A stretch of 64,000 nucleotides of DNA, taken from the NCBI GenBank assembly GCA_003216595.1, contig QCIQ01000001.1, positions 1 to 64,000 of the forward strand. Reading direction: 5' to 3'. Shown one piece after another: positions 1 through 64,000 of the stretch. Within the stretch, counting starts at the first letter, position 1. Each line of letters begins with the position of its first letter. The notes under the pieces are model-generated. The model saw only the letters and a program-made list of their open reading frames with translations, made no database searches and was not told the origin of the DNA. The DNA comes from Prochlorococcus sp. AG-402-M18 (GTDB lineage: Bacteria; Cyanobacteriota; Cyanobacteriia; PCC-6307; Cyanobiaceae). The position numbers and the translations under genes are program-made.

Positions 1-125
1 GGGACTTCCCCTCTTTCTCCTACAAGCTTTGCTTTAGATAACAATCTTGTCATCCACTTTATTTTTTCTTCCTGACTGAGTGCTATTGGTTTTGACAATT
101 TTTTAGATGTTTGGAGAATTATCAA
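1..125 (-). CDS. tadA: Nucleoside deaminase, probable tRNA-specific adenosine deaminase TadA (N-terminal part; gene runs off the left edge)
   Basis: An open minus-strand frame enters the window edge. It reads roughly ...KIKWMTRLLSKAKLVG.. followed by GERGEVP, where the sequence ends. The TadA family converts A34 to inosine in tRNA-Arg; its N-terminus has a WM...A-x-x-GE-x-GEVPVGAV pattern, and the visible part matches up to GEVP. The catalytic HAE and PCxxC motifs lie outside the window. Two TTG starts are possible, at 125 and 98; an in-frame stop lies upstream of 125. The identification rests on about 40 residues, so another deaminase is possible. Confidence 0.55.
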   Translation of the reverse strand, partial: MIILQTSKKLSKPIALSQEEKIKWMTRLLSKAKLVGERGEV

Positions 126-209
126 ATAAAATGCTTATCTAGAGATTAATCATTTTTTTTTTTGGTTTGAACTGGATCATCAAATACTACAAATAGAGAC
201 TTATTTTCT

Positions 210-1577
210 TTGGACCCTTTTGCATCACCTCACAATTTAGATAGAGAACTTCATTCTTTTCTTGCAGAAGCCTCAAGTAATCTTTGTTATTGGTTTGCTG
301 AATCAGGAAGTCAAGGTCCAATGCCTGATTCATTTGATTTGCCTGAGGCCTTTCCTAATAAAAAAGGTGTATCAAATAAAGTTTTATTGAATGATCTTCA
401 ATCATTAATGAATGGTTCTTACCGACCATCTCATCCAAGGGCTCTTGCTCATTTAGATCCTCCTCCCTTGTCAGCATCAATTGTAGGAGAGCTTATTTGT
501 GCAGGTTTAAATAATAATCTTTTGGCTGAAGAATTGTCACCTAGTTTGACATCCCTGGAAAGAAACCTCTGTAAGTGGTTTTGTCAGAAATTAGGTCTTG
601 GTGATTTGTCTGGAGGGGTAGCTGCTAGCGGGGGAAGTTTAAGTAATTTAATGGCATTAGTAATGGCGAGAAAGATTGCTGGTCTAGAAAATGATCCCAC
701 TGCAGTATTTTTTGCAAGTGATGATTGTCATGTCTCATTTTTGAAATCTCTAAGGATTATGGGACTTAAGCAAGAATCTTTGCAAAAAGTTCCTACTGAT
801 GAAAAAGGTAAATTAGATATTTCTTACTTGTCTTCAAATTTAAATAAAATAAAATCTCAGGGAAGGAAATGTTTTGCTGTCGTAGCTACAGCAGGAACTA
901 CCGTAAGAGGAGCGATTGATCCACTTTCTGAAATCGCTCAAGTTTGCAAAGAAGAGAAAGTTTGGCTTCATGTTGATGGTGCAATTGGTGGTATTTATGG
1001 TTTATCCACAAAAACTTCAGAAATTCTTCAAGGTTTAGGTTTCGCCGACTCCATAACTGTTAATCCACAGAAATTATTAGGTATCGCAAAAACTTCCTCT
1101 TTATTACTGGTAGCCAATAAAAATCATCTTTCTTCTACTTTCTCAACTGGACTACCTTATGCCGAACCAATTACAGGAAATGATTTGCATGGAGGAGAAC
1201 TTGGAATTCAAGGTACTAGATCCGGCGAGTCATTGAAATTGTGGATTGGTTTAAGACAATTAGGTGAAGAAGGTATTGAGAAAATACTAATGGATTCTAT
1301 TAAAAGAAGATGTTATTTAGAATCAATAATTGATTCATCAAAATTCGAAATAATTTCAGGCCCTCTTCATCTATTGGCTTTAACACCAATCCACTATACT
1401 TCTTCTCAAGCCTACGATTGGTCTATAAAGACGAGAAAATCTTTATTAGTCAATAATTTTATGCTCTCAAGACCAATGTATGGAGATAGATATTATTTAA
1501 AAGCTGTTATGGGCAACCCTAATACTAAATTTGAGGATTTAAATCTTTTGGCTAATCTTATTAATCATTCAATTTAA
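210..1577 (+). CDS. PLP-dependent decarboxylase family protein (group II, glutamate/diaminobutyrate decarboxylase-like)
   Basis: This 455-residue fold type I PLP enzyme shows the group II decarboxylase layout. A substrate-side PxHPRALAHLDPPP segment lies near residue 75, the cofactor-binding HVDGAIGG near 254-261 (Asp256 would hold the pyridine nitrogen), and NPQK at 285-288 carries the probable Schiff-base Lys288. The family covers L-2,4-diaminobutyrate, glutamate, tyrosine and aspartate decarboxylases; the substrate cannot be read from the sequence. The start is TTG, preceded by an 11-base T run and no clear Shine-Dalgarno. It is divergent from the probable tadA and is followed after one base by a 54-codon ORF. 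Confidence 0.85.
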   Translation: MDPFASPHNLDRELHSFLAEASSNLCYWFAESGSQGPMPDSFDLPEAFPNKKGVSNKVLLNDLQSLMNGSYRPSHPRALAHLDPPPLSASIVGELICAGLNNNLLAEELSPSLTSLERNLCKWFCQKLGLGDLSGGVAASGGSLSNLMALVMARKIAGLENDPTAVFFASDDCHVSFLKSLRIMGLKQESLQKVPTDEKGKLDISYLSSNLNKIKSQGRKCFAVVATAGTTVRGAIDPLSEIAQVCKEEKVWLHVDGAIGGIYGLSTKTSEILQGLGFADSITVNPQKLLGIAKTSSLLLVANKNHLSSTFSTGLPYAEPITGNDLHGGELGIQGTRSGESLKLWIGLRQLGEEGIEKILMDSIKRRCYLESIIDSSKFEIISGPLHLLALTPIHYTSSQAYDWSIKTRKSLLVNNFMLSRPMYGDRYYLKAVMGNPNTKFEDLNLLANLINHSI

Positions 1578-1578
1578 A

Positions 1579-1743
1579 ATGAATAAGGATTTTTTTAATA
1601 AAAAAAATATATTGGCTTTTATAACAGCTACAATATCAATCTTTATTGGCCTGATTTATTTAGCATTGGTTTTTATTTTAGATTTTAGAGGTCCTATGAG
1701 CCCTCCACCCTCGGAGGCTTTGATCTCGGCGGTAATTTTTTAA
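1579..1743 (+). CDS. Small single-span membrane protein, unknown function (54 aa)
   Basis: ATG one base after the stop of the decarboxylase opens a 54-codon frame. The protein has a basic N-terminus (MNKDFFNKKN), one strongly hydrophobic helix over about residues 11-35, a DFRGP turn and a proline-rich tail (MSPPPSEAL). Position and composition suggest translational coupling to the upstream gene. Its last 50 bases run antisense through the 3' end of the convergent GTPase gene. I do not recognise the family. The hydrophobic segment argues for a real product, but chance remains possible. Confidence 0.55.
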   Translation: MNKDFFNKKNILAFITATISIFIGLIYLALVFILDFRGPMSPPPSEALISAVIF

Positions 1744-3238
1744 ATTTTCTTTCAACTAAAGGATCAATAACCCTTTCATAAGCCCTTCGAATAAAACTTT
1801 TGAAATACTCATCTCTTTTATTTAGGTTGTAATGATATTCAACAACTTCTTGGATTCCACCATCTCCCCAATTTTGGTCTTGTTGGAAATAAGTTATGAA
1901 ACTTGCTCCTGCAATTCTAGTAAGCCAGGATACGCTTACACCTTGAATTACTTTGCTAACAACTAATGTAGGAAGTGACAGACTTAATGTTGAGCTTATT
2001 AATGAAACCCCACCCTGAACTAAACCCATAGTTGCAAGTGTTTTCCCTACCGAAATTGCTAAATTTTTTGCTCTATCTTTTGTTATTTCAACACCATAGA
2101 TTTTTGCTATTTCAATTACCATTTGTGCATTCACAGCCGCTGCCGCGATCATATCTATAATAGGTAATGGTGTTAGTATTAATGCTCCGCTACTAAGCCA
2201 ACCATACTTATCAACACATTTTTTGGCTGATTGACTTCTTTGTTTAACTAATAATTTCTTACCTTCTTTCCCAAGATTGCTGCATTGAAGCAAAATATTA
2301 TCTGCGATTAGCTCTTCACCTTCTTCATGTAGGATATTTGCTAATCTTCTAATTAAACTATCGATTTCAGGGGCTGGTTGATAGGGCTTTTTGCCAGGCA
2401 ATGCTAATGTCTGTGGGGATGCGGATGTACAAATAATATCTTTTGGTTCAATAAAATCACTACATCTAGAATTGAGGATTTCTATTAATCTTTTTTCTTC
2501 ATTTTCTCCTCTTAAATCTATTTTATTAAGAACAAGTAATAGTCTTTTGCCTGATTTAGATAAACTCCTGATTGTTTTTGTTTCTTCAGAACGTAAATCT
2601 CCTTCTATTACTACTAACATTAAATCAGCCTTTCGTGCTTCTATTAAGGCACTTTTTTCCCTTTCTCTACCTCCTTCCCCCGCTTCTAATATTCCTGGAG
2701 TATCAATGATTTTTATTCCCCTTGGAAGACCTTTAAGTTTAAGTCGGAAGGTTTCTTTTTCTCTTGTTGATCCCATCTCAGGACTAACTTTACCTACTAT
2801 TCTTTTTAAAAGAGCTCTTATTAGTGAAGTTTTTCCACTAGAACCAATTCCAAAGACTACTAAAATAATATCCCCTCTTTCTAGTTCTAACGAAACTCTA
2901 TCCTTTTCATCTTTTAGGGCCTTGGCCTGGACTTTGTCATTAATTAATCTGATTAACTGATCAATACTTTTTAATGATTTACCTGCAGCTTGCTTTTTGC
3001 TTATTAATGACAAATCTATTAATTTCTTCTCACTCTTAATTTTAAAAATCGATTTTAAACTGTTTTTTAACCAATCTATTTTCTTTGAATAGCTTAATCC
3101 GCTTATTAATAACACTGTAATTAATACCGCAGGTATATTTATTAATCTAATTATTGCTCCAACTAAACCTACAAATATCAAGCTAATGAAAATTATCAAT
3201 ATATAAAATATTAATTTCTTTGAATTATAGATTTTCAT
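1694..3238 (-). CDS. Membrane-associated Era-like GTPase with DUF697 C-terminal domain
   Basis: The 514-residue protein starts with two closely spaced membrane helices (about 9-30 and 35-49). A P-loop GTPase domain follows, with GxGSSGKTS at 130-138, DTPG at 179-182 and NKID at 238-241. A C-terminal DUF697 region contains hydrophobic stretches such as SSGALILTPLPIIDMIAAAA. This architecture is common in cyanobacteria and chloroplast relatives. The cellular role is not established; membrane-bound GTP switching is the safe description. The gene ends in a 50-base overlap with the small plus-strand ORF and lies downstream of bioY-lspA on the same strand. Confidence 0.85.
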   Translation of the reverse strand: MKIYNSKKLIFYILIIFISLIFVGLVGAIIRLINIPAVLITVLLISGLSYSKKIDWLKNSLKSIFKIKSEKKLIDLSLISKKQAAGKSLKSIDQLIRLINDKVQAKALKDEKDRVSLELERGDIILVVFGIGSSGKTSLIRALLKRIVGKVSPEMGSTREKETFRLKLKGLPRGIKIIDTPGILEAGEGGREREKSALIEARKADLMLVVIEGDLRSEETKTIRSLSKSGKRLLLVLNKIDLRGENEEKRLIEILNSRCSDFIEPKDIICTSASPQTLALPGKKPYQPAPEIDSLIRRLANILHEEGEELIADNILLQCSNLGKEGKKLLVKQRSQSAKKCVDKYGWLSSGALILTPLPIIDMIAAAAVNAQMVIEIAKIYGVEITKDRAKNLAISVGKTLATMGLVQGGVSLISSTLSLSLPTLVVSKVIQGVSVSWLTRIAGASFITYFQQDQNWGDGGIQEVVEYHYNLNKRDEYFKSFIRRAYERVIDPLVERKFKKLPPRSKPPRVEGS

Positions 3239-3256
3239 ATTATAACTACCAATAGA

Positions 3257-3733
3257 CTAATACGTTATTCTTGACTTATTTTTAGTAATATCAATTATAA
3301 AACATATTATAGCAATATTTATTGACACGTCCGCTACATTAAAAATAGGAAAATTAATTGGAACTAGCTCTAAAAAATCAAGAACATATCCTTTGAATAG
3401 TCTATCAATTCCATTTCCTATTGTACCGCCTAAAAGATATGCAAGTCCAATAAAATTCCAATAGGATTTTGGTGGGGATTTTAAAATTATAGTAATTAAT
3501 AATAATGAGGCGATAACACTTGTAATAGTAAGAAAGTTTGTTGAGTTGCTAAAAATGCTAAATGCAGCTCCTTTGTTTTTTACTAGGGTGAAATTTAATA
3601 GATTAGGAATAATATTTTTAGATCTTTCAAAGCCTAATGTACTTAATACTATAAACTTACTAACTTGATCTAATAAAACAATTAAAAGAGAGTAAGCTAT
3701 TATTTTCATTTTTCTAGTCTTAAATGAAATCAT
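3257..3733 (-). CDS. lspA: Lipoprotein signal peptidase (signal peptidase II)
   Basis: This four-helix inner membrane aspartic protease removes the signal peptide from prolipoproteins after lipidation. The two catalytic aspartates sit in GNGIDR (Asp110 in the numbering used here) and FNVAD (Asp135). The VKNKGAAFS segment of the family is also present. The longest frame would begin inside bioY. I chose the ATG at 3733 because it forms an ATGA overlap with the bioY stop and leaves 158 residues, the normal length. A candidate client is the DevB-like lipoprotein at 8209. Confidence 0.92.
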   Translation of the reverse strand: MISFKTRKMKIIAYSLLIVLLDQVSKFIVLSTLGFERSKNIIPNLLNFTLVKNKGAAFSIFSNSTNFLTITSVIASLLLITIILKSPPKSYWNFIGLAYLLGGTIGNGIDRLFKGYVLDFLELVPINFPIFNVADVSINIAIICFIIDITKNKSRITY

Positions 3734-4302
3734 TTTACTAATAATATACCTTTTAATAATATTGATAATAGACTTATTGATATGCATAGTAATAATTGAG
3801 TTGGAAAAGGTATCAAAGTATTTATCCAAATAAGATCAGATAAAGAATCAAATGAATTTCCAACTATTTTGCCAAGAATTAGATAAATAATACCTATAAT
3901 ATGCACAATGCATAATGATATGGCTGTATATAATGAATAATTTATTAAATTAGCTTTTAAAGTATTTTTAGCTAAAAATCCACATGTCCAAGCAGCAGGA
4001 ATAAGTCCTAATAAGTATCCGAATTCATGAGTTAAGATATAACCTACACTTCCACCTCCATGAAAAACAGGTAAATAGAATAAACCTATAATCAAATACG
4101 AAATTGCAGAAATTGTTCCTATTTCGGGTCCACATAGCAATGAAGTCAAAAGAAGCCCCTGGATTTGCCAATTGCTATTAAGTTGGATATTTGAGAGAGA
4201 TAGGTTTTCTTGAGGAATAATTATTGATGAAGATATCATTGCGCATATTATGATTAACATTACGCCAGTTATTGCTTTTACTGCGTTACTAAATTTGTGC
4301 AA
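3730..4302 (-). CDS. bioY: BioY-type biotin transporter (ECF S component)
   Basis: A 190-residue, highly hydrophobic protein with about six predicted helices. It matches the BioY family in NWQIQGLLLTSLLCGPEIGTISAISYLIIGLF and in PVFHGGGSVGYILTHEFGYLLG, which together hold the helix 1-3 signature. BioY is the substrate-binding subunit that imports biotin, with or without an ECF energising module; no EcfA or EcfT gene is adjacent. It forms a two-gene unit with lspA through an ATGA overlap. Confidence 0.88.
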   Translation of the reverse strand: MHKFSNAVKAITGVMLIIICAMISSSIIIPQENLSLSNIQLNSNWQIQGLLLTSLLCGPEIGTISAISYLIIGLFYLPVFHGGGSVGYILTHEFGYLLGLIPAAWTCGFLAKNTLKANLINYSLYTAISLCIVHIIGIIYLILGKIVGNSFDSLSDLIWINTLIPFPTQLLLCISISLLSILLKGILLVK

Positions 4303-4386
4303 TGAATTGAATCAGCTTAACTTATATATTATTATTTACAAATTGATTGATATGTCAATAAGATCATTTAGAACTACTTAGTCATA

Positions 4387-4608
4387 ATGAAATTTTCAGT
4401 TGGAGAAAAAGTATCCTTACAAGTTCCTTTGCCATATTTGAAGACAGCAGATTCTATATCAATGCTGAGACCTCCTGATCTAGTCTCTCTCGATGAGGTT
4501 GGCGTAATTATTGCAATAAGATCAAATGATTTATTAGAAGTGAAATTTAGAAGGGGCAATTTCTTGATACCTTCTGAAAGGCTTAAGAATCTGGGTAAAG
4601 ATAACTGA
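4387..4608 (+). CDS. DUF3148 protein, CRR42-like (NDH-1 complex assembly)
   Basis: A 73-residue protein with the family signature PYLKTADSISMLRPPDLV near residues 17-35, followed by EVGVI and VKFRRGNFLI, consistent with a small SH3-like barrel. DUF3148 is found in cyanobacteria and plants; the Arabidopsis member CRR42 is needed for chloroplast NDH assembly. A similar role in cyanobacterial NDH-1 is inference. The gene is convergent with the M16 peptidase pair and has GATAACTGA at its stop. Confidence 0.8.
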   Translation: MKFSVGEKVSLQVPLPYLKTADSISMLRPPDLVSLDEVGVIIAIRSNDLLEVKFRRGNFLIPSERLKNLGKDN

Positions 4609-4626
4609 TAATTAAATGAGACTTGA

Positions 4627-5874
4627 TTAGGGTTTCCAATTTATAGTGATTTTCCGAATAACTTCTTTGTTACTACAAACGCTTAGCACTGGGTTCTTTA
4701 AATATTTTTTAGCAGCACCCTTGATTTCTTTACTGGTTATACTTTCGAGTCGCAGAAGAATTTCTTTATCATGATCCTTTGTTAGACCAATCCCTAAAAG
4801 ATGAGCTTTATGCTCAGCCCTTTGACTAATACTCTGAAAAGAATGTGCCATTTGACCACGAAATTTTATCTTTACAAGTTCTAATTCTTCAGGAGAGATT
4901 TCACTATTAATAATTTTTTCCCAACAATCTATTAGTAATTGAAGAGTAAGGATTGCTTTCTCTTCAGTTGTAGAGGCGTGCATAATAAAAGGTGCTTGAT
5001 TCTCTCTAATAGGATGATAAACGCCTGCTTCATAAACTACTCCATACTTTTCCCTCAGAACTTTAAATAGTAAACTTGACATCCCATAACCTAAGTAACA
5101 TGATAATAATCTAAGCAAAATATCAGATTTATTATCATACCTAATTGTTGCCTTACCTATTAGCAGAATTACCTGTTTTGTATTTAATGGTCGTTTGCAA
5201 ATACTATTGATTTCATTGTTTTCAATTATAATTTTATTATTATTTTTAGTAGATTTATTCTGTGCATTAAAATCTTCACTAATCCCCTTAAATGCAATTG
5301 AATTCTCTATATAACTTTCTATGTCAATTGGAAAATGTCCTGAAATTACTAAGTTTTTCTTTCTATAAATTAATGAGTCTGCAAAAGGCACTATATCTCT
5401 TTTATTGATTTTGTTAATAGCATCTATTGATCCCAGTGGATCATGTCCATATGGTCCATCTCCGTATACCATCTTTCTCCAGCCATCAAAAGCCAGTTGA
5501 TATGTGCTTTCTTTTTGTCTTTTAATGGCTTTTATGGTTAGATCTTTTTCTAATTCTATTTGATCTATTTGAAGTAGAGGTTTTGTAATCATCCAACCAA
5601 TTAAAGGAAGAAGTTTATAAGCATCACTTTCGATACATTTAAGACTTATTAGAAGACCATCTTCGTATGTATCAAAGTTTAAATTTGCTCCAGAACTTTC
5701 TACGATTTCAGCAATTTGTCTATTGTTATATGGTCCACAACCTCTAAGCATCGTTGAGCTTAAAAGTTGATGGATCCCTTTTTTATCTTTTGGATCATTT
5801 CTACTACCCCCTTCTATCCATAGTTTTGCGGACATTATATTTTTACTATTAAGTTTGTCTAGAATTATGTTCAT
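4627..5874 (-). CDS. M16 family peptidase-like subunit lacking the zinc motif
   Basis: The 415-residue protein has the two-lobe M16 fold. In place of HxxEH there is HQLLSSTMLRG near residues 40-50, so catalytic metal binding is not expected. The C-terminal lobe carries a YGxGMSSLLFKVLREK..YGVVY pattern, normal for the R/Y-containing non-catalytic subunit. It lies two bases downstream of a sister gene that has an intact motif. The pair fits the heterodimeric active/inactive arrangement known for many bacterial M16 proteins and mitochondrial processing peptidase. Confidence 0.88.
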   Translation of the reverse strand: MNIILDKLNSKNIMSAKLWIEGGSRNDPKDKKGIHQLLSSTMLRGCGPYNNRQIAEIVESSGANLNFDTYEDGLLISLKCIESDAYKLLPLIGWMITKPLLQIDQIELEKDLTIKAIKRQKESTYQLAFDGWRKMVYGDGPYGHDPLGSIDAINKINKRDIVPFADSLIYRKKNLVISGHFPIDIESYIENSIAFKGISEDFNAQNKSTKNNNKIIIENNEINSICKRPLNTKQVILLIGKATIRYDNKSDILLRLLSCYLGYGMSSLLFKVLREKYGVVYEAGVYHPIRENQAPFIMHASTTEEKAILTLQLLIDCWEKIINSEISPEELELVKIKFRGQMAHSFQSISQRAEHKAHLLGIGLTKDHDKEILLRLESITSKEIKGAAKKYLKNPVLSVCSNKEVIRKITINWKP

Positions 5875-5876
5875 AT

Positions 5877-7109
5877 TTACTTCTCAGGTTCAGCAATTAA
5901 TGTAAATGCAATATCTGGATTAAATAATGGAAAAATTAATTCATCTAAGCGTGAAGTTGTCCAATATGAAATATCATCTATTGATTTTAATATTGACTGG
6001 TGTCGACCCCATAGAGCTTGATTACCTAATGTTGATGCAATTTGAGTACTCAACTCTAGACCAAAATAAATATTATTTATGACTAATTTCTTTGCTCGTT
6101 CTAAATCTTTATTAGTAACTAAATCTCTAGTTAATTCTTTAAGAATTTTATTAATTTCACATTCGGCAATTTTAATATTTTCATATGGACAACTGACATC
6201 TAAAAGAATTAATCCACCCTCTTCAAGGATTTGCAAATCTATATCTATTGATTCAATAATACGTTTTTCTTCTCTTAATTCCTTAACAATAAGACTACTT
6301 TTACCTTCGCATAACATTGTAGCAACTATTTCTGCACCTAAAATCAAGATCTGTTCTTTTGCAGGTGGAAGTTTCCAGGCTTTCAATATTCTTCCTCCCT
6401 CAAGCCTTGGAACAGTAAATCTTTTATAGCCTTTATTAAATGAAGTTTTTTTTATTATAGCTTCCTTTTTTGAGATCTTTTCTAATTCCTTAAGTTTACT
6501 ATTATTAATTATTGAGTGAATTTCGGTAGGCAATTCTCCTGCTATACATAGTGTACAGTTTTTACCTACATAATGATTTTTGTGGAATAGTTTCATTTGT
6601 TTAGGATTTATACTTTTAACAGTTTTTTTATCACCAAGTATTGGTTTCGAATATCTATGAGGTGTTAAACATTCCTTTAATAATTTCATATAAATAATTT
6701 CATCTGGCTGCTCAATATTTTGTGCGATTTCCTCTAAAACTACTTCTTTCTCCATTTCAAAGGCATCTTGTTCAATTTTAGGAAATAATAATAATTCTAA
6801 TATTAATTTTAGTCCTTCTTCTATTTTTTCTGGGGGTACAAGAACGTGATAGTGAACATCGTCTAATCCAGTTGCTGCATTACTACTTCCACCAAGAGAT
6901 TCAATTTTTAAATCGAATTCGCCTTCTTTAAGGTTCTTACTCCCTTTAAAAATCATATGCTCTAAGAAATGAGCCATTCCTTCTTCATCTTTCTTTTCAT
7001 AGAGACTTCCTCCTTTGCACCAAAAGTCGATACAAGTCAACGTTGATTGTTCTATATCAGCTACAACACATGTAGCACCATTAGGTAATGACCAATGATT
7101 TACTTTCAT
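5877..7109 (-). CDS. M16 family zinc metallopeptidase, catalytic subunit
   Basis: This 410-residue inverzincin has HFLEH at 47-51 (two zinc His and catalytic Glu50). The third zinc ligand is the second Glu of VVLEEI, Glu127, 76 residues after His51 as expected. Members degrade small peptides or process presequences; in cyanobacteria a pair like this is thought to clear transit or signal peptide fragments, but the substrate is unproven here. It is first in the two-gene unit and faces a 371-base divergent gap before pcyA. Confidence 0.92.
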   Translation of the reverse strand: MKVNHWSLPNGATCVVADIEQSTLTCIDFWCKGGSLYEKKDEEGMAHFLEHMIFKGSKNLKEGEFDLKIESLGGSSNAATGLDDVHYHVLVPPEKIEEGLKLILELLLFPKIEQDAFEMEKEVVLEEIAQNIEQPDEIIYMKLLKECLTPHRYSKPILGDKKTVKSINPKQMKLFHKNHYVGKNCTLCIAGELPTEIHSIINNSKLKELEKISKKEAIIKKTSFNKGYKRFTVPRLEGGRILKAWKLPPAKEQILILGAEIVATMLCEGKSSLIVKELREEKRIIESIDIDLQILEEGGLILLDVSCPYENIKIAECEINKILKELTRDLVTNKDLERAKKLVINNIYFGLELSTQIASTLGNQALWGRHQSILKSIDDISYWTTSRLDELIFPLFNPDIAFTLIAEPEK

Positions 7110-7165
7110 TCTAAATATCTTAAAGCAACTTAAATCTTTGTGCTATATTAATATATGGTAATAAG

Positions 7166-7205
7166 AATTAGAAAATGAAAATCACTAGATTTTCATTTTC
7201 TAATT
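7166..7205. terminator. Long AT-rich perfect hairpin, terminator-like, in a divergent gap
   Basis: Arms 7166-7183 and 7188-7205 are exact inverted repeats (AATTAGAAAATGAAAATC and its complement) around the 4-base loop ACTA, giving an 18-bp stem. It lies 57 bases upstream of the M16 start and 275 bases upstream of pcyA, so it ends neither gene. It could terminate an unannotated short transcript on either strand or act as a protein site. The rest of 7206-7400 is AT-rich, and I see no convincing ORF or tRNA in it. Confidence 0.5.
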
Positions 7206-7401
7206 TGTAAAAGATTAATTTCATATTAGTTTCATTTTTTTATCTATACTTCATTCCATATTTAAAACTCCCTATTTACCTGCTTTATTCTTAGTATCTT
7301 ATTCTTTATCTAAATTCAATTAAACCTTTGAACCCTTTATTTTTATTCACCTGTCTTCATATGAAAAATTTCTTATTTAGTTTTTTTAGCCTTAATAATC
7401 A

Positions 7402-7407
7402 TATAAT
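7402..7407 (+). promoter_or_regulatory. Candidate -10 box for pcyA
   Basis: An exact TATAAT lies 73 bases upstream of the TTG start of pcyA, in an AT-rich stretch. There is no obvious -35 hexamer, which is common for Prochlorococcus promoters. It would give a leader of about 65 bases. Assigned by motif only. Confidence 0.4.
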
Positions 7408-7480
7408 GTTGTGTAAGCATAGTTATAAATAACAGTTTCTATGAATCTTATCCAAACCCTTTTAGTTTGAGTTACTAGTT

Positions 7481-8206
7481 TTGGAGTCAGTTTTTTGCAT
7501 TCAAAGTAAATTGAATCCTCTTTTGCTTGAGGCTTTCGAACTTATCCAGAATAGAATTAATTCGTTGACTGATGTTGAATCTCTGTGCATTGAACCTAAT
7601 TTGAGCAAGATTTATAGCAATCTAAATAAAGAGGAATTATTTATTATTAACGAATTTTATCAAGCAAAAGGATTTAGAAAAATTCATTTGGAGGTTGCAA
7701 TGCTTGGAAAATCACTTCAAATACTCCATTGCGTCTTTTTCCCTGACCCTTGCTATGAACTTCCCATATTTGGAGCTGATTTGGTAGTTAATTCAAATAA
7801 TATTTCCGCCGCCATTGTTGATTTGTCACCTGTTGGGAGACATTTGCCTGATTCCCTGATTTCTCAAATGAGATCATTAAAAATCCCTAAATTCACTGAG
7901 CCTGGGAAGCTACCTGACTGGGGATTTATCTTTTCTCCTTATGTATGCTTTATTCGTCCAGTTGATTTTCTCGAAGAAAAATTATTTTTAGAACTCATTG
8001 ATCAGTATTTGTCACTACTATTGTCCTTATTAGTTAAGCTAGGTAAAAACGAAATTGATTCGTTGGAGACTATGGATAGATTTAATTATCAAAAACGATA
8101 TTGCTTAAATCAAAAACGTAATGATAAAACCAGAGGGATTTTAACTAAATTTTTTGGTTCGTCTTGGGCTAACGAATACATAAATAAAATCCTTTTTGAT
8201 TGTTAG
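7481..8206 (+). CDS. pcyA: Phycocyanobilin:ferredoxin oxidoreductase
   Basis: PcyA makes phycocyanobilin from biliverdin IXalpha using four ferredoxin electrons. The three catalytic residues known from Synechocystis PcyA (Glu76, His88, Asp105) align by spacing with Glu71 (HLEVA), His83 (ILHCVF) and Asp100 (FGADLV); the 12 and 17 residue gaps are identical. Length is 241 residues. The only start after the in-frame TAG at 7463 is TTG at 7481. Retention in an organism without full phycobilisomes suggests bilins for residual phycoerythrin or for signalling. The exporter genes follow directly. Confidence 0.95.
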   Translation: MESVFCIQSKLNPLLLEAFELIQNRINSLTDVESLCIEPNLSKIYSNLNKEELFIINEFYQAKGFRKIHLEVAMLGKSLQILHCVFFPDPCYELPIFGADLVVNSNNISAAIVDLSPVGRHLPDSLISQMRSLKIPKFTEPGKLPDWGFIFSPYVCFIRPVDFLEEKLFLELIDQYLSLLLSLLVKLGKNEIDSLETMDRFNYQKRYCLNQKRNDKTRGILTKFFGSSWANEYINKILFDC

Positions 8207-8208
8207 TT

Positions 8209-9117
8209 ATGTTTAAATCTTTTTCTTCAAGATTTTTATTTTTTCTAGGTATTACCCCTTTATGCGTGGTCTTAATTAGTGGATGTAATAGTAAAGATTT
8301 AGAAGTAAATCAAACTCCCAATGATATTGATGTTGTTGATAGGATTGAGAGTGTAGCTGCTTTGGGCCAGTTAAATCCTCTTGGCGAAGTCAGAAAATTA
8401 GCAGCTCCAACTAGTGGGCAGGGTGGTACGCCAAGATTATCTAAATTATTAGTTCGAGAGGGTGACTCTATTATCAAGGGTCAAATCTTAGCTGTTTTTG
8501 ATAATCGTCCTAAACTTGAAGCTAATTTGAAATCTGCGCAAGCTAATCTAAATATATTAATGAGTGATATTAGAATAAAAAAAAGGGAAATTAATAGATA
8601 TCAAATTCTTATTGATAAAGGAGCTGTGGCCGAAATTGTTTTAGACAAGATGAAAGACGATTTGTTTATTTCTCAGGCCAATATTTTAAAGCTCAAATCT
8701 TCTATCGATGCAATAAACGTTGATTTAGAACAAACACAATTAAAAAGTCCAATTGATGGGATTGTTCTGCAGATCTTAGTTCGTGAGGGAGAGAGACCAA
8801 ATTCGTCTGGAGTACTTAATGTTGGCGCTAACCAATTAATGGAAGCACTTATTGAAGTGTATGAATCCGATATAGATAGAGTTCAAATTGGTCAAGTTGT
8901 TAACTTAATTAGTGAGAATGGAGGATTTAATGGGTCTTTAAGTGGTCAAGTGAGCTTGATAAGCCCACAAGTCAGGCAAAGAAGAGTGCTATCAACCGAT
9001 CCAACAGGCGATGCGGATTCAAGGGTTGTTGAGGTTAGAGTCAAGCTTGATAATTCATCAGCTAAAAAGGTTTCTCAACTAACTGGAATGAAAGTCATTG
9101 CACGTTTTCAGCCGTAG
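8209..9117 (+). CDS. devB: DevB-like membrane fusion protein (HlyD family), probable lipoprotein
   Basis: This periplasmic adaptor belongs to an ATP-driven exporter of the DevBCA type. The ATG at 8209, two bases after the pcyA stop, is preferred to the TTG at 8200. The N-terminus is hydrophobic and ends in a lipobox-like LISGC (Cys near residue 27). Lipoyl half-motifs flank a coiled-coil hairpin (about residues 100-180): LVREGDSIIKGQILA before it and SPIDGIVLQILVREGE after it. In Anabaena DevBCA exports heterocyst glycolipids; in unicellular cyanobacteria the cargo is unknown. Confidence 0.88.
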   Translation: MFKSFSSRFLFFLGITPLCVVLISGCNSKDLEVNQTPNDIDVVDRIESVAALGQLNPLGEVRKLAAPTSGQGGTPRLSKLLVREGDSIIKGQILAVFDNRPKLEANLKSAQANLNILMSDIRIKKREINRYQILIDKGAVAEIVLDKMKDDLFISQANILKLKSSIDAINVDLEQTQLKSPIDGIVLQILVREGERPNSSGVLNVGANQLMEALIEVYESDIDRVQIGQVVNLISENGGFNGSLSGQVSLISPQVRQRRVLSTDPTGDADSRVVEVRVKLDNSSAKKVSQLTGMKVIARFQP

Positions 9118-10292
9118 TGGAATTAAATAATTTTCTAACAAAAAGAAAAATACCTCTAGCTTGGCTTTTGCTGACAAGACAACCCTTAAGAATATTGGTA
9201 GCTATTGCAGGAATAGCATTCGCTGGAATCTTGATGTTTATGCAATTAGGTTTCAGAGATGGGCTGTTTGACGCAAGTGTTACTGTTCATAAGTTATTTG
9301 ACGCAGACCTGGTATTAATTAGTCCACGCTCAAAAAGTTCAATAAGTATGAGTGGTTTCCCTCGAAGAAGATTAGTTCAAGCAATGGCACACAAGAATGT
9401 TACTGGAACAACGGCGGTTAATTGGAATTTTCTCCTTTGGCGAAATCCTGAAAATTTATCCACAAGATCTATTCTTGCTTTAGGCTTTGAGCCGAGTAAG
9501 CCATTGTTGATTGACTCTGATTTTGAGATAAAGGCTAAAACTTTAACAAACAAAGGAAGGGTATTATTTGATGATCTTTCCAGAGATGAATTTGGACCTA
9601 TATCGTCATGGTTTAAATCAGGACGCTTAGTTGAAACTGAAGTTGCGGGTAAGAGAGTTAGAGTTTCTGGAATAGTCAGTTTAGGACCTTCCTTTGGAGC
9701 AGATGGGAATTTAATTACTAGCAGTGAGACATACTTAGAATTATCTCCTGGTAATCCTAAAGGAAGTATTGAAATTGGTTTAGTAAGGTTAGAGAAGGGA
9801 TCTGATATTGAGAAAGTTGTTCGCTCTTTGAATATAAATTTGCCCAGTGACGTTAAAGTTATGTCTTTGAAATCATTTATAGATTTTGAGAAGAATTATT
9901 GGAAAAGTAGTACATCTATTGGATTTATCTTTACATTAGGAGCTGCAATGGGATTTATTGTTGGTTGTGTAATTGTTTATCAAATTCTATATAGTGATGT
10001 TAGTGATCATTTACCTGAATATGCAACCTTAATGGCTATGGGCTACAATTTAAGAAGCCTATTAGGGGTTGTAGCTAGAGAAGGATTAATTTTATCAATA
10101 ATGGGATATATTCCTGCTTATCTATCAGGTCAAGCTTTATATGCTTTGGTTAGGGCATCAACTAAGTTGCCTGTTGAGATGAGTTTTAGTAGAGCCTCTA
10201 TTATATTTTTCCTGATACTTTTTATGTGCATGGGATCAGCGTTAGCAGCGATGAAAAAATTGGCAGATGCCGACCCTGCTGAGATATTTTGA
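9117..10292 (+). CDS. devC: DevC-like ABC exporter permease (MacB/FtsX fold)
   Basis: A 391-residue permease with one N-terminal helix (about 28-45) and a long periplasmic domain. Three C-terminal helices follow (near 272-300, 318-340 and 360-380). FRDGLFDASVTVHKLFDADLVLISP after helix 1 is typical of the DevC family. GTG start at 9117 overlaps the last base of the devB-like stop, showing tight coupling. It ends with the family-like AADPAEIF type motif (ADADPAEIF). Confidence 0.92.
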   Translation: MELNNFLTKRKIPLAWLLLTRQPLRILVAIAGIAFAGILMFMQLGFRDGLFDASVTVHKLFDADLVLISPRSKSSISMSGFPRRRLVQAMAHKNVTGTTAVNWNFLLWRNPENLSTRSILALGFEPSKPLLIDSDFEIKAKTLTNKGRVLFDDLSRDEFGPISSWFKSGRLVETEVAGKRVRVSGIVSLGPSFGADGNLITSSETYLELSPGNPKGSIEIGLVRLEKGSDIEKVVRSLNINLPSDVKVMSLKSFIDFEKNYWKSSTSIGFIFTLGAAMGFIVGCVIVYQILYSDVSDHLPEYATLMAMGYNLRSLLGVVAREGLILSIMGYIPAYLSGQALYALVRASTKLPVEMSFSRASIIFFLILFMCMGSALAAMKKLADADPAEIF

Positions 10293-10324
10293 TGAAAAAT
10301 TGATTGTTTATATATAAATAATTC

Positions 10325-11017
10325 ATGAAAAATATAAACAATAATACTTTAAATATTGCTTCTTTGAATCATTGGTTTGGTCATGGAGAAACGAGAAGGC
10401 ATGTCCTCCAGTCTATCTCAATGGAAATTTCTCCTGGTGAGGTCGTTTTACTGACGGGACCTTCAGGATGTGGGAAAACTACTCTTTTAACTTTGATTGG
10501 AGCTCTTCGTAAAGTTCAAGATGGTGACCTTAAAGTATTTGGTAAACAACTTTTTGGAGCAAGTAGAAAAACTAGACAGAATCTTAGAAAAAATATTGGA
10601 ATGATTTTTCAAGGGCATAATCTTTTGAGATGTCTTACCGCTGAACAAAATGTCCAAATGGGTGCTGACCTTTTAAGTGGATTTTCATACAAGGCTCGAA
10701 GGGCTCAGTCTAGAGAATGGCTTAGAGCTGTGGGATTAGAAGACCACTTATCTAAGCTGCCGCATGATCTATCAGGTGGGCAAAAACAGCGAGTTGCAAT
10801 TGCCAGAGCTCTTGCAGCTAGACCAAAATTACTTTTAGCGGATGAACCAACATCTGCATTAGATAGCTCAACTGGTAGAGAAATTGTTGATTTGTTAAAA
10901 AAGCTAGCTTTAGAACAATCCTGTTCAGTGTTGATGGTTACTCATGATCCGAGAATATTGGATGTAGCAGATCGTCTCTTGCGAATGGAAGATGGTCAAA
11001 TATTGCCCTCTGTTTAG
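10325..11017 (+). CDS. devA: DevA-like ABC transporter ATP-binding protein
   Basis: This 230-residue ATPase completes the exporter. Walker A is GPSGCGKT (45-52), the Q-loop lies in MIFQGHN near 96, the signature is LSGGQ (149-153) and Walker B is LLLADE (169-174). An H-loop THD is also present. It groups by motif with MacB/LolD-type ATPases that power MacB-fold permeases. A 32-base gap separates it from the permease. A 51-codon basic peptide gene follows after 36 bases. Confidence 0.93.
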   Translation: MKNINNNTLNIASLNHWFGHGETRRHVLQSISMEISPGEVVLLTGPSGCGKTTLLTLIGALRKVQDGDLKVFGKQLFGASRKTRQNLRKNIGMIFQGHNLLRCLTAEQNVQMGADLLSGFSYKARRAQSREWLRAVGLEDHLSKLPHDLSGGQKQRVAIARALAARPKLLLADEPTSALDSSTGREIVDLLKKLALEQSCSVLMVTHDPRILDVADRLLRMEDGQILPSV

Positions 11018-11053
11018 TAAATTAGTTAGATATAAAATTCGAAGGAACTTAGT

Positions 11054-11209
11054 ATGTCCAAAAGACGAAATCTTAAGAAAGAGAAGCAAGAGAGAAACAG
11101 AGCTTATGCAAGGAAATTTAAGAAACGTAAGCTTCGCAATGATGGTAGAGGAGAAGGAGCAGGTAATGGTGTTACCGGAACTGCAAATAATGGTGGAGCT
11201 GCCGATTAA
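11054..11209 (+). CDS. Very basic small protein, unknown function (51 aa)
   Basis: ATG at 11054 follows a good Shine-Dalgarno (AAGGAA, about 7 bases upstream). The first 29 residues are almost all charged (MSKRRNLKKEKQERNRAYAR, then KFKKRKLRN). The tail is Gly/Ala/Asn rich and flexible (GRGEGAGNG..). The composition suggests RNA or DNA binding, perhaps with the ribosome. I believe similar peptides occur in other marine picocyanobacteria, but I cannot search. It probably shares the devBCA transcript. Confidence 0.7.
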   Translation: MSKRRNLKKEKQERNRAYARKFKKRKLRNDGRGEGAGNGVTGTANNGGAAD

Positions 11210-11300
11210 TAAATCTATATTCAATTCGAAAAAATTTTTTTTAAATTCTTTAATTTAAAGTGTTTTAAGAAAAAAGTTTGATTTTATTTTTTAATTTAGG

Positions 11301-12233
11301 ATGTTAATTAGCGTTGTTATACCCACTTACAATAGACTTCCAATACTAAAAAAGTGTCTAGATGCATTAGAAAAACAAATTTTGAATGTTGAAATTCATA
11401 ATTTTGAAATTGTAATAGTCGATGACGGATCAACAGATGGAACAGTTGATTGGCTGAGAAATAATTTTGAGACTTATCCTCATTTAAGACTTTTTGAACA
11501 ATCCCATGGAGGGCCAGCTCTAGGAAGAAATCTTGGGGTAGAGAAGTCCAAGGGTGACTTGATTGTTTTTATAGATAGTGATCTAGTTGTTGATAGATAT
11601 TTCCTAAGCAACCATATTGATTCCTTATTTAGAGCCTGGAAAAAACTTGGTAATAGAAAATGTTTTACCTATGGAGCTGTCATAAATACTTCTAATTTTA
11701 ATAATCCAAATTCTGAACCTTTTAAACTTCAAGATTTGTCTTGGGCTTACTTCGCTACTGGGAATGTTGCTATTGACAAAAAGGTTTTAGAAATATCAGG
11801 CCTTTTTGACACCTCTTTTCGGCTATATGGTTGGGAAGATTTGGAATTAGGAGAAAGACTAAGAAATATGGGAGTTAAACTTGTCAAATGTCCAAAAGCT
11901 ATTGGATATCATTGGCATCCTGCTTTAGCGCTTGATCAAATTCCTCAATTGATTCGAATTGAAAAAGAGAGAGCAAAGATGGGATTAGTTTTTTATCGAA
12001 AGCACCCAAGTTTGAGAGTGAAATTTATAATTCAATACACTTTTATTCATCGTTGTCTTTGGGAATTTTTAACTTTTGGTGGGCTTATTAATACGAAGAC
12101 CCTAAGACCACTTTTGGCTTTCCTAATTAAGAATGGTCAATCTGGTTTGGCTATGGAATTGTTAAGACTTCCTCTCAATTTGATCGGAGTTAGACAAATT
12201 TTTAGAGAAGCATCATTAATTGGACTTAGATGA
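11301..12233 (+). CDS. Glycosyltransferase family 2
   Basis: A 310-residue GT-A fold enzyme. VVIPTYNR opens the nucleotide site, DDGS (41-44) binds UDP or another donor, and IDSD (91-94) is the DxD-type metal motif. GWEDLELG has the ED base pair at 179-180. The C-terminal 100 residues are basic and amphipathic. It likely transfers a sugar to an envelope polysaccharide or lipid; donor and acceptor are unknown. A 91-base AT-rich gap containing the palindrome TTTAAATT/AATTTAAA (11240-11259) precedes it. Confidence 0.88.
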   Translation: MLISVVIPTYNRLPILKKCLDALEKQILNVEIHNFEIVIVDDGSTDGTVDWLRNNFETYPHLRLFEQSHGGPALGRNLGVEKSKGDLIVFIDSDLVVDRYFLSNHIDSLFRAWKKLGNRKCFTYGAVINTSNFNNPNSEPFKLQDLSWAYFATGNVAIDKKVLEISGLFDTSFRLYGWEDLELGERLRNMGVKLVKCPKAIGYHWHPALALDQIPQLIRIEKERAKMGLVFYRKHPSLRVKFIIQYTFIHRCLWEFLTFGGLINTKTLRPLLAFLIKNGQSGLAMELLRLPLNLIGVRQIFREASLIGLR

Positions 12234-12273
12234 GCCATGGTTTGTTAGATTAGTCTTGCAATTTAAAACCGCA

Positions 12274-12361
12274 CACCTGACTGTTTCGGGTGATAATTAA
12301 CAAATGATTGTTAATCATTCGTTAAGTTATCCCTGTTGGGTGGAGGCGAACCCGGAACCCA
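12274..12361 (+). promoter_or_regulatory. Structured leader of rpsB-tsf (three hairpins)
   Basis: Three stems precede rpsB. CACCTGA/TCGGGTG pairs 12274-12280 with 12286-12292. AACAAATGATT/AATCATTCGTT pairs 12299-12309 with 12313-12323, with one mismatch. TGGGT/ACCCA pairs 12337-12341 with 12357-12361. The only strong Shine-Dalgarno, GGAGG at 12343-12347, lies in the third loop, 23 bases from the ATG. In gamma-proteobacteria the rpsB-tsf leader is an S2 autoregulation site; a comparable role here is inference. Confidence 0.5.
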
Positions 12362-12370
12362 CAAAAAAAC

Positions 12371-13063
12371 ATGGCTGTAGTTTCTCTCTCAGAGATGATG
12401 GAAGCTGGTGCTCACTTTGGGCACCAGACCAGAAGATGGAATCCAAAGATGTCCCGTTACATCTATTCTGCTCGTAATGGGGTTCATATTATTGATCTAG
12501 TTAAAACGGCTGTTTGTATGAACAGCGCCTATAAGTGGACAAGAGGCGCAGCAAGAAGCGGTAAAAGATTTCTTTTTGTAGGTACTAAAAAGCAAGCTTC
12601 CGAAGTAGTTGCTCAAGAAGCTATTAGGTGCGGCGCTTCTTACGTCAATCAAAGATGGTTAGGAGGTATGCTTACAAATTGGACAACAATGAAAGCAAGA
12701 ATTGATCGGCTAAAAGATCTTGAAAGAATGGAATCGAGTGGCGCTATTGCAATGCGGCCCAAAAAGGAAGGAGCGGTATTACGTAGAGAATTAGAAAGAT
12801 TGCAAAAATACCTAGGTGGACTTAAAGGAATGAGACGTCTGCCTGATGTTGTTGTTTTAGTTGATCAAAGGCGAGAAACAAACGCTGTTTTAGAGGCCAG
12901 AAAACTTGATATTCCATTGGTGTCAATGCTTGATACTAATTGTGATCCAGACCTTTGCGAGATTCCAATACCATGTAATGATGATGCTGTTCGATCTGTC
13001 CAACTCGTTTTGGGGAGATTAGCTGATGCTATCAATGAAGGAAGACATGGGCCCAATGAGTAG
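12371..13063 (+). CDS. rpsB: 30S ribosomal protein S2
   Basis: The 230-residue protein matches S2 across its length: [22 protein letters not shown] at the start, FVGTKKQA in the middle, then [10 protein letters not shown] and DTNCDP. S2 joins the small subunit late and is needed for S1 and mRNA binding. tsf follows 57 bases downstream, the order conserved across bacteria. The protein lacks any long C-terminal extension. Confidence 0.98.
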
Positions 13064-13120
13064 TTAGCATATTAATCTCAATAAATTCTTACTTACCTTT
13101 TTTCACTACCCTAAAATAAA

Positions 13121-13777
13121 ATGGCGGAAATAACAGCTAAACTGGTTAAAGAACTGCGAGATAAGACATCCGCAGGAATGATGGATTGTAAAAAAGCCCT
13201 TATTGAAAATAAGGGTGATATGGATAAGTCTATTGAGTGGTTAAGACAAAAAGGCATTGCCAGCGCTGAAAAGAAATCAGGTAGGGTTGCCGCTGAGGGC
13301 GCTGTAGGAAGTTACATTCACACAGGTTCTCGTGTAGGAGTTCTTCTTGAATTGAACTGCGAAACTGATTTTGTTGCTAGAGGTGATTTATTCCAAGGCC
13401 TTTTGAGAGACTTATCTATGCAAGTAGCCGCTTGTCCAACTGTTGAATATGTAAGTGTTGATCAAATTCCAGAATCAATTGCCAACAAGGAGAAAGAAAT
13501 AGAAATGGGAAGAGATGACCTCTCCGGTAAGCCTGATCAAATAAAAGCTAAAATCGTTGAAGGAAGAATAGGAAAGAGATTAAAAGAAATGGCTCTATTA
13601 GAACAGCCATTTATAAAAGATAGTTCAATAAATGTTGAAGAGTTGGTAAAACAAGTTGCTGGAAAAATTGGAGAAAATATAAGAGTTCGTAGATTTACTA
13701 GATATATACTAGGAGAGGGGATTGAGGTTCAAGGCCCTGACTTTGCAGAAGAGGTCGCATCTATGACTTCAGGTTAA
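13121..13777 (+). CDS. tsf: Elongation factor Ts
   Basis: EF-Ts exchanges GDP on EF-Tu. The N-terminal UBA-like domain is plain ([19 protein letters not shown]). The TDF motif of the Tu-interaction site is in [10 protein letters not shown] near residues 79-88. At 218 residues it is the short cyanobacterial form, lacking the second core subdomain of the E. coli protein. It sits in the rpsB-tsf unit and is followed after 2 bases by the next gene. Confidence 0.97.
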
Positions 13778-13779
13778 TC

Positions 13780-14979
13780 TTGTCTAAAAAAAAGCATTTA
13801 TTTGATTCTAATTATGATCCTTTAGATCAAATAAGTTTACTTAAAGAAAAATGTAAAAATATCTCTCCTCACTTATATAGGGTTAATTCTTTATATCTTG
13901 AGGAACTAAGAAACTTCCTTCCCCAAACTATAAGAACTTCATTATTCTCTCTCATTACTGATCGACTCGGAGATGAATTTGGCTTTTCAACATTTAGCTC
14001 AAGAAAAACATTTCAGTTGAAAATTGATAAATTAGTTTCAGATAATATGTCACTAATAACAATTGAACATTTGAATGAATTGGCTAAAAAAATTGATGAA
14101 GAAAATATTCGTCATTTAAATAATGTTAAAGATGAAATGTCAAATGCACTAAACAGGAAAAATGATTTTGACAAATCAGAATCATTTTGTGGCGAGAATT
14201 CTATTAACATCAGTTCCATTCCTCCATTAGAAAACTTATCTATTACTGAAGGATGGAATGGAGAATTAAAAGCTCCATATTCAATAGATGATAAAGATAC
14301 TTATCTAAAGATTAAATCATCAGAAAGTGATGATTTAATTAAGGATTCAAACAATGAAAATGATTCATTAAAAGATGATATTAATAATTCCGATAATTTT
14401 AATTTGAGAAGAAAAGATATTGAAATTTTACAGTCAATATTTTCATTGACCAATGAATCTAATTCAAGTCAACTAGATTCAAAAATAGAAGATTCATCTT
14501 ATAATCCTAACTCTAAGGAAGATTTGAAAAACAATCGTTTTTTACCACAATCACCAATTGAATTATATGAGTGGATGATTTCTATAGATACAGCTTTGGT
14601 TAGAAGACTGCGTGACCTTTCACATTCAATTAATACTGAGCTTTTAAAATCTGGCTTAGTAAATACGCTTGTACCAATCAATATTTTAGATGCTGCCTTG
14701 TCTGGTCAATTAATGTCTTCTAAATCCATATCCAATATTCTTACTTTTAAATTACCAACCAATAATCCATTAGCTTCTGGAGGATTAGATATTGATTGCT
14801 TGCTAATTACTCCTTCGGACATGGAATTTGATAATCCAAGACTTAGAAAAAATAGAACTAATGTCAAACATTATCAAAATGTACTCTTAGGTATGATTAA
14901 ACAACAACGTTATTGGCAAGGTCGCTCAATAGCAGAAGAGGTTAATAAAGAATGGTGGAAGGATACAACAAAAATATAA
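13780..14979 (+). CDS. Conserved cyanobacterial hypothetical protein between tsf and recG (399 aa)
   Basis: Start TTG two bases after tsf. The N-terminal 125 residues (NSLYLEELRNFLPQTIRTSLF..) and the C-terminal 150 residues (SPIELYEWMISIDTALVRRLRDLSHSIN..) look ordered and helical. The middle (about 130-245) is low-complexity, rich in Ser, Asn, Asp and Glu, and probably disordered. No catalytic motif is recognised. The 28-base overlap with recG suggests co-translation and perhaps a link to DNA repair, but function is unknown. Confidence 0.8.
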   Translation: MSKKKHLFDSNYDPLDQISLLKEKCKNISPHLYRVNSLYLEELRNFLPQTIRTSLFSLITDRLGDEFGFSTFSSRKTFQLKIDKLVSDNMSLITIEHLNELAKKIDEENIRHLNNVKDEMSNALNRKNDFDKSESFCGENSINISSIPPLENLSITEGWNGELKAPYSIDDKDTYLKIKSSESDDLIKDSNNENDSLKDDINNSDNFNLRRKDIEILQSIFSLTNESNSSQLDSKIEDSSYNPNSKEDLKNNRFLPQSPIELYEWMISIDTALVRRLRDLSHSINTELLKSGLVNTLVPINILDAALSGQLMSSKSISNILTFKLPTNNPLASGGLDIDCLLITPSDMEFDNPRLRKNRTNVKHYQNVLLGMIKQQRYWQGRSIAEEVNKEWWKDTTKI

Positions 14980-17492
14980 GCAGCACTGATTTAAAATCTA
15001 CTTCTGATAGGAAATCGATTCAAATCTTATCTTGGATTCGATCTTTACAACAAGCTTTAACAGTTGAGGTTGATCATGGTTTTATTAATATTCAAGGAAG
15101 AACAAGCAAATTTTCAGATTATGTAAGTGGATACTTATTAAGCTGCCCTTCCACAGCTGTAAAACAAAGTGATTTTTCTAAATTAAACGAATTAGCTTCA
15201 GACTTTAAAAAATATTCAACTATGTCTACAGATGATAGACGTAGATTAATTGTTCAGACAAGACAAACTCTTCATGATCTATATAAATATCAAGAAGGTG
15301 CAGAGGAAATAGTGTCAAGAAAACTAAAGATAAAAACATTGCATGACTCATCTACCTATAAGAGAAGTTCATCGACAGATTCATTAAGTTTAAGAAGCTC
15401 AATTTCAGCTATTAAAGGTGTCGGACCAAAACAAGCTGAGAGATTGTCTTCATTGGGTCTTATTTTAATTCGTGATCTTATAAATTATTTTCCTCGTGAT
15501 TATGTTGATTACACTTCATTGAAAACTATAGATAAAAGTCAAGCAGGCCAGAATGTAACTATCGTCGCAAAAGTTAGACGATGTAGTTCATTTAAAAGTC
15601 CTAAAAACCCAAATCTTTCAATTCTTGAGTTGTTTATAAAAGACAAGACAGGAGGAATGAAAGTTACTAGATTTTTTGCAGGTCGTCGTAATAGTAGTAT
15701 TTCGTATGTAAAATCTCAGCAAAGTTTGTACGCTGTTGGCGCGACTGTTGCGGTAAGCGGGCTAGTTAAGGAAAGTAGATATGGTAAATCATTAAATGAT
15801 CCTTTAATAGAAATTTTAGATAGTCCTAATAGTTATTTGAAATCTAAATCAATTGGTCAGATCTTTCCTGTCTATTCTCTGACTGAAGGAATTACTGCTG
15901 ATAAATTCAGAGATCTAGTACATTCAATTCTTTGTTTGACATCTGAAATAAAGGAGCCACTCTCTAAAGATATCTTAAAAAGATTAGACCTACCTACGAA
16001 GAAAGAAGCCTTTTATCACATTCATAATCCTGAAAACTCTAAGACTTTAGCTAAAGCAAAAAGAAGAATTGTGTTCGAAGAGTTTTTATTGTTGCAGCTT
16101 AGTCTTCTTTTAAGACGTGAGTTTCATAAGAAATGTAATTCCCCTCAATTAAGTATTGAGCTAAGTAGTAATAGCCTAGTTAGGAAATTTCTAAGTATTC
16201 TTCCTTTCTCCCTCACAGATGCTCAAAAAAGGGTTTTAAAGGAAATTGAATCAGATATAGTCAAAGCCGAACCAATGTCTCGACTCTTACAAGGAGATGT
16301 TGGGAGTGGAAAAACTGTTATCGCTATTTCAGCGCTCCTCAGTGCAGTTCAATCAGGATGGCAGGCTGCTTTTATGGCACCAACTGAGGTACTTGCTTCA
16401 CAACACTACCAAACATTGAGTAAATGGATTCCTCAACTTGATTTAAACGTTGATCTATTAACTGGCTCCACTCTTAAGTCTCGTCGTAATGAAATTCTTA
16501 CTGATTTAGTAAATGGATCTACAAAAATTCTTGTAGGTACCCATGCATTATTTGAAGACCCAGTCGTTTTTGATCGACTTGGTCTTGTAGTTGTAGATGA
16601 ACAACATCGCTTTGGTGTTAAGCAGAGGAACAAACTTCTGAATAAAGGCTTACAACCTCATTTGCTAACGATGACTGCTACACCCATCCCTAGGACCTTG
16701 GCACTTACTTTGCATGGTGATCTCGACGTTAGTCAATTAGATGAACTTCCTCCTGGTCGAACTCCTATCAATACTCAGCTAATTTCACCTAAAGATAAAA
16801 AGTATGCATATGATTTAATAAGAAGTGAGATCAAAAAAGGACATCAAATTTATGTTGTTCTCCCTTTAATTGAAGAATCTGAAAAACTAGAACTTAGCTC
16901 AGCTGTTGACGTACATCATCAATTGTCTACAGATATTTTTTCTGATTACACTGTTGAATTACTTCATGGAAAAATGAAAAGTGTAGAAAAGCAAGAGGTA
17001 ATTCAGAATTTTCTTAACAAAAAAAGTGACATACTAGTTTCTACTACTGTTATAGAAGTAGGTGTTGATGTCCCAAATGCTAGTGTAATGCTAATAGAAG
17101 ATTCTGATCGTTTTGGACTTGCTCAATTGCATCAATTAAGGGGCCGCGTAGGGAGGGGGGCATCGAAGTCATACTGTTTGTTGAGCCATCAAAATAAAAA
17201 CAAATCATCTAGACAAAGATTGGAGGTTTTGGTTAATTCCAATGACGGGTTTGAAATTTCTGAAATTGACTTGCGTTTCCGTGGGCCAGGACAAGTTTTA
17301 GGTACTAAACAATCGGGGTTGCCTGATTTCGCCCTGGCATCATTAGCTGATGATGCTGATGTACTTGATCTTGCGCGGAATGAGGCTCGAAATATTTTAG
17401 ATTCTGACCCTGCTCTTACAAAAAACTCTTTGCTTCGTTCACTAATAAAAGAACAGTGGGAAAAACTAAAAATTGGTAATAAATTAAATTAA
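14952..17492 (+). CDS. recG: ATP-dependent DNA helicase RecG
   Basis: RecG reverses stalled forks and branch-migrates Holliday junctions. The 846 residues are about 150 longer than E. coli RecG, owing to a cyanobacterial N-terminal extension before the helix-hairpin-like GVGPKQAERLSSLGL (about 157-171). An OB wedge domain follows. Helicase motifs are GDVGSGKT (about 449-456), DEQH (about 549-552), TATPIPRT and QLRGRVGRG. The start at 14952 lies inside the preceding gene. Confidence 0.96.
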   Translation: MVEGYNKNISSTDLKSTSDRKSIQILSWIRSLQQALTVEVDHGFINIQGRTSKFSDYVSGYLLSCPSTAVKQSDFSKLNELASDFKKYSTMSTDDRRRLIVQTRQTLHDLYKYQEGAEEIVSRKLKIKTLHDSSTYKRSSSTDSLSLRSSISAIKGVGPKQAERLSSLGLILIRDLINYFPRDYVDYTSLKTIDKSQAGQNVTIVAKVRRCSSFKSPKNPNLSILELFIKDKTGGMKVTRFFAGRRNSSISYVKSQQSLYAVGATVAVSGLVKESRYGKSLNDPLIEILDSPNSYLKSKSIGQIFPVYSLTEGITADKFRDLVHSILCLTSEIKEPLSKDILKRLDLPTKKEAFYHIHNPENSKTLAKAKRRIVFEEFLLLQLSLLLRREFHKKCNSPQLSIELSSNSLVRKFLSILPFSLTDAQKRVLKEIESDIVKAEPMSRLLQGDVGSGKTVIAISALLSAVQSGWQAAFMAPTEVLASQHYQTLSKWIPQLDLNVDLLTGSTLKSRRNEILTDLVNGSTKILVGTHALFEDPVVFDRLGLVVVDEQHRFGVKQRNKLLNKGLQPHLLTMTATPIPRTLALTLHGDLDVSQLDELPPGRTPINTQLISPKDKKYAYDLIRSEIKKGHQIYVVLPLIEESEKLELSSAVDVHHQLSTDIFSDYTVELLHGKMKSVEKQEVIQNFLNKKSDILVSTTVIEVGVDVPNASVMLIEDSDRFGLAQLHQLRGRVGRGASKSYCLLSHQNKNKSSRQRLEVLVNSNDGFEISEIDLRFRGPGQVLGTKQSGLPDFALASLADDADVLDLARNEARNILDSDPALTKNSLLRSLIKEQWEKLKIGNKLN

Positions 17493-17591
17493 CTTTTTGA
17501 ATATTCTCACTATTGAACTCAAGTGATTTTTGGATAGAATTAATTAAGCAATTTTAAAGCGATTAAAATTTAATACTTATATTTTCTACAA

Positions 17592-18350
17592 ATGATAAAG
17601 TTGAGACCTTGGAATTATATCAAAATAAATGAATGTCATGAGCCTTTAATTTCTATTCCGAATTCCATATTTCGTTTAACACCTCATCCTTATATGTCGT
17701 TAGGTGCTCCATATTTAACCGGAGCAGATCCATGGGTTTTACGTAGAAGTGTGGTAAAGAGATTGATACGTGCACAACAATACCTTTCCAAGATTAATCC
17801 CCAATTACAGTTGGCTTTGTTTGATGCTTGGAGACCTATCTCTGTTCAAAAATTCATGTTTAATTACACTATTCAGCAAACTTGTAAGTCGAAGGGGATT
17901 GATATTAATGATCTTTCTGTCAATGAAAGCATCAATGATGTAATTGAGGAGGTTGGCCTTTTCTGGGCAAAACCATCTACTGATCCTCTTACGCCACCTC
18001 CGCACAGTACAGGTGCTGCTATTGATTTAACACTTGCTGATATGACTAGTAAACCATTAGATCTTGGTGGAGAAATAGATTTTATTGGACCTGAATCTAG
18101 TCCTGACTTTTATAAAAAAGACCATTTTAAAATTTCTGGTTCAAAACATCAGGTTTTTCAGGATAGAAGATCTCTTTTGTTTTCAGTTATGGAACAGGCT
18201 GGTTTTGTTCAACACCCACACGAATGGTGGCATTTTAGCTATGGAGATCAGTTATGGTCTTGGTTAACTAATAAAGGTGATGCTATTTATGGGGCTGCAC
18301 TTGAGGTAAGTAATGACATTACACTTTTAGAGCCAAGTTTAGTCACATGA
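17592..18350 (+). CDS. ddpX: D-alanyl-D-alanine dipeptidase, VanX/DdpX type (peptidase M15D)
   Basis: A zinc D,D-dipeptidase that hydrolyses D-Ala-D-Ala. The zinc ligands and catalytic base are clear: HSTGAAID (His138, Asp145) and HEWWH (Glu211 base, His214 ligand). FDAWRP near 78-82 carries the substrate Arg. The 252-residue length is normal and no signal peptide is seen, so it probably acts in the cytoplasm, recycling the dipeptide from peptidoglycan turnover. There is no vanH/A cluster. Its last 64 bases overlap the convergent sir gene. Confidence 0.9.
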   Translation: MIKLRPWNYIKINECHEPLISIPNSIFRLTPHPYMSLGAPYLTGADPWVLRRSVVKRLIRAQQYLSKINPQLQLALFDAWRPISVQKFMFNYTIQQTCKSKGIDINDLSVNESINDVIEEVGLFWAKPSTDPLTPPPHSTGAAIDLTLADMTSKPLDLGGEIDFIGPESSPDFYKKDHFKISGSKHQVFQDRRSLLFSVMEQAGFVQHPHEWWHFSYGDQLWSWLTNKGDAIYGAALEVSNDITLLEPSLVT

Positions 18351-20431
18351 TCTCCAAGACTAGATGAGCTCCCAGTATCTTTCCAGCTAAGGAATAAAGG
18401 CTCTAATGTCTTCTCTAATTCATTGATAGGCATTTTTTGTAGATATGGAGTAGCCAATCTTTGTAAATTAGTGCTACCACCAAGCCAAAGTTGGTATTGA
18501 TTTAGACCACTACCAACAAGAGCTAACTCTGCCATGTATGGGCGAGCACATCCGTTTGGACAGCCGGTAATTCTTACTAATATTGATTTTTTAATCTCTA
18601 GCTTTTTTAATTGATTTTTTATTCGTTCCAATAGCTCTGGTAAAAATCTCTCCGCTTCTGTCATTGCAAGTCCACATAATGGAAGAGCTGGACAAGCCAT
18701 TGCATGCCTGGCCAATGGTTTTGGGCTCTCTGGATCTGATAAACCTATATCGTCTAAAGCATTCTTAACACTCGCTTTTTGATAACTACCAATATTACAC
18801 AATAGTAAATCTTGGTTGGGAGTTAAACGTACATCCAATCCAAATTTTTCAACTATATTTCTGAGTCCTTTTTTTACTTCCCCCGTAAGCCTACCTGATA
18901 ATAGTGGTAGTCCAACAAACCATAGTTTCTTAGATTGTTGATGCCAGCCCAAATAATCTTCAAGTATTGCATTTCCTTCGTTCCTTAAGGGGCCGATTTG
19001 TTTCGTAAAATATTTCGTTGTTAACTTTTTCTTAAACCAATCGACACCCATGTCATGTAAAACATATTTAAGTCTTGAGTGTCTTCGAGTTTTTCTATCT
19101 CCATAATCTCTTTGAAGAGCAAGAATAGATTGAACAAGCTCTAAAATATATTTTCCTTCTACAAAGCCAATGGGATCTGCTATCCTCGCAAATGTCGTAT
19201 CTAAGTTGTGTGTTCTACCCATGCCTCCTCCTACATAGACATTACATCCTTCTAAAGTTCCTTTTCCATTCGTGAAAGTCACTAGGCCTATGTCATGAGT
19301 AAGAATATCAACTGAATTATCTCCTGGTACTGTAGTTGCACATTTGAATTTCCTTGGTAAGTAGGTTGCACCATATAAAGGTTCATTTTTGTCCCCACTA
19401 AAAATACCAGGATTTTTTTGACACTTTCTGTTCTTTTTGACTTCAGAGGTTGGCTTGATAGCATATTTCATCTCGCCATCAACCCATAAATCAATGTAGG
19501 TTTTCTCTGCTTTTTGGGGCGATAAAACATCGGCAATATCATTAGCTAATTTTCTTGCAGCAGGATATGAACCTTTTTCATAGGGGGCCGCTGGAGCCAT
19601 TACATTCCTGTTGACGTCTCCACAAGCAGCGAGGGTGGATCCCATTGACTTCACAATTGTTCCTATTACTTTTTTAATATTCTCTTTTTTTATTCCATGC
19701 ATTTGGAAGCATTGACGAGTAGTTACCCTAAGCGTTTTGTTCCCTAGTCGATCAGAGAGATCATCTAATGCTACAAATAATGGCCCTGGGACCAAACCAG
19801 CTGGATTTCTTAGCCTAAGCATCATTTGCCAATCTTTACCTATGCCGCCTCTTTTTCTATGTTCCCGATCATCTTGTTGATAACTACCATGGAATTTTAA
19901 AAGTTGTACTGCGTCGTTTGTAAAGTGATCGCTGTCGTTTAATAATTCGCTTTGTAGGGGTTCGTTTAAGTAATTACTATCAGCTTTAAATTGTTCAAAT
20001 TTCGATCTAGGGGAATTATTAGCTATGCATGGCGAAGGAACAGTCTTTTCTATTTCTTCAACATTTGTACTTCCATTTTCCTCGAAATTCATTAGAGCTT
20101 CAATAGCTGCATTACTGAATCCGGCATCTTTTAAGTCTTTTTCTATGTCTTTTGGAGATTCACTTGAATTTCTTTTTTTGATAGCCTCGAGTCTTATTCC
20201 TTTAGGTAAGGATTTGTTGATTTGTTTAGCCTCTTCTTCTCTAAGCTTTTCGTCGAATTTTTCTTGAATAGCTATTTCTGCTGAGTTTATGTTCTTTTCT
20301 GCTTCTTCTTTAGTATTACCTATCTTTTTTACTACATCACAGGTTCCAAAAGCATCCCTTAATTTACCCCTCGGAACTGCGACCCTGAGGTAAAACCCTG
20401 ATCTTCCTGGTATTTGTATGATCTTAGGCAA
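18287..20431 (-). CDS. sir: Ferredoxin-sulfite reductase with an unusual integrase-like N-terminal extension
   Basis: Residues from about 143 (SKFEQFKADSNYL) to near the end form an ordinary assimilatory sulfite reductase. It reduces sulfite to sulfide with ferredoxin, siroheme and a 4Fe-4S cluster; cluster cysteines are in CPALPLC and GCPNGC. The first ~140 residues are foreign to the family. IPGRSGFYLRVAVPRGKLRD, then FGTCDVVKKIGNTKEEAEK, resembles the N-terminal region of phage-type tyrosine recombinases (DUF6538 style), followed by a Lys/Glu-rich helical linker. The TTG start at 20431 is preceded by an in-frame TAG three codons upstream. An internal ATG at 20092 (Met114) would give a near-normal enzyme. 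Confidence 0.93.
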   Translation of the reverse strand: MPKIIQIPGRSGFYLRVAVPRGKLRDAFGTCDVVKKIGNTKEEAEKNINSAEIAIQEKFDEKLREEEAKQINKSLPKGIRLEAIKKRNSSESPKDIEKDLKDAGFSNAAIEALMNFEENGSTNVEEIEKTVPSPCIANNSPRSKFEQFKADSNYLNEPLQSELLNDSDHFTNDAVQLLKFHGSYQQDDREHRKRGGIGKDWQMMLRLRNPAGLVPGPLFVALDDLSDRLGNKTLRVTTRQCFQMHGIKKENIKKVIGTIVKSMGSTLAACGDVNRNVMAPAAPYEKGSYPAARKLANDIADVLSPQKAEKTYIDLWVDGEMKYAIKPTSEVKKNRKCQKNPGIFSGDKNEPLYGATYLPRKFKCATTVPGDNSVDILTHDIGLVTFTNGKGTLEGCNVYVGGGMGRTHNLDTTFARIADPIGFVEGKYILELVQSILALQRDYGDRKTRRHSRLKYVLHDMGVDWFKKKLTTKYFTKQIGPLRNEGNAILEDYLGWHQQSKKLWFVGLPLLSGRLTGEVKKGLRNIVEKFGLDVRLTPNQDLLLCNIGSYQKASVKNALDDIGLSDPESPKPLARHAMACPALPLCGLAMTEAERFLPELLERIKNQLKKLEIKKSILVRITGCPNGCARPYMAELALVGSGLNQYQLWLGGSTNLQRLATPYLQKMPINELEKTLEPLFLSWKDTGSSSSLGDHVTKLGSKSVMSLLTSSAAP

Positions 20432-20433
20432 TG

Positions 20434-20456
20434 GTACCTACACCGGTACCTACACT
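20434..20456 (+). repeat. Tandem direct repeat immediately upstream of the sir start
   Basis: GGTACCTACAC occurs twice, at 20434-20444 and 20446-20456, separated by one C. Each copy begins with the palindrome GGTACC. On the minus strand the copies read GTGTAGGTACC and end 2 bases before the TTG of sir. They contain in-frame TAG codons. Nothing similar was noticed elsewhere in the window. They could be an operator or a relic of whatever supplied the sir extension. Confidence 0.75.
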
Positions 20457-20611
20457 GTATCATTTTTCTTGTTGGTTGGTGCCTAATTGTTCGAATAAAA
20501 CCATGAGTGAACAAATATCCATTTATTCAATATTAAATTTTTTCTAGGACACAGAATGTAGAAGTAATTCACATTTAGTTCTAATCTTGTTAAGAACATA
20601 AGGAAATTTTT

Positions 20612-22774
20612 TTGTCTACTTACCTTTTAGAAATCGGTACTGAGGAACTTCCAGCTGATTTGGCTGAATCTGTTATTTCCCAGCTTGAGTTAAATGTAAG
20701 TAACGACTTGAATTCTTCACAAATAAAATTTAGTGAAATAAGAGTTACTACTACTCCTAGAAGAATTGCATTAACTATTCAAGGGATTGCTCCATATTCT
20801 GAAGATAATATTTCAGAACTAAAAGGTCCTTCTGTTTCTCAAGCGTTTCATGATGGAGAACCTACTAAAGCAGCAATTGGTTTTGCTAGAAGATATGACC
20901 TTTCTCCTGAAAAATTAGAGGTTCGAGAAACGCCAAAGGGTTCATTTGTTTTCGCTAAATTAATCGAGAAAGGCAAGCCCGCTGAAACTTTGTTGGCTGA
21001 TTATGTACCTGGATGGATCAACAAAATTCAAGGAAGAAGGTTTATGAGATGGGGCAAAGGTGATTTTCGCTTTTCGAGACCTATTCGTTGGATTGTTTCT
21101 TTGCTTGATTCAGAAGTCTTACCTTTTAGTATTTCAGGGTGCGATCCAGAAATTCAAATTGGTAATATCTCAAAAACTCATAGGTTACATGGCTCAACAT
21201 TAGAAATAAAGAATGCAAAAACTTATTTTGATCAATTGCGGGATGTCGGAGTAATAGTTGACAGGAGTAGACGCCTTTTAAATATCAAAGATTTAGTTCT
21301 TAATCACGAGAAAAATAAAAAAGTTAAGCCTGATTTGACTGAACCCCTTCTAAACGAGCTGACCGATTTAGTTGAGTTCCCTTTACTTGTGACTGGGAGT
21401 TTTGATGAATCTTTCCTAGATTTACCCCCTGAGGTTTTGTCCACTGTGATGAAGGTTCATCAAAGGTACATACCTTTATACAAAGCAAATGTTGAGATTG
21501 ATTCATTATCACTTGACTCAAAAAATATTTTACTTCCTAGTTTTTTATGTATTAGTAATGGATTATCTTCTGCAAAAGAAAATATCATTCTAGGTAATGA
21601 AAAAGTATTAAAGGCAAGGTTTTCTGATGCTGCATTTTTTATAAAGTCAGATTTGTTAATCAATAGCTCTTCACGTATTAATAAATTAAAAGATGTAACC
21701 TTTACTGAAGGATTAGGTTCTTTATATGATCGTGTAAATCGGATTGAATGGCTTGCTAAATTAGTTACATCAAAACTTAAATTTGATCAAGAGGATATTG
21801 AGAAATCTATAAAAGTTGCGCATTTTTCTAAACATGATTTAGTTAGCAACATGGTCGGTGAGTTCCCAGAATTACAAGGAACTATTGGATCTAAATACTT
21901 GCTTCATGAGGGTGAGCCCAGAGATGTATGCCTTGGTGTTTTAGAACATTACAAACCTAAAGGAACTGCAGATGCTCTTCCCTCAAACAAACTTGGCAAT
22001 GCGGTCTCATTAGCTGAACGTTTTGAATTACTTTTCAGTATTTTTGCTAAGGGCGAAAGACCTTCTGGCTCATCTGATCCATATGCTTTGAGAAGAGCTG
22101 CTAATGGAATATTGTTGATTTTATGGAATAAAGATTGGCAATTAAATATCAATGAAATACAAAATGATTCATTAATTTTTTGGCAGCAACTTTTCCCTTC
22201 TCTCTCTTTTGAAATAAGCAGTCTTTCTAATGATTTAAAGGAATTTTTTCGTCAAAGAATTATTAGTTTACTAGAAGAGGAAGATATCGAATTTGATATT
22301 ATTCAAGCAATTGCAGGAGATACAACTTCAACATCAAAATTATTAGATGATCCAACTGACGTTTATTTTCGTACTTCATTATTAATGGAAATGAGGAAAA
22401 ATAATACACTTACTTTGTTGCAAGCTGTAGTGACTAGAGCCTCTAAGTTGGCAGCTAAAAGTTCTATCCCAAAAGATGTTATAGACCCTTCATGTTTTGT
22501 AGACAAATCAATATTTGAGAAGGATTGTGAAATCGAAATGTTTAATGTTTTGGAGAAATTAAAACCTCTAGCTATAAATGGTGACCGTGTTAAATATAAA
22601 TTATTAGCTGATGGTCTAGTCTCAAGTGCTGAGACTCTAGCTAACTTTTTCGATGGAGAAGGAAGTGTTATGGTTATGACAGATGATATTAATCTAAGAA
22701 ATAACAGACTAAACTTGCTGACAATATTTAGAAATCAGTCCTTGAAGCTTGCCGATTTCAGCAAACTTAATTAA
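20612..22774 (+). CDS. glyS: Glycyl-tRNA synthetase beta subunit
   Basis: The beta chain of the bacterial alpha2beta2 enzyme. The start YLLEIGTEELPADL is diagnostic. Next come TTPRRIA, GPSVSQAF and FMRWGKGDFRFSRPIRWIVSLL. An HD-like segment KVAHFSKHDLVSNMVGEFPELQG is present, as is the SDPYALRRAANG motif near 490. The 720-residue length is normal. Start TTG at 20612 has AAGGA about 8 bases upstream. The alpha gene glyQ is not in the window, as is usual when the subunits are unlinked. It is divergent from sir and convergent with chlP. Confidence 0.97.
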   Translation: MSTYLLEIGTEELPADLAESVISQLELNVSNDLNSSQIKFSEIRVTTTPRRIALTIQGIAPYSEDNISELKGPSVSQAFHDGEPTKAAIGFARRYDLSPEKLEVRETPKGSFVFAKLIEKGKPAETLLADYVPGWINKIQGRRFMRWGKGDFRFSRPIRWIVSLLDSEVLPFSISGCDPEIQIGNISKTHRLHGSTLEIKNAKTYFDQLRDVGVIVDRSRRLLNIKDLVLNHEKNKKVKPDLTEPLLNELTDLVEFPLLVTGSFDESFLDLPPEVLSTVMKVHQRYIPLYKANVEIDSLSLDSKNILLPSFLCISNGLSSAKENIILGNEKVLKARFSDAAFFIKSDLLINSSSRINKLKDVTFTEGLGSLYDRVNRIEWLAKLVTSKLKFDQEDIEKSIKVAHFSKHDLVSNMVGEFPELQGTIGSKYLLHEGEPRDVCLGVLEHYKPKGTADALPSNKLGNAVSLAERFELLFSIFAKGERPSGSSDPYALRRAANGILLILWNKDWQLNINEIQNDSLIFWQQLFPSLSFEISSLSNDLKEFFRQRIISLLEEEDIEFDIIQAIAGDTTSTSKLLDDPTDVYFRTSLLMEMRKNNTLTLLQAVVTRASKLAAKSSIPKDVIDPSCFVDKSIFEKDCEIEMFNVLEKLKPLAINGDRVKYKLLADGLVSSAETLANFFDGEGSVMVMTDDINLRNNRLNLLTIFRNQSLKLADFSKLN

Positions 22775-22796
22775 TTATTTTATTAAATATTTTGTA

Positions 22797-24131
22797 TTAC
22801 TTTTTACTGGTTTTTATACCACCTTTAATTGAACTTACTGCTAACATTTTGTTAACTTCTTTGTCATCTCTTACTGCACTTGGTACTGGCTTGTATGTAC
22901 TTGGTGCCAAGGCCTTCCCTCGTAAAACTGAACCAATTGTTAATAGGGTAAGTTTTAATTGTTGAAGCGGCTTCATTGCAACAACAGTTTTATAGAGATA
23001 GCTATCAAATGTAAGTCTTTGAACATCCATGTCACCGCACATCTCTACAAAAGCTTCCCTTGCCCCATCACTGGTATAGAATATTCTTTGGAGAATATCT
23101 AAAACTGTATAAGTAGTTCCATATTTTTTATCCCATTTTTTTAAATATTTTTTGAGATCATTCTCTGTAGGTATTATTTTTCCATTTTGACTTGATTCGA
23201 CAATTTGCTCGGCACACATCCTTCCACTTTTGGCAGCAAAATAAATTCCTTCTCCAGAACTTTTGGTTACATAACCAGCAGCATCTCCAACTAAAGCCAT
23301 TCTGCCCACAACTCTTCTTGGCCTGGGATGCTCAGGAATTGGATGAGCTTCTACTTTGATGACTTCTCCATTTACGAGTCTCTTCTTTGCTCTCTCTCTA
23401 ACTCCAATCTGGAGGCTTTTGATCAAACCACCATTTTGTTTCATTGTTCCTGTACCTGCTGCAACATGGTCGTATTTTGGAAATACCCAACCATAGAAAT
23501 CAGGTGATACATCTGTGCCTACATACATTTCTGCCCTGTCTTCGTAATACTTCATTTCCTCTTTAGGCAGTTTTATCCTTTCTTGAATTGCTACTGCATA
23601 GTTGTAATCGCCAGCATCCATTGCTTTTGCAACTCTGCTAGTAGCACCATCTGCCCCAACAATTAAATCCACCTCAAGCTGCTTACCTTTCTCTTCAGAT
23701 TGCTCGTTCAGTGTTTCTGTGTAATGAAGTGTATAAGGACCTTGCTTGTTAGTGCCAGTTTCTATTTTTGATACCAATCCATTTACTAATGTTGCCCCAA
23801 GTTCTGCGGCGCGATTTCTCATGAATGAATCCATTACTTCACGCCTAAGCATGCCTATGTATTCTTTGTCGCTTCCTGGATAAATATCATCCAAAATAAT
23901 ATCTACTTCTCTATTTGATGGAGATATCATTTTCATGTTTCTGACTTTCCTATCAATAATTGATTCAGGAAGATCAAATTCAGAGACCATACACAATGGA
24001 ATTGCTCCTCCACATGGTTTTGCATTATCAAGCTTTCTCTCGAAAATCCAAGTTTTAATTCCCGCTTTAGCCAAAATTTCTGCAGCGCATGATCCACTTG
24101 GACCACCACCAATAACAGCAACTCTTAACAT
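22797..24131 (-). CDS. chlP: Geranylgeranyl reductase (chlorophyll phytyl chain)
   Basis: ChlP reduces geranylgeranyl diphosphate or geranylgeranyl-chlorophyll to the phytyl form with NADPH. The FAD Rossmann motif is VIGGGPSGSCAAEILAKAG at residues 6-24, then KPCGGAIPLC. A central GADGATSRVAKAM and a second FAD contact GDAAGYVTKSSGEGIYFAA follow. The 444-residue length is typical. In Prochlorococcus it would serve divinyl chlorophyll synthesis and tocopherol. The gene stands alone between convergent glyS and a divergent peptidase gene. Confidence 0.97.
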   Translation of the reverse strand: MLRVAVIGGGPSGSCAAEILAKAGIKTWIFERKLDNAKPCGGAIPLCMVSEFDLPESIIDRKVRNMKMISPSNREVDIILDDIYPGSDKEYIGMLRREVMDSFMRNRAAELGATLVNGLVSKIETGTNKQGPYTLHYTETLNEQSEEKGKQLEVDLIVGADGATSRVAKAMDAGDYNYAVAIQERIKLPKEEMKYYEDRAEMYVGTDVSPDFYGWVFPKYDHVAAGTGTMKQNGGLIKSLQIGVRERAKKRLVNGEVIKVEAHPIPEHPRPRRVVGRMALVGDAAGYVTKSSGEGIYFAAKSGRMCAEQIVESSQNGKIIPTENDLKKYLKKWDKKYGTTYTVLDILQRIFYTSDGAREAFVEMCGDMDVQRLTFDSYLYKTVVAMKPLQQLKLTLLTIGSVLRGKALAPSTYKPVPSAVRDDKEVNKMLAVSSIKGGIKTSKK

Positions 24132-24268
24132 CTTTGGATGAAAAATTTAGTTCTCTATATATAAAACTTACATCCTTATCTCATAGAAAGTATAAAGATT
24201 GGAGATACTCGTTACTATCGAAACATCATTTTTTTGAATTCCAATTGTTTTGACTATAAGCATATCGT

Positions 24269-24979
24269 ATGAATTACCAAGATGACATCCCGTTGGCCAA
24301 AAGGATTAGATCCATCAAAACCATTACTACCAAGTCTTTTTTGCGTTTAGGACTTCTATTCGTTGGACTTGGCATATCGTTAACGTTTTTAGCTGATAAA
24401 TCATTATTTCGCCAAACAAAATCTATAGATGATTCGATTATCTCTACTGAGATAAATCAAAATAAAAGTTTGTTGGGCCATCTTCCTTACCCTGAAGCGT
24501 CAAAAAATGAGTTAATTCTTTTTTCCCCGGGTATTTATATTCATAAAGAAATTTATGAAAATTTTAAGGAAATGCAATTTATGGCAGCCCAAAGAGGGGT
24601 TTCCTTACAACTATTAAGTGGTTATAGATCAATTGATTTGCAAAGAGATATTTTTTATGAAAATAAATCTATTAGGAACCAAACTGCTGTTGAGCGTTCT
24701 ATGGTTTCAGCTCCTCCTGGCTATTCTGAACACAGCACAGGATATGCAATCGATGTTGGTGATGGTAATTTCCCAGATACTCATTTTGAGGTTGAATTTG
24801 AACAAACGCCTGCTTTTAAATGGATGAAGAGGTTTGCTCCTAAATATCATTTCGTTCTTTCTTTTCCACCTAATAACAAACAAGGAGTAACTTATGAGCC
24901 TTGGCATTGGAGATTTGAAGGGACTGTTAATGCTTTGCGGAAATTTGAAGCTGCTAATAAAATTACAAAATTCAAATAA
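24269..24979 (+). CDS. D-alanyl-D-alanine carboxypeptidase, VanY type (peptidase M15B), membrane anchored
   Basis: A 236-residue zinc D,D-carboxypeptidase. One N-terminal helix (about 25-42, LRLGLLFVGLGISLTFLA) would anchor it in the membrane with the domain in the periplasm. Motifs are LSGYRS, SEHSTGYAIDVGDG (His and Asp zinc ligands) and EPWHWRFEG (Glu base and His ligand). It trims D-Ala from peptidoglycan stem peptides. It may act with the DdpX-type dipeptidase 6 kb upstream, but they are not co-transcribed. Confidence 0.92.
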   Translation: MNYQDDIPLAKRIRSIKTITTKSFLRLGLLFVGLGISLTFLADKSLFRQTKSIDDSIISTEINQNKSLLGHLPYPEASKNELILFSPGIYIHKEIYENFKEMQFMAAQRGVSLQLLSGYRSIDLQRDIFYENKSIRNQTAVERSMVSAPPGYSEHSTGYAIDVGDGNFPDTHFEVEFEQTPAFKWMKRFAPKYHFVLSFPPNNKQGVTYEPWHWRFEGTVNALRKFEAANKITKFK

Positions 24980-25111
24980 TTTTGATTTAATAATTTCTAC
25001 TTCCAAAGTCTTATTCGATATTTTAATTGGCATTTAAAACAGCTAAATGTAGTCATGGTGAGATATTGTTTAAGTTTCTATTAACCAAAGAAATTTTAAT
25101 TTTTTTTAATT

Positions 25112-26914
25112 ATGAGTTTTGATATACAGGCCATAAGGAATATCGCAATAATTGCTCACGTTGACCATGGTAAGACAACTTTGGTTGATGCACTTTTAAA
25201 TCAATCTGGAACTTTTCGAGATAACGAGGAAGTCCCATCTTGTGCCCTGGATTCAAATGATTTGGAACGTGAAAGAGGCATAACAATTCTTTCTAAAAAC
25301 ACAGCTGTTACATATAACGACACCCGTATAAACATTGTTGATACACCAGGGCACGCTGATTTCGGAGGGGAAGTCGAGAGGGTTTTAGGTATGGTGGATG
25401 GCTGTCTGCTTGTTGTTGATGCCAACGAAGGGCCAATGCCACAAACTCGCTTTGTTCTAAAAAAAGCTTTAGAGCAGGGTTTGAGACCTATCGTGTTTGT
25501 GAATAAAATTGACCGTGCAAGAGTAGAACCTGAAACCGCTGTAGATAAAGTTTTAGATCTGTTTTTGGAATTAGGAGCTGATGATGATCAATGTGATTTT
25601 CCCTATTTATTTGGGAGTGGATTGGGTGGTTTTGCAAAGAATGAAGTCAAAAGTGAAAGTGATAATATGAAACCTTTATTTGAAGCAATTATTAGGCAAG
25701 TGCCTCCTCCGGTAGGCGATCAGAATAAGCCCTTGCAATTACAAGTTACCACTCTTGATTACTCAGACTTTTTAGGAACGATAATTATTGGAAGAGTCCA
25801 TAATGGTGTGATTAAAAATGGCCAAAGGACTTGTTTGATAAAGGAAGATGGGAGTCTGAAAAAAGGAAGGATTAATAAACTATTAGGATTTAAAGGATTA
25901 AAAAGAATTGAAATAGATGAAGCAAATGCTGGAGATATAGTTGCTTTGGCTGGATTTGAAGAGGTTTCAATTGGAGAAACCATAGCCTGTCCTGATGAAC
26001 CAAAGCCATTACCTCTAATAAAGGTAGATGAGCCAACATTGCAGATGACTTTTGTTGTGAATGATTCTCCATTTGCAGGGAAAGAGGGAAAGTTTGTAAC
26101 CAGTCGTCAGTTGAAGGATCGTTTGAATAAAGAACTTCTTACGAATGTTGCATTGAGAGTCGAGGATACAGATTCACCCGATCGTTTTTCTGTTAGCGGA
26201 AGAGGAGAGTTACATCTAGGAATTCTTATTGAGACAATGCGAAGAGAGGGGTATGAATTTCAAGTTTCTCAACCACAAGTCATTTTTAGGACCATTGACG
26301 AAATTAAATGTGAACCAGTTGAGACCCTAGTCCTTGATGTACCTGAAGCTTCAATTGGCGCATGTATTGAAAGCCTTGGAGTAAGAAAAGGCGAAATGCA
26401 AAATATGGAAACAGGTACTGATCATCGAACTCAACTTGAATTTGTTATCCCGTCAAGAGGCTTAATTGGATTTAGGGGTGAGTTTATACGTGCAACAAGA
26501 GGTGAAGGAATTATGAGTCACTCGTTTTTTGAATACAGGCCATCAGTAGGAGATTTTGAACAAAGGAGAAATGGCGTCCTCATTTCGTTTGAAGAGGGTG
26601 TTGCTACTTTCTATTCCTTAAAAAATGCAGAAGATCGTGGACAATTTTTTATTACTCCTGGGGCCAAAGTTTATAAAGGAATGATTATTGGAGAGAATAA
26701 TCGACCACAAGATCTTGAATTAAATATTTGCAAGGCTAAACAACTTACCAATATGCGATCAGCTGGTGCCGATGAGTTAGATCAATTGCAATCCCCAATT
26801 GAGATGACATTAGAAAGAGCGCTTGAATATATTGGACCAGGGGAGATGTTGGAAGTTACTCCTGAATCTATAAGACTCAGAAAAATTAATGCAAAGAAGA
26901 ATTTGAAGAAATAA
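25112..26914 (+). CDS. typA: Translational GTPase TypA/BipA
   Basis: A ribosome-associated GTPase with an EF-G-like layout of 600 residues. G motifs are [10 protein letters not shown] near 15-24, RERGITI near 53-59, [16 protein letters not shown] near 77 and NKIDR near 131. The C-terminal BipA-specific region has [10 protein letters not shown] and [15 protein letters not shown]. TypA assists 50S assembly and stress or cold growth. A DUF309 gene overlaps its stop. Confidence 0.97.
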
Positions 26915-27294
26915 TGATTCTTATAGATAAACAAGAGGATTTATTTATTAATGATTCTCGTTTCGAAATAGGAATGAAATTATTTAATTCTTGTCAGTGG
27001 TATAAATCTCATGATGTTTTTGAGGAGATATGGCATGAGACTGGAGGACCCGAAAGACAGTTGATACAGGGTATATTGCAAGTGGCTGTTGCACAAGTTC
27101 ATCTAGAAAATAGCAATTTAAATGGGGCGACAATACTTTACGGAGAAGCATTGGGTAGATTAAAAAGATTTCATTTGGCTAATTTTGGATTAGATATTGA
27201 AGGACTTTCTAACTGCGTTTCAAAGAGATTGGAATTTCTACAAATTGGCAAGGACCTCGTTGGTTGTAGCATGCCCGTTCTCAGCTTCCTTTAA
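26914..27294 (+). CDS. DUF309 family protein
   Basis: A 126-residue all-helical protein with the DUF309 signature: FNSCQWYKSHDVFEEIWHETGGPERQ, then LIQGILQVAVAQVHL. It has conserved His, Glu and Trp residues. The biochemical function of the family is unknown. The ATG shares its A with the TAA stop of typA (TAATG), so translation is coupled. Confidence 0.88.
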   Translation: MILIDKQEDLFINDSRFEIGMKLFNSCQWYKSHDVFEEIWHETGGPERQLIQGILQVAVAQVHLENSNLNGATILYGEALGRLKRFHLANFGLDIEGLSNCVSKRLEFLQIGKDLVGCSMPVLSFL

Positions 27295-27412
27295 AAACTT
27301 TGTTAAGTCTTCTAAGTTTTGCTATTGAAAGAGCGACGATTTCTTATTATTTTTTTATTCTTCAATTTTGATTAATCCAAATTTTATAAATCGACATTCT
27401 GTATAAATTAAA

Positions 27413-28969
27413 ATGGAATTTAAAAGAATCAATCAAATAGAATTACCTGATAAGCGTTTTTATGAGATATTTTTACCTATATTATTTATAATTATAGGTT
27501 TATTTGGTGCATTTAACCATGCTCTTTGGAGAGATGAGATGCAAGGATGGCTAGTAGCCTGGCAAAGTAATAACTTAATAGATTTATGGAAAAATAATGC
27601 ACCATCTGGACATCCTGTCCTTTGGTCATTATTAATTTATTTCTCAAAAAATATTACTGGCACACCCATAAGTATGCAATTGATGCATTGGCTTTTAGGT
27701 AGTTCTACAATTTTGATATTTTGGAGATTTAGTCCATTTAATTTAACTACTAAAGCTCTATTTACATTTGGATATTTTCCTTTTTGGGAATATTTTTTTG
27801 TATGTCGTCATTATGTTATTGCAGAATTATTAATATTTACTTTTTGCTCTATTTATCATATAAAAGAGAAAACGTACATACCCTTCTCTTTCTGTATTGG
27901 CCTTTTGGCTAATACACAAGCGTTGTCATGGTCATTAGCATTCGCTATTGGAATGACTCTGGTTTTGGATTGGTTTTTAAATCCTGATCAAAAAATAAAT
28001 TATAAAAGAAATAAAAATTGGATTCTTGATTTGACAACTAGTATCTGTATTTCTTCCACATTATTGTTTTTTGGAGCTTTTAGTCTTCTTCAAGTAAGAG
28101 ATTCAGTCAAGTTACTTTCTTCCTTTATAGATATACGTCATTTTCTTAGAGTGATAGGACAAATTTTTGGAGGATATATGCTTATTATTCCTAATTCAAG
28201 TAGATTTCTTGACTTAGGTTTATGTGCCTTAATTACTTTGATTTTGCTTGTTAGTACAGTCTCTTTTATTAAATTTTTTCGTCCAGCATTAATTTATTTT
28301 TTTAGCGGTATTATATTTTTATTCCTTTTTAACTATTTTTTATTTCTTGGTGATGGATCCAGACATTATGGATATTATTTTCTATTGATTATCTCCTCAT
28401 TATGGTTAGCACTATCTAATCAAGATCAACAACTTACTTCTTCTAATCACGAAAGTTTATTCACTAAAGGTCATTTATTTTATTTCCCAAGATTACTTAC
28501 CCTTTGTTTAACGATTCATTTGGTTGTTGGGATTCATATGGTCATAAATGATTTCCGGATACCTTATTCTAGTGGAAAGGAAACTGCGCAATATATTCAG
28601 GCTAAAGGATGGGAGGATTATCCCATATTTGCTACTAGAGATGTTGAAGTGGCGACAGTTTCTGGATACCTTGATAGACAATTCTACTTGCCTGAATTGA
28701 ATGGATTTGGAAGTTATGCTCAGTGGGCTAATCGGCAAATAATAGACAGAACTAAAACACTTGATGAAGTCCAAGTTTATTTAGATAAATTCCCTAAGGT
28801 AAATAAATTATTACTGCTTTTAAGTAATCGGTCATCTATTAAGAATTTGGAGCCAGGTGAGTCTATTTACTTTGAAAAATTTAGAGTAATTGCTGATTCA
28901 AAATTTGAGAACTCCTTTCATGATTCAGAGAAGTTCTACTTATATTGGGTTGATAGGATTGTTGATTAA
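27413..28969 (+). CDS. Polytopic membrane protein, probable GT-C fold glycosyltransferase
   Basis: The 518-residue protein has about ten membrane helices over residues 20-365 and a soluble C-terminal domain of about 140 residues. The first extracytoplasmic loop holds NHALWRDEMQGWLVAW near 36-51; an acidic DE motif here is characteristic of lipid-phosphosugar dependent GT-C enzymes (PMT/ArnT-like). It precedes the LPS exporter genes, so a role in decorating an envelope glycan is reasonable. Donor and acceptor are unknown. Confidence 0.7.
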   Translation: MEFKRINQIELPDKRFYEIFLPILFIIIGLFGAFNHALWRDEMQGWLVAWQSNNLIDLWKNNAPSGHPVLWSLLIYFSKNITGTPISMQLMHWLLGSSTILIFWRFSPFNLTTKALFTFGYFPFWEYFFVCRHYVIAELLIFTFCSIYHIKEKTYIPFSFCIGLLANTQALSWSLAFAIGMTLVLDWFLNPDQKINYKRNKNWILDLTTSICISSTLLFFGAFSLLQVRDSVKLLSSFIDIRHFLRVIGQIFGGYMLIIPNSSRFLDLGLCALITLILLVSTVSFIKFFRPALIYFFSGIIFLFLFNYFLFLGDGSRHYGYYFLLIISSLWLALSNQDQQLTSSNHESLFTKGHLFYFPRLLTLCLTIHLVVGIHMVINDFRIPYSSGKETAQYIQAKGWEDYPIFATRDVEVATVSGYLDRQFYLPELNGFGSYAQWANRQIIDRTKTLDEVQVYLDKFPKVNKLLLLLSNRSSIKNLEPGESIYFEKFRVIADSKFENSFHDSEKFYLYWVDRIVD

Positions 28970-29044
28970 CCTTGTTTAAGAGATGTATAGTTTAATATCG
29001 GATAATTCTTATGTATAAGCTCCCCCCTAATAGGTTCTATTGAA

Positions 29045-29770
29045 ATGACTCTAATTATTGAGAGTTTGGACTTAACCTTATCTCATAAAACTATTGTTAA
29101 AAACGTTAATTTAAATGTTAAACCTGGGGAGATTGTTGGCCTTTTGGGCCCAAATGGTGCGGGTAAAACTAGTACTTTTAATATGATCGTGGGCTTGATT
29201 AAGCCAAACAAAGGCAATATCTACTTGGAGGGAAATAGCATAAAAAATTTTTCGATGACAAAAAGAGTTCAATTAGGAATAGGTTATTTACCTCAAGAAC
29301 CAAGTGTTTTTAGAAATCTTACAGTTATTGAGAACTTGGATATTGCTCTTTCTCAATCAAACTTATCAATTTCTTTATTTAGGAAAAAACGTGAAGAATT
29401 GATTGAGGAATTTAATTTGGTCTCCTTCCTTGATCGTTTTGGTCATCAACTTTCCGGCGGGGAAAGGCGAAGATGTGAAGTAGCGAGAGCTTTAGCTGTG
29501 GGACGTTTAGGTCCTAAATTTTTACTTTTAGACGAGCCTTTTGCAGGAGTTGATCCTATAGCTATTAATGATCTACAGAATTTAATTAGGAAATTAAAAA
29601 ATAAGAATATAGGCATATTAATTACTGATCACAATGTTAGAGCAACATTGGCTATTACCGAACGCTCTTATATTCTTAATCAAGGCGAAATACTTGCCAA
29701 TGGATCTTCAGATCAACTCAGAATAAATGAAGTTGTTAAAGAGAGTTATCTTGGGAATTCATTTGATTAA
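29045..29770 (+). CDS. lptB: LPS export ABC transporter ATP-binding protein LptB
   Basis: A 241-residue ATPase with GLLGPNGAGKTST near 33-45, LSGGERRRCEVARAL (the LptB/LivF-type signature) and LLLDEPFAGVDPIAI. LptB with the LptF/G permease extracts LPS from the inner membrane. The next gene is that permease, which fixes the assignment. ATG at 29045 follows a 75-base gap. Confidence 0.95.
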   Translation: MTLIIESLDLTLSHKTIVKNVNLNVKPGEIVGLLGPNGAGKTSTFNMIVGLIKPNKGNIYLEGNSIKNFSMTKRVQLGIGYLPQEPSVFRNLTVIENLDIALSQSNLSISLFRKKREELIEEFNLVSFLDRFGHQLSGGERRRCEVARALAVGRLGPKFLLLDEPFAGVDPIAINDLQNLIRKLKNKNIGILITDHNVRATLAITERSYILNQGEILANGSSDQLRINEVVKESYLGNSFD

Positions 29771-29776
29771 TTAGCT

Positions 29777-30964
29777 ATGTTTAATAACATTTATTTTTTA
29801 TCTAGATTTCAAAATTTAGTAGAAAGGATATGGAAAATAATTCCGTTGTTAGATAGATGGATACTTTTTGAATTATTGCCCCCTTTATTTTTTTCAATAG
29901 CCGCTTTTACCGTCGTTTCTCTCTCAGTAGGAGTTATCTTTGATCTGATTAGGAAAATAGTTGAGATTGGTCTTCCTTTATCTATTGCTATTAAGATTCT
30001 ATTGCTAAAGCTACCTAGTTTTATTGTTATTTCTTTCCCTATGGCAATGTTACTTTCAACTTTGCTGGCTTATGGAAGTCTTAATGATAATAGTGAAATT
30101 AAGGCTATAAAAAGTATTGGTATATCAATTTATAGACTTATTTTACCAGGATTGATCCTGTCAATATTTATGTCATATATGACCTTCATCTTTAATAATA
30201 ATATTGTTCCTAGTACCAATAAAAATGCAGAAATCATCTTAGCTAATTCTTTAGGTAGATCTTTTACAAATGAAAAGGGTGAAGATATTATCTTTTCAAA
30301 GAAAGGAGAAATTGCAGATCCATATTCAAGCTATAAAAAAAGAGGAGTTACTCATCTTTTTTATGCATGGAAATTTATTGACGGACAGATGTTAGATGTC
30401 ACCGTAATTGATTTCTCAAGATTAGGTTTTACTCAAATGCTTAAGGCTAAAAAAGGAATCTGGAATGGCGACAAAAACAATTGGGAATTCTTTGAAGGGG
30501 ATATTTTGACACTTAGTCCTAATGGAAGTAATACAAGAACTAAATTCTTGAGCCTTTTATATCCATTAGGTACTGAACTTACCAATATTGCACAACTGCC
30601 AAAAGATGCTAATGATATGAATCTTGGGGAAGCAAATACGGCTATGAAGTTATATCAAAGTAGCGGTAATATTAAAGAAGCAAGAAGAATGAAAGTAAGA
30701 ATTCAAGAAAAATTTACTTTACCAATCGCTTGTTCAGTTTTTGCTTTGATTGGTTGTAGTTTTGGGGTAATGCAAAAAAAAGGAGGAGGTAGAAGTCAAA
30801 GTTTCGGATTAAGTATTATTTTGATACTTATCTATTACATTTTGAGTTTTAGTTTTAGCTCTCTTGGAGTCAAAGGAATAATAAATCCTTTCTTTGCTGC
30901 TTGGTCTCCTGTTTTTTTGTCTATGTTAGGAGGGGGTTTTTTGTTAAAACAAGCAAGCAAATGA
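29777..30964 (+). CDS. LPS export permease, LptF/LptG (YjgP/YjgQ) family
   Basis: The 395-residue protein has three N-terminal helices (about 28-60, 65-95 and 108-135). A beta-jellyroll periplasmic domain follows, with FTNEKGEDIIFSKKGEI and then FSRLGFTQMLKAKKG. Three C-terminal helices end the protein, with an RxxxFTLPIACSVFALIG signature. Cyanobacteria often have a single permease gene instead of an F/G pair, which would act as a homodimer or with an unlinked partner. The gene begins 6 bases after lptB. Confidence 0.92.
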   Translation: MFNNIYFLSRFQNLVERIWKIIPLLDRWILFELLPPLFFSIAAFTVVSLSVGVIFDLIRKIVEIGLPLSIAIKILLLKLPSFIVISFPMAMLLSTLLAYGSLNDNSEIKAIKSIGISIYRLILPGLILSIFMSYMTFIFNNNIVPSTNKNAEIILANSLGRSFTNEKGEDIIFSKKGEIADPYSSYKKRGVTHLFYAWKFIDGQMLDVTVIDFSRLGFTQMLKAKKGIWNGDKNNWEFFEGDILTLSPNGSNTRTKFLSLLYPLGTELTNIAQLPKDANDMNLGEANTAMKLYQSSGNIKEARRMKVRIQEKFTLPIACSVFALIGCSFGVMQKKGGGRSQSFGLSIILILIYYILSFSFSSLGVKGIINPFFAAWSPVFLSMLGGGFLLKQASK

Positions 30965-31000
30965 TCTGGTCTTTCTAAATAACTCTAGTTGCTTTTATCT

Positions 31001-31948
31001 ATGCTTGATTTTCAGTTAAATAATTTTTCTTTTGACCCTGTTGTTTCTCTTGGGTTTATAGCCTTTCTTTCTTTATTAATTGCATTACCTATTTCATTTT
31101 GGTCAGTTGCTGGTAGCAGTGATTCCTCCAAAGCTAGATTTTTAGTCGCAATATCCAATCTTTTTCTAACTTGTCAATTGATCCTGAGATGGTGGCAATC
31201 GGGACATTTTCCAATTAGTAATCTCTATGAGTCACTTTGTTTTTTGACTTGGGGTTGTACCTTGACTCAACTTTTTGTTGAAAGGGCATGGCGGTCCCCA
31301 ATAGTTTCCGCAGTTGCGACTCCTATCTCATTACTCTCAATTGGTTTTGCTAGTTTTGTTTTACCAGAGAATTTGCAATCTTCTGCTCCATTAGTTCCAG
31401 CACTTCGTTCTAGTTGGTTGGTTATGCATGTGAGTGTAATCATGAGTTCTTACGCTGCATTACTAATAGGTTCAATTTTGTCCTTTGGTGTCTTTCTTGT
31501 TGATGGAAAAAAGCAATTTAGTATCCGTAATAGCTCCTTTGGCTCTGGTTCCTATAGGCAAAGTTCTGAGCTTTATATAGATGAAAGAAATGAGAACTTA
31601 AATTCAATACAACCGGTTGAATTTACAAACGCTGAGCAACTTGATTCTTTAAGTTATAGATCTATAACTGCTGGATTTTTGTTGCTTACAGTTGGTCTTA
31701 TTAGTGGTGCTGTGTGGGCTAATGAAGCTTGGGGTAGTTGGTGGAGTTGGGACCCCAAAGAAACTTGGGCTTTAATATGTTGGTTGGTTTATGCGGCTTA
31801 TTTACATACAAGGCTAACAAGAGGATGGCAAGGTAAAAAACCTGCCTTGCTTGCTATAGCAGGCTTTTTAGTTATTATTATTTGCTATATAGGAGTAAAT
31901 CTTCTTGGTGTTGGCTTACACAGTTATGGATGGTTCTTTGATGCTTAA
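31001..31948 (+). CDS. ccsA: Cytochrome c biogenesis protein CcsA (System II haem handling)
   Basis: A polytopic protein of about 315 residues, with the tryptophan-rich WWD motif [15 protein letters not shown] near 243-257 and conserved histidines in HVSVIM and LHSYGWF. CcsA with Ccs1 moves haem across the thylakoid membrane and attaches it to apocytochromes c (PetJ, cytochrome f). The ATG at 31001 is chosen; a TTG four codons upstream is also open. The ccs1 partner is not in the window. Confidence 0.95.
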
Positions 31949-31965
31949 ATAGTTGATTAACTTTA

Positions 31966-32718
31966 CTATTTCTCTACTATTTTTCCATTCTGTGCGTCAT
32001 TAGCAATTTTTCTTAGTGCATCGCAACCTTCTTTAAGTGTTGGGTAAGCAAACATACCACTTCCTGCTATAAAACAGTTCGCTCCTGCAGCACAACATTG
32101 AGATAATGACCAATCTGCTTTTATTCCTCCATCAACTTCTATATCTACGTTGTATCCATTTTCTAAAATTATTTTTCTTAATTGAGTGATTTTGTTGAGC
32201 ATTGTTGGAATATATGCTTGCCCGCCAAATCCAGGGTTAACTGTCATTACTAAAACGTGATCAACCATATCAAGCACATCTTTGACCATATCCATTGGTG
32301 TATGAGGATTAAGAGCTACTGAGGGAGACCCTCCTAATTGACGAATTCTGCCAAGAATTCGATGAAGATGAACATTTGCTTCAGCATGAGCAATTACAAC
32401 GCCTGGTTCTCCGTTTGCACCCTTACTTGCTTCTACATATCCCTCAAGCATGGTTTCACAATTGTATTGACTAACCATTAACTGAGTCTCAAATGGAACT
32501 TTGCAATACTTTCGGCATGCAGAAATCATTTCTGGTCCGAATGTGAGATTTGGAACAAAGTTCCCATCCATCACATCAAATTGAATTCTGTCTACTCCCG
32601 CTAATTCAAGGTCTTTTACGCACTGACCCATATTTGCCCAATCTGCTGGCAATACTGAAGGGATTATTTGAACTTGACGGTGTTCAGAAAAAATTGCTGA
32701 CGAAATGGATTGGATCAT
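31966..32718 (-). CDS. rpe: Ribulose-phosphate 3-epimerase
   Basis: A TIM-barrel enzyme that interconverts ribulose 5-phosphate and xylulose 5-phosphate in the Calvin and pentose phosphate cycles. Seen are IIPSVLPADWANMG, FDVMDGNFVPNLTFGPEMI (metal His/Asp environment), VMTVNPGFGGQAY and VDGGIK. The 250-residue length is normal. It is convergent with ccsA and divergent from glpX, whose product feeds the same cycle. Confidence 0.97.
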   Translation of the reverse strand: MIQSISSAIFSEHRQVQIIPSVLPADWANMGQCVKDLELAGVDRIQFDVMDGNFVPNLTFGPEMISACRKYCKVPFETQLMVSQYNCETMLEGYVEASKGANGEPGVVIAHAEANVHLHRILGRIRQLGGSPSVALNPHTPMDMVKDVLDMVDHVLVMTVNPGFGGQAYIPTMLNKITQLRKIILENGYNVDIEVDGGIKADWSLSQCCAAGANCFIAGSGMFAYPTLKEGCDALRKIANDAQNGKIVEK

Positions 32719-32917
32719 TGTTTTTGTCTTTTGCCAAAGATTCTATTAATTCATGGTCACAAGTTCTAGTGTGACCATGCACTGATACAGTAATTATTGC
32801 TTATCAACAGATAATAAGTTTTTTGTGAGTACTTTTTTCAGAGCATTTTTCAATGCCCTCAATTACTTACAATATTGTCTGCCTTAAGGCTTAAATTTCT
32901 TTACCTAGCTGCAAAAA

Positions 32918-33922
32918 GTGGATCGTACTCTCGTCCAAGAAATTCTTGAAGTAGTTGAGCAAGCTGCAATTGCTTCGGCTCAATTGACTGGTTTGGGTCA
33001 AAAAGATGAGGCTGATGCCGCTGCCGTAGAGGCAATGCGAAAGAGAATGGGCACGATTCAGATGCAAGGAAGGATCGTAATTGGAGAAGGAGAAAGAGAT
33101 GAAGCTCCAATGCTTTATATCGGAGAAGAAGTTGGCTCAGGCACAGGTCCAGGAGTTGACTTTGCGGTAGATCCATGCGAAGGGACAAATTTATGTGCTA
33201 ATAGTCAGCGTGGGTCTATGGCTGTTTTAGCTGCCTCAGATAGAGGTGGTTTATTTAATGCTCCAGATTTTTATATGAATAAATTAGCTGCTCCACCAGC
33301 AGCTAAGGCCAAGGTTGATATAAGAAAAACTCCTACAGAAAATATAAAAATTTTGAGTGATTGCCTTGGTATCGCAATAAGTGATTTAACTATTGTTGTT
33401 ATGGATAGAGCTAGACATAAAAATTTAGTTTCTGAAATTAGATCTACTGGTGCGAGGATACAGCCTATATCAGATGGAGATGTTCAGGCAGCAATAGCAT
33501 GTGGATTTGAGGGGACTGGTACACATTGTTTAATGGGTATTGGCGCTGCTCCTGAGGGAGTTATCTCTGCCGCTGCCATGAGGGCTCTTGGAGGACATTT
33601 TCAGGGACAACTTGTTTATGATCCTGCTATAGCTCAAACATCTGAATGGGCAGATTATACAAAAGAAGGAAATATTAAAAGATTGAACGAAATGGGCATA
33701 ACTGATATCGATAAGATATATGAAGCAAATGAACTTGCCTCAGGAGAAAATGTTGTTTTTGCTGGTAGTGGAATAACAGATGGATTGCTTTTTGATGGTG
33801 TTAAATTTGAAAAAGATTGCACTAGAACTAGTAGTCTTGTTATTAGTACGCTGGATCAAACAGCAAGATTTACTAATACGGTTCACATCAAAGATGGTGC
33901 TCAAAGCATCTCTTTGAAGTGA
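32918..33922 (+). CDS. glpX: Fructose-1,6/sedoheptulose-1,7-bisphosphatase, class II (GlpX)
   Basis: The bifunctional cyanobacterial Calvin cycle phosphatase, 334 residues, GTG start. Metal and substrate motifs are [21 protein letters not shown] (Glu-rich) and [10 protein letters not shown], the class II equivalent of DPxDGxx[30 protein letters not shown] is also family-specific. The 199-base gap to the divergent rpe holds both promoters; no other feature is evident there. Confidence 0.97.
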
Positions 33923-33952
33923 GATTTTAATAAATGAATTAAGGGGCTATTT

Positions 33953-35278
33953 ATGCATATTGCTGTCGTCGGTCTTAGCCATCGCACGGCCCCAGTCGAA
34001 GTGCGCGAAAAGCTAAGTATCCCAGAAGAACTCATTGAAAAATCTTTTAATAATTTAAAGAAAATTGATCAAATTTTAGAAGTTTCCATACTCAGTACAT
34101 GTAACCGCCTTGAAATTTATAGTTTAGTTAAGGAACCTCAAACTGGAATAGATGCAATTAAATCTTTTCTTCTTGATTTTTCGGGCCTTGAGGATGAGAT
34201 CCTTTCCCCACACTTATTTAATTTTGTCCAGGAGAAAGCTGTTTCACATGTGATGAGGGTCTCTGCTGGATTGGATAGTTTGGTTTTAGGTGAAGGACAG
34301 ATCTTGTCTCAAGTAAAAAAAATGGTTCGTCTTGGCCAAGACCATCAAAGTCTAGGACCTATTTTGAATAGATTATTAACTCAGGCAGTTAGTACTGGTA
34401 AACGCGTAAGAAGCGAGACAAATCTTGGAACCGGAGCAGTTTCTATAAGTTCTGCGGCGGTAGAACTAGCACAATTAAAACTTGGTCAAGCGCATGGAAG
34501 AGATCAATTGATGACTTTGGAAACTGAAAAGGTCGCTGTTGTTGGCGCTGGACGAATGAGTCGATTGTTGCTCCAGCATCTCCAATCAAAAGGATGTTGT
34601 TCGCTGACTCTTTTAAATAGAACGAAAAAAAGGGCTGAGGACCTTTCAGCGGCTTTTCCCGATATTAAAATTGACTGTCAATTAATTGATCAGCTTGATA
34701 GTTGTCTATCATTTAGCACTCTGGTATTTACAAGTACAGCTGCTAATGAGCCGATTATAGATGCAGAAAAATTGATAAAAATCGATAGAAAACCTTTGCT
34801 AAGACTTATTGATATTGGAGTTCCAAGAAATATTTCTTCTGACGCAAAATCAGTTGCTGGGATTGAATCTCATGATGTTGATGACCTTCAAGAAGTAGTT
34901 TCAAGAAATCAAGAAGCCAGGCAAAAACTTGCCCTTGAAGCGGAAGGTTTGATAGAGGAAGAGTGTCGTATCTTTCTTGAATGGTGGGATAGTTTAGCGG
35001 CTGTTCCGACTATTAATTGTCTTAGATCTGGTTTGGAGTCAATCAGAAAAGAAGAACTTCAGAAGGCATTAAGCAGAATGGGACCTGATTTCTCTGCTAG
35101 AGAAAGAAAAGTTGTAGAAGCCTTAAGTAAAGGCATAATTAATAAAATACTTCATACTCCAGTAACAAAATTAAGGGCACCTCAATCAAGGAATGATCGT
35201 AGAGATGCTCTTGATGTGATTGAAAAACTTTTTAATCTTGATGTTTCTAGTTCTTTAAATAAGACCAAAAACAATTGA
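33953..35278 (+). CDS. hemA: Glutamyl-tRNA reductase
   Basis: First committed step of tetrapyrrole synthesis: reduces Glu-tRNA-Glu to glutamate 1-semialdehyde. The nucleophile is Cys50 in STCNRLEIY. An NADPH fold with VGAGRMSRLLLQHL and a C-terminal dimerisation helix follow. The N-terminus HIAVVGLSHRTAPVEVREKL is diagnostic. The 441-residue length is normal. It follows glpX after 30 bases and may share its transcript. Confidence 0.98.
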   Translation: MHIAVVGLSHRTAPVEVREKLSIPEELIEKSFNNLKKIDQILEVSILSTCNRLEIYSLVKEPQTGIDAIKSFLLDFSGLEDEILSPHLFNFVQEKAVSHVMRVSAGLDSLVLGEGQILSQVKKMVRLGQDHQSLGPILNRLLTQAVSTGKRVRSETNLGTGAVSISSAAVELAQLKLGQAHGRDQLMTLETEKVAVVGAGRMSRLLLQHLQSKGCCSLTLLNRTKKRAEDLSAAFPDIKIDCQLIDQLDSCLSFSTLVFTSTAANEPIIDAEKLIKIDRKPLLRLIDIGVPRNISSDAKSVAGIESHDVDDLQEVVSRNQEARQKLALEAEGLIEEECRIFLEWWDSLAAVPTINCLRSGLESIRKEELQKALSRMGPDFSARERKVVEALSKGIINKILHTPVTKLRAPQSRNDRRDALDVIEKLFNLDVSSSLNKTKNN

Positions 35279-35383
35279 TATTGTTATTTACTTTTGAATT
35301 TCTTACTACATATCACTTTTTACTGGATTAATGAGCACTCTATCCAGTAGGTTTGCTCCGAATAGCCGATTAATAGTCCCTTC

Positions 35384-36679
35384 ATGAAGAGAGTACTTGC
35401 CATAATTCTTGGCGGTGGGAAAGGATCTCGCCTATATCCATTAACGAAAATGAGGGCAAAGCCCGCTGTTCCATTGGCGGGTAAATATCGACTAATAGAT
35501 ATTCCCATAAGTAATTGCATAAACTCGGACATAAGTAAAATGTATGTTCTTACGCAATTCAATAGTGCTTCACTTAATAGGCATATTGCGCAAACTTATA
35601 ATCTCAGCGGACCTTTTGGACAAGGTTTTGTTGAGGTTTTAGCTGCTCAGCAGACACCAGAAACACCATCTTGGTTTGAGGGAACTGCTGATGCTGTAAG
35701 AAAATATCAATGGCTGTTTCAGGAGTGGGATGTTGATGAATATTTGATTCTCTCTGGAGATCAGCTTTATCGAATGGATTACAGTTTATTTGTTGAACAG
35801 CATAGAAAAACTGGAGCGGATTTAACAGTTGCAGCCTTGCCAGTTGATTCAGCTCAAGCTGAAGCATTTGGTTTGATGCGCACTGATGAATCTGGGAATA
35901 TTAAGGAATTTCGTGAAAAACCAACTGGTGATTCTTTGAAAGCAATGGCTGTGGATACTTCAAGGTTTGGTTTGCAACCCAGTGAGGCTAAAGAAAAACC
36001 TTATTTGGCTTCTATGGGAATTTATGTTTTTAGTCGTTCTACTCTTTTTGACTTATTAAATAAATTTCCCTCCTATACAGATTTTGGTAAAGAAATTATT
36101 CCTGAAGCTTTAGGAAGAGGAGATAAACTGAAAAGCTATGTTTTTAATGACTACTGGGAGGATATAGGAACTATTGGTGCATTTTTTGAATCAAATTTAG
36201 CTTTAACTCAACAACCGACTCCTCCTTTTAGTTTTTATGATGAAAAGTTCCCTATTTACACTAGACCAAGATATTTGCCACCTTCAAAAATTGTAGATAC
36301 CCAAATAACTGACTCAATAGTTTCCGAGGGATCCATACTTAAATCATGTAGCATTCACCATTGTGTTTTGGGAGTACGGAGTCGAATTGAAAGTGACGTT
36401 GTACTTAATGAAACTCTGGTTATGGGATCAGATTTTTATGAGTCTTATGAAGAGAGAATAGCTCTAAGGAATGGGGGGGGGATACCTTTAGGTGTTGGAC
36501 AAGGAACAACTGTTAAAAGAGCGATTCTCGATAAAAACGCTCGCATTGGTGACAATGTGACGATAGTCAATAAAGACAACGTGGAAGAAGCTGATCGTCC
36601 AGAACAAGGTTTTTATATTCGCAATGGAATTGTTGTTATCGTCAAAAATGCCACAATTCCAGATGGAACTATTATTTGA
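35384..36679 (+). CDS. glgC: Glucose-1-phosphate adenylyltransferase (ADP-glucose pyrophosphorylase)
   Basis: Catalyses the committed step of glycogen synthesis, ATP + glucose-1-P to ADP-glucose. N-terminal [30 protein letters not shown] is complete, with the SGDQLYRMD active site near 125. [10 protein letters not shown] near the C-terminus belongs to the allosteric 3-phosphoglycerate region of cyanobacterial and plant enzymes. A run of nine G (36473-36481) encodes the three Gly of NGGGIP. The 431-residue length is normal. Confidence 0.98.
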
Positions 36680-36837
36680 TTTTTATATAATCATCTAGAA
36701 ATTAATAAGCCTAGTTTTTCAATATTTTATTCTTAAACATTTTTTAAAGAATCCTTCATCCCTGACATTGAGCTCATGAATGCAGCGAAATGATTCCATA
36801 GTCGTCACACTAATTCAAGTAGAAATTTATTAACTTA

Positions 36838-38256
36838 ATGGCCAAGGCACATTTTGGATTAGTCGGTCTTGGAGTAATGGGTGAGAACCTTGTTCTTAAT
36901 GCAGAGCGAAATGGTTTTTCTAGTGTGGTTTATAACCGTACTTATAAAAAAACAGAAGATTTTCTTTTAGGTCGAGGTTTAAATAAATCAATTCAAGGAG
37001 CGATGGATCTTGAAGAATTTGTATCAAAGCTGGAACGTCCAAGAAGAGTATTAATGATGGTTAAAGCTGGAGCAGCTACTGATGCTGTCATTAATCAAAT
37101 TTCACCTTTCCTCGAGGAAGGTGACTTGCTCATTGATGGTGGAAATGCTCAATTTATGGATACAGAAAGAAGAGTAAAAGAACTTGAGAGCAAGAGTTTT
37201 GGTTATATCGGGATGGGTGTATCAGGTGGAGCTAAAGGTGCATTAGAAGGACCTAGCATGATGCCTGGTGGAACAAAGACTTCTTATGACGCAATAGATA
37301 GTTTGTTGAACAAAATGGCAGCTCAGGTTGAAGATGGACCTTGTGTTACTTATATCGGTCCAGGGGGCTCAGGACATTTTGTTAAGACAGTTCACAATGG
37401 AATTGAATATGGTATTGAGCAGATTTTGGCTGAGGCCTATGACTTGATGAAGAGAGTTTGTGGAATGAGTGGTGATGAGATGGCATCTGTGATGGCCTAT
37501 TGGAATAAAACCGAAGAACTTTCCTCCTATCTTGTTGAAATTACAGAGGCATGTTTGCGCGTTAAGGACCCTGATGACAGTTCCGATCTTGTCGAAAAGA
37601 TAATGGATAAGGCGGGTCAAAAAGGTACTGGCTTATGGACAGTCGTCAGTGCACTTGAACTTGGAGCTTCTGTTCCAACTATCTATGCATCTTTGAATGG
37701 AAGGGTTATGAGTTCGATGAAAGATCAAAGAAATTATGCAGAAACAATTTTGAACGGCAATAAGCCTTCGTTTGTTGATTTTGGAAAGCCCTCTGATGGC
37801 ATGCCTTTGCTTATGGATGCTGTTGTATTAGCTACAATTGCTAGTTATGCCCAAGGCATGGATATTCTAAGGCTAGCTTCTGATGAATATAATTATGATC
37901 TTGATATGCCCTCCATTGCTCAAATATGGAAAGGTGGTTGCATAATAAGGTCTACTCTTTTGAGTCGTATTCAGAATGCATTTAAGAAAGATCCGAAGTT
38001 AAGTAATCTTATTCTAGATAGTTGGTTCGCTGAACAGGTAAATAATCGTCTTTCTGGTCTGACTCAGGTTGTTTCTGCTGCCGCTAATTCTGGAATTCCA
38101 GTTCCGTGTTTAAGTAGCACTCTTGATTATTTAAATAGTTTTAGAACCTCTAGACTTCCTCAAAACTTGGTTCAGGCAATGAGAGATTGTTTTGGCTCTC
38201 ATACTTATGAACGCGTAGATAAAGCTGGATCATTTCACACTGAATGGATTGATTGA
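36838..38256 (+). CDS. gnd: 6-phosphogluconate dehydrogenase, decarboxylating
   Basis: An oxidative pentose phosphate enzyme that makes ribulose 5-phosphate, CO2 and NADPH. It has FGLVGLGVMGENLVLNAERNGF (NADP fold), MGVSGGAKGALEGPSMMPGG and HNGIEYGIEQ catalytic segments, and a long helical C-terminal domain. The 472-residue length is normal. The 158-base gap before it holds no feature I can name. pgl follows within six bases, joining the two NADPH-pathway enzymes. Confidence 0.97.
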   Translation: MAKAHFGLVGLGVMGENLVLNAERNGFSSVVYNRTYKKTEDFLLGRGLNKSIQGAMDLEEFVSKLERPRRVLMMVKAGAATDAVINQISPFLEEGDLLIDGGNAQFMDTERRVKELESKSFGYIGMGVSGGAKGALEGPSMMPGGTKTSYDAIDSLLNKMAAQVEDGPCVTYIGPGGSGHFVKTVHNGIEYGIEQILAEAYDLMKRVCGMSGDEMASVMAYWNKTEELSSYLVEITEACLRVKDPDDSSDLVEKIMDKAGQKGTGLWTVVSALELGASVPTIYASLNGRVMSSMKDQRNYAETILNGNKPSFVDFGKPSDGMPLLMDAVVLATIASYAQGMDILRLASDEYNYDLDMPSIAQIWKGGCIIRSTLLSRIQNAFKKDPKLSNLILDSWFAEQVNNRLSGLTQVVSAAANSGIPVPCLSSTLDYLNSFRTSRLPQNLVQAMRDCFGSHTYERVDKAGSFHTEWID

Positions 38257-38261
38257 TACTA

Positions 38262-38978
38262 ATGACTAAATATAAAATTCAAGTTTCAGAAGACAAAAAC
38301 ACTCTCGCTCAAGCTGCCTCTGATTTGATTGCTCAGATTGTTGAGTCAACTTTAAAAATTAAAAATAAAGCCAAAATTGCCCTTTGCGGTGGTTCGACTC
38401 CTAAGGCTGCTTATTCTTTATTGGGTAAAAAAAATATTGATTGGAGGTACGTCGATTTGTTCCTTGGAGATGAAAGATGGGTTGACAATCAATCTCAAGA
38501 TAGTAATTGCTTTCTATTGAATAATTCATTATTTAGAGAAGGTAACCCTTCCCTAGAGGCAACATTTTTTAGTGTTTCAACCGTTGAATTAGCATCGCCA
38601 GAAGATAGTGCTAAAGATTATGAATCAATTCTAAAAAATAATTTGGATGGGGATCCACCAAAATTTGATTTAATTTTATTGGGCTTGGGAGATGATGGGC
38701 ATACAGCCTCCCTCTTTCCTGGTTCGGATGCATTATTTGAAAGAGATAGCCTAATAACTGTTGGCGAAGGTAAAGGTCATAAAAGAATTACTTTTACCAG
38801 TAAATTACTCAGTTCAGCAGACAATGTGGTCTTCCTAATTAGTGGACCTGCTAAACAAACGGCTCTTAAACGTCTACTTGATCAATCAGAATCATGGGAG
38901 CGAACGCCCGCAAAATTAGTTTCACCAAATTCTGAAATTATTGTCTTAGCTGATAAAGATGCTTACCCATCTTCCTAG
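38262..38978 (+). CDS. pgl: 6-phosphogluconolactonase
   Basis: Hydrolyses 6-phosphogluconolactone. The NagB-like fold is shown by ALCGGSTPKAAYSLL, FLGDERWVDNQSQDSN and LGLGDDGHTASLFPG. The ATG at 38262 is preferred; a TTG at 38253 overlapping the gnd stop is also open. The 238-residue length is normal. It directly precedes Gnd in the pathway and is probably co-transcribed with it. Confidence 0.96.
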   Translation: MTKYKIQVSEDKNTLAQAASDLIAQIVESTLKIKNKAKIALCGGSTPKAAYSLLGKKNIDWRYVDLFLGDERWVDNQSQDSNCFLLNNSLFREGNPSLEATFFSVSTVELASPEDSAKDYESILKNNLDGDPPKFDLILLGLGDDGHTASLFPGSDALFERDSLITVGEGKGHKRITFTSKLLSSADNVVFLISGPAKQTALKRLLDQSESWERTPAKLVSPNSEIIVLADKDAYPSS

Positions 38979-39012
38979 TTAGATTATTGTATTAGTAGAG
39001 CATACTTCTTAA

Positions 39013-39588
39013 TTGATTCCTGATTCATCACCTACTGAAATTTCAATAACTCCTCTCATACAGGGTTCAGAATTTTCAGATTGGAAATCTCTGAATGACA
39101 CAATTATGGGCGGATCAAGTCTTGCAAAGTGTCGTTCTTCAGATAAAGGCTTATTTCTTGAGGGTAACTTAGTAGAAGAAGGCGGAGGCTTTGTTAGTTG
39201 CCGCTCTCCAATTCTTGATAAGCCTTTTAATCTTTCAAAATATTCCGGATTAATTCTTGACGTTGAAGGAGAAGGGAGAACTTTGAAATTTGCGATTGCA
39301 TGTGAAAAGAAAACTTTATCACTTTCAAATCTTTTAAAAGGTGATATTCGTTGGGTTGCATCAATACCTACAAAGAGAAATGGAGTTAGTAGAATAAAAA
39401 TACCTTTCAAAGATTTTGAACCCGCTCGTCGAGCAAAGCCTGTTCGGCTACCTCTTCGTTTTGATCCAACATGTATTAATAGATTTCAAGTACTCCATTC
39501 AAAATTTGGTCAGCCAGGCAAAATGAACCCAGGATTTTTTGCTGGTCCTATCAAAATTTTAATTAAGTCAATTAATGCATACTCCTGA
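39013..39588 (+). CDS. CIA30 family protein
   Basis: A 191-residue galactose-binding-like beta sandwich. It has the CIA30 pattern WKSLNDTIMGGSSLAKC near 25-41, GGGFVSCRSP and an IPFKDFEP segment. Mitochondrial CIA30 assists complex I assembly; cyanobacterial and plant homologues (HCF173-like proteins contain this domain) act around photosystem II or NDH, but this protein's partner is not known. TTG start. It overlaps the next gene by 14 bases. Confidence 0.85.
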   Translation: MIPDSSPTEISITPLIQGSEFSDWKSLNDTIMGGSSLAKCRSSDKGLFLEGNLVEEGGGFVSCRSPILDKPFNLSKYSGLILDVEGEGRTLKFAIACEKKTLSLSNLLKGDIRWVASIPTKRNGVSRIKIPFKDFEPARRAKPVRLPLRFDPTCINRFQVLHSKFGQPGKMNPGFFAGPIKILIKSINAYS

Positions 39589-39970
39589 TTCGAAAGATAG
39601 CTTGATAGCTGAAGTTGCTAAAGCAGCAGACCTTTGTATGAAGCCATATGTTCATTCTGTTTTTTTAGAAAATCAATTTGATGATGATAATGAGCTTGAT
39701 GACTTGATTTTTAAAATTCACTCTAGAAATATAGACGGCGAAAGAGAAGAATCTATGGATATTGAACTTGAAGTTTATAAAAGTGGGAATGAGGTAAATA
39801 TGACTATATCTTGGAAATCATTAATTGATAGGCCGATATTATGGCAAGGGAAGCATGCTGTTTGGATGGATAGCTCTTCTGGTGTTCAATGCAAAACGCC
39901 TTCATATGGAAAACTTTTTGAGTCTCTTGCGAGAAGACTCAGGACAGTTTTTAAGGCTTCGTTAAACTGA
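39575..39970 (+). CDS. Conserved hypothetical protein (131 aa)
   Basis: A soluble acidic protein with an alpha/beta pattern: an N-terminal helix, a DDDNELDD acidic patch, beta strands (MDIELEVYKSGNEVNMTISW) and a basic C-terminal helix (FESLARRLRTVFKAS). No catalytic motif is recognised. It starts inside the CIA30 gene, so co-expression and a shared task are likely. It ends two bases before the convergent ilvD gene. Confidence 0.75.
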   Translation: MHTPDSKDSLIAEVAKAADLCMKPYVHSVFLENQFDDDNELDDLIFKIHSRNIDGEREESMDIELEVYKSGNEVNMTISWKSLIDRPILWQGKHAVWMDSSSGVQCKTPSYGKLFESLARRLRTVFKASLN

Positions 39971-39971
39971 A

Positions 39972-41642
39972 CTATATTTGATCGGTTGTAGCTCCTTGGC
40001 TTGATGAACTTACTAGTCTGGAATACTTTCCAAGAATGCCTGTCTTATATCTAGGCTTTGGCTTCTTCCAATTCACTCTCCTTCTAGCTAGTTCTTGGTC
40101 TTCAACATTTAATTGAATTAACAAATTATTTGCGTCAACAGTAATACTGTCTCCTTCCTCTACTAACCCAATTGTTCCTCCAACGGCTGCTTCTGGAGCA
40201 ACGTGGCCTACCACTAATCCATATGATCCCCCACTAAATCGGCCGTCTGTAATTAGTGCAACTTTCTCTCCCAACCCTTGACCTACAATTGCTGAAGTTG
40301 GAGAGAGCATTTCTCTCATCCCTGGTCCTCCTACAGGCCCTTCATATCTAACGACTACTACATCTCCAGCTTTGACTTTATTGTTTAGAATTGCAGATAA
40401 GCATTCTTCTTCACTCTCGAAAACCCTTGCAGGCCCTGTTAAAACAGGTGTTTTGACCCCACTTATTTTTGCGACACTTCCTTCACTAGCTAAATTCCCT
40501 TTGAGAATAGCTAGATGTCCTTTCTTATAAATAGGATTTGATATTGCTCTGATGACATCTTGATTTTCTTTGGGTTTTGAGGGTATATCTCTAAGAACTT
40601 CTTTAATTGTTTTACCTTCAATAGTTTTGCATTCTCCATGAAGGATTCCTGCATCGAGGAGTAATTTCATTACTTGAGGAATCCCCCCGGCTTGATGTAA
40701 GTCTACAGTTACGTATTTACCGCTTGGCTTGAGGTCGCAAATTACAGGAACAGTTTGTCTTATACGTTCAAAGTCATCGATTGTTAAATCAACTCCTGCC
40801 GTCCTCGCTATTGCAAGTAGGTGAAGGACAGAATTTGTTGAGCCACCAACAGCCATGATGACACTGATCGCATTCTCAAAGGCTTTTTTTGTAAGCAAAT
40901 CTAATGGTCTGATGTTGTTTTTAACTGCATTGACAAGCACCTGAGCACTCTTGGCAGCGCTTTCTGCTTTTTCATCATCTACAGCGGCCATTGTTGAACT
41001 GAATGGCAAACTAAAACCCATCGTTTCAATTGCCGCAGACATGGTGTTTGCAGTAAACATGCCACCACAACTACCAGGACCAGGGATAGCATTTTTTTCT
41101 ACTGCTATTAAACGTTCTTCGTCGATTTTCCCACTTGTTAATTGACCGACAGCTTCAAAAGAACTAACTACGGTTAGGTCGCAACCGTCTAATTTCCCAG
41201 GTTTAATTGTTCCTCCGTAAACAAAGATTGAAGGTATATTCATTCTTGCCATTGATAACATTGCGCCGGGCATATTTTTGTCGCATCCACCTATCGCTAA
41301 TACACCATCCATGCTTTGAGCATTGCAAGCTGTCTCAATTGCGTCAGCAATAACTTCTCTTGAAACTAATGAATATTTCATCCCTTCTGTTCCCATAGAG
41401 ATGCCGTCACTAACAGTTATGGTCCCGAATGTTTGAGGCATGGCACCAGCCTCTTTTAAAGCGGCCTCTGCTCTATTAGCCAGATCCATTAATCCCATAT
41501 TGCATGGGGTTATTGTGCTGTGACCATTAGCGATTCCAATGATTGGCTTATTAAAGTCATTATCTTTAAAGCCAACAGCTCTAAGCATTGCTCTGTTCGG
41601 GGACCTTTGAATACCCTGTGTTATCGCATTTGATCTAAGCAT
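39972..41642 (-). CDS. ilvD: Dihydroxy-acid dehydratase
   Basis: The third step of valine/isoleucine synthesis, an Fe-S dehydratase. Cluster cysteines lie in [16 protein letters not shown] and [38 protein letters not shown] is the C-terminal signature with the catalytic Ser region. The 556-residue length is normal. It is the first of a minus-strand group but separated by 32 bases from the upstream 99-codon gene. Confidence 0.98.
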
Positions 41643-41674
41643 TTGATTTCTATTTAATTGTTTAAAAATTAGAA

Positions 41675-41974
41675 TTAATTAGAAGATCCCAGGTCTTCTA
41701 ATTGTTTCCGTACGTCTGCTATTGCCGAGTTAAGCTGTTCAACACGTTGCTCAAGGTGCTCGTTGCTTTGATTTCCTACAGTATTTGATTCTAATTCAGT
41801 TGCCTCAGAGCCATCTTGAATTCTTGGTGCATAAAGCATTGCCTTTTGCTTTCTGGTTTCTTGCCTTTTCTCGGCTTCAGAAAGTAACCACCAAGCTAGA
41901 CCTGCAGCTCCAAGTACGGCACCACTAATTAATGATGCCAAACTTCCTGAATTTGAATCTCGGTATTGGCTCAT
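41675..41974 (-). CDS. Small membrane-anchored coiled-coil protein (99 aa)
   Basis: One hydrophobic helix (about 11-28, [20 protein letters not shown]) is followed by a charged linker and a C-terminal amphipathic helix ([20 protein letters not shown]) with heptad pattern. I do not recognise a named family, though the layout suits a bitopic scaffold. It sits between upp-like and ilvD genes on the same strand with short gaps. Confidence 0.75.
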
Positions 41975-41998
41975 AGCTTTGAATAACTTCTTTAAATG

Positions 41999-42616
41999 CT
42001 AGTCCGATGAGGTGACTCTGGTTTTGATACGTAATGATGGATCACCAATTCCTGGTGATAGTTCTCTTTCTGATATTAATTCAGGATCTATACAAGCACA
42101 ATAAATATTCAAATCTTGAATATTTTCACCGATTTCTTTAAGTCCTTGATTAGCGGCTAATGCTGTAATTACTCTTATCCTTCTTGTATCAATTTTTTTA
42201 TCTTTAAGATGATTTAAATCTTTTAAAAGTTGTTTACCGGTTGTTATTTGATCTATATAAAAAATAATTCCTGCATTTTCTTCAATTTTTTTTGGTAGCC
42301 CGCCAATACACAAATTTGAATTAGGAATTAAATTTCTAGCACCTCTAAAGAGCTCAAGCCCTGCAGGCAAATAAGGAATTGCCAAAATAGGAATATTTGG
42401 ATCAATAATTGAACATTCAGTGGTTCCTGCTGAAGTAGTGATCTGTTCTTTTTTGCTTGGGATCCAATCTCTCAGAGCTTCATAAGTGAGCCAGGTACCA
42501 AGTTGTTCTAGGCCTGTTGCATAGAGGATTTCTGGGGTAGTAGGGTTCCTTAAAATAGTTAACCAATGTGATATGAGTGGGTGCGGAGGAACTATTACTC
42601 TTAAGCTCATTGACAT
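41999..42616 (-). CDS. upp: Uracil phosphoribosyltransferase family protein (divergent)
   Basis: A 205-residue type I PRTase that would salvage uracil to UMP. The N-terminus VIVPPHPLISHWLTILRNPTTP matches Upp. ILAIPYLPAGLELFRGARNLIPN covers the uracil-side region. The PRPP loop, IIFYIDQITTGKQLLKDL, departs from the usual hDPMLATGGS. The uracil-binding end reads PGIGDPSLRI where the family has PGLGDAGDR. It may be a normal cyanobacterial variant or one with changed activity. Met3 is an alternative start. Confidence 0.8.
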   Translation of the reverse strand: MSMSLRVIVPPHPLISHWLTILRNPTTPEILYATGLEQLGTWLTYEALRDWIPSKKEQITTSAGTTECSIIDPNIPILAIPYLPAGLELFRGARNLIPNSNLCIGGLPKKIEENAGIIFYIDQITTGKQLLKDLNHLKDKKIDTRRIRVITALAANQGLKEIGENIQDLNIYCACIDPELISERELSPGIGDPSLRIKTRVTSSD

Positions 42617-42687
42617 GATTCATTCTTGGCCCTATTTGCCATAACGTGAATAATTAAATTACCTGTTAAAAGTCCTTTTAAGCTCCA

Positions 42688-43200
42688 ATGAACAAAAAAA
42701 CTTCTTTCATCTCTGATTTTAAAGCAATTTTTTTTGCTGCATTACTTATTTTTGTTTTGATCTTTCCTGCTCAAAGTGTTTTCGCTAGAACGCCTGCTGA
42801 AATTCGCAATCAAGAAGAACTCAATATTTCCCAGGATATGTCTAGCCAGGATTTAAGTGGAAATGATTTCGTAAAACTTGATCTGAAGGGTATAAATTTC
42901 AGTGAATCAAACCTGACAGGTGCAGTGTTTAATAATAGTAAATTGAATGGAGCAGATTTGCATGGTGCGCAGCTAAATGACGCTTTGGCATATGCAACTG
43001 ATTTCGAAGGAGCTGATTTAAGGGATGTCGACTTCAATGGTGCATTATTGATGGAAAGTACCTTCACAGATGCTCTTATTGAAGGAGCTGACTTTACAGA
43101 TGCGGTAATAAGTCGAATTCAACAAAAAGAACTATGTTCTATGGCTTCTGGAACAAATTCAAAGACGGAGGAGGATACAAGCTATAGTCTTGGTTGCTGA
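42688..43200 (+). CDS. Pentapeptide repeat protein with signal peptide
   Basis: The first 34 residues form a signal peptide (hydrophobic FFAALLIFVLIFPAQSVFA, cut after AxA). About twelve A(D/N)LxX-type pentapeptides follow from residue 50 to 140 (ESNLTGAVFNNSKLNGADLH and similar), forming a right-handed beta helix. Several cyanobacterial proteins of this type are in the thylakoid lumen or periplasm with unknown function. A Cys pair (SLGC and ELCS) near the C-terminus could form a disulfide. Confidence 0.85.
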   Translation: MNKKTSFISDFKAIFFAALLIFVLIFPAQSVFARTPAEIRNQEELNISQDMSSQDLSGNDFVKLDLKGINFSESNLTGAVFNNSKLNGADLHGAQLNDALAYATDFEGADLRDVDFNGALLMESTFTDALIEGADFTDAVISRIQQKELCSMASGTNSKTEEDTSYSLGC

Positions 43201-43220
43201 CTTGTTTAACAAAAATAAAG

Positions 43221-44282
43221 ATGAGTGATAGTCGTTTACCAGTTACTGTGGTTACAGGTTTTTTGGGCTCTGGCAAAACGACACTCCTGAGAAATCTCTT
43301 AAGTGAAGCTCATCAACGTCTAGCTGTAGTTGTTAATGAATTTGGAACAGTAGGCTTAGATGGAGACCTTCTTAAAACCTGTGGCGTTTGCCCTGATGAT
43401 GAAATAGATGAAAGAATAGTTGAATTGAATAATGGCTGTTTATGTTGCACTGTTCAAGAGGACTTCCTGCCTGCAATGGAAGCCTTGCTCCTTAGATCAA
43501 ATCAGCTTGATGGAATCATTATTGAAACCAGTGGTCTTGCTTTGCCAAAGCCTTTACTGCAAGCTCTTAATTGGCCTGCAATAAGAAGTAGGGTTTTCAT
43601 TAATGGTGTCGTTACTTTGGTTGATGGATATGCTCTCTCAAACGGAAGTCCAGTCGGTGATTTAAAAAGTATTAATGAACAAATAAGAAATGATAATAGT
43701 ATTGATCATTTAACTCCAATAAATGAGCTTTTTAGAGATCAATTGATCTCTGCTGATCTCGTTTTGATTAGTAGGTCTGATTTGATTTCTGCAAAAAGTT
43801 TTTCATTGGTTAGGGATGAGGTAAAAAAGCAAGGGAATTCCTTTACTAATATTCTTCCAATATCTAATGGGAAAATTGAACCTTCAGTAATTCTCGGCCT
43901 TTGCAAAGAACAAAACAATTTTTCTCGATCAGATCAAAATGACCATGACCATGACCATGACCATGACCATGACCATGACCATGACCATGACCATGTTGAT
44001 GTAATAAGTGAGCATTTAAGATTTGAATTCCCAATTAATCAAGATGTATTGAAAGAAATACTTTTAAAACTTGTTCCGGAATATCAAATTCTTCGTATAA
44101 AAGGGAGATGCTGGATAGAGGGTAAGGCTTTGCCTCTTCAGATTCAAATGGTTGGATCTAGATTTAATTCATGGTTTGAGAGCGCGAATGATGATTCTTG
44201 GAAACCTTCTAAGGCTGGGATTGATTTAGTCTCTTTGAGTCTGAAAGGCGGAGTTGAAAAAGCTTTTGAATCTTCCTTTTAA
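43221..44282 (+). CDS. COG0523 (CobW-like) GTP-dependent metal chaperone with His-Asp repeat
   Basis: A G3E GTPase of about 353 residues. Walker A is GFLGSGKTT (13-21). The metal-binding GCLCC motif (72-76) is intact, and TCGVC (52-56) gives further cysteines. A (DH)9 run near 240-258, encoded by nine GACCAT units, adds a flexible metal-binding loop before the C-terminal CobW_C domain. Such proteins deliver Zn, Co or other metals to enzymes; the client is unknown. The ATG at 43221 is chosen over an earlier TTG that overlaps the pentapeptide gene. Confidence 0.9.
   Translation: MSDSRLPVTVVTGFLGSGKTTLLRNLLSEAHQRLAVVVNEFGTVGLDGDLLKTCGVCPDDEIDERIVELNNGCLCCTVQEDFLPAMEALLLRSNQLDGIIIETSGLALPKPLLQALNWPAIRSRVFINGVVTLVDGYALSNGSPVGDLKSINEQIRNDNSIDHLTPINELFRDQLISADLVLISRSDLISAKSFSLVRDEVKKQGNSFTNILPISNGKIEPSVILGLCKEQNNFSRSDQNDHDHDHDHDHDHDHDHDHVDVISEHLRFEFPINQDVLKEILLKLVPEYQILRIKGRCWIEGKALPLQIQMVGSRFNSWFESANDDSWKPSKAGIDLVSLSLKGGVEKAFESSF
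43941..43994 (+). repeat. Nine perfect GACCAT hexanucleotide repeats
   Basis: A 54-base perfect microsatellite in the reading frame of the COG0523 GTPase. It encodes alternating Asp-His. Because the unit is six bases, gain or loss of units keeps the frame, so length can vary between cells or strains without breaking the gene. Confidence 0.95.
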
Positions 44283-44413
44283 TTAATTGGTTCAAATTAT
44301 TATATTTATATTAAAAATAGGTTGTATTTTTATTTTTTTCCGCGATTCTTTGTGAGTTAGGAGATAATTCTCTTAAACCAATTTTCTAATAGTTTCTAAC
44401 CGGACTTTTTGTC

Positions 44414-44599
44414 GTGAGTCAAGCAGTTTCCACTACCGAGAAAAATGAAGTTCAGAGTGTTGCCAATGCTTTGAATCTGATGACCTGCAAAAAATGTGGC
44501 GGTAATGGATATATGAAATCTAGCCCAAATTGTTATCACACTTGTTTGACATGCCTAGGTAAAGGCTTAATAATTGAACAATCAGAAAGTATGAATTAG
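44414..44599 (+). CDS. Small zinc-ribbon-like protein, DnaJ cysteine-domain pattern (61 aa)
   Basis: GTG start. Residues 25-57 hold CKKCGGNGY and then CLTCLGKG, with the CxxCxGxG pattern of the DnaJ/BSD2 cysteine-rich domain in two halves that could bind one Zn. An extra Cys lies between (NCYHTC). Such free cysteine domains occur in plastid and cyanobacterial assembly helpers; a partner is not evident here. Gaps of 131 and 95 bases on either side hold no further gene. Confidence 0.8.
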   Translation: MSQAVSTTEKNEVQSVANALNLMTCKKCGGNGYMKSSPNCYHTCLTCLGKGLIIEQSESMN

Positions 44600-44694
44600 A
44601 AATAATTTATCAAATTTTATCTACAATAACTTTATAACCTTCTTTCTTGGGTTAACTAAGGGAAGGGAGTAGCAAATCCCATTCATTTTTAAAA

Positions 44695-44967
44695 GTGTCT
44701 TTATTTAAAGCAAGAGTTTTTGTTCATTTAAGACCTTCTGTTTTGGATCCCGCGGGAGAGGCTACTAGGTCAGCTACTAAGAGATTAGGAATAGATGGAG
44801 TTACTCAACTAAGAATTGGTAAATCTATTGAACTTGAGATCGAAGCGGCAAATAAGGAGGAAGCTCGAACGAAGATTGAGTTAATGAGTGATCGTTTGCT
44901 CGCAAACCCTGTTATTGAGAATTGGTCTTTGGAATTTAAGGACGAACAGAAAACTCTTACAAACTAA
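44695..44967 (+). CDS. purS: Phosphoribosylformylglycinamidine synthase subunit PurS
   Basis: The small 90-residue subunit of the three-part FGAM synthase, which bridges PurL and PurQ. It matches RVFVHLRPSVLDPAGEATRSATKRLG, then VTQLRIGKSIELEIEA. GTG start. purQ follows after 4 bases; purL is elsewhere. The leader contains GGGA..TCCC inverted bases (about 44661-44680) of unclear value. Confidence 0.95.
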   Translation: MSLFKARVFVHLRPSVLDPAGEATRSATKRLGIDGVTQLRIGKSIELEIEAANKEEARTKIELMSDRLLANPVIENWSLEFKDEQKTLTN

Positions 44968-44971
44968 ATAA

Positions 44972-45625
44972 ATGAATATCGGAATTATTGTTTTTCCTGG
45001 ATCGAATTGCGACAGGGACGTCAGATGGGCTACTGAAGGATGCCTGGGGATTCCTACAAGTTTCCTATGGCATGAAACTACAGATTTAAGTGGTTATGAC
45101 GCAATTGTCATTCCAGGGGGGTTTAGTTATGGAGATTATTTGCGTTGTGGAGCAATAGCAAGATTCGCACCTGTTTTAAATTCTTTAATCTCTTTTGTTG
45201 ATAAAGGTGGAAAAGTTCTTGGTATTTGTAATGGGTTTCAAATACTTACTGAACTTGGTCTCTTGCAAGGAGCTTTGACAAGAAATAAGAATCTACATTT
45301 TATTTGTGATAGAGCAAATTTATCTATAGAAAGCACTAAATCATCTTGGATGAAAAATTATAAAAAACACGATTCTATTTCACTACCTATCGCTCATGGA
45401 GAAGGGAGATATCAATGTAGCAATGAAGTCTTGAAAAGATTGCAGGATGATGATTCGATTGCTCTAAGATACGCTCATAACCCAAATGGATCAATCAATG
45501 ATATTGCTGGAATTACAAATAAAAAAGGAAATGTTTTGGGGATGATGCCACATCCTGAAAGAGCTTGTGATGATGCTTTAGGTAATATTGATGGCAAGTC
45601 ACTTCTTAGTACACTTCTTTCTTGA
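44972..45625 (+). CDS. purQ: Phosphoribosylformylglycinamidine synthase subunit PurQ
   Basis: The glutaminase subunit feeding ammonia to PurL. The nucleophile Cys is in [10 protein letters not shown] near residues 86-95. The other triad members are His and Glu in MMPHPERA near 200. [14 protein letters not shown] is a PurQ-specific segment. The 217-residue length is normal. The purSQ unit ends at the hairpin terminator at 45646. Confidence 0.97.
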
Positions 45626-45645
45626 ATTTATAAATCAAGGCATTA

Positions 45646-45682
45646 AAAAAGCTGCTATCAAAATGAGAGATAACAGCTTTTT
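45646..45682. terminator. Bidirectional rho-independent terminator between purQ and class I aldolase
   Basis: AAAAAGCTGCTATC (45646-45659) pairs with GATAACAGCTTTTT (45669-45682) with one C-A mismatch, around a 9-base loop. There are A runs on one side and T runs on the other, so it can end both converging genes. Confidence 0.85.
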
Positions 45683-45697
45683 GTTAGCTTTTTTAGC

Positions 45698-46765
45698 TTA
45701 GTACTTGTATCCAGCTACAAATAATTGTTCATCAGAAGAAGGCTGAGAACCAGCAACATACAATCCTTTTGATGCCTCAGAGTTTGCTTGAGCTCTTGCT
45801 ATGAGTGCTTTTTGTCCATCAGAAGTGTTCGAGCCTTTCCATGCTTTTAGACATGAATGTTGTAAAGCACGACCATATGAGAATGAAACATTCCACTTAG
45901 CCTTTCTGTCGATCTTATTCATCAGATTTAAATAAACTGATGCAGCTTCCTCGCTCAAGCCACCTGAAAGGAAAGTAATACCAGGGACACTTGCAGGTAC
46001 ACAGCGTTCCATTGTACGGATGGTCATTTCAGCTACTTGCTGAGGATCAGCTTTTGTTGAGCTGTCAGCACCTTGAACCGTCATTGATGGCTTTAGAAGA
46101 GTTCCTTCTAGAAGTACTCCGTTTACCTGGCAAGCTAAGTAAACTTCTTTAATTACTTCTTCTTGAACTGCTGCTGTCTTTTCAATTGAATGTGAGCCAT
46201 CCATTAAGATTTCTGGTTCAATAATGGGAACCAAGCCAGATTCTTGTACTGATCTGGCGTATCTTGCTAAACCCCAAGCATTTTCTCTAATAGAAAGTTT
46301 AGAAGGACAACCATCGTCTGTTATTTGAAGCACTGCTCTCCACTTAGCAAATCTTGCACCTTGCTCGTAATAATCAGCAGCTCTTTCAACAAGACCATCT
46401 AATCCTGAACAAAAAGTTTCTACATCGTGTCCACCAGCTAATGGTCTTAGACCTTTATCAACCTTGATTCCTGGAATTATTCCTAGCTTCTCTAGCTTTT
46501 TAACCATTGGCTCACCATCAGGATGGTTCTGGAAAAGAGTTTCCTCAAAAAGAATCGCTCCGCTTATGAAGTTTCCAAGACCTTCTGTGGTGAAAAGCAT
46601 ACCTCTATATGCCTTTCTGTTGTCCTCAGTGTTCTCAACACCTATTGAAGCAAGCCTTTTACCTACTGTTTTAGTTGATTCGTCAACAGCAAGAATCCCT
46701 TTCCCTGGCTGGGCTATGGCACTTGCTGTTTTCTTTAGTTCTTCTGCGTAGTACGAGAGTGCCAT
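45698..46765 (-). CDS. fda: Fructose-bisphosphate aldolase, class I
   Basis: A 355-residue Schiff-base aldolase of the plant/animal type. GILAVDESTKTVGKRLASIGVENTEDNR near the start, GIKVDKG, then FAKWRAVL (Lys-Trp-Arg) and LLEGTLLKPSMT contain the catalytic lysines. It cleaves or forms fructose 1,6-bisphosphate in glycolysis and the Calvin cycle. Class I enzymes need no metal, which may help in iron- or zinc-poor water. A hairpin lies in its leader. Confidence 0.96.
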   Translation of the reverse strand: MALSYYAEELKKTASAIAQPGKGILAVDESTKTVGKRLASIGVENTEDNRKAYRGMLFTTEGLGNFISGAILFEETLFQNHPDGEPMVKKLEKLGIIPGIKVDKGLRPLAGGHDVETFCSGLDGLVERAADYYEQGARFAKWRAVLQITDDGCPSKLSIRENAWGLARYARSVQESGLVPIIEPEILMDGSHSIEKTAAVQEEVIKEVYLACQVNGVLLEGTLLKPSMTVQGADSSTKADPQQVAEMTIRTMERCVPASVPGITFLSGGLSEEAASVYLNLMNKIDRKAKWNVSFSYGRALQHSCLKAWKGSNTSDGQKALIARAQANSEASKGLYVAGSQPSSDEQLFVAGYKY

Positions 46766-46808
46766 TTATGCAACAAAAATTTCCTTAAGATTATTCCATA
46801 TCAAAGAC

Positions 46809-46838
46809 CCTTTTTGTGGCTTATTACACCTAAAAAGG
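46809..46838. promoter_or_regulatory. Hairpin between the oxidoreductase 3' end and the aldolase start
   Basis: CCTTTTTGTG (46809-46818) can pair with CAC (46827-46829) and AAAAAGG (46832-46838), leaving a 2-base bulge. On the minus strand it lies 28 bases past the oxidoreductase stop and 44 bases before the aldolase ATG. It could be a terminator for the former or a leader element for the latter. Confidence 0.4.
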
Positions 46839-46866
46839 AAAATTTATATTTTTTTAGTGCATTTCT

Positions 46867-47967
46867 CTAATTGATTTCAAGCTTCATTCCAATCGAGTTT
46901 GATTCTTTAACCTTGTCACAAACAATTTGACTCGCTAATCCCTCAGCCAAGCCTGGAATAACTGGTGTTCCGTCTTTTATGCTTTGAGCCCACCAGCTTT
47001 GTATTCTTGCTACTGGAGCAATTCGTCCATCTGTCCAAATTTTTGAAAAAGAAAGATCTGAATCTAGTTGAATATTTTTAAGAACTTCTTCCTTAGTTGA
47101 GAACCATAGCCCAAATCCGTGTACATAATCGTTCTGATTGTCACTGCTAAGAATAAGAGTTCCATTGCTCCCATAAATTTCTAGACTAAAACCCCTGCTT
47201 TGTTTTGTTACCGCAGAGAGATTTACTTGGACTGGAATCAAATTGTTATTAATGCTTTTAATTTGTAGTTGACAAATGCTTACATCTTCACTTGTCACTT
47301 TTTTAGTTGTTTTGGATTTGGTGCAAAATCTTTGTTTGATTGAAGTTGAATTTATTGCGCTTAATGAATGAGTTGGACCAATTAGCCAATGAATCATGTC
47401 AAAAGCATGAGTACCTAACGCGCCCAATACCCCTCCACCAGAATCTTCGTCTGAGTACCAATTCCATGGTCTATCTGGATTAGCTCTGCTGCTCATTAGC
47501 CAATCTAGTTTTACAAAATATGGTTCATCTAGTTGCTTCTCGGTAATTATTCGCTTTGCTTGCATGAAAAGAGGAACCGCTCGATATTCGTAATCGACAG
47601 CTATTTTTAAATTTCTTTTTAGGGCATTTCTTTGAAGCTCTTTTACTTCTTCAGCTTTTAAGCAAGTTGGCTTTTCTAGTAAAAGATGTTTTCCTCCTTT
47701 AATTGCCTCTAGCGCAAGCTCGTATCTGGGCGCTGGGGGAGTGGCTATGATTATTCCATCTACTTTGGAATCATTGACTAAATCCTCCCAGCTCTCGTAG
47801 GCACGAAGATTATGCTTATTGCAGGTTTCTTTAAGCCTTTCTGGCCGAGGATGCCACAATCCCACAAGCTCAATATTCTTATTAGATAATGATGCAGGAA
47901 TATGAACACTTTCACCGAAACCTAGTCCTGCAATTGCTATGCGGAGCGGAGGATCTGTATTGATCAT
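46867..47967 (-). CDS. Gfo/Idh/MocA family NAD(P)-dependent oxidoreductase
   Basis: A 366-residue protein with an N-terminal Rossmann fold (IAIAGLGFGESVHIPASL, residues 11-28) and the family EKP motif in LLLEKPTC near 96. The C-terminal domain has DSGGGVLGALGTHAFDMIHWL, which holds the usual catalytic His/Asp region. Substrates in this family are mostly sugars and inositols; bilin reductases are also members. No specific substrate can be named. Confidence 0.88.
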   Translation of the reverse strand: MINTDPPLRIAIAGLGFGESVHIPASLSNKNIELVGLWHPRPERLKETCNKHNLRAYESWEDLVNDSKVDGIIIATPPAPRYELALEAIKGGKHLLLEKPTCLKAEEVKELQRNALKRNLKIAVDYEYRAVPLFMQAKRIITEKQLDEPYFVKLDWLMSSRANPDRPWNWYSDEDSGGGVLGALGTHAFDMIHWLIGPTHSLSAINSTSIKQRFCTKSKTTKKVTSEDVSICQLQIKSINNNLIPVQVNLSAVTKQSRGFSLEIYGSNGTLILSSDNQNDYVHGFGLWFSTKEEVLKNIQLDSDLSFSKIWTDGRIAPVARIQSWWAQSIKDGTPVIPGLAEGLASQIVCDKVKESNSIGMKLEIN

Positions 47968-47988
47968 TCTTTTAAATAATTGATGAGT

Positions 47989-48290
47989 TTAAACATTTTC
48001 GCAGCCATCTGAAATCACATCAACAAATAGTTTATCCCCATTAGGGTCTTCCAATTTTACGGATAAATTCTTTTTACCATTAACTGAAATATCTTTGAAA
48101 TTATTAGTAATATAATTGATTTTCATTATATAAAATTCTCCTCTATTTCTTTCGAAGTACTGGAGTCTATTTTTATGTATTTTGCTTAGTTCTATTATTC
48201 CTTTTTCATCAATATCAATGCGATCTCTATCTAAATATTGAACTCAGGAATTCTTTTGTCGAACTTTAATACAATTAGTATTGGCTCCAT
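47989..48290 (-). pseudogene. Small gene apparently broken by a single-base frameshift (about 100 aa if restored)
   Basis: ATG at 48290 opens 19 codons (MEPILIVLKFDKRIPEFNI) and then meets TAG at 48231-48233. One extra T in the ATTTAG there would continue into a second frame, open to TAA at 47989: LDRDRIDIDEKGIIELSKIH.., KNRLQYFERNRGEFY.., NGKKNLSVKLEDPNGDKLFV. The second frame lacks its own start until ATG 48126 (45 codons). Composition looks like real protein. The family is not recognised. It could be a pseudogene, a sequencing error or a programmed shift. The rest of the gap to accD (48291-48382) is AT-rich without features. Confidence 0.55.
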
Positions 48291-48382
48291 ATAATATATT
48301 TATCCTATTGACTAAATTTACTAATATTAATACTAATATATTAAAGAGAAAATCAAATTTATTTTTTATCTTTTGATTTGTT

Positions 48383-49267
48383 TTAAGCATTAGTTTGTAA
48401 CTTTGCCTCTTCTGTCTTATGTAGTCTAAGGATCTTTGCCAAAGTTTCTTTAAGTTCTGTTCTTGGTACAATGCTATCTACGAAACCATGATCTTGAAGA
48501 TATTCTGCTGTTTGAAAATTATCAGGAAGTTTTTCTCTAAGTGTTTGTTCAATTACTCTTCTCCCCGCAAATCCAATAAGTGCTTTTGGTTCTGCAAGTA
48601 TTAAATCTCCAAGCATGGCAAAACTAGCGGTAACTCCTCCAGTGGTTGGATGTGTAAGTAAAGGCATATAGAGCAACTGTGCATCTCTATGTCGTTCAAG
48701 CGCTCCTGAAATTTTTGCCATTTGCATCAGACTTAACATCCCTTCTTGCATTCGCGCACCACCCGAAGCGCAAACAATTAGCAATGGCAGCTTTTCTTTA
48801 GTTGAATGTTCGATTAGCCTTGTGATCTTCTCTCCTACAACAGATCCCATTGAGCCACCCATGAACCTGAAATCCATTACGGCTAATGCCATGGGAATAG
48901 AATTAACTTCGCATGTCCCTGTTAATACTCCATCTTTAAGACCAGTGCTAGCTTGACTTTCTCTTAGCCTATCTGCGTAAGCTCGTCGATCTTTAAAACC
49001 CAGAGGGTCAACTGGAGTTAAATGATTATTGATTGATTTAAACGTATTTGGATCAGAAATTAGTCTTATTCTCTCTTCGCTATCTATTCTATTGTGATGC
49101 CCACAATTACTACAAACACTGCAATTATCTATTAAATCTTTTCTATAAACTACTTGTCCGCATTCTGGACATTTTTCCCATAGTCCATCACTTTCTTCAG
49201 ATTCCTGAGTGACTTTGCCAACAAATTGGCCTTTCCTTCTATCAGCAAACCAGTCGAATAATGACAC
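48383..49267 (-). CDS. accD: Acetyl-CoA carboxylase carboxyltransferase subunit beta
   Basis: Makes malonyl-CoA for fatty acid synthesis with AccA. An N-terminal zinc ribbon, [22 protein letters not shown], precedes the crotonase-fold transferase domain, with [12 protein letters not shown] and [12 protein letters not shown]. The C-terminus has [26 protein letters not shown]. The 294-residue length is normal. accA is not in the window. Confidence 0.97.
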
Positions 49268-49327
49268 TGCTTTTCTGTGATTGAATTTAATTTAATACCT
49301 TGTGTACCTTTAAAGGTATTAGAAAGT

Positions 49328-49804
49328 TTAAATCTTATCTATAATCCATGAACAAAATATCCCAATTGATAGAAATGGCGCAAATGGAAATTGCTGAAAG
49401 GGCTTTATTCTTTTAGTAATTTTTCCATGTAAACTATATATAGCTGATAATAAAAATGAAATGCATAATGATAAAAGACTCAATTCAATACCAATCCATA
49501 TTGTGCTAATAGAAGAGAGTTTTATATCACCCATACCTAATGAGTTTTTTCCAAAAATCTTATAACTTATATAACTTATTGAATACATTATTATAAAGAT
49601 AATAATCATTGAAATAGAATTATTCAAAATTAATTCTTTAACATCAATTTTTTCGTTTAATAAGCCTTGATATAGCAAGTAAATAATACCTAGTACAGTT
49701 AATAGACTTAGTTTATTTTCACTAATTAGCATTGTGTTTATATCTTCTATCGATATAGAAAATAAAATATAAAAAAGTATAAGAGTAAAGGATATGATAA
49801 TCAC
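49328..49804 (-). CDS. Prepilin peptidase (A24 family), minimal form without the methylase domain
   Basis: A very hydrophobic 158-residue protein with about six helices. The two catalytic aspartates of A24 enzymes are Asp21 (IEDINTMLI) and Asp93 in GMGDIK, and PFAPFLSIG follows near the end. It lacks the N-terminal Cys-rich methyltransferase half of PilD, so it resembles TadV/archaeal-type peptidases. It would process type IV pilin-like signal peptides, used for pili or DNA uptake. GTG start. Confidence 0.8.
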   Translation of the reverse strand: MIIISFTLILFYILFSISIEDINTMLISENKLSLLTVLGIIYLLYQGLLNEKIDVKELILNNSISMIIIFIIMYSISYISYKIFGKNSLGMGDIKLSSISTIWIGIELSLLSLCISFLLSAIYSLHGKITKRIKPFQQFPFAPFLSIGIFCSWIIDKI

Positions 49805-49865
49805 TATTAATTATTAACTTTATCTAATAATAATAGATATTATTAGCTTGAACTGATTGATTTTG

Positions 49866-50768
49866 TTATCCTGCCGCTTTTTTCTCTTCTATCATTTTAT
49901 GAATAATAGGTGTAAGAATAAGCTCCATAGCGAATCCCATTTTCCCTCCGTTAACAACAATACTTGTAGGACTTGACATGAAGGAATCGTGTATCATTCC
50001 TAATAAGTACTGGAAGTCAATTCCCCATTTTTCTCTTGAACCTTTTCTAAAATGAATAATTACAAAACTTTCGTCAGGTGTTGGAATATTTCTGCAAATA
50101 AATGGGTTTGACGTATCAATTGTAGGTACTCTCTGGAAGTTGATATCTGTTCGACTGAATTGGGGACATATGTGATTAATGTAATCAGGCATTCTTCTCA
50201 GAATCGTATCTACGATTGTTTCGGCTGAGTATCCCCTTTCTGCGTTATCTCTATGGATTTTTTGTATCCATTCGAGATTGGTAATTGGTACTACACCAAC
50301 AAGTAAATCAGCGAATGAAGCTACATCATAATCTTTTCCCACTACTCCACCGTGCAGCCCTTCATAAAACAAAAGGTCGGTTCCTGTTGGAATATCTTCC
50401 CAGGGAGTGAATTGACCTGGATCTAATTTTGTTCCTAAACGAGTGTTGTGTTCCTCGGCTTCTTCTGGGCTATGTAAATAATATCTTTTCTGACCTCCGC
50501 CAGTTTTTCCATATTGACTGAATAGGTCTTCTAATTTGTCGAATAAATTTGCCTCGGGTCCAAAATGAGAAAAGTTTTCGCCTCTTGAAAGTGCCTCAGA
50601 CATTGCCTTTTTCATAGGCATCCTTTCAAAACGATGATAACTATCTCCTTCAACAACTGCAGGAACAATCTTTTCACGAGCAAATATATGCTCAAATGCT
50701 CTTTTAACGGTGCTTGTTCCTGCTCCGGATGAACCAGTTACAGCTACTACTGGGTGAAGCTTTGACAT
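49866..50768 (-). CDS. prk: Phosphoribulokinase (proteobacterial type)
   Basis: Makes ribulose 1,5-bisphosphate for Rubisco. The P-loop is VTGSSGAGTSTV (residues 10-21), followed by VEGDSYHRFERMPMK with substrate residues. The 300-residue length and sequence are of the class I proteobacterial type, not the plant/beta-cyanobacterial type, in keeping with alpha-cyanobacterial carbon genes. No thioredoxin-regulated N-terminal cysteine pair is present. Confidence 0.93.
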   Translation of the reverse strand: MSKLHPVVAVTGSSGAGTSTVKRAFEHIFAREKIVPAVVEGDSYHRFERMPMKKAMSEALSRGENFSHFGPEANLFDKLEDLFSQYGKTGGGQKRYYLHSPEEAEEHNTRLGTKLDPGQFTPWEDIPTGTDLLFYEGLHGGVVGKDYDVASFADLLVGVVPITNLEWIQKIHRDNAERGYSAETIVDTILRRMPDYINHICPQFSRTDINFQRVPTIDTSNPFICRNIPTPDESFVIIHFRKGSREKWGIDFQYLLGMIHDSFMSSPTSIVVNGGKMGFAMELILTPIIHKMIEEKKAAG

Positions 50769-50855
50769 CGACGCTTATGTATTGACTTTCATTTTTACAG
50801 GTCAACTGACCCTCAAAGTGAAACTATTCAAAGAGATTTTTAATTTGTGAACTAA

Positions 50856-51935
50856 TTATTTTAATTTTTCCGCCAATAGTTCACCCATTTGAGAGCAACC
50901 AACCTGTTTATTCGTCTGATTGCTCATTAAGTCAGAAGTTCTATAACCCTCAGTTAGGATCTCGTTAATTGCATTTTCTAAAAAAGTTGCTGCTTGTGTT
51001 TCATTAAAGGCAATTTTTAACATCATTGCAGAAGATAAAAGCATTGCTATTGGATTAGCTATATCTTTTCCTGCTATGTCAGGAGCTGAACCATGAACAG
51101 GTTCAAAGACACCTGGACCATTAGTGGTTAACGATGCAGAAGGAAGCATGCCAATTGAGCCTGTTAGCATGGCTGCAATGTCGCTAAGAATATCTCCAAA
51201 TAAATTACCTGTAAGAATCACATCAAATTGGCCTGGATTCCTAACAAGTTGCATTGCAGCGTTGTCTACATATTGATGCGTAAGTTCTATATCTTTGTAT
51301 TTGTTAGACACCAATATTGTTTCTTCTCTCCATAGTTGACTTACATCTAAAACATTAGCTTTATCAACTGAGCAAACTTTTTGATTTCTTTGTTTGGCTA
51401 ATTTAAAAGCAATTTCTGCTATTCGTTTAACTTCCTCGGAAGTGTATGTCATCGTATTAAATGCCCTTTCTCCCCTTTCTGTTTTTATTCTTCCTTTAGG
51501 TTCTCCAAAGTAAATACCGCTAGTAAGTTCTCTAACTACTACCAAATCAACTTCTTTAATAAACTCCTCCTTCAAGGTACTTGCTTTGGTTAAAGATGGA
51601 ATTATTTTTACTGGTCTTATATTTGCGAAAAGATTCAAGGAGGATCTGAGATTGAGTAAACCTGTCTCAGGTCTTTTCTCTCTAGGAAATTCATCATACT
51701 TTGGGTCTCCTATGGCCGCTAACAAAACAGCATCAGAGTTCTTACATTCTTGAAAAGTTTTATCTGGAAAGGGGATACCATCGGAATCTATAGCTGATCC
51801 ACCAAAAGGCATTTCTTTAAATTTGAGTTCAAAGCCAAATTTCCTTGAGACGAGTTCAAGTATTTTATGTGTGACGTTTGTTATTTCTGGACCAATCCCA
51901 TCACCTGGCAATAACGTTATTTTGTAAGACTTCAT
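50856..51935 (-). CDS. leuB: 3-isopropylmalate dehydrogenase
   Basis: The NAD-dependent oxidative decarboxylase of leucine synthesis. ITLLPGDGIGPEI at the start, LNLRSSLNLFANIRPVK for substrate binding, and TGNLFGDILSDIAAMLTGSIGMLPSAS for the metal Asp residues are all present. The C-terminal HGSAPDIAGKDIANPIA is the NAD motif. The 359-residue length is normal. It lies downstream of lpxD with a 38-base gap. Confidence 0.97.
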   Translation of the reverse strand: MKSYKITLLPGDGIGPEITNVTHKILELVSRKFGFELKFKEMPFGGSAIDSDGIPFPDKTFQECKNSDAVLLAAIGDPKYDEFPREKRPETGLLNLRSSLNLFANIRPVKIIPSLTKASTLKEEFIKEVDLVVVRELTSGIYFGEPKGRIKTERGERAFNTMTYTSEEVKRIAEIAFKLAKQRNQKVCSVDKANVLDVSQLWREETILVSNKYKDIELTHQYVDNAAMQLVRNPGQFDVILTGNLFGDILSDIAAMLTGSIGMLPSASLTTNGPGVFEPVHGSAPDIAGKDIANPIAMLLSSAMMLKIAFNETQAATFLENAINEILTEGYRTSDLMSNQTNKQVGCSQMGELLAEKLK

Positions 51936-51973
51936 TTGTTCTAATTAATCAAGGGCAAAACTTACCTGGAGTT

Positions 51974-53014
51974 TCAGCGATCTAATTGACGAATAGCTTT
52001 TGCTATCTCAGGTAGTTTTTTAAAATTAGCAGAGCATCTCAACCATAGTTTATTTGGAATAGCGGGGAAGCCGCTAATAACCTTTCCTGCCTCAATATTT
52101 GAGACTATTCCTGTCTTTGAACTGGCTACCACTCTATCTCCAACTTTAACTTTGTTACTTACACCTACTTGTCCAGCAAGAATAACTGCGTCTCCAATCT
52201 GAGCTCCTCCTGCTATACCCACTTGAGCAGCCATAGCGCATCCTTTACCGGTAGTAACTCCATGGCCAATTTGAACTAGGTTATCAATTTTTGTATCTTC
52301 ACCAATTATTGTTTCTCCGACTGAAGGTCTATCAATGGTTGATCCACTACCAATTTCTACTTTGTTTTTTAAAATAACTATTCCCACTTGAGGCATTTTC
52401 TTCCATCCTTTTGATGTAGGAACGAATCCAAAACCTTCGCCACCAATAACGGCATTCGCATTAATTACGCATTCGTCTCCAAGTATTGATCCAGAATGAA
52501 TAACACTATTGGCATGAATTAAATTTTTAGCACCAATACTTACGTTTTTATAGACAGCAACACCTGGATGAACAATAGTCCCAGCTCCAATTTCTGTATT
52601 ATCTCCAATAAAAACATTGGCTCCGATTGAAACTCCAGGTCCAATATTTACATTTTCACCGATTACAGCACTATCGTGAATACCTTCTTTTCCTATCTCA
52701 GATGGATAAAGAAACTCTAGTGTTTCAGCAAAAGCAATCTTAGGCTCCTTTAATAGGATCCAATTAACTGATATTTGCTTTGTTATTTCAATAATAAAAT
52801 CATCATCAGCTGGCAATAACAGAGCAGATGCTTTTGAAGTTTTGATGAGATTCTTCAGATTTAATTGACTATTATTGTCTAGAAAACTTATATCATTCTC
52901 TTTAGCCTTTTCTAAAGAAGCCGCAGCCAGGATAACTTGATTGTTTGATATTTTAAAGTCAACAACACCGGATTCACCTTGCTTGAGTTTTTCGATAATT
53001 TCATTAAATTGCAT
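51974..53014 (-). CDS. lpxD: UDP-3-O-acylglucosamine N-acyltransferase
   Basis: The third enzyme of lipid A synthesis. An N-terminal uridine-binding domain (about 1-110) leads to a left-handed beta helix of hexapeptide repeats ([LIV]GxxxxI), residues 115-320. The catalytic His lies in VQIGHGVTTGKGCAMAAQVG. The 346-residue length is normal. With lptB and its permease it implies lipid A-based LPS. Confidence 0.96.
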   Translation of the reverse strand: MQFNEIIEKLKQGESGVVDFKISNNQVILAAASLEKAKENDISFLDNNSQLNLKNLIKTSKASALLLPADDDFIIEITKQISVNWILLKEPKIAFAETLEFLYPSEIGKEGIHDSAVIGENVNIGPGVSIGANVFIGDNTEIGAGTIVHPGVAVYKNVSIGAKNLIHANSVIHSGSILGDECVINANAVIGGEGFGFVPTSKGWKKMPQVGIVILKNKVEIGSGSTIDRPSVGETIIGEDTKIDNLVQIGHGVTTGKGCAMAAQVGIAGGAQIGDAVILAGQVGVSNKVKVGDRVVASSKTGIVSNIEAGKVISGFPAIPNKLWLRCSANFKKLPEIAKAIRQLDR

Positions 53015-53054
53015 GATTTAATTTGGTAAGAGAAAATTACTATTGTTGTCTGAG

Positions 53055-54137
53055 TTATTCATTTGTTAGAACCAGAACATCTCGGTGAATAACTAGGGGA
53101 GACCCTGTCGTTGAAGATTTTGAATTAATTCCTATTTTTATAGCATCACTGCTCATAGAGCAAATTCCTTTAGCGATTTCTTCTCCATCAGTGTTAATAA
53201 CTTTTACAGGTTGATTAGCTATAAAACTACCACTCACTTTTTTCACGCCAACTAATAGTAGTGATGCGCCTTTATTTGTGATGGCTTCGCTAGCACCATC
53301 ATCTAACTGTATTTCTCCGACTGGTTTAATTGCATGTGCCAACCAACTTTTCCTATTCCCGATTGGGTTAGGATGAGGGTGGAAAACAGTTCCTATCTTT
53401 TTCCCATCAAGTAATTCTCCTAATATTTTAGGAGATCTGCCATCTGCTAATTGCACTTTTATCCCGCTTTCAGTAGCGATCTTTGCAGCAGTTAATTTTG
53501 TTTTTATTCCCCCAGTCCCCCAAGAAGTTTGTTCATTTGCTAGCTCTAAATTATTTAATTCTTTGGAATTATTAATATCTTTGATTGGCTTAGCTTTGCT
53601 ATCTGTTTTTGGATCAGATGAGTAGAGATGGTCTATATCAGTTAACAATATTAATTGATCAGCAGATATTGCTGTTGCAACTAATGCAGATAAAGTATCA
53701 TTATCACCATACTTTAGTTCTTCATCCGAGATTATATCATTTTCATTTACTATCGGTATAACATCCCATTCAATCAATCTTTTTAATGTTTGCGAGGCAG
53801 ATTTATAACTATTTCTTGAGCCCAATTCGGACCTAGTTAATAATATTTGTGCAACTTTATATCCAAAACTGCTCATAGCCTTCTCATACAAAGCCATTAA
53901 ATGAAGTTGGCCTATTGCGGCAGAAGCTTGAAGAGAAATTATTTCTTTAGGTCTTGTTTTGAATCTCATTTTATGACATCCAAGACCTACAGCACCACTA
54001 GATACCAATATAACTTCATCGCCATTTTCTTTGGCTTTTGATATGTATAAACAATAATTATTAATGATATCAAAAGTTGTATATTTATCATTTCCTCTCA
54101 AAAGGCTTGTACCAATCTTGATGACCCAGGTTGTCAT
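53055..54137 (-). CDS. proB: Glutamate 5-kinase
   Basis: The first step of proline synthesis. The amino-acid kinase domain has VIKIGTSLL at the start, [10 protein letters not shown] near 45, [24 protein letters not shown] and [11 protein letters not shown]-terminal PUA domain (about 275-350) is complete, as in the long E. coli type. The start ATG overlaps the yqeG stop as ATGA, so translation is coupled. Confidence 0.96.
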
Positions 54138-54646
54138 AATAAGTCTCCAGTTATAATTCTTGCTATGTATCTTTCTATGGATTGTAAGTTATTTTTTTCA
54201 ATTTTGTTTCCATAATAATCTACTGAATCTACCAATATTGTATACATTCCTAATCTGTTGCCTACAAGAATATCTGTAAAAACTCTATCTCCAATTATTG
54301 CTACTTCATTTGATGAATATGGAATTTTATCTAGGATCTTCTTTAACTTTCTTTTACTTGGTTTTCTTCCAGAGTATGTAAATTCTAAATCTAATTCATC
54401 AGCAATTAATTTTATTCTATTTTTAGATGGATTGTTGCTGAATAAGTAAGTATAAAAGTATTTTTTTGTATTATCAATCCAATTTTTTATATCAGTTGAT
54501 ACTACTGGCTTGTTCCCAGAGATTAGTGTTCCGTCTACATCAAGTATTAATGCTTTAACATTTTTCGATAATAAATCATCTATCGATATCTTTGAAATTT
54601 TATCGTTTACTTTCCAATGTGGAATAAGTAATTCTTTTATATTTAT
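54134..54646 (-). CDS. yqeG: YqeG family HAD IIIA-type phosphatase, no canonical start codon
   Basis: The frame from an upstream TGA (54665-54667) to the TGA at 54134 encodes [11 protein letters not shown].., then [16 protein letters not shown].. (HAD motif DxDGT), FSNNPSKNR.. (motif II) and [16 protein letters not shown] (motif IV), as in YqeG proteins. No ATG, GTG or TTG lies in frame before the catalytic motif. ATA at 54646 is my best guess: it is 9 bases after GGGAAGAGG. ATT at 54655 and ATA at 54640 are alternatives. The gene lies in the overlap of the DUF3727 gene and proB, so re-initiation is possible. Confidence 0.8.
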
Positions 54647-55179
54647 TCTGATAATCCTCTTCCCTCAAGTTCAGCTTCAATTCCTGATTGTATCTTGTCA
54701 AACTCTTCACCTTCAACAAGCTTTACTTCCCCATCCACTAGCTTTCCGACTATGAAGAAAGGATCAAGCGGAATGTATAGACCATACTCATTATTATCAA
54801 CTCTAAAATTGACAAGGAGTTCGTAAGTTTCTGACTCGTCATCAATGTCTTCTTCTTCAATTTCTTCTGGTTCGGGCTCATCTAATTCACCTGAGACTGT
54901 AAGGGTGATAGCTGAGCGAACAAGTCTAAGATCATGTTCTTGAAGGACAACATCAGCAACCTCAAGTATTGGCTCATTCTTCTCAATGGTTTCTATTAGC
55001 TTGGGATCTTGATCATCAATCAGTTGAAACAGAGAGACAGGAGTATCTACGGGTGTTAAAAGGGCATATTCATTGCCTTCTAAAGGTACTACTTGTTCAA
55101 GAAAACATAAGAGATCTGAGCCTTGAGAATCTTTAACTAAAAGAGTAGGTACTTCGTCGTTTTTATTTGTTGATGACAT
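54643..55179 (-). CDS. DUF3727 (DUF1292-like) protein
   Basis: A 178-residue acidic protein with two similar beta-rich units. The first is about residues 10-50 (VPTLLVKDSQGSDLLCFLEQ). The second starts near 118 (YELLVNFRVDNNEYGLYIPLD). Between them is a Glu/Asp-rich linker (PEPEEIEEEDIDDESE). The family is shared by cyanobacteria and plastids; function is unknown. Its stop lies in the yqeG start region and ruvX is upstream on the same strand. Confidence 0.88.
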   Translation of the reverse strand: MSSTNKNDEVPTLLVKDSQGSDLLCFLEQVVPLEGNEYALLTPVDTPVSLFQLIDDQDPKLIETIEKNEPILEVADVVLQEHDLRLVRSAITLTVSGELDEPEPEEIEEEDIDDESETYELLVNFRVDNNEYGLYIPLDPFFIVGKLVDGEVKLVEGEEFDKIQSGIEAELEGRGLSE

Positions 55180-55243
55180 AGTTGAGTTTCTATTTGTCAG
55201 TATCTGGTTTTATTTGATTATGTTTTTACATCATATTCAATAT

Positions 55244-55678
55244 TTAATTTGAGTCATCCAGATCGGGTCCCTCAATAAGCCATTGTTGTAAAAGTATAGC
55301 GGCAGCAGCACTATCTATTTTTCCAGTCTTGTCATTTTTTAAAGAGAATTTTTCTTTAGCCTCGACGGTTGAACAATGTTCATTGATGAAAGCCAAAGGA
55401 AGTTTTAAGCAGTTCGCTAATTTAAACCCATATTTTTTACAGAGAATAGATTGATATGTCTCCTTGCCGTGCATATCAAGAGGATTACCAACAATGAGCC
55501 CTTCAACTTTTCGTTCAAAACATATTTTTTCAAATTCTTTTAGATCTTGTTCAAAGTTATTTCTAAAAATTGGAGGGAGATGAGTTATCGATATGCCAAG
55601 TGGATCACAACCTGCAAGACCAATCCTTTTATTTCCAATATCAAGACTCAAAACAGAACAGGGTTTTGGTTGAATCAT
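55244..55678 (-). CDS. ruvX: RuvX/YqgF family Holliday junction resolvase-like protein
   Basis: A 144-residue RNase H-fold nuclease. The first catalytic Asp is in [17 protein letters not shown] (residues 11-27). [16 protein letters not shown] is the second signature, and [15 protein letters not shown] holds the last Asp. Known roles are 16S rRNA 5' processing and junction resolution. The start shares ATGA with the stop of the upstream 345-codon gene. Confidence 0.93.
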
Positions 55679-56712
55679 TTGATTTTTCCAATTTGCATAG
55701 TAGACGGTAATTCCGGTTGTTGTTGTAGGTTCCCTACAAGATTTGTTAATAGTTCAGTTTCTATAGACTTGAATTTATATCCATTTTGTCTTTTCCAAAC
55801 ACTTCTTCCTAGAAGAATTCTCTCTTCTTTTATTTCCCAGTTACTTTTTCGTAAAATTTCATTCAACTTGTTGTCTTCACTTGTAGTTTCAATATAAAAA
55901 CTATTTTTACTATTTTTTATATTATTAATTCTTTCTGGAATAGATTTATTTAGTCTTTCATCCCATGCCAATCCTCTTATTAGCTCTAATGAATAATTAT
56001 ATTGGGGGGAAATAGATGGTATTAATCCTGCGATGATATTATTTTCTTTTGTCTTGATAACACCAGTTAATACATTTGCTTTTTCATAAATATCTTGCCA
56101 TTGCCTATCAAAAATCGACCTAAAGTTAATTGATTCCCTAGCTTGTTCAAGTCTCCATATATGTTGGCTATTTTCTTCATTTAGTTTTTCCCAGACAAAA
56201 TCTTCTTTAAATTCTTTCTTTCTATATTTATAACCCTCTATCCTATTCCAATATTTTATTATTCTTAGTGGTTGAAAACCAGATTGTCTTATCACTGATA
56301 AATTTTGATTGTCATTTGTATTTATAGAGATTAAAAAACTTTTGGTATTAATATCGCTTTCATAAAGAACTTTTCTTAATAAATTCTGCAATAAATTATA
56401 ACGACTAAAGGATACTGATTTCCCTATAAAGTATGGTTCTGATATTGACCAACAAGTACCTCTACGATTACTTGGAGTCGCTAAAACATATGCAATTATA
56501 GTATTTCTTTCTACTGCTACTAAACATTTTGAGTTCCTAGTTGGTATTAAATTAGTGAAACTGGACTCTAATGAAGAAAACCATTTTTTGCATAAAAGGA
56601 TTTGAAAGATCCCAAAGTATTTAGAATTATTCTCAGCTCTAAGCATTGATAAATGCTTGAGCTTAAGTGGCTCAATTATTAAATCTGAAGGTAATGCTTC
56701 ATCTTTTCTCAT
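55675..56712 (-). CDS. Conserved cyanobacterial protein, GNAT acetyltransferase-like
   Basis: A 345-residue protein. Residues 45-170 follow a GNAT-like pattern: [19 protein letters not shown] (strands 2-4), then a long helix, then [25 protein letters not shown], which is typical of GNAT motif B. The second half (about 175-310) may be a degenerate repeat of the fold. The acetyl-CoA Q/RxxGxG/A loop is not clear. No substrate can be suggested. Coupled to ruvX. Confidence 0.6.
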
Positions 56713-56750
56713 TTAATTATTTTATTATATTTTTACCTTTCATGCGACTC

Positions 56751-57899
56751 CTAACTTAGTTCATCTGCTCTGATGAGTACTAATGGTGTTTGTTGGTTAG
56801 CATTACCTGCTGGATTTGAGGTTAAAGCTCTTTTTATTATTTCAGTATTATTAACATTATTTGATGATAGAATTTTAACTCTTCCTAAATCATTTACATC
56901 TACTACAGCCACATTAACGTTTAAGCTTTTTGCGGCTTTAATACAAAAAGTTTGAGTATCTTTAGGTCCTAAAACTATACTTTTGTCATATGGTGGTGTT
57001 GTTCCAGTAATGTCGTCAATCAATCTTGCTTGGTCACCTGCTAAACGATAAAACACACCTTTAACACCAAATAATTTAAATATTCCTCCGATTAACAATG
57101 AAATTATTACGCGTGTAGGACCAGAAATATTTATTAGGGTTTGCATTCCTGAAGCAGTAGCTAAACTGCTGGTAGGGTGAAATCCTTTGCAAATCACCCT
57201 TGAAATTAGACTTGCATGAACGTTTTTATAATCTATATATCTTCCTTGCATTACGGCTAAAGGGGATTCTCCAATTGTAAGAATATCTCTAGGTGAGGAA
57301 TTTAGTGGAATATAGTATTTTAATATTTCAATAGGATCATCTAAAATGCCAAGAATATGAGTTTTAATTGGCTCTACTAAATTAGTATTAGCAGAATTTA
57401 ATTTGGATATGTCTAAAAAATTTGGCAATACAAAACCATCGAACCTTTTTAAAAAACCGAATGGTCCGTAATTGCCCCATTCGATATCTAGCCACAAACA
57501 TTTAATCTTATCTATGGCTGTTTTTTTAATTTCATATTCAATTTCAATTTCGACAAATGTAGATTTTGTCCCCTTTAAAATATATACAGACCAATAGTCA
57601 TTTTTTTGTTCTTCTTCTGCATCTGGGTGAAGTGGTTTGATTTTTGTATGAATTTTTATTATCTCGTTTTTTGATATACCTATTAACTGAGGAATAACAT
57701 TAAAAGATGGAATCATAACTTCCATCTTTTCCTTTATATTTATAATTTCAACCAAAATAATATATATATGCTTTGAATCTAAAATTCTTTTTTTAAATTC
57801 TTTGGGTTTAAGAATTAATGGCGTTTCTTGTCTGAAATAATGATTGATTTCAATCAACAGAAATATAATTATTAAAAAAGAAAGAGAATTTAATAACAT
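56751..57899 (-). CDS. CofE-like (F420-0:gamma-glutamyl ligase family) membrane protein
   Basis: A 382-residue protein with one N-terminal helix (about 3-17). From about 195 it matches the CofE fold region: ILTIGESPLAVMQGRYIDYKNV, then LARFICKGFHP-like RVICKGFHPTSSLAT, then RLIDDITGTTPPYDKSIVLGPKDT. It ends with VNVAVVDVNDLGRVKIL. Archaeal CofE adds Glu to coenzyme F420. Most cyanobacteria with this homologue are not known to make F420, so the reaction here is unknown. Confidence 0.72.
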   Translation of the reverse strand: MLLNSLSFLIIIFLLIEINHYFRQETPLILKPKEFKKRILDSKHIYIILVEIINIKEKMEVMIPSFNVIPQLIGISKNEIIKIHTKIKPLHPDAEEEQKNDYWSVYILKGTKSTFVEIEIEYEIKKTAIDKIKCLWLDIEWGNYGPFGFLKRFDGFVLPNFLDISKLNSANTNLVEPIKTHILGILDDPIEILKYYIPLNSSPRDILTIGESPLAVMQGRYIDYKNVHASLISRVICKGFHPTSSLATASGMQTLINISGPTRVIISLLIGGIFKLFGVKGVFYRLAGDQARLIDDITGTTPPYDKSIVLGPKDTQTFCIKAAKSLNVNVAVVDVNDLGRVKILSSNNVNNTEIIKRALTSNPAGNANQQTPLVLIRADELS

Positions 57900-57957
57900 T
57901 TTGTAATGATAATATTTGATTATTTAGTAGAAAATAATTTGTCCTTTTATTACATTT

Positions 57958-58509
57958 TTAACTGCCTCTAGGTTTAGTATAACCATCTTTGGAAGGTTCA
58001 CTATTATATTCGTTAAAGCTTTTGACTGTTAGATCAAAATCAGGTTTCTTTAGACCTGTTCCTTTGGTTATTGCATCATTAATTGTATCGAACGATACCT
58101 GCCCTTCCTCGTCAAGAAGAACATTACCTTTTCCATCAAGAATCACTGTCTGAGGTATCTTCCCATGCCAGTAATATCCAGGGTCTTTAAATGTTTTCTG
58201 GTCATCATTGTCTAATTCATCAATTGATAGAGGAATTAAATCAATAGATGAGCTCCACAATAACTTAATCCCTGAAACTACAGGTGCATATTGTTTACTA
58301 GTAGAACTATCGTCTAGATAGAATACTAAAACACTTGTTCTTTCGTTCTTTAATGACTCTGATAATGTGCTTGGTGGTGGAACTAATGATCCATTGCCAG
58401 CATAGATTGGGTATATATTTCCATCATAACTATCAGTATCCCTCGCAGAGTATGCTGGATTAACAAATAGAAAAAAAAGTATAAGTAGTAAAGAGAATAT
58501 TCTTAACAA
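57958..58509 (-). CDS. Exported thioredoxin-fold-like protein (no CxxC)
   Basis: A 183-residue protein with a signal peptide (hydrophobic residues 4-18, cut after AYSA). The mature part has TSVLVFYLDDSSTSKQYAPVV, then a helix, IDLIPLSIDEL and KIPQTVILDGKGNVLLDEEGQ (a cis-Pro loop as in thioredoxins). There is no redox Cys pair. It is likely lumenal or periplasmic. The exact role is not known. Confidence 0.72.
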   Translation of the reverse strand: MLRIFSLLLILFFLFVNPAYSARDTDSYDGNIYPIYAGNGSLVPPPSTLSESLKNERTSVLVFYLDDSSTSKQYAPVVSGIKLLWSSSIDLIPLSIDELDNDDQKTFKDPGYYWHGKIPQTVILDGKGNVLLDEEGQVSFDTINDAITKGTGLKKPDFDLTVKSFNEYNSEPSKDGYTKPRGS

Positions 58510-58583
58510 AATAAATGTAAAGTACTAATTTTTTTAATTCTAAAGTGTTAAAGCTAATCTAGCTATATTTATTAATAAATAAA

Positions 58584-60215
58584 TTATCCCTTAGATAGGT
58601 TCCTACCCATACCTTGAGCAATCCCTCTGCCAATTAATCCTATAGATCTTCCAATAACTTTCGTGAGAATTAGAACTATTAAATCACCTAAGTATTGAAT
58701 TATTGCCTGTACTTGTGGGGCTAAAGCATCTCTTAATTCTATTATAAATGCTATTTGACGTTGGGACCAGTCTAATTTCTTTAATTCATCATCTCTAGGT
58801 TCAAGGATGACAATCTTTTCAATTTTTTTATTTTTAACCGTAAAATATAATCTTTTGCTTTCGTACAATCTAACTGGTTTTTTGAATAGATTTTGAAGTT
58901 GATTATTTGTATTTATATGGTTCCTTTTACGTTCTAGTTCCCTTGTCGAAAGTAATTCTTTATTTAGAAAGTATTTACGTAGTTCTGGCCATTGAGAACA
59001 CGAAGATATGATCTCTTCACTAACTATTTCGGCTGTCCTGAATATCCAATTCAGAATAAATGTTTCTAATTGAATGATAGATCGAGGGTCTTCTATTGAT
59101 AAATACTCTCCATCGATGAGAATGGGCTTATTATTTAATATTGGATTTATTATTAAATCAATTGAAGGTAGTTCATCATCAAGTACTCCAAGCTCTGCAT
59201 TGTGTACTAGAAAGTCTGAAATTAATACGTCAACACCATTCTTTTGTAGACGATCATATGAATTGATAAAATTACGCAATGTATTAGCGCGTAATTCAGA
59301 AGTAATTGATTGTATTATCGCATCAAATCCTTTATCGCGAATATTTTTAGAATCAAGGTTGCTAATAATAATAGAAAATTCTTGCAGGAGAGTTCTCAAG
59401 AGATTGGTTCGTTTGCTTTTATTTAATGAATAAAGAGCTACGAGTTCGTCAGTAGAATTTGTTAGGTCATCATTAAGTCTCTCTCTTACTCGTTTATAAA
59501 TTACATTCCATAACTCATTAGATGAGCTATCTTTTATTGTTATATCAGTACTATACTTGTTAATTAGGTTTATATTTTCATTGCTAGTGTTTTTAAACGG
59601 AGATTCTATTAATACCTCTAGCGGTCCCCATAACCAGATAATTAATCTCTTTGCTGTTAAGAGTTCTCTTTTTCTACCTATTAATATGAAAAGATAAAAT
59701 GTATTTATTGATTCCTTCTCAATAACGTGATCTATCATGTGTATATCTTTATTTATTTGTGATAAGCCACTAGTTAATAACCAATGTCCTAATCCATATG
59801 AATTATGAATTGAGTCAGCATTGTAGTTCGTTTCATTATTAATTTTAAATACTCTGCCGCCCCCAAGTAAAATATTGATTGTATCTCTTAAAAGTTCAAA
59901 AGTAGGATCTTGAATAACTCCTTCACTTCCAAAAGTCATCAAATCGTGAGAGGATAATTTAATGTTTTTTGGTATTACAATTAAGATAGGAGATTGATCC
60001 CATCTTTCTTTCAACTTAAGAATCTCTATTTTGATTGAGCTTGAGAGTTCTACATCTTCAAGGCAAAATAGAATAAGTTTAGGTAACCCATTTATATCTT
60101 TTTTGTCTAGTATTATTTCTAAATTATTTTCCTGAGATGTTAGCTGCAAAGCTAATGACTCGCCTAAGAGTGAAGGCGCTATCATTAAAATTTGTTTTGG
60201 TCTTTCTTCGATCAA
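58584..60215 (-). CDS. DUF3685 (Ycf55-like) protein
   Basis: A 543-residue protein found in cyanobacteria and as plastid Ycf55. The first ~125 residues look like a response-regulator receiver fold without a clear phosphoacceptor (ILMIAPSLLGESLALQLTSQ.., GSEGVIQDPTFELL). The C-terminal half carries the family core, and the end has a hydrophobic helix (LGDLIVLILTKVIGRSIGLI) that could contact membrane. Function is unknown. Confidence 0.82.
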   Translation of the reverse strand: MIEERPKQILMIAPSLLGESLALQLTSQENNLEIILDKKDINGLPKLILFCLEDVELSSSIKIEILKLKERWDQSPILIVIPKNIKLSSHDLMTFGSEGVIQDPTFELLRDTINILLGGGRVFKINNETNYNADSIHNSYGLGHWLLTSGLSQINKDIHMIDHVIEKESINTFYLFILIGRKRELLTAKRLIIWLWGPLEVLIESPFKNTSNENINLINKYSTDITIKDSSSNELWNVIYKRVRERLNDDLTNSTDELVALYSLNKSKRTNLLRTLLQEFSIIISNLDSKNIRDKGFDAIIQSITSELRANTLRNFINSYDRLQKNGVDVLISDFLVHNAELGVLDDELPSIDLIINPILNNKPILIDGEYLSIEDPRSIIQLETFILNWIFRTAEIVSEEIISSCSQWPELRKYFLNKELLSTRELERKRNHINTNNQLQNLFKKPVRLYESKRLYFTVKNKKIEKIVILEPRDDELKKLDWSQRQIAFIIELRDALAPQVQAIIQYLGDLIVLILTKVIGRSIGLIGRGIAQGMGRNLSKG

Positions 60216-60312
60216 GTTGAATTCTAGAACCTATCCTTTTAAAGATAACTTGATTTATAAATACTTCCAGCCCTATCCCATAAATCCAAAAGACCAATAA
60301 TATTTTTAAATG

Positions 60313-61083
60313 TTAGACATGAAATTTATCTTTTGAATTAAAAGAATCTTGAATATGAAGATTTTTTAGAGTTAATGTGGCTTCTTTTAAATCTATTGTG
60401 CCGTCATATAGGGCTCTGCCTACGATTATTCCCTCAATACCTTCATTCTCGAAATCTGATAGAGAAATTAAATCAGCCATTGAACCTATACCTCCTGATG
60501 CTATTACTGGATTAATACTTATCTCAGCTATCTCTCTCAAGGCTTGAACATTGGGTCCTTTTAGAGTGCCATCAGTCGCAATGTCAGTTGATATGATTGC
60601 GGCTAATTCAAGATCGTTAAGTTGTTTAGCTAAATCTAGAGAGGATATTTCGCTTTGTTTTAACCAACCTCGAGTGGCGACCATTCCCTCTTTGGCATCA
60701 ATCCCTACTGCAACTCTTTTTGGATATTCTTTAGATAGTTCTTTAACTAACTCCTGATGCTCTATCGCAATTGTCCCTAAAATAATTCTGTCTATTCCTA
60801 TGCTGAATAATTCTTTTGCACGATCAATGCTCCTAATTCCACCACCAAGTTGAATAGGTATTGTAATGGATTTTTTTATCTCTTTTATTGTTTGATCATT
60901 TATAGGCTCACCAGTTTTGGCACCATCAAGATCTACAAGATGTAGTCGTTTTGCTCCTTGGCTTTCCCAATTCTGAGCTTGTTTTACAGGATCACTATTG
61001 AAGTTAGTTACTTCATTGTAATTTCCTTGATTTAGTCGAACACATTTACCATTCAGTAGATCTATTGCGGGTATGATTTCCAT
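60313..61083 (-). CDS. hisA: ProFAR isomerase (histidine biosynthesis)
   Basis: A TIM-barrel enzyme of histidine synthesis that opens the ribose of ProFAR. It has MEIIPAIDLLNGKCVRL with the catalytic Asp near residue 8, LHLVDLDGAKTGEP, GGGIRSIDRA and ISTDIATDGTLKGPN with the second Asp. The ATG at 61083 is chosen over the adjacent TTG. The 256-residue length is normal. Confidence 0.97.
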   Translation of the reverse strand: MEIIPAIDLLNGKCVRLNQGNYNEVTNFNSDPVKQAQNWESQGAKRLHLVDLDGAKTGEPINDQTIKEIKKSITIPIQLGGGIRSIDRAKELFSIGIDRIILGTIAIEHQELVKELSKEYPKRVAVGIDAKEGMVATRGWLKQSEISSLDLAKQLNDLELAAIISTDIATDGTLKGPNVQALREIAEISINPVIASGGIGSMADLISLSDFENEGIEGIIVGRALYDGTIDLKEATLTLKNLHIQDSFNSKDKFHV

Positions 61084-61175
61084 CAATAAAAAAATTATTA
61101 CTATTCATCTAACATCTTTTATGTAACTCTGGGAGATTATCTATAGGCTTTAATATAATTTTTTTATAAAGTATC

Positions 61176-62093
61176 TTGAAAGTTCTTTTTTACGGTGGAA
61201 CTAGGTTTGTAGGAAAAGCTCTTGTCTCGAGCTTACTATCAAAAGGACATGAGATATTTGTTTTTACACGTGGAATTTTACCAGTACCAAACAATATAAC
61301 GCACCTAAAAGGCGACAGGTCAAATGATGAGGATCTAAAAAAGCTATCTGATCATTCATTTGATCTTATTGTTGATAGTTCTGGACGCAAATTGGAAGAT
61401 ACGCAAAGACTTATTCAATTTTCAGGTCTTCCTAGTTTTAGATTTATCTACATAAGTTCCGCAGGCGTATATGAAAACACACAATTTCTTCCTCATAGTG
61501 AAGAGAGTCCAATAGATCTGGAAAGCCGTCATATAGGCAAAGCAAAAACAGAGTCTTGGCTCAAGGCTAAAGGTATTCCTTTTACGAGTTTTCGGCCGAC
61601 ATATATTTATGGCCCAGGAAACTACAACCCTATTGAGAAATGGTTTTTTGATCGTATAATTAATGGTCGATCTATTCCTGTTCCTCTTGATGGTCAAACC
61701 ATCACACAATTAGGACATGTTTCAGATTTGGCCGAGGCTATTTCAAAATCTCTTGAAACAGATAAAGCGATTAATCAAATTTATAATTGTTCAGGCAGCA
61801 AAGCAGTAACTTTTAAAGGTTTAATTCAAACAGCAATTTTAGCTACTGGAAATAAAGTCACTGATTTTAATTTACGTTCTTTTGATCCTTCAAAACTTGA
61901 TCCTAAAGCAAGAAAACTTTTCCCTTTAAGGTTAACTAATTTCTTTACGGACACTTCTAAAATAGAACATGATCTTTCTTGGGAACCCAAATTCGATTTA
62001 TTAAATGGTTTAATTGATAGCTATAAGAATGATTATCTATTAGCTAATCATGAACAAGTTGATTTTAGTTCTGATGAGTTTCTTTTTGATTGA
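61176..62093 (+). CDS. NAD-dependent epimerase family protein, CSP41-like
   Basis: A 305-residue atypical short-chain dehydrogenase. VLFYGGTRFVGKALVSSLLSKGH (GGTxFxG nucleotide motif) is typical of the CSP41/RNA-binding epimerase-like group. A YxxxK-like position is changed (FIYISSAGVYEN, then HIGKAK). Chloroplast CSP41 proteins stabilise RNA. An enzymatic role is also possible. TTG start. Its last 29 bases overlap the convergent pgsA gene. Confidence 0.85.
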   Translation: MKVLFYGGTRFVGKALVSSLLSKGHEIFVFTRGILPVPNNITHLKGDRSNDEDLKKLSDHSFDLIVDSSGRKLEDTQRLIQFSGLPSFRFIYISSAGVYENTQFLPHSEESPIDLESRHIGKAKTESWLKAKGIPFTSFRPTYIYGPGNYNPIEKWFFDRIINGRSIPVPLDGQTITQLGHVSDLAEAISKSLETDKAINQIYNCSGSKAVTFKGLIQTAILATGNKVTDFNLRSFDPSKLDPKARKLFPLRLTNFFTDTSKIEHDLSWEPKFDLLNGLIDSYKNDYLLANHEQVDFSSDEFLFD

Positions 62094-62637
62094 AAATATA
62101 TTTCATAGCAGAACTTAAAGTAAGAAAGAATGCTATCCAGAATGAAATATAGCCTATTTTATTAATAATATTAATGGTATTAATAGTACCCCAGCTTTTT
62201 GGCCATAATAATAGAATAGTACTGGTGAATTGAAATGTAGTTTTAAATTTACCCTGAATTGATGCTGGACCACCTGAGGTCTTATCAGATCGCCAACTAG
62301 TTATTAAGAGTTCCCTCGATATTATTAACCAGATAGCCCATAATGGTACCAGATTATCATGTACTAGCCAGATCATTGGACCAACAAGAAGTATCTTATC
62401 TGCTAGAGGATCTAATCTCGCGCCAAAAACAGATTTATGATCATATTTACGTGCCAAATAACCGTCAAGAAAATCAGTAAGACCCGCTATCAAGATTAGG
62501 CAAATAAAAACATCATTGTTACGATTGGTAAGTGAAATGATTATTGGTAAGCCTAGTATTATCCTTGATAGTGTCAATCCATTTATAATTATCGGCCATG
62601 CAACAAATCTTTTCGAATTCATAATTTTCTTTTTCAT
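62065..62637 (-). CDS. pgsA: CDP-diacylglycerol-glycerol-3-phosphate 3-phosphatidyltransferase
   Basis: Makes phosphatidylglycerol phosphate, the only phospholipid route in cyanobacteria and essential for photosystems. The CDP-alcohol transferase motif DGYLARKYDHKSVFGARLDP, continuing LADK, has all Asp residues (D-G-x2-A-R..G-x3-D-x3-D), at about 58-83. Five or six helices; 190 residues. Met6 is an alternative start. Confidence 0.95.
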   Translation of the reverse strand: MKKKIMNSKRFVAWPIIINGLTLSRIILGLPIIISLTNRNNDVFICLILIAGLTDFLDGYLARKYDHKSVFGARLDPLADKILLVGPMIWLVHDNLVPLWAIWLIISRELLITSWRSDKTSGGPASIQGKFKTTFQFTSTILLLWPKSWGTINTINIINKIGYISFWIAFFLTLSSAMKYIFNQKETHQN

Positions 62638-62707
62638 TTCAATTTGAATTTTACGTAGTAAATTTGTTTAAAATCCTTAAGCATAGAGCATCTATAACCT
62701 ACTATAT

Positions 62708-62713
62708 TATACT
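62708..62713 (+). promoter_or_regulatory. Candidate -10 box for the 26-residue membrane peptide gene
   Basis: TATACT lies 21 bases upstream of the ATG at 62735 within an AT-rich stretch, giving a short leader. No clear -35 is seen. Motif-only call. Confidence 0.35.
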
Positions 62714-62734
62714 AACAATTAACAGAGTAAAACT

Positions 62735-62815
62735 ATGACTACATTTCTTATTCTCATGTTTTTCTTATCATTAGGTGCAATGGCAATTATTGTAAGGAAA
62801 TTAGATCAAGAATGA
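62735..62815 (+). CDS. Tiny single-span membrane peptide (26 aa)
   Basis: ATG to TGA encodes a 26-residue peptide: a hydrophobic helix (TFLILMFFLSLGAMAIIV) then a charged tail RKLDQE. The size and shape are those of small photosynthetic or respiratory complex subunits, but it does not match Pet, Psb, Psa or Ndh peptides that I can recall. A -10 box lies upstream, and the next gene is 33 bases downstream. Too short for routine gene finders. Confidence 0.55.
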   Translation: MTTFLILMFFLSLGAMAIIVRKLDQE

Positions 62816-62848
62816 CTTAAAAGTTTAATTACTAATAATATTAATATT

Positions 62849-63460
62849 ATGGAACATTATTTTTACAATTTTTCTACCGGTGTAGATGTTTATAATTCAT
62901 TAAATGAGTTGCATCGACATCATAACTGTACATCATTTTTAATAAGCGCTGTTGGTGATCTTTCAAAAGTTTCATTAAAATGTCCTTTAAATGATAAACC
63001 TATAATTTTTGAAAAGAAATTAGAAATAATAACTTTAAGCGGTTATTTAAGATCAACCGAGTCTCATATTCACATAAGTGTATCTGATGAAAATTGCAAC
63101 ATATTTGGCGGGCATCTTCTTTCTGGAACAATTGTGCTCAAATCATTAGATGTGTTAATTGGCGTAATCCCTAATCTTAATAAGACATCAATAGAAACTT
63201 TCAGAAATAATCCTGTAAATGTTGATATTTATATTCTGCCTGATTGCCCTTGGTCTAAAAGAGCTCTTAAACTTCTTGATTCTTTTCATATAAAATATAA
63301 TTCTTATATAATTACTAATGATGAAGAATTTAAAAAGATTAGAAAAATAACTTCTATTTCTACTTTTCCACAAATATTTATAAAGGATCAATTTATTGGT
63401 GGATATTCTGAACTTTCAAATCTATCTGTCAATGGCGATTTGATGGAAATTATTAATTAA
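62849..63460 (+). CDS. Fusion of a PPC (DUF296) domain and a monothiol glutaredoxin
   Basis: Residues 1-108 match the PPC/DUF296 fold: IITLSGYLRSTESHIHISVS and then FGGHLLSGTIV, with His73, His75 and His89 in positions used for metal in bacterial members. Residues 124-203 are a glutaredoxin: PDCPWSKRALKLLDSF (CPWS, one redox Cys133), then TFPQIFIKDQFIGGYSEL with cis-Pro and the GG glutathione contact. The function of the fusion is unknown; redox or Fe-S linked sensing is inference. Confidence 0.82.
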   Translation: MEHYFYNFSTGVDVYNSLNELHRHHNCTSFLISAVGDLSKVSLKCPLNDKPIIFEKKLEIITLSGYLRSTESHIHISVSDENCNIFGGHLLSGTIVLKSLDVLIGVIPNLNKTSIETFRNNPVNVDIYILPDCPWSKRALKLLDSFHIKYNSYIITNDEEFKKIRKITSISTFPQIFIKDQFIGGYSELSNLSVNGDLMEIIN

Positions 63461-63681
63461 TTCCTTTTTTTGAATAATTATCTTCTATATTTTATATTTC
63501 TATTTAATTATAAAATCTTAATAAACACTCTTAAATATTCGAATAATATATCAAATAACTATCACTCACTACTACTATTAGCATATGTTATGTCTACTCT
63601 ATTAGATGTTTTTTTTTGCTCATATTTATAGATTTATTGTTTGTCTTTACTAGATTTATGGTATACAGATAAATATAATTT
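63461..63681. other. Intergenic AT-rich spacer without recognised features
   Basis: This stretch is very AT-rich with several T runs (for example 63607-63616). Only short spurious frames are present and no tRNA-like fold was noticed. It must hold the promoter of the acetyltransferase gene. Confidence 0.6.
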
Positions 63682-64000
63682 ATGGATGATCTTTTATCTA
63701 TTAAGCCTCTATGTGATAAAGATATCGATTTTGTTACTGAAATATCTAGGAAAGAAGGTTTTGCTCCAGGGGTTGGTGATTTAGGTATCTATCAAAATAC
63801 TGACAAACAGGGGCTTTGGGTTGGTTGGTTAAATGACAATCCTATTGGCTGCATTGCAGGTGTTCGATATAATCAAAACTATGGATTCCTTGGCTTGTTT
63901 TTAGTAATTGAGAAGTATAGAGGTAGAGGTTTTGGACTTCAGCTTTGGAAAAAGGCTTTAAGTCATTTAAGTGATTTACCATGTGTTGGTTTAGAGGCAG
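63682..64000 (+). CDS. GNAT family N-acetyltransferase (C-terminus beyond the window)
   Basis: ATG at 63682 opens a frame that runs off the right edge (106 residues visible). IKPLCDKDIDFVTEI is a usual GNAT start. GWLNDNPIGCIAGVRY gives strands 2-3, then LFLVIEKYRGRGFGLQLWKKA has the acetyl-CoA loop RGRGFG (Q/RxxGxG/A). Substrate unknown. The C-terminal half, including any second domain, is not visible. Confidence 0.85.
   Translation, partial: MDDLLSIKPLCDKDIDFVTEISRKEGFAPGVGDLGIYQNTDKQGLWVGWLNDNPIGCIAGVRYNQNYGFLGLFLVIEKYRGRGFGLQLWKKALSHLSDLPCVGLEA

Follow-up and report, generated by a model that had tools for sequence, protein, structure and literature searches.

A putative DNA-binding domain from a tyrosine integrase, joined to the sulfite reductase of Prochlorococcus together with its candidate operator

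The metabolic enzyme PutA acts on its own regulon through a DNA-binding domain at its N-terminus, and such a domain has been engineered onto a bifunctional PutA, as described in the accessible part of the report (PMC5293562). The sulfite reductase (Sir) of Prochlorococcus sp. AG-402-M18 appears to resemble PutA in combining an enzyme with an N-terminal putative DNA-binding domain (the head) and a candidate operator at its own gene, whereas it differs in that the head comes from a tyrosine integrase, arrived with tandem repeats, and is located on a sulfite reductase; its regulation is one that we infer. Arm-binding domains of tyrosine recombinases consist of three strands and one long helix, according to the available portion of the source (PMC8138268). 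In keeping with arm-binding and DUF6538 domains, the Sir head is homologous to DUF6538-matching integrase N-termini and is predicted to form three strands and a long helix; unlike them, it is fused to an enzyme, is without a core-binding or catalytic domain, and has no DUF6538 match of its own. Relative to the aligned integrases, one residue is inserted (in VPRGKLR), and there is an additional short helix. The plastid sulfite reductase DCP68 also binds DNA, but the action described in the accessible text is DNA compaction rather than control of one site, and that text does not mention an integrase-type head (PMC4154389). Tyrosine integrases with an unusual domain layout are found in Prochlorococcus and Synechococcus; they are picocyanobacterial, as are the relatives of the Sir head, and the two are likened here by description, the part of the article available containing no mention of a fusion to an enzyme (PMC10187409). 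In a literature search that covered mostly journals readable without subscription, no report of a Sir-integrase head fusion was found, and the same search yielded nothing on DUF6538, on integrase arm-type autoregulation, or on a Rieske-integrase fusion in Prochlorococcus.

The window, i.e., the whole 64,000-nucleotide stretch of DNA that was analyzed, contains the following features at the sir locus.

18287..20431, minus strand: fused sir coding sequence, 714 aa, with a TTG start at 20431.
20237..20431, minus strand: integrase-type N-terminal domain (residues 1-65), DUF6538-like by its relatives and with a predicted arm-binding-like fold; assigned by homology, with a pN/pS of 0.078.
20078..20236, minus strand: remainder of the putative integrase-derived stretch (residues 66-118); assigned by alignment with integrases, with a pN/pS of 0.102 for residues 93-117.
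20036..20077, minus strand: variable junction (residues 119-132); assigned by alignment and by comparison with the fusion in genome G358.
18287..20035, minus strand: sulfite reductase of the ferredoxin type, starting with SPCIAN and including the stop codon; assigned by domain models.
20445..20454, minus strand: tandem repeat copy 1, TGTAGGTACC.
20433..20442, minus strand: tandem repeat copy 2, TGTAGGTACC, one base ahead of the TTG start.
20453..20455, minus strand: GTG apparently matching, by eye, the start codon of unfused sir genes, with TAG directly after it.
20456..20468, minus strand: leader GAAAAATGATACA, resembling GAAAAATGACGCC ahead of the GTG in the unfused locus L108.
20612..22774, plus strand: glyS (named by its sequence), the divergent neighbor of sir, in the same arrangement as at unfused sir loci.

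The Sir open reading frame (ORF) scored above the cut-off of the ferredoxin-Sir model TIGR02042 (736.3 bits versus 731.5), which assigns it as a ferredoxin-dependent sulfite reductase. The match to this model starts only at residue 139 and that to NF010029 at residue 135, and approximately 132 residues precede the conserved SPCIAN...KFEQFK start, which bears out the extra N-terminal residues that the initial annotation had noticed. Unfused Sirs have approximately 16-17 residues between the GTG and the SPCIAN-like motif (eight loci of other genera, L108-L115), a figure that presumes that they start at the GTG picked by eye; if these starts hold, the net gain of the fused Sir would be about 115 residues. 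After the head, there is no core-binding or catalytic recombinase domain, and Sir domains alone follow.

When searched alone, the extension had no convincing match in Pfam (best E 0.013) or PHROGs (best E 0.034) and none at all in NCBIfam. A protein search against 299 genomes of the order revealed 15 best places outside the sir genes of the window's own genus (E 3e-11 to 1.2e-6 per genome), comprising 11 ORFs of 424-453 aa and four shorter ORFs; one of the long ORFs is a fusion to a Rieske oxygenase, and the rest are integrases, identified by Pfam or by close head identity to a scanned one. Apart from Sir and Rieske, the head occurs at 28 loci that are non-redundant at 75% head identity; one representative of each was scanned, and Phage_integrase (Pfam, E<=0.01) was detected in 22. 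Those without it were L036, L045, L052, L057, and L099, with ORFs of 69-186 aa, and L100, a 435-aa head-bearing ORF with a weak SAM-like match alone. The ORFs of L099 (in genome G155), L036 (G287), and L048 (G085) are shortened to 71, 111, and 177 residues, and these are heads without the catalytic part of an integrase. R10, G12, P20, and K36 are invariant in the head alignment (23 rows), and the integrase nearest to the window's head among those compared is that of locus L037 (46% identity). The homology to the closest integrases extends to a helix at residues 93-113 (8-row alignment), and the Sir helix at residues 93-117 aligns with the integrase helix LEQRLK..G, reading IEKDLKDAGF in Sir versus LEQRLKSVGL and LEQRLKKAGF in integrases. 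Sequence comparison has confirmed that Sir residues 1-65, and more weakly those to approximately 118, share homology with the N-terminal half of the tyrosine recombinases found in other picocyanobacteria, and most of the integrase part preceding the core-binding domain seems to be present in the extension.

The homology to integrases thus supports the proposal of the initial annotation that the extension is the N-terminal half of a recombinase, and the integrase alignment upholds its inclusion of the helical stretch to approximately residue 115 in that half. Its label "DUF6538-type" is right for the relatives, since 19 of the 23 alignment members match DUF6538 (PF20172) at E<=10 (best 6e-7), and does not hold for the window's own sequence, with which the Pfam model is not reached: the extension has no match at E<=10, and the whole genome searched with that model has none either. 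When the DUF6538 model was run over 20 genomes, the genome of the window had no match, no genome had one above the cut-off, and weak matches also appeared in 9 of 14 control genomes. Similarly, "phage tyrosine recombinase" is correct in its second part and not in its first, the relatives being integrases in picocyanobacterial genomes. A phage origin of the head was rejected: tblastn against 50,697 phage records returned seven Sulfolobus virus (archaeal rudivirus) records with a best E of 0.2, and four integrase queries against viral contigs found no relative.

A model of residues 1-70 has three strands and two helices, one short and one long (b-b-a-b-a), with a pLDDT of 89.3; the model of the whole extension has a pLDDT of 64.7. 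The predicted fold of the head is consistent with an arm-binding domain of three strands and one helix, to which a short helix is added. A Foldseek search of the head against PDB gave nothing significant, the best matches (E 2.2 and 1.0) including no integrase, and a sequence-profile search against solved structures gave a best E of 3.7. Among the best 50 of 120 Foldseek viral matches, three are named integrases, all of them weak.

The pN/pS ratios, calculated from 23 unique coding sequences of the own genus, are 0.078 for residues 2-65, 0.268 for residues 66-132 (0.102 for the helix at 93-117 within this stretch), 0.050 for residues 133-200, and 0.124 for the remaining Sir, with mean dS values of 0.57-0.79 by region. 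Purifying selection is thus stronger on the head domain than on the body of Sir (0.078 versus 0.124). Residue 1 is encoded by TTG or GTG in 31/31 loci. Since the copies within the genus share 75-93% identity with the window's extension, the pN/pS of residues 2-65 is as low as 0.078, and the start codon is kept in all 31 loci, the extension is not a product of chance. The initial annotation had raised the possibility that the domain is bypassed by a start at Met114 (20092), so that Sir would begin there or later and the upstream part would be an untranslated leftover. An ATG is found at codon 114 in 26 of 31 loci, as such a start would require, but the alignment has Leu in three loci, Ile in one, and Phe in one, the five without Met including G358, and neither the conserved start codon at residue 1 nor the strong constraint on residues 2-65 agrees with an untranslated head; this explanation is extremely unlikely.

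Sir was detected (E<=1e-100) in 362 of 400 genomes of the family. Within the own genus, it is present in 30 of 41 genomes, and all 30 carry the extension, 29 in one frame and one (G028) split across two contigs; the other 11 genomes, which are 50-88% complete assemblies without a Sir match, are also without the extension. Outside the genus, the head profile revealed one further Sir fusion among the 400 family genomes, that of G358, and it is this search on which the absence of the head from the Sirs of other genera rests. The comparison with other strains thus places the extension on every Sir found in the genus and, elsewhere in the family, on that of G358 alone. The G358 protein retains 62% identity in the domain and 32% in residues 66-132. 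The fused Sirs form one clade in the Sir tree with support of 94/95 (17 rows, nine fused and eight plain), and the Sir heads form one clade in the head tree with support of 94/96 (four of 33 rows). Judged from these comparisons and from the substitution pattern, the fusion is real, fixed, and selected.

At nine of the ten loci examined, which include both fused and unfused ones, sir and glyS are divergent, the motif not being found in the tenth. By eye, the fused leader with its GTG (GAAAAATGATACA-GTG) agrees with that of the unfused locus L108 (GAAAAATGACGCC-GTG) at 13 of 16 positions. As this likeness ends in a GTG that is followed by TAG and the repeats, the insert appears, as read by eye, to start from the former sir start codon. 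A past insertion that left its 5′ end fused in frame, as the initial annotation had suggested, is supported, with its position now at the sir start and the glyS-sir locus otherwise kept.

Directly ahead of the sir start are two perfect tandem repeats, TGTAGGTACC-NN-TGTAGGTACC, which in the window read TGTAGGTACC GG TGTAGGTACC A followed by TTG. In the genome of the window, the pair was found once with up to three mismatches, at sir, and a reversed control pattern was found twice. In the 41 genomes of the genus, allowing a single mismatch yields 30 sites, one per Sir-bearing genome and all adjoining sir; with up to three mismatches, there are 38 real sites versus 52 for the reversed control, counted over all mismatch classes together, so only the close sites are meaningful. 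The eight sites away from sir, each with three mismatches, are at chance level by this control, and a regulon of further sites was accordingly rejected. Across the 30 loci, the repeat copies have 2 changes in 600 cells and the 2-base spacer has 9 in 60. The G358 fusion contains a perfect pair of its own, TGTTGGTACCA, and the integrase at L037 has the units TTGTAGGTACAG and TTGTAGATACAG, near the Sir unit. The sequence AATGATA just upstream of the repeats (in the region of window positions 20456-20468) is identical in 30/30 loci of the genus and may belong to a promoter or a leader. A sigma-70-type promoter for sir was sought, and none was found.

The initial annotation, which suggested that the domain may now be a regulator, had missed the tandem repeats, and their presence makes that idea stronger. 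The reading that we prefer is that a DNA-binding head was captured with its own operator, which would make Sir a candidate self-regulating enzyme; on the sequence evidence assembled here, this is probably the case. The 5′ end of an integrase gene of a picocyanobacterial mobile element, together with its two pre-start tandem repeats, would have joined sir at its former start codon, probably in a single event in the common ancestor of the own genus and the genus of G358, as the comparison of the fusions supports, and the rest of the integrase would have been lost. The head would be translated as part of Sir and, as its substitution pattern supports, kept by selection. Most likely, the tandem repeats, of which no other close copy was found in the genome, are still bound by the head, and the Sir protein would thereby limit the transcription of sir or the initiation of its translation, in the way that PutA acts on put. 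More speculatively, binding may be tuned by the state of the enzyme, i.e., by its substrate, siroheme, or Fe-S content. Prochlorococcus is an ocean cyanobacterium, very abundant and known for its few regulators. If the proposal is true, this locus would clearly exemplify how a DNA-binding domain of a mobile element was domesticated with its binding site and came to control a central metabolic enzyme.

Sir might instead be a general or nucleoid-associated DNA binder, as the plastid sulfite reductase is, with no regulation of its own gene. DCP68 compacts the DNA to which it binds and reduces transcription, as far as the accessible text describes (PMC4154389), and DNA binding is also a property of the N-terminal domains of these recombinases, according to the portion available (PMC8138268); a conserved private site directly ahead of the start, on the other hand, suggests one specific target, and the general role is unlikely. 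Strong constraint on the domain would equally be expected if the head were kept for protein reasons, such as folding, oligomerization, or docking of ferredoxin or partners, with the repeats as a relic. The repeats, however, are not Sir codons in 24 of 30 loci of the genus, yet their copies vary less than the spacer, and a relic should have decayed over the observed divergence (mean dS as given above); we consider this explanation quite unlikely. The 24 loci are those with a stop in frame with Sir inside or just ahead of the repeats. In five of the 30 (L021, L024, L025, L027, and L063), the leader has an ATG in the Sir frame, placed there by an extra T ahead of the start codon, and in these loci an 11-residue longer product, MIQCRYRCRYH-Sir, translated through the repeats, is possible. 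L026 and G358 also have an open frame across the repeats, without an ATG.

Repeats ahead of the start are also found at many of the related integrase loci. Of 47 loci given, L091-L094 were below the domain cut-off and another 11 were removed as redundant, and the 32 retained comprise two Sir, two Rieske, and 28 others; for each, the 45 bases ahead of the domain were scored for tandem self-similarity at periods of 10-14 against 1000 dinucleotide shuffles. A repeat was detected in 16 of the 32 loci at p<0.01 and in 18 at p<0.05 (Fisher 1.8e-23), and none at p<0.05 in the other 14; in the 28 loci that are neither Sir nor Rieske, there were 13 at p<0.01. In the control regions, the count was 1 of 31 (bases -150 to -106) and 2 of 32 (bases +61 to +105), and as the tested region and periods were picked after repeats had been seen in the same loci, these controls weigh more than the combined p. 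In the 8-kb locus L031, the repeat unit, allowing up to one mismatch, is found only as the pair ahead of int. The repeat unit varies among lineages, and its two copies remain alike. Similarity of units tracks identity of domains among 16 loci selected for a repeat score of at least 8 (Pearson 0.53, p=0.0004; Spearman 0.47, p=0.005) and among the 13 left when Sir and Rieske loci are set aside (Pearson 0.51, p=0.0008), a correlation that could reflect shared descent of neighboring DNA. As the domain adjoins a candidate binding site in many of the loci examined, these loci offer a ready test of the function of DUF6538-type domains.

The repeats could alternatively act as an RNA hairpin, in which GGUACC pairs with GGUACC, that controls translation, the role of the protein head being unrelated. 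Both Sir leaders can fold in this manner (z -1.17 in the window and -2.57 in G358), but the mean z over the 17 loci tested is -0.25, which indicates no general trait and led us to reject the hairpin as a general explanation; it would also leave unexplained why the repeats accompany this protein domain, and we regard it as very unlikely for Sir.

Beyond Sir, the head is found ahead of a Rieske oxygenase (PF00355 and PF00848) in genomes G183 and G231, both of a third genus, in the layout seen at sir, at the following places.

L041:811-2133, in G183: Rieske fusion, with a tandem or near-tandem repeat ahead of its start.
L050:1089-2402, in G231: Rieske fusion, with a tandem or near-tandem repeat ahead of its start.

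Rieske fusions were found in these two of 266 genomes of that genus, 11 others having an integrase or broken copies. The two heads share 45% and 34% identity with that of the window, and one fusion has a perfect repeat pair (p=0.001) and the other the near-pair TGGTCATACCAT TGGTTAAACCAT (p=0.17). The G183 protein is matched in 159 of 200 genomes of its genus; among the matches listed, the best, itself aside, are mostly 341-residue ORFs aligning from approximately residue 99, and the next are 441-residue ORFs of 27-30% identity aligning from approximately residue 56-68. The Rieske heads form a clade of their own (99/99), to which the tree gives no firm placement relative to the Sir heads. From these sequences, the Rieske capture is likely independent of the Sir capture. 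A broader proposal is that the head and tandem operator constitute a portable self-control cassette, left by mobile elements before metabolic genes and kept as an autorepressor, with Sir as a fixed case, the Rieske oxygenase as a second capture, and operator and head co-evolving as a matched pair; this extension of the capture reading is conceivable, though somewhat doubtful.

Several minor observations concern the DNA around the related loci. No tRNA genes were found in the 11 loci scanned or in the window. L031, L036, L038, L042, L054, L095, and L118 have in common, approximately 80-110 bases ahead of their starts, a stretch whose core is TCGACCTG (often TCGACCTGgAAAArCCA); it was not seen in the 110 bases ahead of sir and is possibly the end of an upstream gene. 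The four loci below the domain cut-off (L091-L094) contain distant DUF6538-like long ORFs with a weak head match, and by eye, outside the statistical test, repeats with a period of approximately 12 bases are present upstream of them, for example, TTGGTACA twice and GTACCTCA three times.
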